From assembly GCA_001630475.1 (NCBI GenBank), contig KV419408.1, positions 372,001 through 436,000 of the forward strand: 64,000 nucleotides of DNA, given 5' to 3'. Of this stretch, positions 1 through 64,000 are shown piece by piece (position 1 is the first letter of the stretch; every line of letters begins with the position of its first letter). Made by a program: the position numbers and the translations under genes. Below the pieces are notes generated by a model. It was not told the DNA's origin. It was given only the letters and a program-made list of their open reading frames with translations, and ran no database searches. The stretch is from Sistotremastrum niveocremeum HHB9708 (lineage: Eukaryota > Basidiomycota > Agaricomycetes > Sistotremastrales > Sistotremastraceae).

Positions 1-4
1 ATTC

Positions 5-1561
5 TTGGATCTCTCGATAGATATCGAGCAGAATTCGAGCGTCACGGCATGCCTCCGCCAATTCAGCGCATCCGAAATGCTGTGTCAGCGCAATAAGTTT
101 TTCTGTGACTCTTGTTGTGGTCTACAGGAGGCAGAGAAGCGCATGAAGATCAAGACTTTGCCCAACGTCTTGGCTCTTCATCTGAAGCGCTTCAAGTATC
201 AGGAAGACGTGCGAAAGTACATTAAACTCGCGTATCGGGTGGCCTTCCCCTTCGAGCTTCGTTTATTCAATACGGTGGACGATGCAATCGACCCCGATCG
301 TTTGTACAAGCTCTTTGCTATCGTGGTACACATCGGCGGCGGCCCCAATCACGGTCACTATACCACCATTGTCAAGTCTCGCGGGTCGTGGCTTGTCTTC
401 GACGACGAAGTCGTTGGCACGATCAAGGAGAGCGAGATTCCGAAGTATTTCGGCGAGTCAAACGTTGGCGCTGGATACGTTCTTTTCTATCAAGCGGTGG
501 ATCTGGACCCCGTCTCGCTTGGGCTGTCTGTTCCTACGCCGCCAGTCAGTGTCCCTCAATCGACTCCCTTGCCTTCGGAACAGAGATCTGTCAGTGATGA
601 GGGCGACGGTGACGGCGACGGTGAAACGGATAGCACGGGTGCGTCTGCCGGGCCGCAAACGCCAAGCGTATCTGCGCACATGCTGCCGAGCCCGGCACGT
701 CCTCAGAAGAAGAACTCCAAAGTCGATCTCCCCGCGGTCTTAGATCCTCCAGTGGCGCCTGAACCATCGCCCGGACCTCCCAACGGCACCGAACCGGAGC
801 CCACCGGCTTGCTTGCACGGACCCTGCGACACACTCGGTCAAACAAGTTTGAGACTAACCGAACAAGCCTTCACAATCCCACCCTACCGACAATCCCATC
901 TACTCCCACCAAGTCATCGAATGGCGACGCTTCCTTTTCCAAAGAAGAGAAGGAGGTTCAGAAAGGTGCAGGGTGGTTTTCCTCGCGAAGAACTGCGCGA
1001 GCCAAGAGTCTAAAAGTAACCCCTCCCTCGAAGCTGACCACCCTTCCCGATACCGCGGCTTCAGCACTTCAAACTCGTATCAATACTTTACACATTCCCG
1101 GGCAGGCAAATGGAGCAATGCACAATGGCACTGATTCCATGTATCCTCCGAGTCCAACCAGCCGTGGCAATGACTCTCGACCACTTTCCGCACTAGGCTC
1201 ATCAGAGAGTCATGGCCGAGAAGAACCTCATGCACCCCTTTCGACAAGGCCTTTACAGTCTTCTCTCACCTTCCCCTTAACAGCGCCAACAGGTGGTGAA
1301 TCAGGGACAGGGTCGCAGCAGTCTGAACCTCTAGCTACCTCCAACCCCCAGTTCCCGACGCCCTCTCAGAGGGAATTGGCGCAGGGCTCAGAATCGGCAC
1401 CTCTTTCGCCTCCCACGACCTGGACTGAAGAGCGCGGCAATCTCAGTCCTCGACCCTCGGCCGGCACTGAGGCAAAATTGACAAAGAAAGCCTCACGGAA
1501 GATGAGCTTATCCAGCATGCCATTGAAAATCTCTGGTCTCATGCGAAGGGACAAAGAGTGA
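5..1561 (+). CDS. ubp9: Ubiquitin carboxyl-terminal hydrolase, USP12/46 (Ubp9) class, 3' part
   Basis: C-terminal part of a cysteine deubiquitinase of the C19 (USP) family; the 5' part with the catalytic Cys box lies left of the window. Visible are a zinc-binding CDSC pair (about residues 35-38), LHLKRFKY (about 58-65), and the His box [13 protein letters not shown] followed by WLVFDDE, which carries the catalytic His and its partner acid. The order and spacing match the USP12/USP46 and yeast Ubp9/13 group, which work with WD-repeat cofactors; that role is inferred from the family. After the fold ends (about residue 165) comes a 350-residue disordered tail rich in Ser, Pro and Thr with basic patches at the end ([12 protein letters not shown]). 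The frame is open from the window edge to TGA at 1559-1561, so this is one long last exon. Confidence 0.88.
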
Positions 1562-1947
1562 TATCGGGAACCGTCTGCTCATTCGCTCATAGCGATCATC
1601 TACCGCCCTCATCACCGAATATCAGATTAAACCGACAGACGCCGGATACTGTATTACCACCACCGATCATATCTTGCATATACTAGATTGACAATCAACT
1701 AAATCGCGGCTTCAGTTCTCTCGATTTAGAGCTTCGCATTACAGTTTTATGCATTTGCCCCGACTTTTCGACAATATTTCTTATTCACTTTGCTTTCTTG
1801 TACATCATTGCTTTCTTCTATTATATCACATTCTGTAATCGACTGACAAAATGGAATACGACTTCGATAGTCATAATCATATACTGTAGTCGGAAATGTA
1901 CTAAAGTGTCTCTGCACACATCCTGGTGTACACGTGGGTTGGGTGCC
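1562..1947. other. Intergenic spacer between convergent genes
   Basis: No gene seen. The stretch is AT-rich 3' flank shared by the deubiquitinase gene (plus) and the F-box gene (minus), which converge here. Short open frames lack conserved motifs. Confidence 0.6.
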
Positions 1948-3812
1948 TCAATAAAGGTGAGTGAAGTCGACCACGTGCATACACGAGTTATGCGCGGTGG
2001 CGATGCAAAGCCGACTTGAGCCCTCATCGAAGGCGATAGTGGAAGGTCCACGTTGTAGATCTTCAAGCAGAACGCCAGGAAGAGGGATAGTCTGCAAGTG
2101 CCTTGCAGGGTTATCCAAAATGGATCCGTCTGCTCCATTCTCCTTGGAGAATCTCACTAGACCGCAAACTTCAGGCGCTTCTTTGCCATCCGGACCCATG
2201 ACCCAGAATGATCGAGTGATTCCCCCGTAGACTGAAAGAGGCCTAGCTGATGGAAATTCGTCGGCACGCCAGTAATACCCAGTGGGGGCTTGATCTGGTA
2301 AATATCGATAATTTATGTTTCCGGCGAACGCGGGTTCATACGGGTCAAGTGGGACGGGGTGGAGCTGGCGGACGTAGCACATAGGTGCTTGCAAGGATTG
2401 AGAGGCGACAGAGACGCCACCACGAATCAAGATACTTGGCGGCTTCTGCTGGGTGATGGTAGATGTGGTGAAAGATGAATCGAAAGGATTGGTGGGGGTC
2501 ATCCGCGTCGTAAAGACTTGTACGAAATCTAGCTTCACGTTCTGTTCGACGGAATGGAAGAGTGGCAGCCTTCGACGAGGCTCTGAGGCTGAGCGCGGCA
2601 GTTGATAGAACTCGAACAGGTATCTAGGAGGAATCTGACAGGCAGACTCCTCTGTGGGGACGACTTCTCGAACGACGAAAATCAACTTCTGGGCAGAGAG
2701 TATGGTGATAGATTTCACTGAGCAGGTCTAGAAACAATCAGCCCGACGATCACATGTTTTGATTTACAAATTCCGCTCACCAAAGGAAGAGGAAGCGCGT
2801 TGTCCAAGTCCTGAGTGAATGGATTGATGGGAGCAAAGCCAACCCGACGCCCGCTCGAGATGTTTTGCATCATGATCTCTGTTCCGTTCCTCACAAAGGC
2901 TACGCATGGCTTCCCGTGAATGGTCTCTAGTGTTAGAGATGTGATCATGCTCTGGTGCCGTCGGCGATGAAGGACGTAGAAGGGCTGGATGTTTGGATAG
3001 TCTTCAAACTCGCGCAACCCGAAATCGACAGCAACAGAAAAATGCTCGATGCTTTCGAGCGATATGCCCAATATCTGGAATGTATTCCTGGATATAAGAT
3101 TAAGAAAAGCCGTGTTATTTGGCATATGAGATCGCATACCCTGACTGATTTGCATCTCTCGTGTCAAGAGCAACGACGATACACTTGGCATCGTCGACAA
3201 TCATATATTGAGCCTGTAGTTCTGTCGCAGGCCCAGAAAGAACAGTTCGAGCTATCGCACAAAAGCGGCGACTGGAATCCAAACGATCAACTTCCCACAA
3301 CACGAGGTAGTACAGGCCATTGCTGGGTTCCCGGGCTACCACGACAGAATATTTGCCGCCTGGAAGTAGAGCGATGGACTGCACGAAACAGGACGCATCG
3401 AAACTATGATAAACGGGTAGGTTGAGACCATGATTCCATTCGAGCTCAGCGCGATACGCTCGTTTTAGAGTCTGTTCGCAGAAGGCAGCAGATAAGTTAT
3501 CTAGAGTGTGGAGGTTCGTGGGTGGCATCGGGGGCAATGGAGTGCTGGACGACGTCAAAAGTCGTTTCCATATGATTGCTTCATGCGTCAACGCATAGAA
3601 GTTCCTGTCGACCTATTGTCATGAAGTGTAAGCAGGACATACGAATAGAAAGGCACAGGACGAACACAACGTAATATGAGAATATCGCGTATCTCAAGCC
3701 AGTGGCATATCTCAAGCACGACGTCCTGCGGAAGGGACAAAAAATAGTTCGGTTCGATGAACAAGGTTCTGAGTTCCCGTTTGGCATGTTCGAATACGCT
3801 CGCTATCGTCAT
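1948..3812 (-). CDS. F-box protein
   Basis: Spliced minus-strand gene. An N-terminal F-box runs LPQDVVLEICHWLEIRDIL, then after an intron at about 3595-3650 continues CVDRNFYALTHEAIIWKRLL, the usual layout of the numerous Agaricomycete F-box genes. F-box proteins link a substrate to Skp1-Cullin-1 ubiquitin ligase; the substrate here is unknown. The long C-terminal part is built of beta-rich segments that look like a degenerate propeller, for example AQYMIVDDAKCIVVALDTRD and SITILSAQKLIFVVREV, but no clear WD repeat is readable. Exons lie at about 3812-3650, 3595-3200, 3150-2780 and 2720-1948. The start is the ATG at 3812 (MTIASVFEH), about 95 bases below a TATATATA element. Confidence 0.75.
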
Positions 3813-4228
3813 GTTGAGCAAGCAGGAAGGATGGCACGATATCACGGATTTGTTGGTCAGAGGGCAATGTGGGAGTCGGGAGATTCACTTGTGGGGGCAG
3901 TAACGTATATATAGGCATGTTAACAGAGGCAACGCTGCCGGCCTGGCTCTTTTGTTACTTGTTGGCAGCGTGATTGTGGGTATTGACCACTTGGCGACAG
4001 CAAAGTGAACAGCCCAGCCGGTGCATCGAGACCGAACGGTGGCATAGTAGTCAGAGTGCCACAAGACATTGACATGACGCGCAGAGCCAAGCTTGGATCC
4101 AAGCACGACTGGGAGGTCGAAGCGCGTTTGTTGACATTTGTTCGCCGATGTCACGATCTACCTCGCGAGATCAACAGTACAGCGCTTCTCCATTGGCGCT
4201 TCTACAACTCGGTCTATCTATTGTTCTA
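3813..4228. other. Spacer between two minus-strand genes
   Basis: No gene seen. It holds the 3' flank of the inositol monophosphatase gene and the promoter of the F-box gene, including a TATA-like element at 3906-3913. Overlapping short frames lack conserved motifs or splice logic. Confidence 0.55.
3906..3913 (-). promoter_or_regulatory. TATA-like box of the F-box gene
   Basis: A perfect TATATATA lies about 95 bases upstream of the F-box gene start on the minus strand, a fitting distance for a fungal core promoter. No expression evidence is available. Confidence 0.4.
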
Positions 4229-5582
4229 TTAAATCGCATCCCACTCAGATACGGACGCGTAGAAGGCCTTGACAATTCGACGTTGACCATCCGTAGATGA
4301 TTCATCCTGCTAGATGATGAGAAAATGGTCTTGAGCTTTGTTTCGGAGAAGCTTACCACGGAGCTGGGCAATGCTCTATGAACAATAGATCAGAAACTGA
4401 TTCGGGATGATACACGGCTCACAAACCTCACGACTATATATTTTCTGCCCGTCAGAATATTTTCGTCTACGTCGCCGTCATGTGGAGCTGAGGATGCGCC
4501 GGACACGAAACCGCCAGCCTCTTGGGCGATTACCACACCCGCCTGACGCATTTTCAGCCACGACGACACCTAGGAGGCGAAATACCTACACAAACATCCC
4601 AGGGCCTCGAGACGATATGTCAAAAGGCTGCTCATCGTCAACTAAGCAGAAAGATACTCACCAACAACCGATTTCCCTGAACATCAGAACAGCTCAGAAT
4701 TAGAGGGAGGTATATGCCAGGCGACTTACCAGTATAAGTCTAGAGAGCCGCTGGCAACTAAAGCGAAGTTAAGAGCAGCACTCCCGACACTTCTCAGAGA
4801 GTGTGCCATCTGACCGCCTCTAATGTCTTCTGGATTCCCGGCAAGTCTTACGAATGACTGGCTTTTGAGGTCCATGACATCTCTGCTCCTATCAGAACCC
4901 CATTCGACGGCGATCAAAGCATCGTGGAGAGATTTGAGGGGCCCAGGTGCATGCAAGGGAAGACGATGTGTTTGGTTCCTTTGCGTCAGGTGGGAGCCAT
5001 GGCCAGTCAGTCCTGTATACTACTCCACGTGAAGCTATGGAGGATGAACGTTCAGAAGAACACCTCACAAGTTGATCAAGGAACGGATTATAAATGACTC
5101 CAATGGTAGGTCGCTTTTTGTAGATGAGTCCCAGAGATATGCAGACGAACGGAAAGCCATGAACAAAATTGGTGGTCCCATCTGGTGAGAAGATATCAAT
5201 CTAGATCCTGTAGCAAGAAATTCTGCGAACCGATAGGATCAACACAGTATGTCGGGTCGTCGGTGAGCGGCGGCCTTTGACCTGATGAGTAGGACTCCTC
5301 TCCAATGCTTGATCGGGGTAAGCAAGAGTGTAGAGAAGCTTTGACAGAAACGGACAAGCCAAATGCTGGATATTTTTTCTTGATCTCCGCGCGTACAAAC
5401 TCTTCGACCTTGACGTCCCATTCAGTGACCAAGTCAACCGAGTTCTTCTTTTCGTCAATCTTGCCAGACGTCCCCAAAATCGCACGAGAGCCTTCTAGTA
5501 TGATGGCGCCAGCTTCTCTGGCAAGACTGGACGTGAATATCAGTATCTCTTGCAGTTCATGATCTTGGAGCGTGACGGCCAT
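4229..5582 (-). CDS. Inositol-1-monophosphatase family protein
   Basis: Minus-strand, multi-exon Mg2+-dependent phosphatase that hydrolyses inositol monophosphates (family knowledge). The metal-binding signature is complete after splicing: [15 protein letters not shown], then FIGEES, then [16 protein letters not shown], each broken by short introns (about 5303-5351 and 5173-5224), and near the C-terminus [15 protein letters not shown], the second metal site. The middle segment [15 protein letters not shown] and [19 protein letters not shown] match the family core. The last exons read [16 protein letters not shown] and [16 protein letters not shown] before TAA at 4229-4231. Length near 310 residues is normal. 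QutG-type relatives share all motifs, so the exact substrate is open. It starts head to head with the THO gene. Confidence 0.9.
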
Positions 5583-5620
5583 CTTGGACAGTAGATGCCA
5601 TCTCCAACGTTCCTTCTCGG
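5583..5620. promoter_or_regulatory. Very short bidirectional promoter
   Basis: Only 38 bases separate the ATG of the monophosphatase (minus) from the first in-frame ATG of the THO subunit gene (plus). If the next in-frame ATG at 5678 is used, the gap is 95 bases. Core promoter elements of each gene must overlap the other's 5' region. No TATA box is visible. Confidence 0.4.
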
Positions 5621-8479
5621 ATGCTACAAGTCGAGCCGGGCGGCTATCGGAAGTGTATTCCCAGCCGTGAAGCTCTTATGCCTTTCCCGCTGCAGGGCGA
5701 TCTTGCAGAACTAATCACTCGCTTGAATACGGTCAAATCAGACGACGGTTCACTAGATGCTCTTGTATCTGATGTTCTACAAAGAGCCAACTCAAAAGCT
5801 CTAGCTGTGAATCGCAGAGCACAATGGGAATACTTACTCCGCCGGGAAGTGTTTCAGCATGCAGTTCGTTTCTTTGTCTTCTGGATATATGTTGGCCTTG
5901 GATAAATGGGCGATTTCAGCGTACTGAAGGAGATACCCTGCAACATTCTCCCGTGATGTATTACCGTGGTCTTCGCGACAGATTGGATCTTGTACTGACA
6001 TTCACTGAACATGGCACGTACTCTGTGATTTTATGTATGTAATAGCTGATAATCGGCAACAGATGCTTGCGACATGGCTTTCCCAATGACAGTGCTGCAG
6101 GAGCTCACCGAAATGCAAACCATTGACTCATGTTCACATATATTTGCGTGGATTGAGGATCGTTCGGCGCGCCTAACCAAGGTGCGCGGTCATCTAATCT
6201 ATGCATGTTTTGGATCTTCACATTCTGTCAAGGGAATGGAGCCACAGAAAGGGAAAGCTCTGGTCATGCTTCGGACTCTCAACGAGTTACTTCGCCGCCT
6301 GTCTAAGACCGAGCAAACCACATTCTGCGGCAGGATTCTGACATTTTTGAGTGGTGTGTTTCCTCTGGGCGAACGCAGTGGAGTCAACTTGAGAGGGGAA
6401 TATGGACCTCAGTGGGAACCTGTTATTATCCGACCCAAAGCCTTGCTCGGTCAAGAAGACCCAATGGATGTGGAACCTCGACCTTCCGAGCCCAAAGCAG
6501 AGGACAGCATGGATGTGGACAAGAAACCTGCCGAATCGAAGGAATCAGCTGTTTCTTCTGAAACCGATAGCGAGGGGAACGCCAAAGTACGAACATCAGG
6601 AGACCAGAAGAAAGAAGGTACGTCATTGATCCGTTTGATATATTAATCCTCATTTCTCTATCTGTTCGTCTAGAATTCTTCCAGACATTCTGGTCGCTGC
6701 AGTTGCCATTCTCCAGACCTTCACTATTGACGCAGCAGTCTGTATTCGCTGATTTCAAGCACGCCGTCAATGTTGTCCTTCCCGTCATATCGGAGGCCAA
6801 CAAGAGAGAACGCCTCATGATGGGCAGTAAAGCTGTGATGGGTCATGTCACCGGCAAAAGGAAGCGAACACCACCCACAGATCTCAATGACGATGCACGA
6901 CGCGACTATTTCTTTTCCAAATTTCTTACTTCCCCAGATCTCCTGGAACTCGAAGTAAGGGCGGTCATTTTTCCGGCATACTCATATGCTCACCCCTTGC
7001 AAAGCTAGCCGATTCACTGTTCCGACGCCAAATACTTATGCAACTCTTGGTACTTTTGCAACATGTGCAACTGTTCACTAAGGCAGAGAAAGCAAAATGG
7101 GAATCTCCTCGAAATCGCTCTCTGCAAATGGATTTTGTCCTGGAAGCCGCCGACGAGAAATGGACAGCCGACAGCTGGACCAAAGCTATGCAGGAATTAA
7201 AAGCCACGACGCCTTTCGGAAAAGAGTTCGCCGACACAGTAGCGGTGATTTTGCAACGAGAAAGGAATTGGGTTTGTAACTCTCTTGCTCTTATCGGCCA
7301 TGTATTGAGTTTTCCCCAGATCAGCTGGAAGAATGACCTCTGTCCTTCCTTTGAAAAACCTGCTGTGCCGTCTCTGGACTCCGACACCATTCAAGCGCGA
7401 TCCGAAAAGCTCGCCCCGATCGCTGATTGGGAATGGAAATACGGAAGCGAGCCTCTTACGGACCTGTTTGAGATGGGGTACAAGGATATCACTGACCTTG
7501 AAGACCCTCAACGGTATGAGATCCAACTGATTAACTCACACAGTATTTTGAGTCCTCTATCTGTACAGATTTAACGACCTCGAAAGCTACGTCAGACAAA
7601 TCAAGCAAACCGACAAGAAAATCGAGATGCGGAAGAAGCAAATCGAACAGATCAAGAAGAGACAGGCTGCTAGTGCCTCATCGGCAGCCGAGAAAGCCAC
7701 CCCGGCTCCTCCGATTGTGAAAGTAGAAACCGCCCAATCACCCAGTGTCAAACCCGCACCAACACCAGCTCCTCCTCCTACACCCCCCAGAAAACCTCTC
7801 TCAAGTACAGGCATGCATCCCCTCCCACCCAAACCTGGCACTGCTGTTCCCGAGTCGCGCGCCGCAACCCCCGTCAAACCACCACCCGCCACGTCTACTC
7901 AAAATGTAGAATCGTCGGAGCCGCCCAAGCCTACAAAGGTAGTCCGCGCTCCTCCGCCTCCTAAAGATCCTCAGGTCGAGATGTTCGAAAATGTCAGCAA
8001 CTTCAGTCTTCTGTATAATGTTCTTAACTCAGTTTCTTTAGACCAAACGGAAGCTGTCATGGCTGGCTCTTAGAGTCGCCCGAGAAGAACATTGGCAGCT
8101 ATTTGCTGGAGCCAAAGGCAACCCGGAGCGTATGATGTGGATGCTCGAGCATGGCAAAGATACCATGAAATTCGACGATGAATACTCATTCAGTGTCACT
8201 GGGTGGGTCAAAGGAGACACTTCAATGGTTCCTGTACCACCGGAGAAGAGACCTCGAACTTCTGCATTAGCGAGCGAAGCTAAAGATGGACCCAAAGGTT
8301 CTCCTGCACCGGAGGAGCAGAAACTCCTCGTAGATGCCCGAAGTAGTCCGTCCCTCCAGGGTACTGATCCTATGATCGCAGCTCTGCCATCTGCTCGCAC
8401 TGAAGAGTCAATACCAGGCTCGAATTCCCATGCAGCTGGAGACGTTCAGATGTCAGAGGCCGTGGATACAGAGAAATAA
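5621..8479 (+). CDS. HPR1: THO complex subunit 1 (Hpr1/THOC1)
   Basis: Spliced plus-strand gene for the THO subunit that couples transcription elongation to mRNP packaging and export in the nucleus (family knowledge). Diagnostic blocks include [54 protein letters not shown], and near the end [19 protein letters not shown] with [15 protein letters not shown] Pro/Ala/Lys-rich linker at about 7620-7980 separates the THOC1 core from this last block, which follows an intron at about 7993-8041. An acidic insert (QEDPMDVEP and a second SMDVDKK copy) sits at about 6450-6520. The first in-frame ATG is at 5621, with a second at 5678 ([13 protein letters not shown]) that may be the true start. The stop is TAA at 8477-8479. 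Confidence 0.88.
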
Positions 8480-8640
8480 CTCAGACACGAAACGGGGCAC
8501 TCGGGACGTGGACCTTGTATTATTATTTAGCGTATCTTTCTCGCTGTCCAAGACCATTTCGCAGATACTATGTAGGCCGGAGATACCGGCATCAGGCTTG
8601 GCTGTTTTCTTATCTCTTAACTCTGGCTTCGACGCGTTGC

Positions 8641-10065
8641 ATGCCCTTGCTCGTCAAGACATTCCCCAAAGCACATCCAACATGGCAGCATTGCAGATCA
8701 ACTCTACTCATTCGCTGCAACTCGAGAGCGAGTGCCAAATTATTCGAAGATGCTGCCCGGGAGGAAGCCGAAGAGCAGCTTGAAGTCGCCAAGCGACGCC
8801 CACCTCCTCAATCCGTCTCAACCCATGAAAACTGGACAGGCGACGAATCTATACAGGATGCCGTCCTCAGAATGCTTGTCGATAAATACAAGCCTCTACG
8901 AAGTGGACATATTCGCTCAGCAGACGAAAAGATAAAATCTTCATTGACAAACCTCTCGCCAACCTCATCCATGATCTCTGAAGAATCTGATGCATTCTTC
9001 GCTCATTCGGTGCCCTCTTCGTCTAGCTCCACGGGTGCTAGTGCCGACCATAAGCCATGGTTGGTCACATTCAAGGTGCCATCGCATGCCGCCAAAATCA
9101 AGTTTGCCCGATTGCCTCCCAGTCCCAAGCCCAGCCCCGTCTCTGCGCCGCCACCGACGATTTCTAGCATTAAACAACAGAAGAGGGCTAAGCAAGTCGC
9201 GCGGGTCACTGAGGCTTGGGAATCAAGTCTCGATTATAGAATCGGCAGGCGCAGTGGTCAACAACATGCTAATCCTTCGAGTATGAAGGGCTGGGCAAGT
9301 CTAGTGGAAGAACGCATCGAGGTCAGTGTGTGCCATGGTCAGTAGAGGACAGTATACTAATAGGCATCTGTAGAAAGCGAGAATTCAGGGGCAGTTCAAA
9401 GTCCTCAGCGGCCGAGGCAAGCCTCTCGTCCGAGAAGTAGAGGAGAGAAATCCGTTCGTGGCCCGCGAAGAGTTTCTAATGAATAGAATTGTGCAACGAA
9501 ATGGTGCGGCACCACCGTGGGTCGAAATACAAGGCGGTAAGTGGTTCTCGTCAACTGGAGCAAGTTGGACCAGCTGAATCCTCTGTCAGAGATGGAATCA
9601 TCCCTTCAGTCTCTTCGGCTCATGCTGCGCTCATCCTGGATCCGACGAACGGTCAGGATGCTCACTCTTACGGGTGATGCTGCACACATTTGGACCATCG
9701 AGGAATTAAAACACCATCGGGATCCTGAATGGGAACAGCGAGAGTCGGCATTCCACGAGCAAGCCATCACAGACCTTAATTCCTTGATACGCAAGTACAA
9801 CACGGTCGCTCCTTATGTTGTCCGGCGACCATATACAACCCGCGAAACCGAACTACAACTAGCAATCGAAGGATCCGCTCAACATATTTACGAGAAGCTT
9901 CAAGCCAAAGACTCAACCCAGTCGCAAGCCACAGGGAGCAGCGTTGAAGATACTTCAGATGACCCGTCCACCTCGTCGACAGGTGCTACGGGTTCCGCTT
10001 TACCCAAAATCAGACTGCGAGACGTCCTACGTGATCTGTGGCAAAACATGAGGATGTCAAGATGA
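8641..10065 (+). CDS. DUF1992 / DNAJC28-like conserved protein, probably mitochondrial
   Basis: Carries the DUF1992 domain found in DNAJC28 homologues: LVEERIE (intron 9322-9373) KARIQGQFKVLSGRGKPL, then NPFVAREEFLMNRIVQRNG and APPWVEIQG, with another intron at 9537-9589. No J-domain is visible, as in other fungal members. The ATG at 8641 is chosen because the frame upstream has no ATG, and because it gives a basic, hydroxylated N-terminus (MPLLVKTFPKAHPTWQHCR) typical of a mitochondrial presequence. A low-complexity Ser/Pro stretch separates this from the domain. The function of the family is poorly known; human DNAJC28 has been tied to Golgi transport. The C-terminal part ends LRDVLRDLWQNMRMSR. 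It sits 161 bases downstream of HPR1 on the same strand. Confidence 0.75.
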
Positions 10066-10244
10066 CACTCGTTATCATTATTGTTTGTAACAACACCGAA
10101 TTGTACCACATGTACTTTAGCAACATTGAGATTTGGTTTCCCAGCCCTATGTCATCAATATTGCAATCTGGTTCCGTCCGGCTCCCGGAACTTGAACTGG
10201 ACTTGAATGTTGCCGGCGGTGAGTTCAGGCGACAGAGAGCGACG

Positions 10245-13240
10245 ATGTTCAAACCAAGGAGAACTGCAATAAGATTTCTAGCTTCTCAATCTGAGAGAGC
10301 TGTCGCAACTGCTCGTCTCGGTGGTGCCTCCAAGACTACTGTCATTGGCTCTGCCTTGATACATGCTGCTTCTCCCACAAAGACTGTTCCCGTCCTGAGA
10401 CAAGCTCGAAGCCTCGCAACAGGTCTCACTACGCTTTTTCTTCATGGACATCTGCTTATGGAGACACAGCTTCCACCTCGACCCTTGACAGCCTTGTGCA
10501 GGATGCACAACAACTGCCATTGTTTGACAAGATTCTTATTGCGAATCGGTCTCATTCTCTATATTCAACGGTGCCTTTAAGGCTGATCGGAATTCTAGTG
10601 GTGAAATTGCATGTAGAGTCATTCGTACGGCAAAGCAATTGGGGATCAAGACCGTAGCGGTCTATAGTGAGGTCGATCGGAATGCCTTGCACGTTCAGCT
10701 GGTAAGTATGCCCAGGTCGCTTCCGGTTCAATTTCTGACTTAATGGCATTCGCTACTTAGGCTGATGAAGCATTCTATATCGGACCTGCGCCGTCATCTG
10801 AGAGCTATGTGAGAGCTCTCTTGATATCTCCAGACGATCCACTGAAAGGGGTCGAAGTTGAGAATGGATAGAATTCTGGAGGTGGCTTTGCAGACTGGCG
10901 CGCAAGTAAGCTCTTCTCCTGAGTATAGACTTGTGAATAACGTTTGAAATCCTCTAGGCTGTCCACCCAGGGTTCGCAGTTTGAAATTTCGCGAAAGCAG
11001 GCTTTTGACCTTGGGATTAGATATGGTTTCCTCAGTGAGAATGCAGGCTTCGCTCAGAAACTGTTTGAACATGGGATCGTGTTTATCGGTCCTCCAGCCT
11101 CTGCTATTGTGAGCATGGGATCCAAAAGGTAAAATTAGATCTTGAGCCAGTTGTCCCAGCCTGACCAGTAATCTATTAAGCGAATCAAAGGATATAATGA
11201 TCGGTTAGAACTGCACAAAGTTTATCTGCAGCATTCTGACCTTCGTTACTGTAGCTGCTGGTGTGCCGTGTGTTCCCGGATATCATGGCCAAGATCAATC
11301 TTTCGACGTATTGTTATCCGAAGCCAAGCAGATCGGATTTCCGGTTTTGATCAAAGCTGTCATGGGTGGCGGCGGGAAGGGTATGCGTATATGTTTCTCC
11401 GAAGCAGATTTTCTGGAGTCCTTGACGTCTGCTCAACGTGAGGCTCAGAAATCCTTCGGAGATTCGCGGGTCCTGGTTGAGAAATATATTGTTCGCCCCC
11501 GGCATGTGGAAGTGCAGGTGTTCGGAGATACCCATGGGAATGTGATCAGTTTATGGGAGAGAGATTGTTCTGTGCAACGGCGCCATCAGAAAATCATCGA
11601 GGAGGTAAGCATTTTGCACTGGGCGGAGCAGGATATACTTATCCGTATTGTAGGCACCAGCACCTGGGCTATCAGCAGAGGTCCGAGCACAATTGGGTGC
11701 GAAAGCTGTTGCGGCGGCGCGTGCTGTCGGGTATACTGGCGCAGGCACTGTTGAATTTATCTACGACACTGATACCGGTCTATTTTATTTCATGGAGATG
11801 TAGGTGATGATGGCGCCATTCCAGAATTTTTGCTAACATGAATTTCTCGAGGATAGGAATACTCGACTACAAGTCGAAGTGAGTGCGTCGCGTCAAGAAA
11901 GGCTTGGACTAATGGATTGCAGCATCCTGTTACCGAGATGATCACAGGCTTGGACCTCGTAGAATGGCAACTTTCGGTTGGGCAGCCTAATTTTTGATCG
12001 CTTCGGCCACACTGAGTCTTACCAGGTTGCTGCCGGAAATACTCTCCCATTGGACCAATCCTCAGTTCCTTTGCATGGGCACGCTTTTGAGGCGCGGATA
12101 TATGCAGAGAATCCTCGCAACAACTTCCTTCCTGACGCTGGGCCTCTTCTACATACTCGGGTTCCTCCAGTCAGCCGATCAGTTCGTGTGGACGAAGGCT
12201 TCAAGACAGGTGACTTGGACTCACATCAGCTTTCTGCGGAGCTAAACACCATCTAGGCTCACGGATTGAAGTTTACTATGATCCCCTCATATCCAAATTG
12301 ATAGTCCATGGCCGCACTCGCAAGGATGCTCTTCGACAGTTAAGGGCGGCGTTAGATCAATATCAAGTAGCAGGTGTAACCACGAATATCGATTTTCTGA
12401 AGACACTCTCTGCACACCCTGCCTTTATAGAGGCGGAGGTAGAAACTGGTTTTATCGATGTACGCAGGTTATATGATCTGGCTTGTGATTGGTCTCACAC
12501 AGCTGTAGAAATATCGAGAGGATCTATTAGGCCCCATGTCCCCTCCGTCACCTGAACTCCTCCTTCAAGCAGCGTTGTTCTCTTACTCAAGAGAGTTTAG
12601 GCATACAGAGAATGGGAAACAGTCGCCTTGGACATCTCTAACAGGCCGTCGGTTCGGTGGTGATGTCTTGGAAAAAACCGTCTCCTTCTCCGTTCCTTCT
12701 GAAGGAGGGACAGAAAGGCACAGTGTCGTTTTATCCGTGCTAGGCCCCAACATCTTTAACTGCACTGTTACATCAAACGGAGAGAAAACTACATTCGAAC
12801 AGGTTCGGACCACTATTCGGGGGCCTCACGACATCGAAGTGACTACGGCTTCTGACAAATGGCACTCGACCATTATACCTCATTCTGTAGGCCAAGATCC
12901 CTTGATTTCTACACTTCCCATTCGCCACTTCTATGTTTTCCACAGAGGCAAATCAACTACCCTCACAGAAGTTCTCCCAGAGTGGGCCACTTCTCGAGCC
13001 TCGGGAACTTCGGCCGTCATCTCTGGCAACCTGCGAGCTCCTATGCCTAGCGTCATAGTGGACGTTCGAGTCAAAGTAGGAGAGAAAGTGACAGTCGGAC
13101 AGGCCATCGTGATCCTAGAAAGCATGAAAACAGAGACGATTCTTCGAGCTCAGAAGGAAGGTGTCGTAACTTCAGTCAGTTGTAAGAAGGGCGAGATGGT
13201 CAGTGAGGGCCAGCAGCTTGTTGAATTGGGAGACCTGTAG
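10245..13240 (+). CDS. mccA: 3-Methylcrotonyl-CoA carboxylase, biotin-containing alpha subunit
   Basis: Mitochondrial biotin enzyme subunit of leucine breakdown. The N-terminus is long and basic ([20 protein letters not shown]), as expected for import. The biotin carboxylase core follows: [51 protein letters not shown], the ATP-grasp glycine loop [10 protein letters not shown], and [12 protein letters not shown] with [12 protein letters not shown]. The C-terminal biotinyl domain has the ESMKTE motif, whose Lys is biotinylated, in [20 protein letters not shown]. At least ten introns were placed; the reading frame stays open across them. The separate beta subunit is not in this window. Start ATG 10245-10247, stop TAG 13238-13240. 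ESMKTE rather than AMKME favours MCC alpha over propionyl- or pyruvate carboxylase. Confidence 0.9.
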
Positions 13241-13312
13241 CATGCATTTTGTAATACGAAGCAGCTTGTACTAGTAGGTGACTGTGAATTTTGCAAGTTC
13301 GGCTTGTCGCGA

Positions 13313-14542
13313 ATGCGAAGGTTAGCCCGTGTCATGACTCGTATCTTGAGATGCAATCCGACTTCAATTTCTTTCTCTCATACGGGCGTACCAGTATTCA
13401 GCAGCGATGAGACTCGAGAGGCTATCGAAGAGGCTTCCAACCATATTCATTCTACACATACCCCACTCATCTTCCCTACGGAAACTGTCTATGGACTGGG
13501 TGCATCGATAACAGATCCTGAAGCAATCTCCAAAATCTTCTCTACGAAAGGACGTCCACCAGACAATCCTTTGATTGTTCATATCTCTTCTATGGACATG
13601 CTCTCGCCTTTGCTCTTGCCCGACTTCGTATTGCCCGATACATATGCCGCTCTTATTGAACGGTTTTGGCCTGGACCATTAGCACTCCTTTTTCCAGCCA
13701 ATCCAGAGAGTGTCCCAACAACTATTACCGCGGGTCACCCTACCGTGGCTGTCAGAATGCCTTCCCATCCAGTGGCACGAGCCTTGATTGCGGTTTCTGG
13801 AAAGCCACTGGCTGCACCCAGCGGAAACTCTTCTGGGAAGCCCAGCCCTACTCGTGTTGAACACGTCGTGCGAGACTTGGGTGACAAAGTCGAATTAATC
13901 CTTGACGGCGGAGCATGTGGATTTGGGGTCGAGAGTACCGTCGTGGACGGTCTCGCTGCAGACGGTAATCTACGGATTCTTCGACCAGGAGGTCTAACTG
14001 TCGAAGACATCGAAGATGCCCTTCGAAGTCAGTCACGAGATCATACACACATCCCGCAAGTCCTCGTATATCGGCGTGATTACATCGATAAGGCCACCGA
14101 AATGGCTCCTACAACCCCTGGAATGAAATACAAACACTACTCTCCATCAGTCCCTGTTTCACTTTTGATGACCTCCCAACCTCCTCCAGACGTGCACACC
14201 ACATCTCTCTTCGACCTTGTTCAGTCGGATCTGCGACTGACCGGAGATTCACAGTCGAGAACTATCGGTCTCATGGTGACCGACGAGTCCCCCCTCGCCT
14301 CCTCTTCGTTACCAGCAGGACACAAGCTACGGGTGTATTCGCTTGGTTCTGCAAAGGACTTGTCCGTTATGGCTAGACGCTTGTTCGACGGCTTTCTCAC
14401 GCTCGAGAGTGAAGCGGTGGACATCATATATGTGGAAGGTGTGGAGGAGGTGCGGGAAGGACTGGCAATCATGAATCGCGTCCGTAAAGCGGCGGGCCAG
14501 GTCTACTGGGTCAAAGAAAGTGTACAACAGGAAGACAAGTGA
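13313..14542 (+). CDS. SUA5: Threonylcarbamoyl-AMP synthase Sua5
   Basis: Intronless gene for the enzyme that makes threonylcarbamoyl-AMP from Thr, bicarbonate and ATP for the t6A37 modification of ANN-decoding tRNAs. The YrdC/Sua5 fold is clear: TPLIFPTETVYGLGA, STKGRPPDNPLIVHI, RFWPGPLALLF, VAVRMPSHPVARALI and AAPSGNSSGKPSPT. The C-terminal Sua5 domain follows (MAPTTPGMKYKHYSP). Length about 410 residues fits eukaryotic Sua5. Two in-frame ATGs, 13313 and 13334, precede a basic, Arg- and Ser-rich leader, and the conserved fold starts only about 40 residues later. It is convergent with EXO84, with 38 bases between stop codons. Confidence 0.92.
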   Translation: MRRLARVMTRILRCNPTSISFSHTGVPVFSSDETREAIEEASNHIHSTHTPLIFPTETVYGLGASITDPEAISKIFSTKGRPPDNPLIVHISSMDMLSPLLLPDFVLPDTYAALIERFWPGPLALLFPANPESVPTTITAGHPTVAVRMPSHPVARALIAVSGKPLAAPSGNSSGKPSPTRVEHVVRDLGDKVELILDGGACGFGVESTVVDGLAADGNLRILRPGGLTVEDIEDALRSQSRDHTHIPQVLVYRRDYIDKATEMAPTTPGMKYKHYSPSVPVSLLMTSQPPPDVHTTSLFDLVQSDLRLTGDSQSRTIGLMVTDESPLASSSLPAGHKLRVYSLGSAKDLSVMARRLFDGFLTLESEAVDIIYVEGVEEVREGLAIMNRVRKAAGQVYWVKESVQQEDK

Positions 14543-14580
14543 CGATCTGAGCCACTGGGGGCATAACCTCGCGGCCACGA

Positions 14581-17008
14581 TTAGATCATGCCGTTGCGTC
14601 CTGGAGATCTTTCGGCGATGCTCCCGCTAGCAGGCCGATCTCTGGAGCGCGGAGGCGGGGCCACGCTCTTCGGCGTCCGTGCACCCTTGTTATCCACGGG
14701 CGAATTCGTCGAAGTACTCAAACTGAGAACTCTCGGTGGCCGAGCTGGCCGAAGGTTGTTAGGAGTAGCCAGCATTTCATCGAGCATAAAATGGAAATCC
14801 AAGCCATTTTCTGTGAGGAGCTGGACAGACGAACGATTGGTCAACAAGGAGCATGTGATCGTAACGCGACTCACCCGTTTGCTTTGAAGTCGCATGATCT
14901 GAAGGCACTCGGTCACTGTCTCTGGACTGATGTCGGATGAATAGACTTGGGTGCGGAAAAGTTCAGCGTATGTCTGGAGTTGTTCCTTCGCCCATTGCAC
15001 GAAGGCTAGATAAAGAGTTTAGAGCAAAGAACTAGATTGGAAATATATTTACCCACTTGATGCACCCTCGTGTTCTCTGAAACTTCCAAGATACCAGTCG
15101 GCGCTATGCTTGATACCGGTAAAAACGACCAGGGTAAGGTCGCTTATGTAGGTGACAATGCCTCCTTCGAAACGAATCATCCGAACACGTTTGCGCATAA
15201 GTTCACGACGTGTTGCAAGGAAAGTCGAACGAGCCTCTGAGCCGGCATCGAGTCGTAGTAGCAATGAGGTGAGGTTAACGACAGCCGACTTTCTGTGAGA
15301 CGGGTCTGCCAGGCTTTCCAATAGTGATGAGACGAGCGAAGACTTGAGGGACGAGAGTTTCGGGACCAATTGTGGTAAGCTGGAGGATTTTTCTTCACCT
15401 ACTCAGGAACGTTGAGAGCGGTACGTCTGAAGACACGATCTGAAATTACCGGTTTCAACAAGGGCAGTTGCCTCTTCCCACTGTCTCAATGCAATCGCTA
15501 CGGATAAATTATCGCAGTAGTCACTAATCCAGCGGGCATCTTGTTCGGGTCGATCCATGCCACTGTTAGACAAGCTCAAACCGGACGAGTCTTTGAGCCA
15601 GGACGGTAGGGAAGGCATCGAGGCAAGATCGGTCGAGATGAACGACCGTCGCTTTAATAGTAGGTCGTTCAATCCAGTGTTTCAGAGTGAACTTCAGTGA
15701 AGTGAAACTTACGTCTCCTTCCATCCATTGACTCCGCCGTCTCTCATGCTCACCCTCTCGTTCTTTCCGGCGTTTCTCGGCAAGTTGTTCGGCAAGCTCG
15801 CGGAAAGAGGAGAGCAGACCCTTTTTATCTGCTGAGGACCTTGTGCGATACACATATCCATTCTTGCCGTGTTTAACTTTTATAACATTTTTGAGCTCTG
15901 TACAATTGTTTTCAGAATCATCCGAGTCGTCGCAATTGGAGACCAACCGATGGTGTCTTTGACGTCAACTATGACAATATCGCTCAGCATCCAACAGCGG
16001 TCGGCTATGAGACGAATTTCTTCACTCCGAGCACCCCCCGTCCGTTTCTTCCTCCTTGCGACCAGAAGCGAGTCGTTGAGAAGGATAAAGTGGGCAGGAA
16101 ATTCTGGCTTATAGCTGGCAGAATTCAACGCGCTGATGTTTGAAGTTTCAGAGACCAAGTGCCTGCCCGCTGCTGCGGGAATGAATTTGGCAGATCCTTC
16201 AATTCTCTGGTGTAAGCTGGAGATCTGAGTGGCATAAAGGTTCTGGAGGTCAGCAATAGAAGAACGATTAGCCCGTCGGCGTTCTATGATCTCTGGTTCA
16301 GAATTTAGCCTTATATTGCTTGACTGAACATACCTGTTGCCGGGGTATCGTCGATGTGCAAGAGGGACGGCATTGCCTTCCATTCGGAAAGCATCTCTTT
16401 CAGTTCCAACATGTCATTCTCTAAGGTGGATATTTCCTTCGAGATAAGAACAAATTCGGCATAGCTACAGACCAATAAGCCCCAAACCAGGAAGGAAATG
16501 ACCGGTTTTACTCACTTCTTAAACACACTGCGCTGGAGGTCCGACGCTGTGGCGGCTTTCCGTGACTCAAGGGATGACTGGAGAGAGCGGAGCTCGGCTT
16601 CCGTGGAATTGGAAAGTTTGACTTTCAAATCTGGAGATGCGCCAGTCAATTGAATATATGGGAGCCCAATGAGTGAAGATAGATACAGGCTTCGGGGTCG
16701 AAATCCTCCCTCTGCAGCATTTCAGTGTCAATAACATAGGGATCTTCTGGGGTTGGAGATTCTGTCAAAGCTCTTTGACCATCGTTTCTGAGCAAGACAC
16801 CAGGTCCTGCAGGCAGAGCAGGCACATCAGGAATAGTAGCTCCCGTCGGGGCTGAGATGTCCGCATATCGCATGGACATGCGTTTCTTGATCTTGTCATC
16901 GACTCTAGATTTCCGAGAGCCAACATTCTTGGTAGCTCCTGGTGCGCTGGACTTGCTTAATTTCTGTGGCCGGTACTGGCTTTTGCTTCGGCTTCGCAAT
17001 GACTGCAT
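14581..17008 (-). CDS. EXO84: Exocyst complex component Exo84
   Basis: Spliced minus-strand gene for an exocyst subunit that tethers secretory vesicles at growth sites. The N-terminal region is basic (MQSLRSRSKSQYRPQKLSK), then carries the short motif EDFDPEACI. A coiled-coil stretch follows at about 16350-16640. The PH domain is readable as KFIPAAAGRHLVSETSNISA, KPEFPAHFILLNDSLLVARR and LSDIVIVDVKDTIG, matching the Exo84 PH fold. The C-terminal helical part (from about 15700 down) matches the cullin-repeat-like exocyst bundle. It ends GRNGMI with TAA at 14581-14583. It is divergent from the epimerase gene, with 216 bases between start codons. Confidence 0.85.
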
Positions 17009-17224
17009 GGTTGCTGAGGAGAATGTTCCGAACGGCGATCCGATGTAGGCGCTTGTGTACGCGTAAAAGGCCCGTTCCGGTTTATTCGGTTCAAGCGAGC
17101 CTTCGAAACATCTCGTGCTATCTTTCGTGCCGCAAAGCCTCTCCTTTCTCTTCCCTTACCTCTTCCAAACCTAGTCGCCTTTCTCTAATAGAGACCTTCC
17201 GCTCACACTCTTTTCATTCTGTAC

Positions 17225-18698
17225 ATGGCTCAAGAACCTCTTAGAGTCAGTGGACGCTCTTTTTCGCCTTGCAATTCACTCACTTTTTCCGCTCAGCGCG
17301 TTCTCGTCACCGGCGGTGCTGGGTATATTGGTAAAGGCTCATGATATCTGGTCCAGACGTGCGCTGACTGTCTAATAGGCTCCCACATTGTCCAAACTCT
17401 CTTGCTCCAGCGCCGCTACAAAGTTATATCCATCGATAATCATTCGAACTCGTTCCCTACAGCACTCTCTAGAGTTAGCCAGATAGCTCGCGATGCTCTG
17501 CCAGACGATGCAACCGATCAGGATAAGCAAAGCACGGTCATTGACTCCTACACCGCCGACCTTAGAAAAAAGGAGGACGTCGAGTTCATCTTCAAACAAT
17601 ACGGCAAGGGCGGTATCTGGGGCGTTATACACGTTGCAGTGCGTCGTCTGAGCTCATCTTGGGAACACGACTAATGCGTATCACTTCAGGCTCTCAAATC
17701 TGTCGGCGATTCATCTGATTTTCCCCTCGAGTACTATTCAACCAACGTTGCGGGCACTCTGCAGCTCATCCAAGTAATGGACGCCTATGAATGCAGGCGA
17801 TTTGTGTTTTCCTCTTCTGCGACAGTATACGGCACTCCTCCGGTAGTTCCTATCCCTGAAACCACGCGTTTAGCAGCCGACAGTGTTTATGGGCGCACCA
17901 AGGTCATGTGCGAAACAATCTTGCAGGACCTATGTTACGGTCAGTCTGCAGCTATATCTATAATTATGTTAGTCTCATAACATCTCAGCCGAGCCTGAAA
18001 AATGGCGGGTTATCTCTCTGAGATATTTCAAGTGAGCTCAGACCATGGAGCTCAAAAATTAGCTAACCAAGCGATAGCCCGGCCGGTGCGTATCCGTCAG
18101 GACTTATCGGTGAAGATCCCCGCGGCAGACCAGGCAACCTTTTGCCCCTGCTGGCTCACATGGCAATTGGTCGCGTGAAAGACACTACGCTTAGAGTGTT
18201 CGGGAATGACTATCCCACCAGGTCAGTCGCCAGTCCATTCCCAAACCCAGATCATCCCTTAGTGAATTCACGACAGGGACGGAACGTGCGTGCGCGACTA
18301 TATCCATGTAATGGATTTGGCCTCCGGCCATCTGCTTGCTTTGGATGCGCTTGGCCCTCAGTCCACTGTATTTGATAACTGCCCGACACGGGCTCGCTTC
18401 AAGGGGTACAATCTCGGAAAAGGCAAGGGGCAAAGTGTCCTCGAGATAGTCGAGGCGATGAGAAAGGCGACTGGCTATGACTACAAGACTGAGATTGTTG
18501 GAAGGAGGTGCGTTGACTTCGCCTGATTTCTTGGCCTGGCTGATTCTGGTTAGGCTTGGTGACGTTCCTGATCTCACCGCCGACCCTTCTTTGGCTGAGA
18601 AGGAGCTTGGATTCAAGGCTCCCCATGATTTAGATACCATGTGCAGAGATTTGTGGAACTGGCAGACTAAAAATCCTCAAGGCTTTGGAGAAGATTGA
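17225..18698 (+). CDS. GALE: UDP-glucose 4-epimerase
   Basis: Cytosolic NAD-dependent epimerase interconverting UDP-glucose and UDP-galactose (Leloir pathway). After splicing (introns near 17246-17296, 17332-17379, 17641-17689 and others) it reads [20 protein letters not shown], the Rossmann NAD loop, then [24 protein letters not shown] (catalytic Ser region), [12 protein letters not shown] with the YxxxK pair, SLRYFNPAGA, and [14 protein letters not shown]. The C-terminus [20 protein letters not shown] is typical. Length about 370 residues matches a stand-alone epimerase; the mutarotase half of yeast Gal10 is absent. Stop TGA 18696-18698. Confidence 0.93.
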
Positions 18699-19119
18699 TG
18701 TCAAATTTTCAATGTGTTTTTGCTTTCGGACTTTAGCTGTAGATTCGAGCCTAATTAGATTTAGACTGTGCCGATATGTACCTGATCAGTGGCTGTGCAA
18801 GACTTTGTTTGTTCCCGTGTTTGTTCAATGTTCGGATTGTGCACAAACAGAATTCAACATCGACCTCACCGGTCTTTGATCATTCTGCTTCTGCAGTTCA
18901 TTTCGTTTATACCTAAAAAACCTCTAAACTATCACAACTTATAACGACTTTTGACACGCTACGCCTACTAACGACATTCGACGACAAGACTTCGGTATAC
19001 AGTATGTCTTCCATTCAGGTCCATTTCAACTTGTGTTAAAGCATTGGTCTTGTATAGAACCACACACAATCGTTCAAGACCTTCAAAACCTTCAAGGCCT
19101 TCAACACACAATACCTCTA
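18699..19119. other. Intergenic region / promoter
   Basis: No gene seen. It holds the 3' flank of the epimerase gene and the 5' region of the Ser/Thr-rich membrane protein gene. The last 100 bases contain a series of short CTTCAA-like repeats, probably untranslated leader. Confidence 0.5.
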
Positions 19120-21881
19120 ATGGCCGGTCAGCAACCCACTCAACCCTTACCTTCTTGGCTTTCTTTCTCTTCGTTCACGACCGTGGATGCCAGTGGCGCG
19201 CCCACAACTGAGGCCACCATTGTAACCCTTCCTCTAACATATTTTGGGCCAAGTGTAAGTCAAATGGCTTAAGTCCAACGGCATTAACTGATCAGCACGT
19301 CCATCAAGATACCGCTTGGAACGAATGGTGTATGGGTCTTTGGTGGTTCAACGTCTCCACCGCCGTCTACTTCAACATCACCGACAACAACTTCGCTAAT
19401 ATCTTCAACCTCTTCAACCCCGACCCCCACCCCGACTTCGAGTTCTATAACTCAGTCTAACACGTCTGTCGCGTCTTCGACGACCGCGGCCACGACGACT
19501 TCCGAATCCAGTGCCACTGCCACTAATACCTCGACAGGCAGTGTAATCTCCTCCAGTTCGTCGACTACCTCGCCTTCAACCTCTTCCAGTTCTTCTTCCT
19601 CTTTATCATCGAGCTCTTCGACGACAAATGCCTTGTCTACTACGTCTTCCAGCTCATCTTCGAATACCGCCGGTAGTTCAACTCCCTCTGGCACCTCAAC
19701 TTCGTCACAAGGCACTCCCACGAGTCCGACTTCCCATTTGAAATCGCTTCATACGGGCGCGATAGTCGGTATTGTTGTTGGGAGTGTCGTGGCTTTACTT
19801 CTTTTGCTTCTCTTGTTCTTCTGCTGCTGGAGACATCGACGCCGGCTCAGAATGTTGCGCCGCCGATCTGGCTGGAGCGGGTTTGATGAGGTACCAGCTG
19901 CTGAACTCGCTGGCGCCACAGCTCCCGGAATGGGCGAACACGAACGTGATACCCTCATGGTTTCTGAAGGGGACGAAGCTGGTCCTTCGACGGGGCCTGC
20001 CGTTGCCTTCAGCTCTGAACCAGCCCCTGTTCCTGAGGGGCCAAGGCACATTACAGAACATCAATTTGATGATCCACGCCCGAGTTCTGATCACGGCGGT
20101 GTCGAGGGCGTCGGCATTGCTCTTGCAGGGCCAGATGGTGATGAGGAGACTAGCTCGAGGTCTTCCACACTGTCGGCTCTGATTCGCCAAGAACGAGCAC
20201 GTAGCACCAACCCTCAAGAACTGGCGCGTTCCCTATTCTGGAGCCCCTCGCAGCCCAGCGTCACTCGAGCCCCTTTGCGACAATCAGAGTTGTTGCGTCT
20301 TCCCGACACCCATGATGAGCTAGGCTTACCTCGAGATGGACCCAGCCCGTCTTTGATCGCGCTTTCGCCTCCCCCGCGCCGATCAAGTAGCCAAAATTCT
20401 CCCACCAACAATTCACCTCTTCAACCTCCTCGCACACTCAACCCTGATATGATCCCAACCGCGTCATCACGTGCATCTGGGTCTAGGTCGAGACATAGCG
20501 CGACGCCCAGTATGGCATACCCTGATTCACCGATCAGTGAGACGGACGAAGGAGCAGCATTCCTGACTGCCCGCCGGGTGCGAGTCGAACAGCCGTCGGC
20601 CTGGTTTATGCAAAGCTTGAACCGATTGAGCAATCGGCTAAGTTGGTTTAACCGGACTTCGGAAGCTGAGAGATCGCCACCGGCTTCACGCCCAGCGTCT
20701 AGACCAACTTCAGCAGCTTTCGGACGTCTAACAGACGATGAGATTGCAGCTGGACGAGCGATGATGCAAGTGTCTCGCGATCAATTGTTACTAACGAGAC
20801 CGGTTTCTGGCGTCAGTGCAGCTAGCTCAAGAGGCACTGTCTATCACGATGCACCATCTCGGCCGGGCTCTGTCTCTGAGCCTCCTCTTAGTGCAAGAAC
20901 ATTTGGCCGTCCGCCTTCAGAATATAATGTACCAGCTTCTGATGTACTGGACATGCCTGCGCCGCCTCCTGCATCGACTTTATCTAGCACTCGGAGCAGT
21001 CGAAACCCAATATTCCCACCAGGACTTTCAAGTATTCCCAACCCTGCCGTTTTCCAGTCAACCAGCTCAACTTCGGCCGAGGGGTCACAATCTGTTCCTC
21101 GGTCACCAATTGTGAGTATGGCCTCGGATGGTCTGGAAGATGAACCGCCGCGAGCTGGCGAACAATGGACGCATCTGCAAGGCTCGACACGAGGCGGGGG
21201 ACTGCATCCGGGAGGTAGTAGTTCACGATTGGATCTTGGCCATGTGAGTAAAAGCACGTCGGATCACTTTGTACTGAATATATGATGAGGACGCAGGGAG
21301 TGGTAGTGCATCAACGAGGCGGGACGTTGTCTGAGCAAGCCTCTCTTCATTCGATGAGGTCACATCTTGGATTGCGTGCGCCTGGAAGCATGACGAGTGG
21401 ATCGAGGCCTCAATCTCATCAGAACGGATCAGGATCGTCTCGGAGCGGAGCATCATTAGCACATTCTGGATCGATTTCGTCTGACGGACGACGCAAGGTT
21501 CGAGCGCGGACGAGTCACGGCGAGCTGGGACATGCAAGCTTGTCGGCAATGAGCGTTGGACGACGTCATGGAAGCCCGAGTCCCCTTCGGGCAAGTGCGT
21601 CTGGGAACGTGAAGCAGCCGAGCAGTCGAACGGTGACATCATTGTCGAGTGACGGGACAGGGACGGGAACGGGAACGAGCACGACGACGACGGTGCATGA
21701 TTCGGTGACGGGGGCGACGATGTATTTCCCGACGCGGGTATGGGCGCGGGAACTGGGCGCACACCGGTGGCCCGAGGATGCATGGACGGAGATGGACAAT
21801 GGACTGGGGGCGCGGTGGTTTGGGCCGCCGGAGACGCTGCTTGTGTACCGGGCAGAGACAGGGGACCCAGGGTTCATGTAA
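19120..21881 (+). CDS. Ser/Thr-rich single-pass membrane protein, unknown function
   Basis: Two introns were placed: 19255-19308 (54 bases) and 21244-21296, both phase 0. The N-terminal 60 residues (MAGQQPTQPLPSWLSF, PLTYFGPSIPLG) are followed by about 130 residues almost wholly Ser, Thr, Pro and Ala, then a transmembrane helix (GAIVGIVVGSVVALLLLLLL) with a CCWRHRRRLR stop-transfer. The 600-residue cytoplasmic tail is disordered and Ser/Pro-rich, with a folded-looking end (ATMYFPTRVWARELG). This plan, a glycosylated stalk, one helix and a long tail, resembles cell-wall stress sensors of the Wsc/Mid2 type, but no WSC domain and no cleavable signal peptide are visible. I do not recognise a named family; the sensor role is inference. 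Confidence 0.75.
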
Positions 21882-22033
21882 GATAGTTGTCATTAGTCGA
21901 TGAGATCATAGATTCCAACTCAGCTTGATCTGGATAATCTGAGCAATGTGGAGTCGCACTCTCCGTCACCGGTCAAGAACTAGTACATCCATCCTCAGGC
22001 CTCAGGCTCTACGCTAGTCTTCTATCCCTGATC

Positions 22034-23856
<1,823 letters not shown>

Positions 23857-24209
23857 ATGGACATGTTGTTTCGCACTCCTTCCTCCTTCATCTACAGTGT
23901 ACACTGGGCTAGGGTTGTTGTCTCGAGTTTGATCCGCAAGCGACAACTTCGATAGCGTTCCGTATTATATTCTGTCGCCTGTTGTTTTTGGCAAGTGTAG
24001 TCATAGTACAGTAATCTCAAATATACGCGATGAAACTGAACTTTAAGCATCCAGATATGGAAGGAAGGACGTTTCGGCTTAGATTAGGAATAGTATTGTA
24101 TAGTTCGTCGCTCTATCACGATGCTGAGATAAAATATCCATTACGGAGTGATCAAGAAATAAGGGGAGTGAAAATAATAGAGTCCGATAAAGCTATCAAT
24201 TGTCCGCGT
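23857..24209. other. Spacer between convergent HOG1 and SKT5
   Basis: No gene seen. AT-rich 3' flanks of both genes; small open frames on either strand lack motifs. Confidence 0.55.
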
Positions 24210-25828
24210 TCACATCACGATGCAATCCTTCTTGTTTTCCGGATTGGCAGTGGTCTCTCGGCTAAGGACGGCTTCAGCAGTTCCGCCTGGCGTGGGGGGT
24301 TGCGGGGTGGAATGCGAGGTCTTCAGTCGTTGGATGGCACGTTTGTCACCTTGCTCAGCTGCTAATTTGTAGAAACTGATTGCACTACAATCCCGAATGT
24401 CAACAAAAGGAGTAGAAACGGGGAGCAAGAGACGTACTCTGGAAGACTTTGCGGTGTACCAATACCGACTTCGAAGAAGTAGCCGACGGCATATTGGGCT
24501 TTGGCCAAACCCTGCTCAGCAGCTTTCTTGGCCCACAGGAAAGCCTCTGTATCCGATTGAGGAAGGACACCAGGTGATCCTACCAGATACCACGCTGTGA
24601 GCGCGAAGCATGCATCTCGGTGGTTCTGTTGAGCTGCGATATTCTGAAACAGGTGTCAGGATACGACGAGGGCGGATGAAGGGTTTAACCCCACATAATA
24701 ATGTATCGACAACGCCGGGTCTTGAGGACAACCCATCTTGCCATACTCATAACATTCTCCGAGGCGATAAGCGCTGGGAGCGTATTCGAGTTCGGACGCC
24801 TGCGCCAATAACTCAGCTGCATACTCGAGATCCACGAAGACGACGTTGTCAACGCCTCTTTCATGCAGCAGGGCGAGCTCGTGCAGGGCATGAGGAAATT
24901 CAGCGGTAGCGTGTTCCGCTGAGCGCTTCAGCCATTTCACACCTTCCCGAGGCCGTTTCGAGAGACCCAGTTCGCCGTTGAGCTCTGCTACGCCGAGACG
25001 GTAAAGGGCACCGGGATGAAGGGCGGCGGCGGCCTTGCGAAAAAACTGTACAGCCTTGGCGGACTCACGGCGACAGCCCCATCCGTTCTCGCAACATGTC
25101 CCAGCACGATACGCTGCATCGGGATGGCCGTGTTTCGCAGCGAGGACGAAGAGAGGATATGCTCGATCGAAGTCTTGACGATTTTTGACTGTTCCCAAGC
25201 CGTTTGCGTAGCAATCAGCAAGGAAATACTGCGCAGCAGGTAGTCCACGGTCCGCGAGTTTTTTGAGAAGAGATGTTGCTTCGCGGACGAGATCATCGCG
25301 TTTCTGTAGTGCTTTTTCGATCTCCATGACGTTACCCGGTGCAGGAGCTGGAACGGGTAGCGACTTGGAAGCATCTATCATGAAGACGGCGAATTCGAAT
25401 TGAACTTCGGGATCTTGGGTCTTCTTAGCATTGGCTCGATATAACGCAAGGGTACGCTCATGAGATAGAAGAGCTGCTTGGTTTCCAGGTCTCAAATGAG
25501 AATGGTCGAGGATGGGTGGGGATGGCGGCCGAGGTTTCCCTTTGGGCGGCGGATGGGTCACCTGGGACTGCGAGTCGTCTTTGTGATAAGTGTAGAAGTC
25601 GTCCTTCTCGTCGGTGGAGGGCGACTCGTCGTCGTCTGCCTGATAACGCGAGTACCCTCGAGGCTCAGCTTGTGACACAGACTGTCGAGGTACATGTGAT
25701 GTCGTCGGGGCTGGATATCCTGGATCAGCTTGGGACGATCGCCTTGATCCTGCAGAGGAGGTACGACTCCTCGACGAGCCCGGCTGTGCGAAGTGAGGTT
25801 GCGGAGGAGGCAGGATATCGCCCTGCAT
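24210..25828 (-). CDS. SKT5: Skt5/Chs4-type Sel1-repeat activator of chitin synthase
   Basis: Minus-strand gene with a disordered Ser/Pro-rich N-terminus (about 130 residues) and a chain of at least six Sel1-like repeats. Examples are AAQYFLADCYANGLG, DAAYRAGTCCENGWGC, GALYRLGVAELNGELG, PSAYRLGECYEYGKMG and KAQYAVGYFFEVGIGT. The protein ends KKDCIVM followed by the stop, a CaaX prenylation box. Yeast Chs4/Skt5 carries both features and recruits and activates chitin synthase III at the bud neck; the same role at septa or tips is inferred. Introns lie at about 24640-24700 and 24385-24450. It is divergent from DNMT1 with 137 bases between start codons. Confidence 0.87.
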
Positions 25829-25965
25829 TGAGGATGCTGGAGAGTATAGGGAGGCTCAGTGTTACTCAGTGTAGGCGCCGCAGGTGTTCGGACAATTCCG
25901 TGTTAGCGAACTCAACGTTGACATTCTCCAGCTCATCGCTCACGTCCTTCATCTTGTCGTACATC
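25829..25965. promoter_or_regulatory. Bidirectional promoter SKT5 / DNMT1
   Basis: A 137-base gap between divergent start codons, with normal CpG content. It lies outside the CpG-poor block that begins several hundred bases inside DNMT1. No TATA box is obvious. Confidence 0.4.
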
Positions 25966-28900
25966 ATGGCTCGGCAATCCAAGAGAGCTCGACTCACCTC
26001 CCTTGACATGTGGGGGGAACCCAATGATGATTCAACACACCTCGAGACACATACCTCTACACCTCAGCCCCCCACATCCCCCGAACTTCCTCGTCGCCGG
26101 CCGGCAGTCTCGAACATGGCGGCTCCTTCAAGACCTGGCAGATTGGACCCGCGTACTCCCACTCCCGCTCCCACTCATACGCCAAATGTTGGGCGTTATA
26201 CACCCTCGCCAAACAATATCCCCGAGAACGAGTTTGTTCAGGAATTCAATCAGGATCTTTTGGTCGATGATTCAGAGTTGTCTAACGCTGATCAAAAGCC
26301 TATATTCACTCTGGATTTGTTCTCCGTGTTCGACCCTGAACAAGATTTTATTTTTCGATCACTCTCGCTACTGGTGGACAGTTCCGATAACAGTAGTTTC
26401 TATGCTGCTGGCGTTGCTTGCCCCATGAATCATGACGCAAGCAACTCTGGGGATGAAGAAGAAGGTGATGACGATGAAGAATTAGATGATGCTGTGCCTG
26501 TACAATTAAGCACAATTATAAGAACTTGGTGTGAGTTCTACCCGAGTCTGTAAGTCGGATTCAGCCATTGTATGTAACACTCTGACAAGCATTACAGGCA
26601 AATCTGTATTGAAACCGAATATGCATGGTATTACCTCCAACAACCATCAGTGGAATACAGACACCACTATCAACCCTTCTACATTCCCCGGAGTCTTGCC
26701 TCCTTTATTGTGTCCATGATTGTTCAAGATGAATCAATTGATTATACTACGGCCAAGGGTCTACTGTCCCAATCACATGATCACATTCTGGGAAGACCAT
26801 TTTATGTTGATGAGTTTGATTCCCATGTCTGCTGTTCCTTTGGCTTCCTGATGGCTTTACTCATCCTTGGAATCAGATTGAAGAGATTACACTTGAACTC
26901 ATGGAAACAATTGAAGCAAATGAGCTGCACAATGTTCCACTTGTTTCCTTTCTTTTGAAGCAAAGTGGCATTGGGTCCTCACATCTGCATCATTCCAACA
27001 CACGACAACGGGGGCAACAAAGCAATTTTCAAAGTGACAAAAGGCTCCTCAGAGATGATCTTAAGGATAAAATTTGTCTCACTGGCACCATTCATGGGAT
27101 TGTGGCACCTTTCTTTCATCAAGAGTTTCATATCCTTCCTTCTCCACCCCAACTCCCATACATTGAAGCTATGGAATCTGAAGGATTGGTTCTCAGATAT
27201 CAAGTGATGTTGCAAGAATGGTCCAAGCTTAGGCCCACAGAAGCCTTTTGCCAGCTACAGAAAAATGATGAAGGATTTCAACGCTTCAGGCTGGGCAAGC
27301 ATACATATAAAGTTTGGAACAACTTGCTTTTCTAAGAGTTACACTACTAATCCATGTTCCCAAGATTCTAGATGATTTGGTTTTGAGTGACAGAGAAAAC
27401 AAGGGTCCCTCCTTCAAGGGTGTAGGGTAAGCCAAATATTTAGATGTCTAGCAGGACCTATCTAATGGCCAATGCCCATATCAAGATTTGCTAAGCTGGT
27501 TGGAATTCTGAACAATCAAACCCATTCATTGAAGCCACTGGCATCAGACCTCTCACTTCTTGTCCACCATTACATTCATTCACAACAAACTTTCCTTGGG
27601 CCTATTGGCAGTGCACAAGCACTTTTTGCCACCAGAAAATGCTCTGTCATCAAAGCCTCCCAAGTTATTGGACAATGCAGTGTTCTAGATGTCAAGAGTC
27701 ATGAACTCCTCCCTGAAGGACATGCACCTTTTCATTTTTACTGCTCGTGAGTGTCTGCATATCTAAGGTGTCATGTAACTAATATTCTCTGTTTGAAACA
27801 GCCATTTTTATGATCATGACCAAGGGGTGTTTGAGGATGTCCAATCTGGCTTCTTTGCCTCCCACTGTCAAAATGGTTGTCAAATGTCAAAGCCAAGTAC
27901 AACTACCCCAAAGATTAGCTTCAATCAGCAGAAAGCCAAATTCCATGGACAGACTGTGCACCTGCATGACTATGTCAGGATTCAGAGCAAAACAGGCTAC
28001 TGTGATGTTGGAAAAATTGCTGGCTTCAAGGCCTCAGCACTCCTTGTTCAGCTCTTTGAACACCTGGATGATAACTTTCATGGTGTAAGTTTCTCTTTGT
28101 TCCCTCTTCCTCTATAATCATTGTCCTTAGACCCAGCTGGTTATGAATCCCACTATTGTACAAGTGGCACAGGAAAACATTCTTGGCCCTTGTTTTGTCA
28201 GATTCTTTATTGAGCCTCCAAAGCCACCCACTCCTCAAAGTTCAGGTGAATTTCATTACACTGGACTGTGGTGGTCCAAAAAGAAAGATCCCAGAGATCC
28301 CACCAGGCCGCTGATTTCCCCACTCCCAGCTGAGAAAGAGGCCTGCTCAATTTGTTATTCTTCTCAAGACAATGATCTTCCTATGGAAAGAAAGATCAAG
28401 AATTTTATGGCCTCTCATGGTCCATTAAAGGTCTTGGATTTATTTGCAGGGGGAGGAGGACTCAGTCATGGCATGTCTACTAATCAAAGTAGCTCTATTG
28501 CTCAGGCAGTTGAGATCTCTACGCATGCTTGTGAAACATTAAGGTCTGTCTGCTTCTTGTTGTCAGCTCTGATTTATTATTCATCTATTTTGCTACTAGA
28601 TTAAATCTAGGGGAGAAAAGGGATTCTCAAGTTGTTGTCAATGCTTCCTGCAGCACATTCTTGCAGCATGCTCTTGAGTGTGTCCATGGATGTGGCTGTC
28701 AAAGCATTGACCAACTCCCTTTGCCTCCACTGGCATCAGATATTGACATTATCACATTTGGACCACCTTGGTAAGTTTCTGTGAACTGTCCCTGAGTATC
28801 ACTGATGACAAATATAGCACCTCATTGTCCAAATTAAATCGACACCAGCATGAACAGTCTCTGCAGGCTGTTCATAATAACCACATTCAAACTGGGAATC

Positions 28901-30281
28901 GAAACAGCTCTTTCTTTGTTGCTTTGTCCTATGTGGATTATTTGAGGCCAGAATTTGTTGTCATAGAAAATGTGCCACCTATTACTACTTGGAAGGTCAG
29001 TGCAACAGATGGTGCTCACATTGACATCCCCAATGGTGGTTTAAGCCTTATTGTGAGATGTTTTCTTGAAATGGGGTATGTTGAACATTGCAGATTGCAC
29101 ATGTGTTTACCAGATTATTCAGATACCAAGTCAGGTTTGCTCTCCTAGATGCTAGGCATTATGGTGCCCCACAGAGGAGGAGGAGATTTTTTCTTTTGGC
29201 AGCCAGATCTGGCAGTGTTCTGCCAAACATGCCACAGCCCACACACTGGTTTCAAGCAAAGGAACAGTTGGCAATTATGCTGGCAGATGGGACAGTTGTG
29301 AATCCACTTGGAACTGCAGATGGCACCACCATGTTTCAATCACCCAACATTGGTGATGCCATATCAGACCTACCTCAGTTTGATTGGTAAGCAGATACAG
29401 TCTTTGTTCACAAATAATGACTTTCTATGTCTTATTCAGGAAGATCCAAAAAAATCCAATGAGCCAGGAACCAGAACCCCTCTTGGGTTCTAATGGATTT
29501 TCAGGGTATCATCTGAAAGTTCCCAGAAATGTGTTCCAGAGAAATGCCAGGAGGGGAGAACCAGATGATCTCCAACACTTCACTGAGGTTTTGCCTCTTG
29601 GGGTGATTAAAAGGTATGTTTGTGAAGTGTGTAGAAGAGACACAATGCTAAGTTTCATTAGGGTGCTTTCCATTCCCATAACTCAGAATGCAGATTATCT
29701 CAGCCTGGAAGCAAGACACCAGGAATGGCAAACATCTGCTCCAGAGTCAGCACGTGCCCGTCAAGGGTTCAGAAAAGGTGCATAGCATATTTCTTTTGTT
29801 GTTAACATTGCCAAGTGAATGCTCTAGGTCTCTATAGCCGCCTACCAATGCATGAATATTTTCCTACATTAACAACGAACTTCCGGCCAACTGCCAAGCA
29901 ATCAAAATGTTTGCATCCACTTGTAAGGACACACATCTTGAGTTGTTTCAATTGTCCAAATTAAGCAATGTCTAGCAAAAGAGGATTTATACTATCCGAG
30001 AGCTAGCAAGAGGACAAACATTTCCAGACTTTTGGTGAGTCTACATACATCATCTACATGTATGATAATTTGAAAGGGATATGTTTGTAGGGAGTTCAAG
30101 TCATTAAATGATAGCCCTGCAGATGTGAGTTGTGACTGATTTCAGAGTGAAGAGGTCATCTGAACCTCTTGTCTTCCAGATGGTGAGACAGATTGGGAAT
30201 GCAGTGCCTCCTGTCATAGGCATTGCTTTGGAAAAGGAGATAATATTTGCAAAATGGAAAGCAGAAGCTGGTCAGAAATAA
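25966..30281 (+). CDS. DNMT1: DNMT1-type cytosine-5 DNA methyltransferase
   Basis: Multi-exon gene of about 1,100 codons. A disordered N-terminus is followed by an RFTS (replication-foci) domain (IFTLDLFSVFDPEQDF, ICIETEYAWYYLQQPSVEYR), at least one BAH domain (FHGQTVHLHDYVRIQSKTGY), and a C-terminal catalytic domain. Motifs are complete: I (LDLFAGGGGLSHG), IV (FGPPC, the catalytic Cys codon split by an intron at about 28769-28817), VI (VIENVPP), VIII (GAPQRRRRFF), IX-X (RELARGQTFPDFW, QIGNAVPPVIGIAL). Such enzymes keep CpG methylation after replication. The first intron is 26550-26597. Stop TAA 30279-30281. Exon 1 has normal CpG content, but from about 26.7 kb on exons and introns are almost free of CpG, and Arg is coded by AGA/AGG (all four in motif VIII). 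The frame nevertheless looks whole. Confidence 0.92.
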
Positions 30282-30955
30282 CATTACTACTAGTAGATCT
30301 GCAATAGTGCCTTGTTTGTACAAAGATAGATTATATTTACACCAGATACTTCATATCATTACAACTGACTGTCAAAAAAATCCAATGCCTTATCCAAGTC
30401 AATGCAAGAAATGAGACAATCCTTTACCGCTGAAAGATAGATGTATTTGGTATCCATTCCCTTAGACTTTGCTCCATCTGGAAGAATGATATGATCATAC
30501 TCCTGCAAACTTAATGAAGCCAATTTGGCATCAACAGTGGCTTCCACATGGAGGGCCCCCATTGCAGAAATAATGAGAGGCACTGATGAGCTTGCTTCAT
30601 GTGCCTTTGCATTTTTAGAACCCTTGATAATATGTGAGCAGAGGGCAGACGGTACAGCAAGCCAAGCACCTTTTTAATATTTTTAGGCACAAACGAGGGC
30701 CCAAGACAAAGAACCTTCTCCCCCATAAAAGCTTTATTACTGACAGAAAACTTGAAGAGTTCAGAGAGATCAAGTTTGTCACCCCAATCATAAGCAAACC
30801 GTTGAGCTACTTTCTGTCCAAAAAAACAAGAAACTCCAGCAGCAAGGACATGATTCTTCCAATTGAATGTCCCCTGGTACATTATGTGAGACTATATCGA
30901 TTTGATAAAGACATAAAACATGCCTTTGCTTTTACCTCATCCAAAATTGAGATGG
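26700..30955. other. CpG-depleted block
   Basis: Counted by eye, 26761-30960 holds about 19 CpG dinucleotides in 4.2 kb, several runs of 300-700 bases having none. Random expectation at this base composition is near 185. Flanking DNA (for example 26041-26220 and 31141-31320) has about 4-6 CpG per 60 bases. The block covers exons and introns of DNMT1, the spacer, and the last three exons of the convergent crb2-like gene. TpG and CpA are plentiful, as expected if methylated cytosines have decayed. The left edge is graded within DNMT1 exon 1-2; the right edge, near 30960, is sharp. Confidence 0.85.
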
Positions 30956-33752
30956 ACAGGCATGGAACACCAAGAGCGAGCGCAATCAGATATTTTGCGG
31001 TGTGACTTTCCTGATCCGATAGCAAGAAGATCCGATCCAGTCCTTTTCCAATGTACTTGATGTCGTCAATTTTTCTCATCCAATATTTTCCGTTGGTGAG
31101 CAAAGCATCATCCAGGGAGAAGATTTCATTCCAATCCGTGATGAAGCTGCCACCTGCAGACTTGATCACGGCACACAAACGGTCCTTGCTACCGTCTGCA
31201 TCACTCGCGTTAGGACACAAGGTGATTAGAAATCCGACACGGCTTAGCACTCCCGCTCCTTTGGAAGAGGGCGGTGGATGTCCTCCGCGTCGCAGGTTAG
31301 CAGATGGGCCCGGCGTCTGAGTAGGGAAGACAATTTCGTCACTTCGAATCAGTCGATTTTGCCAGGAATCCGCTGATATCCATTCCTTCCGGAGTTTCAA
31401 CTCAGAGGCCGCAAGGTCGAGCTCGGAATCATCTGAATCCATCTGGACAGTAACAATCCCTTCAGTGAGCCAACGAGAAGTGTCTAACACTTTTCCGACG
31501 CCTCTCCCAGCACGGCCGCAAAGTTGGACGAGATCGTGCACATGAAGGATGCACTGGCGTAATTGGGAGATGTCGACATCCGCCGAATTGGAGTCATCAA
31601 ACAGTACGCTGTACTTGGAAGACGAAGAGTGGTAGGGACCTGTGACAGTTCCCGAGTAATAAAAACCGTCGCTTTTCCAGAACGCAAAGACTCGAGTCCC
31701 GTCGTTTGCCTGACTCTCTTTCTCAGCGAGGCCCGGTGAATGGGTTCTTAGGCGTTTGGCACTCCGAGGCTGTCTCATGTCGTTTGTTTTTTTCCGTATG
31801 GGTGTTACTGGGTTCGGAGAGTGGTCATGCGTAGATTCATCGATTGGAGAGGTGACTTCTCGGGTTCGCTTGCGTTTGCCAGTTGATTTGGACGGGGGCT
31901 TGGTAACGTGAGCTTGGTTAGGTCGCGGCGTGTTGCGTTCGACCTGCTTTCCTTTGGCTAGACACGTATCATAAGAACGATGAAGAACGACAGACAAGAA
32001 CCAACTCACACAACGAGATCAACGGGATGTCCTGAGATTGCTCCAGTTCTGGAGTCGCTTCCCGTCCTTCAACTTCTTCGTCTTGTAAGGGAGGTAGTCG
32101 GCGTGATCGTTCGGGAGTATAGGGTGTCTGTCCTGCAGACTTGATTGTCGATTTAGCTTTCGATACAAGCGCAAATGGGCTCATGAGAGCATCAGGTTCT
32201 GAAGTTAGGACAACATCGGCCATATGCCTTAGGCCACGATCATCCGGCGAACGTGGTCCCGACCCAGATGGATCGGCTAGCTGTGGTCGTGGACCCTCGT
32301 CAACGTCCTCGTCGAGCTGCGTGGCCTGATCTGGCGGGGCTGCGTTGGCGGGACCACCAGCATTGATATCTGTAGTAGCTTTGGGCGGTTCGACTACGAG
32401 ATCAAAATCTTTCCTATATCGTTGCATGACGTGGCTGGAGAGTGGGATCCCAGTGGTAACGACTTTTCTCGCTACAGGAGGTACGAGAGCGACGTCGTTC
32501 GAAACACCAAGTTCAGGTTCGGTAGATCGGTTAGACAAATGCGTTCCATGCTGAGACGCGTCGCTCTCCGTGCCCGGTCCGTCGAGTTGTGTGGGCTCTC
32601 CAGGATTGTCGAGTTGTGTCGGTTCCCCTGGGTTATCGAGTTGGGTTGGTTCTCCCGGGTCGTCAAGCTGTGTCGGCTCCATGTCTGAGTAGGGTTCATC
32701 GAGCTGTGTTGGTTCACCATCTGCACCCAGCTGATTTTGTCTGCGACGTTGGAATTCCGGCCGCTGCGAATGTGGTAGTGAGCTGGAGACCGATCTGTCT
32801 TGAGATTCGGAAGGCGACGATGGGGTTTTCCAGGCAAACACACCCGACTGCTGCCGATATTGGCCCGGTGTAGGTAATGGAAGATCTTCTTCAAACTCGG
32901 GCTCCTCCTCTTGTCTCTCGTCATCCGCTTCGCTGCTCCGGCCAGACCTCGAATGTGTAAGGCGTTCAGCCGACGATTCGTAGAGCGAGGTGGGATAACC
33001 GACGGCGCGACCACTGAATGAAAGGGGTGCATTAAACGCGCTTGATTGCTCGACAAATGCCTCCACATCCTGTGTGTTCATGGACGCGCTGACAGACTCG
33101 GATACAGGTATGTTGAGCTGACGAGTCCTGCCCATTGAAGTGCGATCTTGGTGGGCACAATCGGCTTCAATGGCGAAGGATTCTTTTTCGCTCAAAGCAG
33201 GAGGTAGAGATGAACTGGACGAAGGTGAGGGCGAGGGTGAGGCAGCGGTATCTGGTGCGATATCGGAACCTTCTGACGAATCAAATGCAAGAATAGTCGT
33301 TCCAAGAGTGGGGTGTGCTGGAGGCCGCGATGATATTTTCCGACGTGCCGACCTATGGACGACAGGCCCCGTAGTCTGAGGATCCGACTGACCATTTTCC
33401 TTTAGTGAGTCATTTTCTGACACCAAGATGTTAGAAACAGGATGTGACGACCTTCGTCAAAGGCGGACGTGGGGACATGACTCACTGTGCATGTGGCTAG
33501 AATCGGGGCCGACGATGTCCCCACCACTTGAAGCCATATTGGAGGAGCTGGAGTCAACTGCGTAGTTGAGCACGAGGGATGGTTGTGACTCTTCTGTAGT
33601 ATTTGACGGCGCTGAAGCCTTGCTGATACTATGAAGCGGTCAGAGAAATAAAGAAATCGCGTGGAATGTAAGACAGACGTGAATGAATGAAGTAGTGGTT
33701 GGGTAGTCGAAGGTGACAAGAAAGGTCGGACGCGCCCGTCCGTCGAAGCCAT
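30359..33752 (-). CDS. crb2: Crb2/Rad9/53BP1-type DNA damage checkpoint mediator
   Basis: Minus-strand gene with the plan of fungal checkpoint mediators. The N-terminal half is disordered and acidic, with a tandem array of TQLD motifs (about 32579-32720, plus one copy near 32311). A Tudor domain follows (RVFAFWKSDGFYYSGTVTGP, YSVLFDDSNSADVDISQL), the histone methyl-lysine reader of Crb2/53BP1. Then come two C-terminal BRCT repeats (FLITLCPNASDADGSKDRLC, YIGKGLDRIFLLSD; second from GEKVLCLGPSFVP to EYDHIILPDGAK) joined by the linker WKNHVLAAGVSCFFG. These proteins recruit Chk1 and Cds1/Rad53 kinases to breaks. Introns lie at about 33645, 33420, 31970, 30890 and 30640. Exons below 30955 are CpG-poor, unlike the rest of the gene. 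Start ATG 33752 (MASTDGRVRPF). Confidence 0.85.
32579..32720 (-). repeat. Tandem EPTQLD coding repeat in crb2-like gene
   Basis: Five near-identical units of about 8 residues (EPTQLD plus spacer such as NPG or DPG) lie in a row, with a sixth TQLD about 260 bases downstream in the gene. Codon choice differs from unit to unit, so selection rather than very recent duplication seems to hold the motif. Confidence 0.8.
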
Positions 33753-34233
33753 CCGAGTCGATCGAACAAAGGACGCGTAAAATGCGGAACCTTTTACTTC
33801 TGCGTCACCCAAGTCCGACAGCTCTAAACTGGCAACACATTTCATTTTATATCCAAGACTACACGTACTCTGTAATTACAGAACGGGGACGACTGTCGAC
33901 GTAACTGCCCTTCTCGTGACTGCTCGAAACCTCGATGTCACCATAAACCAGCACAACTGGGAACAGGACCCTACGCTTGACCGGGTTGACCCTATGAGCA
34001 GATCGCCCTAACTCGACAGCAGTCGACTCAAAGGGTTTGAATGTGTGCACTCTTATCCTGCATTGCACTATTTACCGACTCCGAGGCGCAGACAGCTGTT
34101 CAACCTCCAAGGCCACGACGATTATCAAACCGGCGGAAGACCGATCTCTAGACCGCTCCGACAGATAACCACGAGGCAGTTAGCCACAAAGGTATTTATC
34201 TCTCCAGCACTGTCTTCTTATCTCACGCAGTCC
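33753..34233. promoter_or_regulatory. Bidirectional intergenic region crb2 / DUF3445 gene
   Basis: No gene seen in 481 bases between divergent start codons. CpG content is normal. Short open frames on both strands have no motif. A CAG at 34228-34230, just before the ATG at 34234, could end a 5' UTR intron. Confidence 0.45.
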
Positions 34234-36010
34234 ATGGATTCCCTCCTCCTGCTATTTGTTTCTCTCGCCTTCTCTCTAGTGGTGCTCATTGTCAAAAGGC
34301 GCTCCAAAGCGACCCTTTCCGACCCACAGAATGAACTTAAAAATGTTAAGAAGGCCGAGGCTGCAGGTACCGCGCACTTTATCCTGACAACATTGCATAC
34401 TGAGTGATACGTTGTAGATTTTCGATATCCTACAGTTCAACCTTTGGTTGATTTTGATTTCGACAAAACCCAACCGCCTCCCTATCGTCCCTTCAAATGG
34501 GGTCCAGTCTACTTGTAGGCCTATGGCGTCGAGATCAACCCTACGGCATTGCAATTAATCATTGACCTCAGCATTACAATGGCTATCCGGCCCATGGAAT
34601 TTACAGAATGGATCGAGGTCAGCCGTGTGCCTACTTACGTCCCCAGTTGACTAACATGAAGTAGCTTGATAACCAATTCAGGTCGTATCACAGGATCCGA
34701 TCGCATCGTGTAGCCACTAAAGGGACCGATGCTGTCCGTACTCTCCCTGCTCGAGACGGCGTTCCTTCTGGAGCTCTGGCGGGTATGTCTCACAGCATTC
34801 CTTAATATGGGTCTGATCCATTGCATACAGCCAAGGAACTCGTTCATGAGCTTTCCGAGTATCTCTCTCGCCGATACCCTCACGTATACCGTGTCGAACG
34901 CAAACCAGCTCAGAAGGATGACTTTGGTTGGTACAATGAGGGCGAAATCAAGACAATAGAGATTATTCCTATTGGGGTCACCTATGACCTAGAGCGAGAC
35001 GATCCCATGACGATTTCGGGCCTCCTGTCAGTCAACTTTATTCTATCGGTAAACGTACTAAATATGTACATCCAACAGGATTCAAGACGATCTCGCTTTG
35101 ATGCTAGAAGGTTGTTCTTTACTGAAACTCAGATCCATGCCATAACGAACCGACATCATGATATACAGGGAAGGACGGACGTTACTACTTTCAGGCCGGG
35201 TCTGTCTGCACGCCTGGTTTGTTGCCTCCCGTTGGCGTCGTGAAATCTGCTGACCAAGATCTTCAGGCTTCTGGCGCATCAAGGATAAGATTGGTTTACC
35301 ATTAGATGAAATACACACTCGTGGAAACGTACCACAATGTCGGTCACTTTATTTGCCATTCGTCGATGATAATAACTTGTTATCAGATGAAAGCAAATTA
35401 CAAAATAGCTTGGCCAAGTTCTTCCAAAAGATGAGAGTTGACAAGCCGGTTACGAGAAACAACTATTTCTTCCAAATCGTTCGCGACCAGAGCGACGAAC
35501 GTCGAGTGGATAGTATTGATCCCGATGAATTAGCCTGGTCCGAGACCACGAACGGAGATGAAGGTTTGCCGTTGTTGCATTTCTGTCCGGTCATAAATTA
35601 AAAGAGCGTCAGACGCCTGGGACCACTCCAATCAACGGGCTGACCCTACCCCACCTGCGACAAAGCCCGAGAACGTACGATTCCGTACCGAACGCCAATC
35701 TTTGCGCCGTCTCCCTCGATCAGGCGCAATTGTCTTCACCGTCAGAACGTATTTGGAACCGATCGTAAAACTCGCCCAAGAACCCGGTGTCCCTGGTCGA
35801 ATGGCGGCCGCGATCCGAAGCTGGCCTCCTGACGTTGCCTTGTAACTACTATCTTCTACACCATATTTGCTTTTGACGTTCTGCCTCAGGTATAAAGGTG
35901 AACGACTCTATAAGGAGGCCATTCTTCCGTACCTTGATCAGCGGCATAATGAACAGATTTCGAAGGGGATCATAACGGGAGAGGACCGGGAGTCGAAATA
36001 TCCATTCTGA
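34234..36010 (+). CDS. DUF3445 family protein (heme-dependent oxidative N-demethylase-like), membrane anchored
   Basis: An N-terminal hydrophobic helix ([20 protein letters not shown]) is followed by KRR, suggesting an ER or vesicle anchor facing the cytosol. Spliced blocks characteristic of DUF3445: [66 protein letters not shown] and [20 protein letters not shown]. The family includes heme-dependent oxidative N-demethylases such as the dimethylamine monooxygenase alpha subunit; the substrate in fungi is unknown. About eight introns were placed, including one at about 35330-35386 that rescues the frame at PQYESKLQN. It ends EDRESKYPF with TGA at 36008-36010. Confidence 0.78.
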
Positions 36011-36170
36011 AGTATCAATCGGTGCATCTCATATTCGTGTACAATCGTAGATTCTCTTAGGCAGCGCATTTATGTAGGCAAATGATAGAGCAGAAAATAA
36101 ACAACTCGATTTCAGCGAGAAGCTATCAGGTACAAACACGATCGAGCCTTGGTCGTCGCGTCCTGACCAG

Positions 36171-39100
36171 ATGGACAAATGGACAACCTTGGAACCGGTC
36201 AAATTATATAATTCAGCGACAACTACTGGGGCTCGCTTTCTGTCAAGAAATCTTCCATCCAAGGTCACCCCGCAGCGTACACTCGTAGGGCGACTCCCCG
36301 ATGACCTACATGCCATTATTTTGGCGTACATCCCAGTCCCAGACATTCCCGCCTACAGCCGCACATGTCGTGCGCTCTCGAATCTTGTACGCGACGGCAA
36401 TCATTGGCAAGTTCGGTGGGATAGCTTGAGTATAGTCACTCTTGGATTGGGAGGCGTGCTTGATGAAATCGAGGCTCGACAGCGAACCCTAGTCTCTGCA
36501 TCTCGGGCAGCTGCGCCTGCCACGATCATTGTTGACGATGAGGACGACTTTGGGGACTTCTCCACCGGACAAATCAGCAATAGAGACATGGACTTTGGTG
36601 ATTTCGTGGGCTTCACAGCAACCCCAGCGGTGTCAACCTTTCCCTCAACTTCGCTACCCATTGCTCCGACTTCTTCCAGAGCACAATTCATTCGGGCGCA
36701 TACTTTGTTGAAGTCTATACTTCCAAGCATTCAAGTATCCCCCCATCTCATCCTTTCGACACTCTTCCCGCCTCCGCTTATCCCTTTGCAACGACAATCC
36801 CAGGTACTCAGAGCCCTGCTACAGTTCTTGTCTCCTGCGGTAGAGCCTCTTCGGAATTGGAAACCACTCCGATACAATTTACGGGCAGCTATCGATCGCT
36901 TCGAAGCTTCGCTGTTGACGGCCTTCGACAATGCCGACAGCAAAAAGAATGTCGAGGGTATGAAAGAAGTCGCCTGGGCGAGCTGGGAGGTGTGGCACGA
37001 CGAACGCGAAGGCGAAGAATGGGAGTTGGGAAAAGTATGGGCTGAGAAAAGAGAGGTGTTTTACGAAAGCGGGCACTGGAACCCACTGAAGAATTTCACG
37101 TTCGTCAATGTCTTACTGGGTCTGGCCCAACGCTAACCATACTTTCAGTTCAAAGAATGAACTTGAGTTTAATGCTATGGATGAGTTCATGGCCTACATC
37201 ATGAACTCTATTCGGGAGGATGGCGATATAGTCGTCCGAGTTTTCCCTCCTCCGTCAGGGGTTCTGTTGGCATTTTCAACGCGATTGGCTAACGAAGTGG
37301 TGCGTATATGATCTTTGGGATTGATATTATCACTCATTTGAGAAGGTCTCAGAGTATATCATTTCGTTACTGACGCGAGCCCGAGAAATATCAAACCTGG
37401 TTTTCCTTCAAGCCACCGCTGCTAGCTTCGTCCAAGCCTGGAAAATGGTCGACTCGATTATGGAAACAGATGCGGGGACCAAGTCAGTAACAACCACCCA
37501 AGCAGAGGATGTTGTGTGAGTGGATCATCCCTCGCGTTTGCTGAATAGGGAATAATCGACCTTGGCTGGCTGTAGATATCGGATGTTTGAGACGAATATG
37601 GACGAATATTTGGATGAAGAGATTGAGTCTCTGAGACTGGCCCTCGATGCCATCTGCCGTGATTGGGAGGCAAAGGTTTGTGGCCATTGCCTCTAAGTTC
37701 TTTATCAACCCTGAACAAAAATGTACAGCAAAAAGCAGACGCAAGCGCTAATGCTACCTCAGGAACGCAATTCCTTTCGTCGCAAAATCCTGCTCAGGTC
37801 AAGCGAAACGTGCTGGCGTCTTTCACCAACGTCTTACTCATGCCAGTCACAATCGTTCCACGTGTCGGAGCCTTTGTCGCTACGAGTGGGACGGCTGCTG
37901 CCAATAGTATCGCTATGCTTAATCCACAGAGATGGACCGGAGCGAGTCGACCGCAAAGTTCACAAATCAACTTGGCTTCGAATAGCGAAACTACCGCGAA
38001 TCTCAGTGTGGAAGATGGCTCCAAGACTGCATCTGCCGGTGGGTCTGTACTTGGGCTATCCGTGATCTGTTACTGACCCTATTTCTAGTACCATCACCAT
38101 CTCAGAGTTCCGTCAACATTTCTGCGACTGCGTCGTCTACAAAACTCGGCAGCACGTCAAGTTCGGTCGGATTCGAACGCTTGCAACTACTCTTATCTTT
38201 GGATGTCTCTCTGGAAATTATCCATGCGGCGAGAGAAAGCCTCAAACGAGCTGAGACCTTCCAGGGATATCCTGGTAGGTATGGCCACCGAGTTCGAGAG
38301 ACGATTGAAGAACTTTTCATACTCATGCTGCAAACTTTGAGTGAGAGGCATATCCTATCCGGGTTCTCTATGTAAGTACCATCGAAGTGCACTATTCGCC
38401 CGTGCTTCATGTACCCAATAGAGCTACCGAGCAAATGAGGACGTACAAGCCAGCTGAACATGAAGAAACAGCTAGTGTTGCGCCCCTGATGCAATTCTTC
38501 GAACTGGTCCACATCGGCGACACCATTCAATCTATGATCCAGGTCTTTTTCGACAAAGAAATGGTATGCATGATCTTATCCTAGTAGCCTGTGGACTGAA
38601 TGCCCATGTCTGCCCAGGCTCCCCATATCGATCGAACCGACTTCCTGAACGGAGTGGTGCGAGAGAAAAAGCACTTTGAGAACATCCTCGATGAGTCGGT
38701 TGCCAAAGGACTGAATGCGGGTACAGAAGTCTTGATGAATCAGGCAAGTCGATAGGGCTTCGGCGCGACATTGTCAAGTTTGACGTCATTGGGAAGGTTG
38801 AACATATTATATGGACTCGGACCGAGCCTCGGGAATATTATCCACAAGAAGGGGCACATATGGAACTTGGGCCCACAAAAGGCTGCACGGAAGCCATCAC
38901 ATGCCTTGAGAAGCACTGTAAGCTACTCAAAGGAAGTACGAACAAAGAAGTACTAGAAGTGTTTTACCAAGAAGTTGGCATTCGTCTGCATGGGTGCGTG
39001 TCATGTGATGTATCTCAACGCCCTTGACCCAATTCCTCCAAGAATATTGCAAAAGCATCTCAAGCGACAGATCATTTCATTGGAAGGCGGATTTCAAGTC

Positions 39101-39436
39101 ATCGCTGACTTGAACGCATATCATGCCTTCATTGCTTCGCTCAAAGTTCCAGCGATCACAAGTGATTTCGCAAACTTAAAAATGTTGGGTCACGTCTACA
39201 TTGTGTCCGACGCCAAAGATCTGGCGCAAATCGTCCGAGACGTTGCCCGGTACGGCGGATCTTTCAGGCCCGAGGTCAAGTCTATTGTTTTCATTTGCCC
39301 TACGCGCTGACTCATAAAATACCTGCAGGACATATACGAGTTCATCCAGAGACGAAGCGATTGGAAAAAGATCGAAAAGACGGTTGACAAGACTATGTAC
39401 AACTTGAGTTTCAAAGAAGATTGCATTATTTCGTAA
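36171..39436 (+). CDS. RCY1: Recyclin-1 (F-box, Sec10-like) protein
   Basis: F-box protein of endocytic recycling. The N-terminal F-box is LPDDLHAIILAYIPVPDIP followed by YSRTCRALSNLV. An acidic DDFGDF/DFGDFVGF repeat lies at about residues 125-150. The rest is a Sec10-like helical rod: NELEFNAMDEFMAYIMNSIR, FVQAWKMVDSIMETD, EIIHAARESLKRAETF and IQSMIQVFFDKEM, ending IYEFIQRRSDWKKIEKTVDK. The last residues KEDCIIS before TAA form a CaaX box, as in yeast Rcy1, implying prenylation and membrane targeting. S. pombe Pof6 is the matching essential septation protein. Around eight short introns. It lies close to DPH4, whose J-domain begins about 85 bases after the stop. Confidence 0.87.
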
Positions 39437-39501
39437 CTGTATAGTCGGAGCTTGCCGATCGATCCTGTCATCCTTCGCTGTTCTTTCTCACTCGTGATTT
39501 A

Positions 39502-39933
39502 TTGCCAAAGCTGGACGACTCTGTGACGTTCTACGAGTTGCTTTCTATCAGCCGCACGGCTAGGATTGAAGAAATCAAACAAGCCTATCGACAAACCCTG
39601 CTGCGCCATCATCCCGACAGACAGCGCGGTTCGTCTGCCTTTGATGCCTCGCTTCTGAAAAGGGCATACCAGACGCTGGTATCACCGGCATCAAGAGCGT
39701 TGTATGACGCTTCACTTGGGAAGAAAGAGCTGAGAGGGCCAGAGAGTCGACCCGCACAGGTAGTGTCGCTGGAAGAATTTGAGGAGCGGGGGACAGGGTG
39801 GACGTACCGTTGTCGCTGTGGGGGCCAGTACGAGTTGAGCGAGCGGGAGATAGAGAGCGAGACGCATGTTGTTGGGTGCGATGGGTGTTCGGAGACGATT
39901 TGGGCAGGATACGAAGTGGTTGAGGAGCAATGA
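39502..39933 (+). CDS. DPH4: Dph4-type J-domain/CSL zinc protein, start unclear
   Basis: J-domain (TFYELLSISRTARIEEIKQA, then YRQTLLRHHPDRQ with the HPD motif) followed by a CSL zinc finger (WTYRCRCGGQYELS, VVGCDGCSETIWAGYE) with four Cys. This pairing defines Dph4/DNAJC24, which supplies electrons or iron for the first step of diphthamide synthesis on elongation factor 2. The frame is open from 39445 but has no ATG before the J-domain; the coordinate given starts at a TTG. Translation must begin at a non-AUG codon, or an upstream exon lies inside the 3' end of RCY1. The C-terminal end EVVEEQ with TGA is clear. Length about 140 residues is normal. Confidence 0.82.
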   Translation: MPKLDDSVTFYELLSISRTARIEEIKQAYRQTLLRHHPDRQRGSSAFDASLLKRAYQTLVSPASRALYDASLGKKELRGPESRPAQVVSLEEFEERGTGWTYRCRCGGQYELSEREIESETHVVGCDGCSETIWAGYEVVEEQ

Positions 39934-40010
39934 GGACAGGACGTGTTTGCAAGCATCGGCAGCCGATTACCGATGACCTTCGGATGATCTCATGGCCCAC
40001 TTGCATTGTC

Positions 40011-40016
40011 TATAAG
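40011..40016 (+). promoter_or_regulatory. TATA-like box of the 40068 gene
   Basis: TATAAG lies 57 bases upstream of the ATG at 40068. Confidence 0.35.
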
Positions 40017-40067
40017 TGACCCTCGCCACACGTTTTCATTCTCTGCTCAACTCGACTTCTGTGACTC

Positions 40068-40777
40068 ATGAACGTCTTCACCCTTGGTCTCCCCTCATCC
40101 GATCCATCACTTCACGAAAATTTTGAAGACACCGCCGACCACTCGTTCGACTTGCCCGACGGATCTGCCACCACGATCTTATCGACACTGATTGCTCTCT
40201 ATCCCAATTCCACCTCGTCCAGCCCACCCACCACTACCAAGGACATCTTCTTCATGCCAGATTATCTATCAGTAATCCCCGGATCCGTTCAAGCTGCCCA
40301 TCCCGAAGGTCCTCCATCCGAGGTCCGAGAATATCTGATCAACCTCGTCCGTTGTGCACATACTGTCGCCAATGCACATTCATGCTCCAGTGTCCTCGCA
40401 GGGGCAGGCAGCGAAAGCGATGAATACGGCGATGTCGCTTTTTGGCTAGGTGATATCGACGTCAACGGCGGGGAGGACGCGGTTGGCCGTCTTGGATTGA
40501 GCCACTGGATATCAGATCCTTCCAAGGTATGCTATTGATTCCAAACGCTGCACGAGTCGACACTCATCGGTTGCTGTAGATGACGGTCAACGATAGTCTT
40601 CCCATGCTGTTCAACACCCCAACTCTCGCACAGCTTGGACGAAGCCTTGACCGTATAGAACGCGTTACTATCCACAACGACCAGCACGGCGCTATTCTTC
40701 ACGTGATCTTAGGTCGACTGACCTCTGGAAGCCATGATTGGGTTGGCATCATGGGTCTGGGCACGACTTCTGACTAA
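40068..40777 (+). CDS. Conserved-looking hypothetical protein
   Basis: Two exons: 40068 to about 40527, then from ATGACGGTC near 40580 (phase 0 intron with a gtatgc donor), giving about 220 residues. Spliced junction reads ISDPSKMTVNDSLPMLFN. Features: an acidic, Asp-rich middle (GDVAFWLGDIDVNGGEDAVG), no signal peptide, no membrane helix. The C-terminus (IERVTIHNDQHGAILHVILG) looks like a beta-hairpin pair. I do not recognise the family. Codon use with CpG-rich codons and the clean splice support a real gene. Confidence 0.55.
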
Positions 40778-41224
40778 AGTTGTGATGACCACGCTTGTAT
40801 TTGTTTGCTTGGTGAGATATGTGTAGCTCATGCATGTTTACGCGTTTGATGTGACAGGCCAGATAATTTTTTTCTTGCGTGTTCAGACGTACAGAGTTAT
40901 ATCGTCAGAGGTTTACTAAATTGATGATCCTGGTGCTATACAATGACAATGAAAACTAAGAACAGGAGGTAGAAGAGAAACATTCGATGCAAATGAGGAG
41001 CTGTGTGCCTGTCATGATGAGCGAGGACACCGTCGGGAAGCATGAGCAAAACGGTCTAACAGACTCTGTTCGTGATCAAGAAAGTTCTGGTGAGATGGCT
41101 GGCGACAAAACTGACTGCACGACGTACGGAGCGTTGTGTCACTGGGATGCATGTCCAGATGCATCGTCGTGGCTGTCTGTCGAGGGCTGTGTGGATGATT
41201 CGGACCCGGCGGGATTTGTGTCAA
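40778..41224. other. Spacer with no convincing gene
   Basis: Mostly 3' flank of the preceding gene. A plus-strand open frame from 40987 overlaps it but has odd composition and no motif, so it is not called. Confidence 0.4.
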
Positions 41225-41536
41225 TCAAGTTGTCACTAGTCTGCGTCTGGGTGCCTGTTGAATCGGTGGATGATTCGTTCGATCCTCGCTCTGGCTTCTG
41301 CGTTTCTGCCGACCCGTACGCTCGCGACTTTTGCTCTGCATCTGGAGAAAGAGCTGAAAGATCGATGCTTGAAGAAATAAAGGGGACAGGAAAGAAAGTG
41401 TACCATTTCTGGCCTCGTTCCATTTCAGGAGTGTGTAATCACGGAGTTCTCGCGAATATTGGACAAGCGCACTTGTGGTCATGCGGAAGGTTGCAGCGAG
41501 GGATGCAGTGGCGGGATAGGAGGGAACGTTGAACAA
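41225..41536 (-). CDS. Possible small basic protein
   Basis: An ATG frame of 103 codons (MFNVPSYPATASLAATFRMT), optionally shortened by a 35-base intron (gtacac to tcaag) to about 90 codons ending RRRLVTT. The first half (YSRELRDYTLLKWNEARN) looks like a helix of a folded protein, and the second is polar and basic. No family recognised. The opposite strand is also open here, so coding is uncertain. Confidence 0.3.
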   Translation of the reverse strand: MFNVPSYPATASLAATFRMTTSALVQYSRELRDYTLLKWNEARNGTLSFLSPLFLQASIFQLFLQMQSKSRERTGRQKRRSQSEDRTNHPPIQQAPRRRLVTT

Positions 41537-42045
41537 GAAGCCTACGAGGGGCTAAAAAAGTGAGCTCACTGGCTGAACATGAAGCGGAGAAGAGCACTTG
41601 CAGAGGTTGCGAGTTTGGTGGGGCCTTAAGGCTCGCTTGATTTTCCATCTTCTCCACTTCTCATCAACTGCATCGCTAGGTTCACCAAACATTGACGTCA
41701 TTTTCGGCATCTCGACCGACATAGCCGCTCGTGTCGGAGTTGGAAAATGTTTATTGCGTCATGTCTTTGATTTTCCGGATATGGAAGTCTCAGCTCGGAG
41801 CCTGAACCCGTGCCTCCGAACACACGCACGCCCAATTTGGCAATCTTGGCGGCCTTACAAGGCAAGTCCGGGTGATCGTGAGTCTCACACTGCATTGATT
41901 CCAGGCTGTAAAGGTGCTGAGTGATTCTACAAATATAGAACAGACTGCGCTTTGCCCGTCCTACAAAATGATACGATTTCTCAGCTGAGGGCAGCCTCGT
42001 ACGCTCTCTCGACCTTCATCTCCCACCAAACCCATCTCGAACGAC

Positions 42046-43031
42046 ATGCTCGCATACTCGGGCCTGTATCTGCCATTCAAGCGTACACGAGCCGCAGTGT
42101 ACATTGCTCTGACGCTCTCTTCCATAATTGCTGGCGCTTCCTGCGTGAATGCCATTAAAAAGTATTTTTCCAGCCTATGTGACTTAGAGCGGTCGTTCAG
42201 GGTCATTATTCAGGTTGAGAACCCACAAAACACAGATAAAGATGGTGCTGGAGGGAGATCAGGCAATATCCATCGACAACGCTGGTAAGACACCATACTC
42301 CATTGTCAACAGTTACGTAGCGCCGAGGATAACCTTACTGCGGTAGACATCGAGAATGCCGGGATCTTGCTATTCGTAGTCGGGATGCTTTTGTCGATGC
42401 AAGTGGGAAACTTTCTGTTAATGCTTATCAAAGATTGGCAAGTTTCGTCGCTGCATCGTACAAGTTCAAGCGTTGACCGAGATCCCCAGGTTCAAGCCGG
42501 AATGGCCACCATCATTTATGCAACCACGAAATGGCGTCGCAATGTCAACGTCCACGTTGAGAGCGCAAAGCTGGTATCTCTTGGTGAATACGCTAGCCAT
42601 CCTCGCCGTGTTTATTCCGGCGGCCCATTTTACGGCAAACGGTAGTTTCAAGATCGGAGCGACGTCGGCTGGAGCACCTGGTACGCTAACATGCACTTGA
42701 CTGTTATTCGGTCTATCCGGTCTAACTGGGACGATAGTTTCCGAGAGCGATATCGCGAGCCAGCTTGCCGCCCGTGGACTCGGACTTAGATATTGGTCCT
42801 TTGAACCCAGTAAATATTTTACGCTCTGCCTCATGAAGCATTGGCATTAACACACCTCCAGTCAGATTCGAGATAGTGTCGAATGGGCTGAACCTTCTTG
42901 TCGCCGTCGTCGCAACAGTCGTTTCGTTCGTGGCAGACAGGCAGAGAGTAGTACGCGGCGTCGACTTGGCAGAAGACAGGGTGGTGGACAAGAGTGAAAT
43001 GGACCGGGTTGCGCAGAGCATAGCTTCATGA
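42046..43031 (+). CDS. Orphan multi-pass membrane protein
   Basis: Joining exons by splice signals gives a protein with about four hydrophobic helices: AAVYIALTLSSIIAGASC, AGILLFVVGMLLSMQVGNFL, SWYLLVNTLAILAVFIPAAHF and GLNLLVAVVATVVSFVAD. The third and last exons join cleanly: AGAPVSESDIASQLAARGLG, then YWSFEPIRFEIVSN, with introns at about 42680-42736 and 42811-42861. The hydrophilic tail VVDKSEMDRVAQSIAS ends at TGA 43029-43031. The early junction near 42285-42330 is uncertain, and the start may lie upstream. No family recognised. It borders a MITE and the gene-poor stretch 41.5-44.1 kb, so it may be lineage-specific. Confidence 0.5.
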
Positions 43032-43251
43032 TCGTAGAACAACCATAGCGAAAGCTCTAGGCTATTGAAGCTATTGTTCTCCAAGTGCAAGAAGCGCGTC
43101 GGTGGGAATTGATGTGCCGGACCTGAAAAGGTGCGGGCGTAGCGAGGATGTACGATAAACGGAGAAGATACAAGAACTTGATGCAAGGCACGAGGCCAGA
43201 ATGTAGACCTGGCAGTTGCAATATGATCGTAGACGCTTAGACAAGACAATA

Positions 43252-43516
43252 CTGTACTAATTGAATCTTAAGGCCCTGGAGGTGTGACCGTGACAAATTT
43301 GAACGCTAAGGCCCAAGGGCCCAAGCTTGAAATTTGACGTGACAAGACCCAAAATTAGGGCCCAAATCTCTTCTCTGGGCAAAAAATCAATATTTATATT
43401 ATTTTGTGTCCAAAATTTAGGCCCCAAAAGTCTCGTGACGCGTGACTGGGCCTAAATTTGGGCCCAAAATTTTGTTGTGTGACGCGTGACCGGGCCTTAA
43501 GATAGAATTAGTACAG
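43252..43516. mobile_element. MITE with terminal inverted repeats, flanked by TA
   Basis: Left end CTGTACTAATTGAATCTTAA then GGCCC (43252-43276) is the inverted copy of the right end (43492-43516), with 23 of 25 bases matching. A TA sits directly outside each end (43250-43251 and 43517-43518), the target duplication expected of Tc1/mariner-type elements. The 265-base body has no open frame and holds subterminal repeats of GTGACGCGTGAC and many GGGCCC/AAATTT palindromes, so a single strand could fold extensively. Alternative reading: a TTAA-flanked element starting GGCCC (43268 and 43500 edges), with the outer symmetry left over from an older copy. Non-autonomous; no transposase seen in the window. 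Confidence 0.75.
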
Positions 43517-43518
43517 TA

Positions 43519-44118
43519 GCTGGTCTTATTGTGTCTTGTACAAACAAACCAACACGACGCGACCGAACCTTATGCCACCTACAACGATGGCGACTGGCCC
43601 GTATTGTTCTTTTGTTGCGTCTTGTCTCCTACTTCCAGAGCACAATGGCAGTTCGCTTGCTTTGTATTCTTGGCTTACCCCTTCCTAGCACCTATAAGTA
43701 CCTCCCTTATTCTCTCCCTCCATCCACTTCAGGACCGACAACAACGACTCACTAGCACGATCTCTATATCGTCTCTAGAGGTAATGTCTCGGCCATTGGC
43801 AACCTAGACATACTCTAATACATTTCTGAAACAGCCTCTCATCTTTTCCCGACTCTCCCGACACTTGACGGCTGTTTCGCATTCTCTGGTCAGTCCCTTC
43901 CGAGACATTCTGACAATATAAATGACTGACCTCTGCCCTCAGTTTCATTCATTTTCTTTCACGACCATCTCTGCCTCATACCGTCGTACTCCTTTACGAC
44001 TCGTCTTCAACTCAGTCGCCTCAGCCGACTCTTACACTTCGTCTCTTGCATAACCTCTCATTGATCGCCGGTCGATCTTCTGCACTTTGCACCATCCTTT
44101 TTGACCATCTTCGATATC
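43519..44118. other. Promoter and long leader of the BTG-like gene
   Basis: No gene seen. A TATA-like TATAAGTA at 43693-43700 is followed by pyrimidine-rich tracts (CTCTCCCTCCATCC), a common fungal core promoter layout, and by candidate 5' UTR introns ending at about 43942. The untranslated leader would be about 390 bases. Confidence 0.45.
43693..43700 (+). promoter_or_regulatory. TATA-like box before BTG-like gene
   Basis: TATAAGTA is followed within 30 bases by a CT-rich initiator-like tract. It lies about 420 bases before the ATG. Confidence 0.3.
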
Positions 44119-44982
44119 ATGCCCTCATTGACATCCTTCACCAAGACCACCAGCCTCACCATCGCAGTGACCCACGCCATCGCCTTCCTCACCCGGCCTT
44201 TGGTCCCTCACTACTCTTCTGACACCATCGAACGCCTTCATCATTCTCTCCAACACAACCTCGAGACCTTACTTCGCCCCTCCTGGTCAGAGACAGACGA
44301 CACGACTTCCGGTTGTCTCACGCTCTCTCCCAACAAGCTCCCTCATGCCGCCATCTGGAGGGCTTGCAATGCTGCCAGCATTCATTGGTCCGAATGGATG
44401 TCCGCCCTTGGGGGTCGTGAGTTCGACCTGTTCATTCAACCCGGTTGTGTTTCCTTCCGTTTGGGAGCATGGGGTTACAACAAAGTCGGACCCATTGTCC
44501 CTCTTTGGTCGGTTGACAGCCCTTCTTCCAACTTGACTTTGGCGCAGAGCATCGTCGACGAGGATGAAGACGACATCTTCTCGATGATCGCCGAAGAAAT
44601 CAAGGCCCCGACTTGGATGACACCTCTTCTCGACCAGTTCCCCGATGTCCCTGTGACAGCCACACCCTTCTCCATCCCTTCGCGTTCGAGCTCTCGCTCA
44701 TCTGCGAGTTCAGACTTTTCAATGGACTCTGCCGAAACAAGTGATACCTACAGCTCTGCGACATCACTCCCTTCGCAGGCTTCGGACTGCAGCAGCAGCG
44801 AACAGAAATCCACTAGCTCTCGCTCTCGCGCGCGCCGTCACCGCACCCGTGTATATATCGATGCATCTAAGAAGGAGGTTACTCCCTACGACGGTGGCAA
44901 GACCACTGTCCTCACCGGGGGTGTCATGCTTGGTGCACCTCCCGCCGCCAAAGTTTCATCCGGCAGACGATCTCGCCAATAG
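44119..44982 (+). CDS. BTG/Tob-domain (antiproliferative) protein
   Basis: Intronless, 287 codons from the ATG at 44119 (MPSLTSFTKTTS). The N-terminal 110 residues match the BTG/Tob domain: a helical start with FLTRPLVPHYSSDTIERLHH, then CLTLSPNKLPHAAIWRACNA (box A region) and GREFDLFIQPGCVSFRLG, the counterpart of box B ELTLWVDPGEVSCRIG in animals. Animal BTG/Tob bind Caf1/Pop2 deadenylase and slow growth; the same contact is inferred here. The C-terminal half is Ser-rich (RSSSRSSASSDFSMDSAE), then an Arg-rich patch (SRSRARRHRTRVYI) and a short ordered end. The long leader and lack of introns suggest tight transcriptional control. Confidence 0.75.
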   Translation: MPSLTSFTKTTSLTIAVTHAIAFLTRPLVPHYSSDTIERLHHSLQHNLETLLRPSWSETDDTTSGCLTLSPNKLPHAAIWRACNAASIHWSEWMSALGGREFDLFIQPGCVSFRLGAWGYNKVGPIVPLWSVDSPSSNLTLAQSIVDEDEDDIFSMIAEEIKAPTWMTPLLDQFPDVPVTATPFSIPSRSSSRSSASSDFSMDSAETSDTYSSATSLPSQASDCSSSEQKSTSSRSRARRHRTRVYIDASKKEVTPYDGGKTTVLTGGVMLGAPPAAKVSSGRRSRQ

Positions 44983-45415
44983 GCGTCCACGACCCAACTC
45001 GCATAATCATTGCTCGGTCCTTTCAGCGACATGACTCGACGTCTTGCACGAATTTCATTGTGATATCTTAATTTTGTCATATTCCGGACCTTGATCTCTT
45101 CTTCGCACACCATTATTATAATTGTTCCAATACGGCGTTACGCTTGTACTCTTTTTGTACTTTTCTCTCTTTGTTGTATACTCTACACTCACTTATAATA
45201 CTATCCTTGATCTTGTCTATAACTGTGGGCTTGTGTGTAATAAGTAAATCTTCGGGAAGACAGGAGGCAGATTTTCATGAGCGTAGTATTGGATCCTCGA
45301 TCAGGAAAGGGCTACATGACGGCTACCTATATTAATGATGGGAGGGCCGGTCACAAAGACAGATGCGAATGCAAGTGGTAAGACATGAGAAAGTCAAGAT
45401 GCGCCAACAGTCCCT
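44983..45415. other. Spacer between convergent BTG-like and RPS27 genes
   Basis: No gene seen; AT-rich 3' flanks of both genes. Confidence 0.5.
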
Positions 45416-45817
45416 CTAGTTCTTCCGGCGGAATGAGCATCCTATAGGAAGAAATTGAGGATGTGCATTCGGGTCAAAGAAGAAACAGAGCGCACCCTCA
45501 GTCAATCTAGCCTTTCCTCCGGTCGGCTGGCAGAGGACGGTCGCACAAGATGAGCAGATAACGACTGTCTGGGCGTGTGAGAACACGGTTGTGATGGCGA
45601 AACAGCCTGAGGTCTAGGTTAGACAGCGAATTATGCAAGGCATCGTCGGGCGCACCAGGGCATTTCACATCCATAAAGTAAGAGTTGGGGGACTGCACAA
45701 GACGTTTCAGCTTGTGCTGCTGTTTTTCATGTTCAAGCGAGGGGTTGAGGAGATCGACGGCGAGAGTCTGGAAAGCTGTCAGGTACGAAGCAATTGAGGA
45801 ACCAGGAAATGTACCAT
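45416..45817 (-). CDS. RPS27: 40S ribosomal protein eS27
   Basis: Spliced minus-strand gene, too short per exon for easy detection. After an intron directly behind the ATG codon (45815-45817) it reads [58 protein letters not shown] and [14 protein letters not shown], ending CSFRRKN with TAG at 45416-45418. The C4 zinc finger (CPGC and CSSC) is complete. Total about 83 residues, the normal length. Introns also split G of CPGC (near 45607-45653) and the Gly before CSFRRKN (near 45444-45497). Early introns are typical of fungal ribosomal protein genes. Confidence 0.93.
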
Positions 45818-46394
45818 TTTTTTAGATCGAGGAAGCTGGGAGTGGACTTGAGGTGACGCTCACGCGGAGGTGTGGACTGAAAGTGTGGACTGGAAAATAA
45901 GGTTTGAAGATGGACCGTGCACTCGGCAAGCGCCGAACCCCTCTAGCTCTGACTCAACAACCGTTTTATTCACCAGTAAGCACAACGGGACCGAGACACA
46001 CTGGAGCGTAAATAATCCTAGTTGATGGGAGGTATCGTACAGCACTAGTCGCAATTTGTTGAATAATTCGGTGTCCAAGTCTCTGCGTATGCGGTATCAA
46101 CCTGGTTCGCCTAGGACTGATGACTTCAGTTCAATATATCCAAGTCTTTAAAGCTTTGCGGCAGTCTCTATCAAATAGACATTTATACTTCACTATATCT
46201 TCTTGCAAATTTGCCCACCAAACGATGTGTCGTCGCACTGCTTGAAGTGGGTTTGCAGCGGCCTTCGGTAATCTCGGAGATCAGATTGGCCGATCGGATT
46301 GAACCCCAACGTCTCTGGTGCTAGAGCGGACTTGTAGCTTATTTGCTTGACTTATTGGCGGTCTGTAGGATAGCATCGCTCCTCTGTTCTCACT
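45818..46394. promoter_or_regulatory. Divergent promoter region RPS27 / BIO2
   Basis: No gene seen in about 580 bases between the RPS27 start (minus) and the BIO2 start (plus). Short open frames on both strands carry no motif. No TATA box is obvious. Confidence 0.45.
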
Positions 46395-47990
46395 ATGTTC
46401 TCACAACGTCGTCAACTCATCTCATTCGTATCGTCTTTGCCTCGATCTCGACATCTAGCGACCCAAGTAGCAAATCCATCTACCTTGTTATCAGAATCCC
46501 GAAAGACATGGACGAAGGACGAAATTCAAGCCGTCTTTGACACCCCATTGCTGGAACTCGCCTTCCGTTCTGCTGCTGTACATCGTATGCATCATGATCC
46601 CCGCAAGATTCAACTATGTACCCTCATGAACATCAAAAGTGCGCGTTTATGACTGTCATCGATCGAGAGCAATATCTAATCTTTTACAGCTGGGGGATGT
46701 TCTGAAGACTGTGGGTAACATTTCAACCGCCGTCAATATGCATATATTCAAACTGTGCTCAACAGGCTCATACTGCTCTCAGTCCTCTCGATATTCTACT
46801 CCCACTGTTGCCTCCAAGTTGCTGGACATCGCACCTGTGATCGAAGCGGCACGCAAAGCGAAAGAGAACGGTAGTACGCGCTTCTGCATGGGCGCTGCAT
46901 GGAGAGATCTTGCGGGACGGAAGCGCGGATTCGAGCGAATCCTGGAGATGGTGCGCCAAGTCAGAGGCATGGGCATGGAAGTCTGTACAACCTTGGGCAT
47001 GCTATCCCCCGAACAAGCCAAACAACTGAAGGAGGCGTTCGTAATATCTTTCTCGTGACAGGCAAAACTCTTATCCGACCCTTTGCCAGTGGATTGACAG
47101 CATATAATCACAATTTGGATACTTCTCGGGAGTTCTATCCATCAGTGCGTATCAGAAGTTATATTCGGGCAGTTCTCCTGATGTTGCTCTCTGCCAAAAA
47201 TAATAGGTCATCACAACGCGCTCTTATGACGAACGGCTATCCACGATTGAAAATATTCGCGAAGCAGGTATCAGCGTGTGTTCTGGAGGTATTCTTGGAT
47301 TGGGTGAGACTGATGCAGACCGGGTCGGCTTGATATGGCAAATGTCTATGTTCGTTGCCGTTTTATTTTTCCATATGTGCAAACCATCTGAGTAATTGAT
47401 TGCAGACTACCTGAGCATCCGGAATCTTTTCCGGTCAATGCTCTCGTCCCAATCGAAGGCACTCCTCTGGAAGCGAACGAGGTTGGCTTTATCTTAAATG
47501 AAAGTGGCCAAGCTAACTAGCTACCATAGCCTGTACCATTCCACACCGTTTTGAGGACTATTGCTACTGCACGCATAGTTCTGCCTGACACTATCATTCG
47601 CCTTGCCGCGGGTCGGCAGACCTTGAGTGAATCAGAGCAGGCTATGTGCTTCATGTCCGGTGCCAACGCCGTATTCACGGGTGAACAGATGCTGACCACA
47701 CCTTGTAAGTCTATATACATGTCGTTTGACTAGCCCTATAGCTCAATTATTTCCGTCCCCAGGTTCTCCGTGGGATCAGGTACGGCTCTTTTGCTTAAAG
47801 AGTGTTTATTCCCATTCACACTGACGTTCCATAGGACAAAGAAATGATGGGACGCTTAGGGTTGGAAGGCATGTCAAGCTTTCAACAGAAGAGTGTCCAA
47901 GCCAAAGAGCGTATGACTCGCGGATCTGTCTTGCAAGGATCAAATATGCAGTCTCCGGAATTATCTCATCCGGACAAGATTCTATCTTAG
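46395..47990 (+). CDS. BIO2: Biotin synthase
   Basis: Mitochondrial radical-SAM enzyme that inserts sulfur into dethiobiotin. The N-terminus ([20 protein letters not shown]) is a clear import signal. The SAM cluster motif reads GCSEDCSYCSQS once an intron (about 46703-46769) that splits the second Cys codon is removed. Further blocks: [97 protein letters not shown] and [20 protein letters not shown], which carry the [2Fe-2S] and substrate ligands. About ten introns. Stop TAG 47988-47990. Length about 380 residues is normal. Confidence 0.93.
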
Positions 47991-48305
47991 GGACAGAAAT
48001 AGGGTGACAATCTATAGTGCGGTGAATAAACGCGTGAATTCGGGAAACGTCAGATCTGTCGGTGGATCCAAATTCCAACCAAACTCCGAAGTGACCCTGT
48101 TGCCTCAGTCGACTAGCTTTAGTCAAATTGATCGATCATTTCTTCTACGTGCAAGCTGGCCATTCTTGTTGGAGCGCAACATGCACGTCTGACGAGGATC
48201 TGAAAGTTTTTCGTCTCTATCATCTCGTGAACTTCATGTCGACTGCGAAGTCCTATAAATGTCGAAGCCGCCTCCGTGTCTTTTCAGCAACTCCTACTCT
48301 TCATT
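47991..48305. other. Spacer BIO2 to Rex4-like gene
   Basis: No gene seen. A TATAAAT at 48254-48260 lies 52 bases before the next ATG and is a likely core promoter element. Confidence 0.45.
48254..48260 (+). promoter_or_regulatory. TATA-like box of the Rex4-like gene
   Basis: TATAAAT 52 bases upstream of the ATG at 48306. An intact core promoter argues that this degenerate exonuclease is still expressed. Confidence 0.35.
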
Positions 48306-49330
48306 ATGTCGACGTTTGCGAGTGACCTGGGCCCAATGGTCAATGAGACAGCTCCCAGACAGGAATCACTTGTGTCTACTCGTGATCCTCGCAGGTGTGC
48401 CTCATACTTCGCGATACATTTGCCATACCAACGACTGTCCAGATACATCGGCATATGCAGCCAAACTGTAGGCATTGGCGAGACAGCTTCTGTTCCTATG
48501 TTAGCGTGAGTCGCTTTGGATCACACTGGGCACAACGTTTCCTTATATGACGTGCATCCAGACGAATCTCCTTGATAGGTGTGTTCTATTGCAACCTGCG
48601 ATCTCGAACCATCTCAATGGCGCATCTATTTCCAAGATTACCGTGGTCAGACGGTTTATGATGTATTCGTGCAACCGACGTAAGGGTTCCTCCAACTTCA
48701 GAGACAACTGCCAATTGGACATCCTCTAGCCATTCCGTGACCGACTATCACCATGAAACTACGGGTCTTGATGCCAATCATCTCGCCTCTGGTGAGTTTC
48801 TACAGAATGCGGCGTTCAGTCTCGTGTTTTCTAATATTTCTAATATAGGAATTCCGTTCCAACTCGTCCAAGAAACCGTCGCTCAGATTATACGCGGCAA
48901 AATATTGGTCGGCTATCGCATCTGGTTGGATTTATCGGTACGCATATAAGACGTCCAGATAGCTCGTTTTTCCGAATCACGAGCTATAATTCCTTAGGTC
49001 CTAGGTCTTCAACATCCCGCTGTCGACACTCGTGACACTGCTTTGTTCCTACCCCTTCGTCGCTCTATTGGCTCTATAAATGAAATTCCTTCTCTGGCTA
49101 ATCTTGTCGGCCGGTTTCTTCGCAGGAGGCTCGGGTTTGGATATCAACATCCAGTAGGTCACAACATGGACGGGAACCACCCGCCATTGACAGCCAGTTC
49201 TCAGCTTGAAGATGCCCGAGCCGCCGTGGATCTTTTTCGTTCTTGCGAAGAACAATGGGAAACCTATATTGAAGCTGGCCAATGGCCCTGTGCACTTCCT
49301 CCCGTGAATTACGAGTCGTATTTCTGCTGA
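48306..49330 (+). CDS. Rex4/ISG20-like exonuclease-fold protein, catalytic motif I lost
   Basis: Spliced product matches the DEDDh exonuclease fold of Rex4: PMLARISLIDYRGQTVYDVF, VQPT, HSVTDYHHETTGLDANHLAS, GIPFQLVQETVAQIIRGKIL, VGYRIWLDLSVLGLQHPAVD, TRDTALFLPLRRS, then the HPLEDARAAVDLFRSCEEQW end. Motif I, normally ALDCEMVGVG with catalytic Asp and Glu, reads either IGICSQTVGIG (no intron) or AIHFQTVGIG (if a GC-AG intron at about 48422-48466 is removed). Both lack the Asp and the Glu. Motif II has Tyr for His but keeps Asp (GYRIWLD). It is therefore probably a non-catalytic paralogue of the ribosome-biogenesis nuclease. The rest is well kept, so it does not look like a dead gene. Stop TGA 49328-49330. 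Confidence 0.72.
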
Positions 49331-49560
49331 ATCCCGTCACTCAACTTTGCATCAGATGAATAAACGTTTAGTATAATCTTACCGGCCTTCATAATCGTTC
49401 CTAGCCTACTTGCCCTTTCTATAATACCGATTCCTCATAATAGTGCCTATATACTTGCCTAAATAATTGTATTCCGCGGCTCTCTCGCTTAATATCTCCG
49501 TAACTTGATTTGTTATCTCAACCACCAATATCAGTACTTGTCCACTGCTGAACTTGTGCC

Positions 49561-50729
49561 ATGAGTACCAGCACGGAATTTCTGTATCAACACTCGAATG
49601 GTTCTGAACAAACTGTTCGCCGTCACCAAAGGCCTCCGTCGCCTCCACGGTCCCACCAATCACCAGGCATAGAGGCTCAGACCAAACGGTTGAAGAGAAC
49701 TAATGTCCCAGAAGAGACCATCAGGTTCTTCTACGCGTTTAATCTAGATTTGCAAGGTCTGAGGCGTGTCTGCAGGATAACATTTTCAGAATCTTTGGAG
49801 AACTCAGCAATGGACCCTCTGGTGTATTCTTCCGACGACGAGGAACTCTCTGTTGGCAATCCAAGGGGAAATTGGGGCAATAAGCTCGTGAAGGGGGCGC
49901 AATGGGTACGAAGGGGTAAAATTGTGGCTTGGAGCCCCGGGAGGGATGACGCTGAGGTATGAGTCCTTTCGCGCTCTTGGATTCGATGTCTTACGGGTAC
50001 TGGATGATAAGATGGAAGATCTTGTTCGTTCACGAGTCAAGAAGATGCTGCCACGACCCGATAGATCACCATCACCACCGCTCTTGCCACACCTTCGCTC
50101 ACCGAGCCCACCGTTGGTAGCGATGCATCCCTCTCTTTCGCCCCAAAACAGAAGCTACACCTCGTTTATAATGGACCAATCCGTACAGCATTCGTTTCGA
50201 TCGCCACTCCTTGAAGATCTTGAAAAAGCTACCGAAAGTCTCATTGAAGGCGAGGCTGCGTTGAGGCGGTCTCTAGGACGACTATGGCAACTTCTAAGCG
50301 AACCAGAACCATCGCAGGCGGAAACTACGAGCATGCAGGTGGACGGAGAGTCAACGCCCCCCATCCAAGACGAGCAGGCGATGATGGACCAAACGCTTGA
50401 ATTCACTGAACCCGTCTCGAAGTTCATCGTGCCACCTGCGAATGAAATCCTTGAACAGGCTGAGAGATTGCAGAATTTACAAAAACAAAATGAGGTGATC
50501 GAGAAGAATCTCAATACCCTGCGGTATGTACCCCATCGCCCTAACATTATGAAGAAACTGACAATCCCGCAGAGATCTTCAAGACGACAGCAGAGAATAT
50601 GTGGAAAGACTGGAAGAGATACGAGAAAGCTTAGGAGGTATTCAGTGTCAGCGAACTGCATTATGGAATGTTTTGCGCGAGAAGGCTCTTGCAGAAATGC
50701 AGGACACTTCAGCTGTTGTGGTCGAATGA
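49561..50729 (+). CDS. Rxt2-like subunit of the Rpd3L histone deacetylase complex
   Basis: Contains the Rxt2 N-terminal signature: an acidic SSDDEE run, then NPRGNWGNKLVKGAQWVRRG, close to the NRGNKLKR-ARFVR-GR block of PF08595. Rxt2 is a structural subunit of the large Rpd3 corepressor (family knowledge). The middle is Pro/Ser-rich (DRSPSPPLLPHLRSPSPP). The C-terminal 150 residues form coiled coils (EILEQAERLQNLQKQNEVIE, SREYVERLEEIRESLGG). Introns at 49956-50009 (DAE joined to MEDLVRS) and about 50525-50573 (LR joined to DLQDDS). Stop TGA 50727-50729. The signature match is good but short, so the assignment is probable rather than certain. Confidence 0.65.
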
Positions 50730-50998
50730 GCATTACATATCCGGGAGTATAAATGTGTACGGATAATGAGCTGCAGATATATCAATTTGTAATTCTTCGC
50801 CGATCTTCGAAGTTCCGACTCACGAGTCACTCACAAGGCCTCACAACATTTTCCGGCCTATTCCTATCATCTCGGTTTTGTGTATGGCACAAGCATCATA
50901 GGCCGAAGAATATTCTCCTCTGGTTCCTGGTCTTCAGCTTTTTGTCTTTGAGCTTGGTGGCACTGGAGCGGGCCCTGGATTTCCTTTCCAAGTCCACC

Positions 50999-53900
50999 AT
51001 GACCGACCCGCTGGACTTGGGGACGCTGTCTCTCCACGACATCTCATCAGAATCAAAAATATCACCAGTCCCAGATTTCTTGAGATCGGACGATCCACAG
51101 TTCGAGAGATTAAAGTCCTATGCCAATGCACTGCCCTACAGCATCGAGTCCAACGCACACATGCAAGATTTATTGGATCACTATCTTCTCAGGTATGACA
51201 TACACATGCCTTGATACTCTATCTGAGATTGCTGGCTATACAGGATGACTGAGTGTGTGAAAGCACAATCCTTTGACCCCGGATTTCTTCAGTGGGATAG
51301 CATGGTGAACTAGTACGTACATGTGAACGCAGCCTGCTCTCGTGCTCGTCCTCACTGAAGAATGAGTTGGATTATGCTCAAATATCCCATGCCCAAAGAA
51401 AAGAGAACTGCTTTAGCGAAGCTTTACTTCGAGATCTGCGTAACTCCCGGGATGCCCATGCATGTTGTCGCAACAGGTGTGGATGGCCTGCAGCTCCTAA
51501 CTCATAGCAAGAAGAAACTTTCTATCAAGGATATGCGACTACCATGGAAGTCAATATATGTCATTCTGAAGAAGGACCTGTTTCTCAGCCGTCGACAATT
51601 CGAAATCAGGTGCGGCACGCTCGTTTATGTCAGGATGCAGTCTTATGTTCCTACAGCCAAGTTCCATTCTACCTGGGAACGGTGGCGGAATCGAGCAGAA
51701 GGTTCTTTCATCCTGCTTGTATTCCTGAAATGCTGGATGAGTTCATTCCTGGGCTGAATGGTTGTTCCTTAAATTCCATCCTCTCGACGCAATATTATCT
51801 CCTAACTTTTCTTCCGCTATCGCATCCTCAACTGTATCTCCCGGCCCTTTTCCAATTATGGGATGCCATTAACTCGTATATGTATGATGAGAGGATGATC
51901 GCTTTCCTTGCGGAACTCGCAGAAGTCCATGTCGATCCTTCAGTCTCGGATCCTGCTCTGCTGAATGAGCTCCCAGACGATGCAATAGGCGACGATGAGC
52001 AAAGGGTTCAATGGGACCAGAGTGGTCTCGCTCGGAATGCGAGCGGTGATTGGACGGGACTCTGGAAGGATGTTGGCATTTTTAATGAGGCAGAGTGGAA
52101 TACCATCATGTGCAAAACTCTGGCATCCATGGGTATGTTTCCGTTTGTGCGAAAGGGACCGAACTTTCTGATCCCCGTTTCTAGAAATACCACTCGCGGA
52201 TGCTGGCTCGCTGGCCACAGGATCAACAACTGACACGCAGTCTGGATTCGAGATTGGCCGACTGCCCAAACCTAATTGGAGAATATGTATGAAACCTCTA
52301 ACATTGATATTCTGGAGACAAAAATTGACATATCCTAGACTCATTGGCAAAGTTGATTGTGTACTCCATGTTCCGAGACGGCCCTGTAACGCCTTCTTCT
52401 GGAACTGCTACCCCTTTCGTACCAGACATTCACTCAACTCCCACTCTTGGAACCGCAAATACTGTGCGGAGCTACCTTGCTGGTTCGAGAGCCTTGGATT
52501 CGTTGGCTCGACTGGTAGTCAGTTTAGAGAATTTCTTCCACCCGTCAAACTCCGGCTCATGGACCTCCGATGTAAGCTTTGGACGTCTTTGAGTTACATT
52601 CGATTGACTTGTTCCGCTATCAGCTTAGCGCATTTTTAAGATATATAGCCTATGAATTCAGCAAGCGGTGGCACGATGAGAAACAACCCACCTGCAATAC
52701 GCCTCACGCGAGAAGACTCACGACCGCTATGAAAAACGAACTCGTTTTGTGTCTACGCACGTCTACACTACTCGGCATGTTTTCGAACGACTCTCAAACT
52801 GCAGCAAATATACAGAGTTGTATGAAGTGGTTGACCATTTTGCAGCCCGATCTCATTCTGCCTGCCATTCTCGAGCGTGCCATTCCTAGTCTGGAGACAC
52901 TCACCGAAACTCAACGCACACCGGCCATGATCCGAGCACTAGGTGCAGTCTCACCGGCGTTAGTGTGTCGACATGTTTCCCAGGCAGGAGGGCCATATCT
53001 TGTGCAGATCCTGGACCTCCTAGTCCCGGGCGTTGATCTGGTTCGCTTGTTCATTCTTTTTCTTCCGTCCAACCCCACTCAGACTGCCACAGAATGATCC
53101 AGGGAAAACCGTAGGTTTCCTAACGAACTCGCAAGTCATCTCTTAAAGTCTAATGCACAGCTATGCACGACGGACTTTCTCGTTGAAGCCGCCCAGTATA
53201 TCAAATTTGCGAACATCGCCGACGAAGAATTCCCTTACGCAGTAACCGATGATACATACGGACATGTGCCGGCATCGGCTTCTCCTACCCCTATGGTGAC
53301 AGTTGAGAGCTTTTTGGATGATGGACAGAGCGAGGAGCCGAAAATATCCACAGCTGAGGCTGATGAGATGCTTAGAATTTCTACCATGGGCTTCGCAGAT
53401 TGGGCAACCAGCTTCTTTCGACGCGTGCTGTTGTTGCTTGAAAATTTGCCCGACGAAGGGCTGGGGTCTCGATCAGGGGAGACAGAAGGTCCGTCCTCAT
53501 TGTCAACGATATGGATTCATTGTAACTCACATATTGTCGTCTGCAGTACAAGTCGTGGATGCAGTGACTCAGGCTTGTAGCCAAATATGCGTCCACCTCT
53601 CAGACGAACTCTTTGACCTTGTCCTGAATCTCATATTTGATTATGCCTCTACTAATGTTCGTAATAATGCTGTGCGCGCCATTCATGCATTACTTGAATC
53701 CGTCTCAAATGCCCATCCTGCGAAAACTCTGGCAAAGTTCCTACCATTCTGTTTACGGAGTATTCGCACCGAATTAGAGAATGGAGCCAGCTCGATAAGA
53801 AGTACGTCAGCATCGACATCTGCCACTTCAGATGCCGCTCTTCATTGGAGTAAGCCTTTCCTTCGTCTGACGTTTTGATCTACTCTTGAAAACGGTTGCA

Positions 53901-56900
53901 TTAGATCTGGCTATCATGCGAGGGGCAATGTACAATGACGGTACTGCCGTAGGTGGTCATATCTCTCACCGCATGAGATTTGTTGTGACATTTCCTCGAT
54001 TCCAAGATTTTACCTTACAAAGAAGAACTGTTGGAAGTCCTCAAGACTTTACATGCAAAGACTCTGTCGAAACGCGGATTCTCGTGGACCGGGAAGCTCT
54101 TGAGTAGCATTCTACTTACTCTGACACATACATATCCTCTCGAGAACAAATTTGTGAATCAGGACACATGGGATAGCGATGGTCAGTGAACCATATAGTC
54201 TGACGATTAGCAATTTACAACAAACATAGAGTTTCGTAAGGCGCACTATCTGTTCTGGGGTAAGCAATATTCTGCGGCTGATTGCAAGGTTTGCCCTTTA
54301 CCTGTTACCAAAGCATCCGCTGAACTCAGTCCAGATCGCATGGCATGTTCCCAACTCCCAAGAGACTCAGTTTGCCATCACGCTATTTACGGAGCTCGTT
54401 GAACCTGCATTGGAGCGACTCGAGGCCCTTTTACAGGGTAAGCCTGTAATGCTCATCTCTGGAACTTAACGAAACCCATCGATTTCTTCAGATGGCGTGC
54501 GAGATGATGTGTGGAGAAATGACTTTTGTCGGTAATACCGTTTGATCCGCTCGTTGTGGTTTTTGCTCATTGCTTCTCAACATAGTCACCTGAGTTTAGT
54601 CCGGAACGGGTTCGCCGGCATTCCAACTTTTTTGAGAGATGACCAGCGAGTCGGATCTCACGAACATGCCACTCAAACAAGTGACATCATGTGAGCTTCA
54701 GTCAGCCAGCTATGCCGCGATGATTTATGATGAACTGTGTGCAGGAATGAGATACCCGAGTTCATTGCTGAGATCGAGCCACTGAGCTGTGGATTCGTCC
54801 TCGCAGAAAGGACGGATCCCCGATGGCAGACCATGATTGCGATCAAACGACGCTTTGGGAAGTTCCTCCATGCGTCATCAACCTTATTACAAGAACAAGA
54901 AGGCGAGAAAACTGTTGATGTCGTACACATGATTGTTCGTTCTCCTTTTGAATTTATTACGCCCTTCTCAAAGTCTACAAGATACGATCGATGCGGACCT
55001 TCCTCTTAGAATACGGGGACAGTCATGACTCGTAAGCCTCTTGCTATCATTCTATGCTTGCCGTTTGAATTCTGCTCGACAGATATTACACTCAACGAGA
55101 TCAATATACGTCCGACATCACTCGTGTTCGACAAGTTCCAAACCAGCGTGTATGGCCACGCGCTATATTTCTTCGACGAGCCAGGTATGTTTCAACATTG
55201 CATTTCATCTCGATATCCGATACATAGTATATCAGGTTGTATCACGCTGCTCGACTTCGTTGGAATAGCATAGAAAGACATCGGTCGACCCTGGAGAACG
55301 AGCTGATCGACGACCTATTGGAGTGGTCCATGTGGTCCTACGCGTCAGGTACGAACAGTTGGGATTCTCATTCCCTTGTTTACGCAGCTGATGAATGGCG
55401 CAGTGAGGGTGTATGTTCTGACGCTTGGTTTTCTATCGAATAGTATTGACACAAGTTGCGTAGAGCCAGTCAGTCCTTGTTGGAATCTCTTTGCACTGTC
55501 AGTGGAATCTGGTCCGAACATGTCCACATAGTGACCTTTCTTAGTCCTACGATGGCGTACGGAGACGCAGTCTACCGCGTCTCCTCGCAGCTTTGGAACC
55601 GGGAACAGAGGTTGGTTCGATCACATTATAATCGGGACCGGTTGATCACTTTTGTGTCCTCTAGAATGACAAGACTAAGGGCGCTCTCTATACCCTCAAA
55701 ATGCCGGTATTCTCTCGCTACGTTATGAATGGTATGCATGCACTATCTTGGACTACATATTTTTGTCGCTCAATTTTAGGTTAGAACCCACGGTCGCCAT
55801 GGAATTTCTGGAAAAATTGTTCGGCTGCCAATACAATGAGAAGGCTTGTTTTTCGCTTCATCACGATCGATCTTCTAATCATGATCTGGGCTTAGCCGTC
55901 AATCCAAGAATGTGTCACCACTCTGGCCGAAAGCTGTAAGCTGCCTTGTCAAGCATCAATGCTCCAGACTAACGTTCCAATAGGTTTATCTAGTTTTCCT
56001 GAGCCATCCTCTTTAGTCTACGAGCTTCAACATGACCGCCTAATGAAGTCAGCCGACGCTCTGAAATCACTGTTACGTTCCAGCGACAACTCCGTCCTTC
56101 TCATCGAAAAGGGCCGGAAGGCACGCATAAGCCGTCAAACAGTAATTGATCGTTCAATTGAGAAAATGGTTTGCGGTATATTACATAGAGAAACTGCTGT
56201 CTTAATGTCCAATCCAGACGCAAATGATTACCCAGAATGCGAGCGACCCTCAAATGCATTGGAGATACTCTATTATCGCCATAAGGTGCTTGAGGACACT
56301 GATACGTCGCGATCGGCCCGTGTCGTTTGCCCAAATGAGATACTTCATGGAAATGACATGTGATGATCATCCGTCTATGGTATGTAATATCTGATGAGGT
56401 CTTTGATTATTTTTAACAAGTTGTACAGCGCTACGTAAGTCTTGCGTGCTTTCCAAGATTTTTATATTGATCTTGCACGTCTCGTAGTACGCTCAGAGGG
56501 CTGTGATGAAGAGTTTGCGATATCTCAAGCTACGATCATTCAGTAGCACTGCTGTTGATCGTGCTAAGTATCAATGTCGGAATCCTTTGCGAAAAACTGT
56601 GTTGATCAAACGCACCCCTGAATTCACCACCACCTATCTCGAGGGGTTTAAACAGCCGTTGGATTGCAGTAGAGCTGCGAAGGAACCGTTCGTACGCCAA
56701 AAACATCTCTGCGATCCACGCACTCATTTGCACTCAGTTGCCTGCAAGATAAAGTCGACTCCGGATGGCTGGCCTGGAGAGAACAAGTCGATTTTTTCCT
56801 CTTTCCAGCAGAAACTTATTCGCCTTTCGAAACATGGCACCCCGACAGTTCCAGCATCATCGATGCTGTCAAAGAAGTCGCTTCTCGACCAAGCTATTGG

Positions 56901-59210
56901 GAACGACTGTCGACCCATTTCGCAGAAGAGAATCATTCAGACACCGCCAATCTTGACAACATATCTTGTGTCAAATCAATATGTATGGCATCACAGTCGT
57001 CTTGATACATTCTGACTGGTGGCGTATAGTCCAGGTCCTGAAGGAACAACCTCTCGATACATTGAAACCCATTCTCTTAGATTTGCTGTCCCACGCGGAT
57101 CAAAATAAACAAAGATCTGCTGCTGAACTTCTCGGTGGCATTATAGGTGGTCAGTAAGCTCGACCTTGCAAGAAGATACGACTGACAGAGCCTTGGATAG
57201 GTTCGAAGCATTGGTCTCAATCCGCACAAACGCGACTTTGGGCCTGGTTAACACCCCTCATTCCTAAGATGTTGGACGAGAATGTCAAAACAGACACCGT
57301 CCCAGTATGGACCTCTTTCCTGGAGGTAAGTCTCCTCGATCGGGATAAGATAACTTGGATCATCCAGACCCCATAGTACATTATCGAGAATAAGGATCCT
57401 AGACGAGTCCAGCCACTCATCGATTATCTTGTCAATCAATTCAGCGAGATGGATTGCAACGGGGAATCATCCTTCAATGCAGTGAGGATTGGGTGCTATT
57501 TTCGATGCTTGTCTGAAGAACTCCTTTGGCGCTTTCGACCGTGGTCCGAGATCGTTATTTCTAAATACTGGCCAGAAATCGCATGTGACCATGACGAAGT
57601 GCGTGCTGTTTAACTCTCATCCAACCCGTGCTAAAGTTGTCAGGTTCGTGCCTTGATCGCTGACGCTTTCGAGTTGTCCAGCAAAATACAGGTCTGCGTC
57701 TCGTTTATTGCTTTGTCATTAACTCAAGGCATGTTAGTGGACCCCAAAACCCTCGCTTCCTACCCCAGAAGTGTTTGTTAGAGAGTGTCGCGAGGAGCCG
57801 GTTGGAGATGTGATGGGCATCCGTTCGGCTTATCATTTGCCACGTATCATGGTCCTCGTCGACCAATTTCCGATATGGCGGCAGGATCGACTGCCCGGCA
57901 CCAGGGCCTTTCAGTCTACTTATGACAAGTGCGTCTTTGAAAATTTCCCTCTTGCAATCATCTCAGTTGTCTTCAGAGTTGGGATTATGGTCTGCAAGTG
58001 GCTATTGAGTGCCATATATGGTATGCAATTCTACCAGGTCTCAGATGAAACCTACCATGATAATTTTTAGACATCCAAGCTATCATGGCGTTCGATTACA
58101 TTTTGCCATTGATGCCGGAGTTGTTCAGGTTTAGCGAAGGTTTGCATTTTTCTCTGATTTGATTTCACACCTCTGAGGTCTACAGTGAATGATAATGACG
58201 AACTGGAAGCGCGCGCGGACCTACTTCTGAATAGGATGTGTGGTGTTTCGCCTCCGCGAGCTCTTATAGCTCCCATTCTAGACTCTGTCTTCAATGCCAT
58301 ACGAACATCAACAGTGAGCCGCGAATTTGACCATACTCAGCCTGTTCTCAACTAAACTTTTCAGTCTTGGAAAGTTCGAACAAAAGCCTTACCCTTGGTT
58401 CAAGGTAGCTATTTTGATAGGCCCCAAACAGAATGCTCATTCAGATTAGTTTGGTACTTTCGACAATTCCCCTTGATAACGGAAGAAAGAATCATGCGCA
58501 TGCTCGAGGTATGTACGTTACAGCCCCATGTGTCAATCAGTCTCATTAGAGTAAAGGTGTGCTGCGAATGTCTCAACGATGAGATAGTCGAAGTTCGAGA
58601 GATGGCTGCAACCACTCTATCTGGCATCCTGCGTTGCTCGCCCCGACGATCAATTTTGAGCCTGAAAGTAGGTCAAACGTTCTCAAATAGAACTTCGCTC
58701 ACCCAGAATAGGAGCGCTTTGTCAGACAAATCAGAGCCATTCGTCTCCCTCCGCGTCAAAGCGCTGAATACAATTCATCTCTCCGCAGTCTTCACGGTGG
58801 CATTTTGGGTGTGTGTGCACTGATAGATTCTTTCCCTCACACCGTGGAGAAGTGGACGCCCGAATTATTGATAGATGTCTTGGGAGAGCACATCTATGAT
58901 CCAGTGAGATTTTCCTCGTTGTGCTATCAAGCCTGACCGGTCTGACCCTCAATGATCGTAGGCCCCAGTTTCCAGCGCAATCAGAAGCTGTGCAAGCAAC
59001 TTCAAAAGAACACACCAAGGTTGTCCACGCGCATTTAAACGTTAGAGTTACCTAACCTATTCATAGATACATGGCATGAAGACTCAAAGAGATTCAATGA
59101 AGAGCAATTAGCGTCGCTTTCAACGATTCTCACCGGCTCCTCATACTGTACGTTATGACTATGCTATACATGGCCGTTCACTTAGTGACGGCTGCTGCAC
59201 AGATGCTTGA
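50999..59210 (+). CDS. BLM10: Proteasome activator Blm10 (PA200)
   Basis: The largest gene in the window, over 1,900 codons in some 30 exons. Blm10/PA200 is a HEAT-repeat ring that caps the 20S proteasome. Readable blocks: LPYSIESNAHMQDLLDHYLL, LQWDSMVNYWIMLKYPMPKE, KLYFEICVTPGMP, KKKLSIKDMRLPW, RRFFHPACIPEMLDEFIP, LTFLPLSHPQLYLPALFQLW, DAINSYMYDERMIAFLAELA, SFFHPSNSG-type ENFFHPSNSGSWTSD, WTPELLIDVLGEHIYDP and HQDTWHEDSKRFNEEQLASL. It ends SSYYA, the HbYX tail that opens the 20S gate; Y-A-stop is made by a final exon of only 8 bases (59203-59210). The frame could be followed through all introns examined, so the gene looks whole. Start ATG 50999 (MTDPLDLGTLSL). Confidence 0.9.
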
Positions 59211-59355
59211 AGCTCGTGAGAAGCGGCTGGGAAGAAGTGAAACCGCTCATCGCTATGATTAACCCGCCTGCTGACGAGACTTTCCAGAACTAGACAGGTG
59301 TTTCAGGAGGTTGGGGTCTGAGACCAAGTTTATCCTCACAACAAAGTGAAGGAAC

Positions 59356-60284
59356 CTATGCCCTCAAGGCAGACTGCGGTGTTGATAACGAAGCACGCGA
59401 TCCTCCTTGCGAAGGACTTGTCGCTTCACCTTCTTCGAGATCTGGGACTTTGATGCTAGAATGTGTGTCTTCTACGCCATTAGGAAACCCAGTCCGTGAA
59501 CCGGCATCAGGAACGGTGTCGATAGGTGCTTGGGTACGATTTTCATAACCAGATTTAATGCGGTTGTTGCTTGTAGACTCTCTATTATTGTGTATGTCAA
59601 ACATAGAAATCAGGTATAAAAATAGATACTCACCGAATCTCGGCAATAAGGTCATCGACTGCGTACCAGGCAACAGAGCTGTAGGAGATGGCTCTCCACC
59701 ATCCAGCCAAGTCAGGTGTCCCGATATATGCATGTGCATGGAGATGATCCGTGATAGGAATTTTAGGATCTTTGAAAGGCGAGGTTATGAATCCGATATT
59801 GAATGCCTGGTTTTTCGTGGCCAGTGGCATGTCGGGCGTAGAGGAAGTCGAACTGGATAAAGGAGATGTAGGCATAGTTGGAGTTCTGGGTATCAGAGAA
59901 CCAAGGAGTCGCTGGCCAAGCCGCTGCACCTGGATCAACAGAGGAAGATCGCTGGACGACTTCAAATCGTGAGAAACAGCGTGTCCACGCTAAAGTGCAA
60001 CATACGAGCGTATAGATGGAAGGGACGTGTAAGCTATATGATGTTAATAAATATGTCGATGCCATTAAGATGTCAGCTCACTTGAAGACTATGATGATGT
60101 GACCCTTGCTGGATACAGGGTAGCTCTTCTCCTGGTAAACGGTGAAATTGTCATCCTTCCAAAGGATCTGAGGTTTGGTTGCATTGGAAGAAGAAGGAGA
60201 TGCTAGAGGAGTCGTCGGGCTTTGTTGAGCAAATGATACAATGCCACAAAGAGGGCAGCCAGGTTTCGGGGCGAAAGTCGCCAT
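59356..60284 (-). CDS. HIT-domain protein
   Basis: Minus-strand gene with a histidine-triad motif HLHAHAYI (H-x-H-x-H) preceded by DPKIPITD, placing it in the HIT superfamily of nucleotide hydrolases and transferases. The N-terminus has CPLCGIV and then WKDDNFTVYQEKSYPVSSKG with HIIIVFK, the usual HIT beta-sheet start. A Thr/Ser/Pro-rich insert (RTPTMPTSPLSSSTSSTP) lies before the triad. The polar C-terminal extension (about 70 residues) is disordered. Introns fall near 60078 (after IVFK) and 59990, and about 59585-59635. It resembles fungal HIT proteins of unknown substrate more than aprataxin. Start ATG 60282-60284 lies inside CCATGG shared with the Trax gene. Confidence 0.75.
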
Positions 60285-61328
60285 GGTTGCTCGTTTAGAC
60301 GAGCGAGCGTCTATTTCTGAGCGCTTCATGAGTTCACTCGTCCAATCCGAAAGTCTAAAGATACGGGGCCTATTCACCGATTTCCAAGTAGAGCTCGACG
60401 AACATCATAACAGGTAGCCTCTCCTGCCATCATCCACTTGGTACCTGTGCTTTTCAATATACAGACGGGAACGCCTCATCAAAGTTTGGATGAATTCGGG
60501 CTTGCATTCATAAATCTGACGACATTTCGAGTTCAGCATAGCAGAGATGCAACCAGCATTTCAAAGAAGGTCATATTCCTGATCCATCGGGTGGCGAGTG
60601 AAAAGGACCAGAACACTGGCGCTGCAATTGGTCATGCAGCTAAACAAGGCCTGGAGAAACTCTCCGAAGTGAAGACAATCTTCTCGAAAATGCAAGGCGA
60701 TTTGTCAGGGCAAAATTTCTGGAGATACCAAAAAAATGTGTCACCCTCCGTCCAAGAATACATCGAGGCTCTTTCTTACGCGCACTACATGGCTTCCGGC
60801 AGACTTGTATCCCACTCAGAGGTCCAAATGTCACTTTGTTCCGCAGAAGGCCTCCCGGTATCAACGTCTCACTTTGATTCATTGATCAAGACTGAAGCCA
60901 CCTCAGTATTTTCCTCTGGATTATCAGAGCTATCTTCTGGGTGTTTCCGACCTCAGTGGTGAATTAATGCGTTTGGCCATTGTCTCTATCGCACAACGAG
61001 AACGGCGGAAGCAAGCGTACGATATATGTCGATTTGTTCGAAGCTGCCACGCTGGTTCGTGAATTTATCCGTGTTTATTAACATCCTTTCTTGACGGAGT
61101 TTCTATCAGACTTTGAGCGTTGGTCAGACGTTGTGCCTGAACTCGATAAGAAGCAAGATATAACGAATCAGAACCTGATCAAGATTGAAGGAGGTACTAT
61201 CATGGTTATATTGTTGTTCATCTGGTCTCAAGCCTTTCATAGCCGCCTATGCTCTTTCTATCCGCTCGTCCGAATCAGGCACTGGATTACTAGTAAGCCC
61301 TCCAGACACATCAAGCGCAATCTGCTAG
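60283..61328 (+). CDS. TSNAX: Translin-associated protein X (Trax), C3PO nuclease subunit
   Basis: Spliced product reads FTDFQVELDEHHNRRERLIK, SRDATSISKKVIFLIHRV, FWRYQKNVSPSVQEYIEALS, then YFPLDYQSYLLGVSDLSGEL with MRLAI, and DFERWSDVVPELDKKQDITN followed by QNLIKIEGAAYALSIR. This is the Trax rather than the translin pattern; the QEYIEA and GVSDLSGE acidic residues correspond to the catalytic acids of Trax in the C3PO RNase. The first in-frame ATG (60283) overlaps the start codon of the HIT gene. A second at 60328 (MSSLVQSESLKI) gives a leader closer to related proteins. Introns at about 60416-60466, 60486-60538, 60855-60902, 61030-61110 and 61197-61245. Stop TAG 61326-61328. The partner translin gene is not here. 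Confidence 0.85.
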
Positions 61329-61475
61329 TATGTACTTGTTCCTAGTGATATGAATGCAGTCATAACCCAATATATTGCGACATCCCATAATCTGTCCATA
61401 CGATGCCTACTTTGTTTCCCTTGCGTCGACCAAGATATCCGGTTTCAGTGACCGTTATAACTCCAAGTAAATTGT

Positions 61476-63247
61476 TTATTCTCGAATGGAAACCTCCAGA
61501 CCCGTTTCTTTGTGTTCTCGTTCGAGGCTGACGAGATAGGATCCATCTGATCCGTTCAGCGCTTGCACATGCGGCTCAAACTCCTGCTGTCCTAGGGCAA
61601 AAGACAGTTCACTGATTGAACTGCCGGCCTTGTGAAACAGGAAAGAGAATGTTTGGGGTGTATTCCTTAGGTCGAATGCCAGTGTTTGTTGTTTCTCGTT
61701 CAGGTCACTCAGAGGTGGATCTTGAGCCTCCATAGGTCCTGATTGGGTCCCGTCAATTTGACCGTTCACGGGGAGGTCAGGATTTGGGTGGAAACTCGAG
61801 GGTTTTCCGCCCAACGACGCGAAGAATAGCGCCAATAGCATGTTGACCAATAAAGCAAGCTGCACGGCTGGAGCAAATAGTGCATTGCTTTGAGCGTCGC
61901 TTCCTGAGTTACTCGGGTTAGCGAGCTGGGAGCTTGGCACAGCGGCTTGATTTTCCACGGATGGTGGCTGCAAGATTTTATCCACAATCGAAATATTGCT
62001 AAGAGAAGCAACCAACCATCCAGAACCAAGCTCCATCGCAGGAGTGATTATCAGGTAACCTCCGTGGGATTGCACAGTGCCCTCGAGAGGAATAGATTCG
62101 TCCAAGAAGTTCGCTGTGTGAGTATCGGGCGAGAAAACCAGCAGGCGAGAGCCTGATGGCAAGTGCGGGAAGATTAAACTGTGGGGAATGGAAATGCGAG
62201 TCTCTCCCTTCGAGGGGAAGAGAGGGAGTAAATATAGCTTCAGGATAGGAGTCCCTGGAACTGCTAGTGCGACAAAATCTGGTGACAGGGAATACAAATT
62301 TCCCAGCTGTCTCTGAAGTTCATTGGGTTCCGAAGAAGAGGCGTCCGCGAACGAGCTCGAGAGCTTTCGCAAGTGTAGGGATTCGCCGCCTGCTTCAGAA
62401 TTCAGGAGCACCTCTCCCCCAGGACCAATAGATATGCTTGCAGGCAGAGAGACGTGTAGCATGAAGGATTGGCGGAATTCAACATGAGACCGTGGCTCAA
62501 AAGTGGGTATCAGGGTGATCAGGGAAGCGGCATGAGGAGCAATGGCGCCGTCCAGGGCAAAAGCAATCACACTATGGACAGACAAGTCAGTTGACAACTT
62601 GGCATCCAATCGATTGAGAAATAATTTCACCTTTGATTGTCAATGGCCCACCCGTTCCAAGTTATCCCGGGCTCTCTGACGACCTTTGCAACTTCGGCGT
62701 CCAAAGATCCATAAGCAGAGGGCGAGCTGAAAGACTGAACGCCAGAAGAAGAATCTTTCCAACCTTCTCTTTGCTCGAGGAGAGTCGGATACCTCTGGAC
62801 GATTATTGATCCGTTGTCGTGGTCTCCAGCCTGCCACTGAATATTTCCATCAGGGTATTTCACCCGATATGTGAAGGAAAATGGACGTGACTCTGGAGTT
62901 GATACAGAGCAACGACATTGCAGTACAACTTCAGAACCAGAGTCGAGGCTATCAGCCGATGTAGATGGAGTGCCTGGAAGAGCTGAGAGCTTCAACGCTG
63001 ACGCTCCTGTACTAGCTCCTGTAATCGACTGCTCCGCTCTATGGAAAGCGTGTGCTCCCCATTCGTTTTGTTTGCCATCTCGAGACGGGACATCGCTCCA
63101 AAGCTCAAGAGCGGCACCTTTTGCAACCAAGCTCTCGTACTCCGGGTATGGCAGGACGGCGTAGAAGATAAGGTCGTACTCCGGAACGTCTTCTGGCACT
63201 CGCAGCGTCGTCGAGGTCCTCAAGCTCGGTTGAAATTCGATGCCCAT
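61476..63247 (-). CDS. Hypothetical membrane protein of fungal type
   Basis: Two or three exons; the ATG at 63247 (MGIEFQPSLRTSTTLRVPED) is the first in frame. The N-terminal third looks like a beta-rich domain (YDLIFYAVLPYPEYESLV, RPFSFTYRVKYPDGNIQW). After the intron at about 62580-62630 come VIAFALDGAIAPHAASLITL and long hydrophobic beta segments. Near the C-terminus is one membrane helix (FAPAVQLALLVNMLLALFFA). The final 120 residues are polar. The Trp- and Tyr-rich start (LELWSDV, NGWAID) recalls carbohydrate-recognition folds but gives no family match by eye. Function unknown. Confidence 0.65.
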
Positions 63248-63553
63248 AATGCAAGCTTGGGGTGACGGCGTCAAAATACATCATCTCACTAGTTATCTAG
63301 CCAGTGTGGCAGGGGCGTATCTTTCTTTCCCCTTACGCAATTATGACCCTGACTTGAGCGAGCGCCGAAAAATGGGGACCACCAAGAATAGTGACCATTT
63401 GAAAACAGAGAAACCGAGAACTCAAAGAATGTATTGCTAGAGGTACGTGTACAATGATCGTGTTTCTGTCCAGTAGCTATTTGGAAAAGATAGTATCGAA
63501 GGTTCGGAAGAGCAGTCGAGAGTAAGGAATGAGCTTCAAAATGCATCCTAAAT

Positions 63554-64000
63554 TCAGAACATTCTGTTAAATCTGAAACCACGTTTCGAGGTCGTACAAG
63601 GTCCATCATCAGTCCAGTCCCCGGCAGCTCCTATGTCAAAGTAAGTCAAAATAAATACATGAAGAAGCGCGCACACACCTCCGGGAACATCAGCTTCACT
63701 CCAATATTTCGCAGTCCAGAGGTGCCCACTAAGAAAAATCAGTTTATGGGGTGAACTCGTGCACAGGGACCTACTTGTAAGTGACTTCAGACCCTCCGGT
63801 GTATGCAACGGCACTGCTCCAGGCCGCGACCCCGGCGCAGTTCCCACCTGCGGGTGGGGTAGGAGAACTGGAAGTTGTCGTTGATTTAGAGGTCGTGGTT
63901 GTACTAGTCGTCTTGCTCGTCGTCGTCGTCGTAGAGTGGGTGGTAGACGTAGTGGTCGTGCTGTGGGTGGTGGTCGTAGAAGTAGTCGTAGAAGTAGGAG
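63554..64000 (-). CDS. CBM5/12 chitin-binding C-terminus, probably of a chitinase (5' end outside window)
   Basis: Minus-strand 3' end. A Thr/Ser linker (repeated TTTST, 63870-64000) leads into a carbohydrate-binding module: GGNCAGVAAWSSAVAYTGG, SEVTYNGHLWTAKYWSEADV, then PGGAAGDWTDDGPC. This AWSS-AYTGG-HLWTAKYWSE-WTDDGPC pattern is CBM5/12, which binds chitin. In basidiomycetes it is usually fused by such a linker to a GH18 chitinase; the catalytic part is off the right edge, so the enzyme class is inference. Introns of 46-48 bases at about 63730-63775 and 63634-63681. It ends FRFNRMF with TGA at 63554-63556. Confidence 0.82.
   Translation of the reverse strand, partial: LLLLRLLLRPPPTARPLRLPPTLRRRRRARRLVQPRPLNQRQLPVLLPHPQVGTAPGSRPGAVPLHTPEGLKSLTSRSLCTSSPHKLIFLSGHLWTAKYWSEADVPGGVCALLHVFILTYFDIGAAGDWTDDGPCTTSKRGFRFNRMF

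What the first reader, a model, noticed from the sequence alone, without database searches (positions are those of the whole stretch)
26700..30955. The DNA methyltransferase gene lies in a sharp CpG desert
By eye I count about 19 CpG in 26761-30960, against roughly 185 expected by chance at this composition, while flanks carry 4-6 per 60 bases. Exons and introns are both depleted and TpG/CpA are common. Arg in the depleted exons is coded almost only by AGA/AGG, including all four Arg of motif VIII. The reading frame and every catalytic motif survive. The simplest reading is long-term CpG methylation of this gene body in the germ line followed by 5mC decay, under selection on the protein: the methyltransferase locus may be a lasting target of its own product, possibly a self-dampening loop. 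I know of no described fungal case of this kind.
Basis: partly seen in the sequence, partly recalled or inferred. Interest (0 to 1): 0.85.

Follow-up and report, generated by a model that had tools for sequence, protein, structure and literature searches.

The report
CpG-stripped methyltransferase gene in fungus
In a fungus, the apparently intact gene for the enzyme that copies DNA methylation has lost nearly all of its own CG sites, as if it had been methylated for ages, and a second gene for a likely silent-chromatin reader shows the same scar, which hints that the silencing machinery may mark some of its own genes.

Summary
In detail: 26761-30960 has 19 CpG against 185 expected; best-fit edges are 26557 and 30976. 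The gene is an intact, single-copy, 16-exon DNMT1 in a close relative of Sistotremastrum suecicum. Exon 1 has normal CpG; introns hold 1 CpG of 27.3 expected; 11 of 16 exonic CpG are in Arg codons. Reverting 184 TpG/CpA restores near-normal CpG, so this is CpG transition decay. Its protein footprint (low Arg, high His/Gln) is shared with S. suecicum, and a near-invariant Arg was lost after the split. Correction: the desert also covers the last coding part of the convergent Crb2-like gene. Deserts are rare here: none of 400 500-bp windows and 1 of 118 readable 300-bp probes. That one lies in a second intact single-copy gene with a normal first exon and CpG-poor body, encoding an HP1/Chp1-like chromodomain protein. 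Three of 16 reverse-transcriptase loci read are also deserts. Lasting CpG methylation with decay under selection is the best reading (0.65); a RIP-like past event is possible. Methylation was not measured; a feedback loop is untested.

The parts
26557..30976 (.). CpG desert (decay block): 22 CpG in 4420 bases, sharp at both edges
   Evidence: two-edge likelihood fit; base counts
25966..30281 (+). DNMT1 gene, 16 exons, 1179 codons; RFD, BAH and methylase domains assigned on the S. suecicum protein P0001
   Evidence: spliced model with open frame, (end corrected); exon-by-exon match to P0001; Pfam on P0001
25966..26549 (+). DNMT1 exon 1, normal CpG (29 for 35.4 expected)
26598..30281 (+). DNMT1 exons 2-16 and the introns between them, depleted (exons 16 CpG for 139.9; all introns together, intron 1 at 26550-26597 included, 1 for 27.3)
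25700..25965 (+). stretch before the DNMT1 start codon, normal CpG (20 for 20.8)
30359..30976 (-). 3' coding part of the convergent Crb2-like (Tudor) gene inside the desert; the frame can be kept open with introns at 30874-30935 and 30670-30740
   Evidence: Tudor_3 domain on window:30882-32018:-; 30283-30976 has 5 CpG for 27.0
30977..33456 (-). rest of the Crb2-like gene region (two long open frames), normal CpG
   Evidence: joining the two frames into one gene is my inference

Best explanation
The block is the scar of a long-lived CpG-methylated domain. It begins about 0.6 kb inside the DNMT1 gene, spares the region before the gene and exon 1, covers the rest of the gene and ends in the tail of the convergent neighbour. 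Methylated C in CpG turned into T over many generations in nuclei that are passed on, while selection kept the reading frame and some Arg codons, leaving an apparently working gene almost free of CpG. Shown: CpG transition decay in exons and introns, sharp edges, an open single-copy gene, a protein footprint shared with the sister species, at least one later loss, rarity in the sampled genome, the same signature in some retroelements, and the same 5'-spared layout at a chromodomain gene. Inferred: that the cause is 5mC, that the mark lies in inherited nuclei, and which enzyme lays it. Not shown: any effect on expression.
For: Pure CpG signature: CpG at 0.12, TpG and CpA at 1.33, TpA at 0.83 of the rest of the window; reverting 184 TpG/CpA brings TpG+CpA to 1.09 and CpG O/E to 0.88. 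Introns 1 CpG of 27.3; 11 of 16 exonic CpG in Arg codons. Lowest Arg and highest His and Gln counts among 41 aligned sequences, S. suecicum next on each. R611H: Arg in 34 of 35 other long homologues and in S. suecicum, CAC here. Single copy. Outlier: 0 of 400 500-bp windows below O/E 0.62, 117 of 118 readable probes at 0.41 or more. Same scar in 3 of 16 RVT_1 loci read and in an intact chromodomain gene. The genome has a DNMT5-like and an SRA gene besides DNMT1. CG methylation by DNMT1-RFD and DNMT5 is the known basidiomycete state (passages).
Against: No methylation data exist here. Most fungi are said to lack gene-body methylation (passages). Other genes of the pathway (DNMT5-like, SRA) have normal CpG. 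The depletion is very deep (positions 2-3 and 3-1 keep 5 of 94.3 expected, introns 1 of 27.3), which may ask for more than slow spontaneous deamination. Of the other possible products of CpG loss at Arg codons, Trp and Cys are not raised in the protein. One of the 9 exon-1 differences from S. suecicum (A70T) also fits a CpG loss, so such changes are not confined to the block.
Confidence: 0.65

Rival explanations
1. Ghost of a duplication: a 4.4-kb segment holding DNMT1 exons 2-16 and the neighbour's tail was once present twice, was hit by a RIP-like CpG-directed mutation process, and the second copy was later lost.
For: The edges ignore gene borders, as a duplicated segment would. CpG-biased hypermutation is reported in other Agaricomycetes, in R. 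solani AG8 also in genes (passages). Depletion is deep.
Against: No second copy in the genome. A burst should have broken the frame; it is open. At least one CpG loss came after the split from S. suecicum. A second gene with the same exon-1-spared layout would need the same accident.
Confidence: 0.17
2. Ordinary animal-like gene-body methylation that hits many active genes of this fungus, DNMT1 being one of many.
For: The layout (5' end spared, body depleted) is that of gene-body methylation; a second gene shows it.
Against: 0 of 400 windows and 1 of 118 readable probes: ordinary genes are not affected in the sample. My estimate cannot exclude tens of such genes.
Confidence: 0.1
3. Horizontal transfer or introgression of a CpG-poor segment.
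For: The protein is divergent (best hits outside Sistotremastrum 40% identity or less; 10 of 82 near-invariant columns deviate).
Against: One edge lies in or next to intron 1 of the gene and the other in the neighbour's coding exon. The listed close hits are nearly all Agaricomycete DNMT1-RFD proteins. Mass balance shows decay from a CpG-normal state. No tree was built.
Confidence: 0.03
4. Direct selection for a CpG-free gene (escape from methylation or from mutation), with mutation playing a minor part.
For: Introns are stripped as well as silent sites. Retroelement pieces with open frames and 0 to few CpG exist, as methylation-proof elements might look.
Against: Loss of a near-invariant Arg looks like a side product of mutation. 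Exon 1 and the stretch before it keep their CpG.
Confidence: 0.03

Closest known systems
Gene-body methylation with CpG depletion in animals and plants
   Same: CpG-poor transcribed body with the 5' end spared and the gene intact.
   Different: Here the sample shows it at very few genes, it runs past the gene end into the neighbour, and methylation is not measured; reviews describe most fungi as lacking gene-body methylation (passages of PMC7862722 and PMC13297926).
CpG-biased RIP-like hypermutation of Agaricomycetes (R. solani AG8, Ganoderma sinense, Tricholoma matsutake)
   Same: C to T at CpG; in R. solani AG8 also in genes (passages of PMC4014442, PMC4457147, PMC6980582).
   Different: Those reports concern transposons or genome-wide heterozygous SNPs; here one sharp block in a single-copy gene with an open frame.
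Heterochromatin laid over heterochromatin-assembly genes in fission yeast lacking Mst2 and Epe1
   Same: In a fungus, silencing machinery marks genes of its own making and lowers their expression (abstract and digest of PMC4395908 read; that the gene is clr4 is recalled).
   Different: Induced in mutants, histone-based, no DNA methylation and no DNA scar.
ROS1 epigenetic rheostat of Arabidopsis
   Same: A gene of the methylation balance is itself controlled by methylation (abstract of PMC4380477 read).
   Different: A demethylase gene controlled through a 5' transposon; here the 5' region is CpG-normal and the body carries the scar.

Membership tests
DNMT1-RFD (Masc2) methyltransferases of Basidiomycota | C-5 methylase domain with motifs PPC and ENV | tested here: met
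   PF00145 118.1 bits on the S. suecicum orthologue P0001; GPPC at 810 and ENV at 863 in the window's model
DNMT1-RFD (Masc2) methyltransferases of Basidiomycota | RFD domain | tested here: met
   PF12047 27.9 bits, cut-off 22, on P0001; the window's own model was not scanned
DNMT1-RFD (Masc2) methyltransferases of Basidiomycota | BAH domain | tested here: inconclusive
   PF01426 29.9 bits against a cut-off of 30.8 on P0001
Gene-body methylation with CpG depletion | 5mC in the transcribed body | not testable with these tools
   no methylation data
Gene-body methylation with CpG depletion | CpG-poor body with CpG-normal 5' end | tested here: met
   exon 1 29 CpG of 35.4 expected, exons 2-16 16 of 139.9
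Gene-body methylation with CpG depletion | affects a sizeable class of genes | tested here: inconclusive
   samples only: 0 of 400 windows, 1 of 118 readable probes
RIP or RIP-like hypermutation | acts on repeated DNA | tested here: not met
   block matches only itself in the genome; a lost past copy cannot be excluded
RIP or RIP-like hypermutation | C to T bias, at CpG in Agaricomycetes | tested here: met
   no TCG preference, no TpA gain
RIP or RIP-like hypermutation | breaks reading frames | tested here: not met
   frame open through 16 exons
Self-silencing feedback on a silencing gene | the mark lowers expression of that gene | not testable with these tools
   no expression or methylation data

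The most novel reading that the evidence does not exclude
In Sistotremastrum and its kin the silent-chromatin machinery keeps some of its own genes (the sole DNMT1 and a chromodomain reader) under a constitutive, 5'-sparing CpG-methylation domain: a standing feedback that limits the dose of the silencing machinery, old enough to have stripped the gene bodies of CpG and, for DNMT1, to have changed the protein's Arg content.
Probability: 0.2. Interest if true: 0.9.

Novelty: new variant of a known kind. Interest (0 to 1): 0.72.

Why it matters
Fungal CpG methylation is usually described as a transposon matter and gene bodies as largely free of it. A single-copy, intact DNMT1 gene with a near-complete CpG scar, plus a second scar on a chromodomain gene hit by an arbitrary probe, suggests that intact genes can be lasting targets and that these may include genes of the silencing machinery. 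The idea is directly testable by a genome-wide CpG scan and one nanopore run, and it would tie the mutation load of 5mC to the evolution of the methylation machinery.

Tried and rejected
Frameshift or pseudogene: two apparent frame jumps in the N-terminal half were resolved as introns with the help of S. suecicum P0001. P0001's own model lacks about 31 residues after DLKDKI that are open here, probably a difference of gene models; a few of the 37 differences between the two lie beside that gap.

TCG-type or CpA-type RIP: not seen. A repeat or hairpin inside the block: only short, imperfect pairs, the longest a 35-nt inverted pair at 74%. A second DNMT1 copy: none found. TET/JBP genes: PF12851 and PF20515 gave nothing, but the controls rang nowhere either, so absence is not shown. 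Orthologous DNA in viral contigs: none. AGR-coded kinase motif as a desert detector: 2 of 10 strict matches are AGR-coded, both in normal-CpG DNA. Homologues of the C5 chromodomain protein: none at E 1e-3 in two searches, which see only proteins of 0.55-1.75 times the query's length. Arg-consensus site test: weak. Ten literature searches: in the titles and abstract starts listed (some lists were capped) I saw no report of a CpG-depleted or methylated DNMT1 gene in a fungus; the library holds open-licence papers only, and Horns et al. 2012 was not held. Structure prediction was not run, as it would not bear on the question. No tree was built.
Full report
WHAT IS THERE. The window is G000:C15:372001-436000 of a 34.7-Mb, 111-contig genome. 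The closest protein to the methyltransferase is that of Sistotremastrum suecicum HHB10207 (97% identity). The fungus is thus a close relative; its record is unnamed, and my guess that it is S. niveocremeum is recalled, not shown. Bases 26761-30960 hold 19 CpG for 185.0 expected; the flanks sit at O/E 0.95-0.96. A two-edge likelihood fit gives 26557-30976. The gene model has 16 exons from 25966 to 30281 and an open frame of 1179 codons, matched piece by piece by P0001. Exon 1 (29 CpG for 35.4 expected) and the stretch before the start codon (20 for 20.8) are normal; exons 2-16 have 16 for 139.9 and introns 1 for 27.3. The last 0.7 kb (30283-30976; 5 for 27.0) is a short gap and the 3' coding part of a convergent gene with a Crb2-type Tudor domain. 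Its frame can be kept open with two introns of 62 and 71 bases; this is a model of mine without transcript support.

WHAT KIND OF CHANGE. Relative to the rest of the window CpG is at 0.12, TpG and CpA at 1.33 and TpA at 0.83. Reverting 184 TpG/CpA to CpG brings TpG+CpA to the flank value (1.09) and CpG O/E to 0.88, against 0.96 in the flanks, so CpG transitions account for nearly all of the deficit. The four NCG contexts are at 0.04-0.13 of the flank level, with no TCG preference. Of 16 residual exonic CpG, 11 are at codon positions 1-2, that is in Arg codons, where 42.6 are expected; positions 2-3 and 3-1 keep 4 and 1 of 40.8 and 53.5. Arg is coded 35 AGR to 11 CGN, against 26.2% AGR in 47 long open frames elsewhere; among the 42 with at least 15 Arg the highest share is 0.48.

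TIME. Among 41 aligned sequences (the model, P0001 and 39 others, some of them short) the desert-encoded part has the lowest Arg share (46 of 984; P0001 50 of 953; others 5.8-9.7%) and the highest His and Gln counts (46 and 68; P0001 44 and 64; others at most 41 and 58); Trp and Cys are not raised, and the Arg/(Arg+Lys) ratio of 0.49 is tied by one other row, P0011. His and Gln are what CGN to CAN gives, and since S. suecicum ranks second on each measure most of it probably predates the split. A narrower test at Arg-consensus sites is weak: 5 of 28 turned to His/Gln here, 3 of 28 in S. suecicum, 0-3 in each of the other 35 long sequences. Of 37 differences between the two species, 28 lie in the desert part and 4 of these fit a CpG loss here; in exon 1 it is 1 of 9. 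R611H is polarised by Arg in 34 of 35 other long homologues, so loss went on after the split. The enzyme is somewhat divergent: 10 of 82 near-invariant columns deviate, 9 of them shared with S. suecicum, including the residue after the catalytic Cys; by the same leave-one-out count two other homologues, P0055 and P0061, deviate as much or more.

HOW RARE IT IS. I took 20 stretches of 10 kb at places of my choosing (5 of them on C15, 4 of these next to the window): none of 400 500-bp windows is below O/E 0.62, and the lowest of 660 300-bp windows is 0.38. I then took 80 probes of 300 bp at random-number places and 40 at round-number places; 118 are readable, 2 are mostly or wholly N; 117 have O/E 0.41 or more and one, L150 at C5:420000, has 0 CpG. 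The second methylase gene (L022, DNMT5-like by my reading of its frames, not by a family search), the SRA gene (L040, L041) and two kinase genes are normal. Of 30 reverse-transcriptase matches listed I read 16: three, Ty3/Gypsy-like by my reading and open through the pieces read, have O/E 0.00, 0.09 and 0.23; the other 13 are at 0.85 or more. Two of the three lie at contig ends. On C33 the depletion fades to normal over 380.0-380.8 kb.

A SECOND GENE. The C5 hit was extended to 1.3 kb (L166). It holds the first part of a minus-strand gene with introns of 50-52 bases. Exon 1 has 18 CpG for 14.5 expected; after it there are 5 for 47.7, with TpG+CpA O/E 1.38 and Arg coded 14 AGR to 2 CGN, and the six exons seen, one of only 7 bases, stay open over 292 codons in my model. 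Only its own place matches in the genome. Pfam Chromo matches residues 46-100 at 20.1 bits, under the cut-off of 25.1. The 15 PDB sequences matched at E up to 1 are all chromodomain proteins, with CBX5 first (E 9e-4, the only one under 1e-3), then Chp1, CDY, Clr4, HP1 and MPP8 ('Chp1' for 'Chromo domain-containing protein 1' is recalled). No homologue was found in the protein collection. That such domains read H3K9 methylation is general knowledge; that this protein does so is inference. It was one hit from an arbitrary place, so its link to silencing could be luck.

READING. Transitions at CpG only, in introns and exons alike, selection on Arg, the spared 5' end and the same scar in some retroelements fit long-standing CpG methylation with decay. 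DNMT1-RFD with DNMT5 and CG methylation of transposons is the known basidiomycete state, and gene-body methylation is described as mostly absent in fungi (passages of PMC7862722 and PMC13297926). A RIP-like process is the main rival: CpG-biased hypermutation is reported in R. solani AG8 (genes included), G. sinense and T. matsutake (passages). Single copy, open frame, continued decay and the same layout at a second gene speak against one burst. Here it remains a hypothesis, and two other genes of the pathway (DNMT5-like, SRA) show no scar.

NOVELTY. In ten searches of the open-licence library I saw no listed paper on a CpG-depleted or self-methylated DNMT1 gene in a fungus. I rate it a new variant of a known kind.

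Noticed in passing
L150 and L166 (G000:C5:419400-420700): Second CpG desert in an intact single-copy gene: chromodomain protein, normal first exon, CpG-poor body.
   Followed up: partly
L025 (C1:1800-3800), L026 (C27:468000-469707), L028 (C33:378300-380300): Ty3/Gypsy-like pieces with open frames and 0, 7 and 18 CpG in 1.7-2.0 kb, while 13 other RVT_1 loci are CpG-normal; two lie at contig ends. They look like elements that survive without CpG.
   Followed up: partly
G000:C15:267975-268491: The only SRA (UHRF1-type) domain found in the genome lies on the same contig, about 130 kb from DNMT1, with normal CpG.
   Followed up: no
window 28600-29075: DNMT1 here and in S. suecicum has Thr instead of Gln after the catalytic Cys (Q814T; Gln in 35 of 35 other long homologues) and other shared changes at near-invariant columns; effect on activity unknown.
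   Followed up: no
window 25828-25966: DNMT1 and a minus-strand Sel1-repeat open frame start within about 140 bases of each other, a possible shared promoter with normal CpG.
   Followed up: no
L076 (C4:720343-720642) and L165 (C46:120000-120299): Probes with moderately low CpG O/E, 0.41 and 0.48.
   Followed up: no
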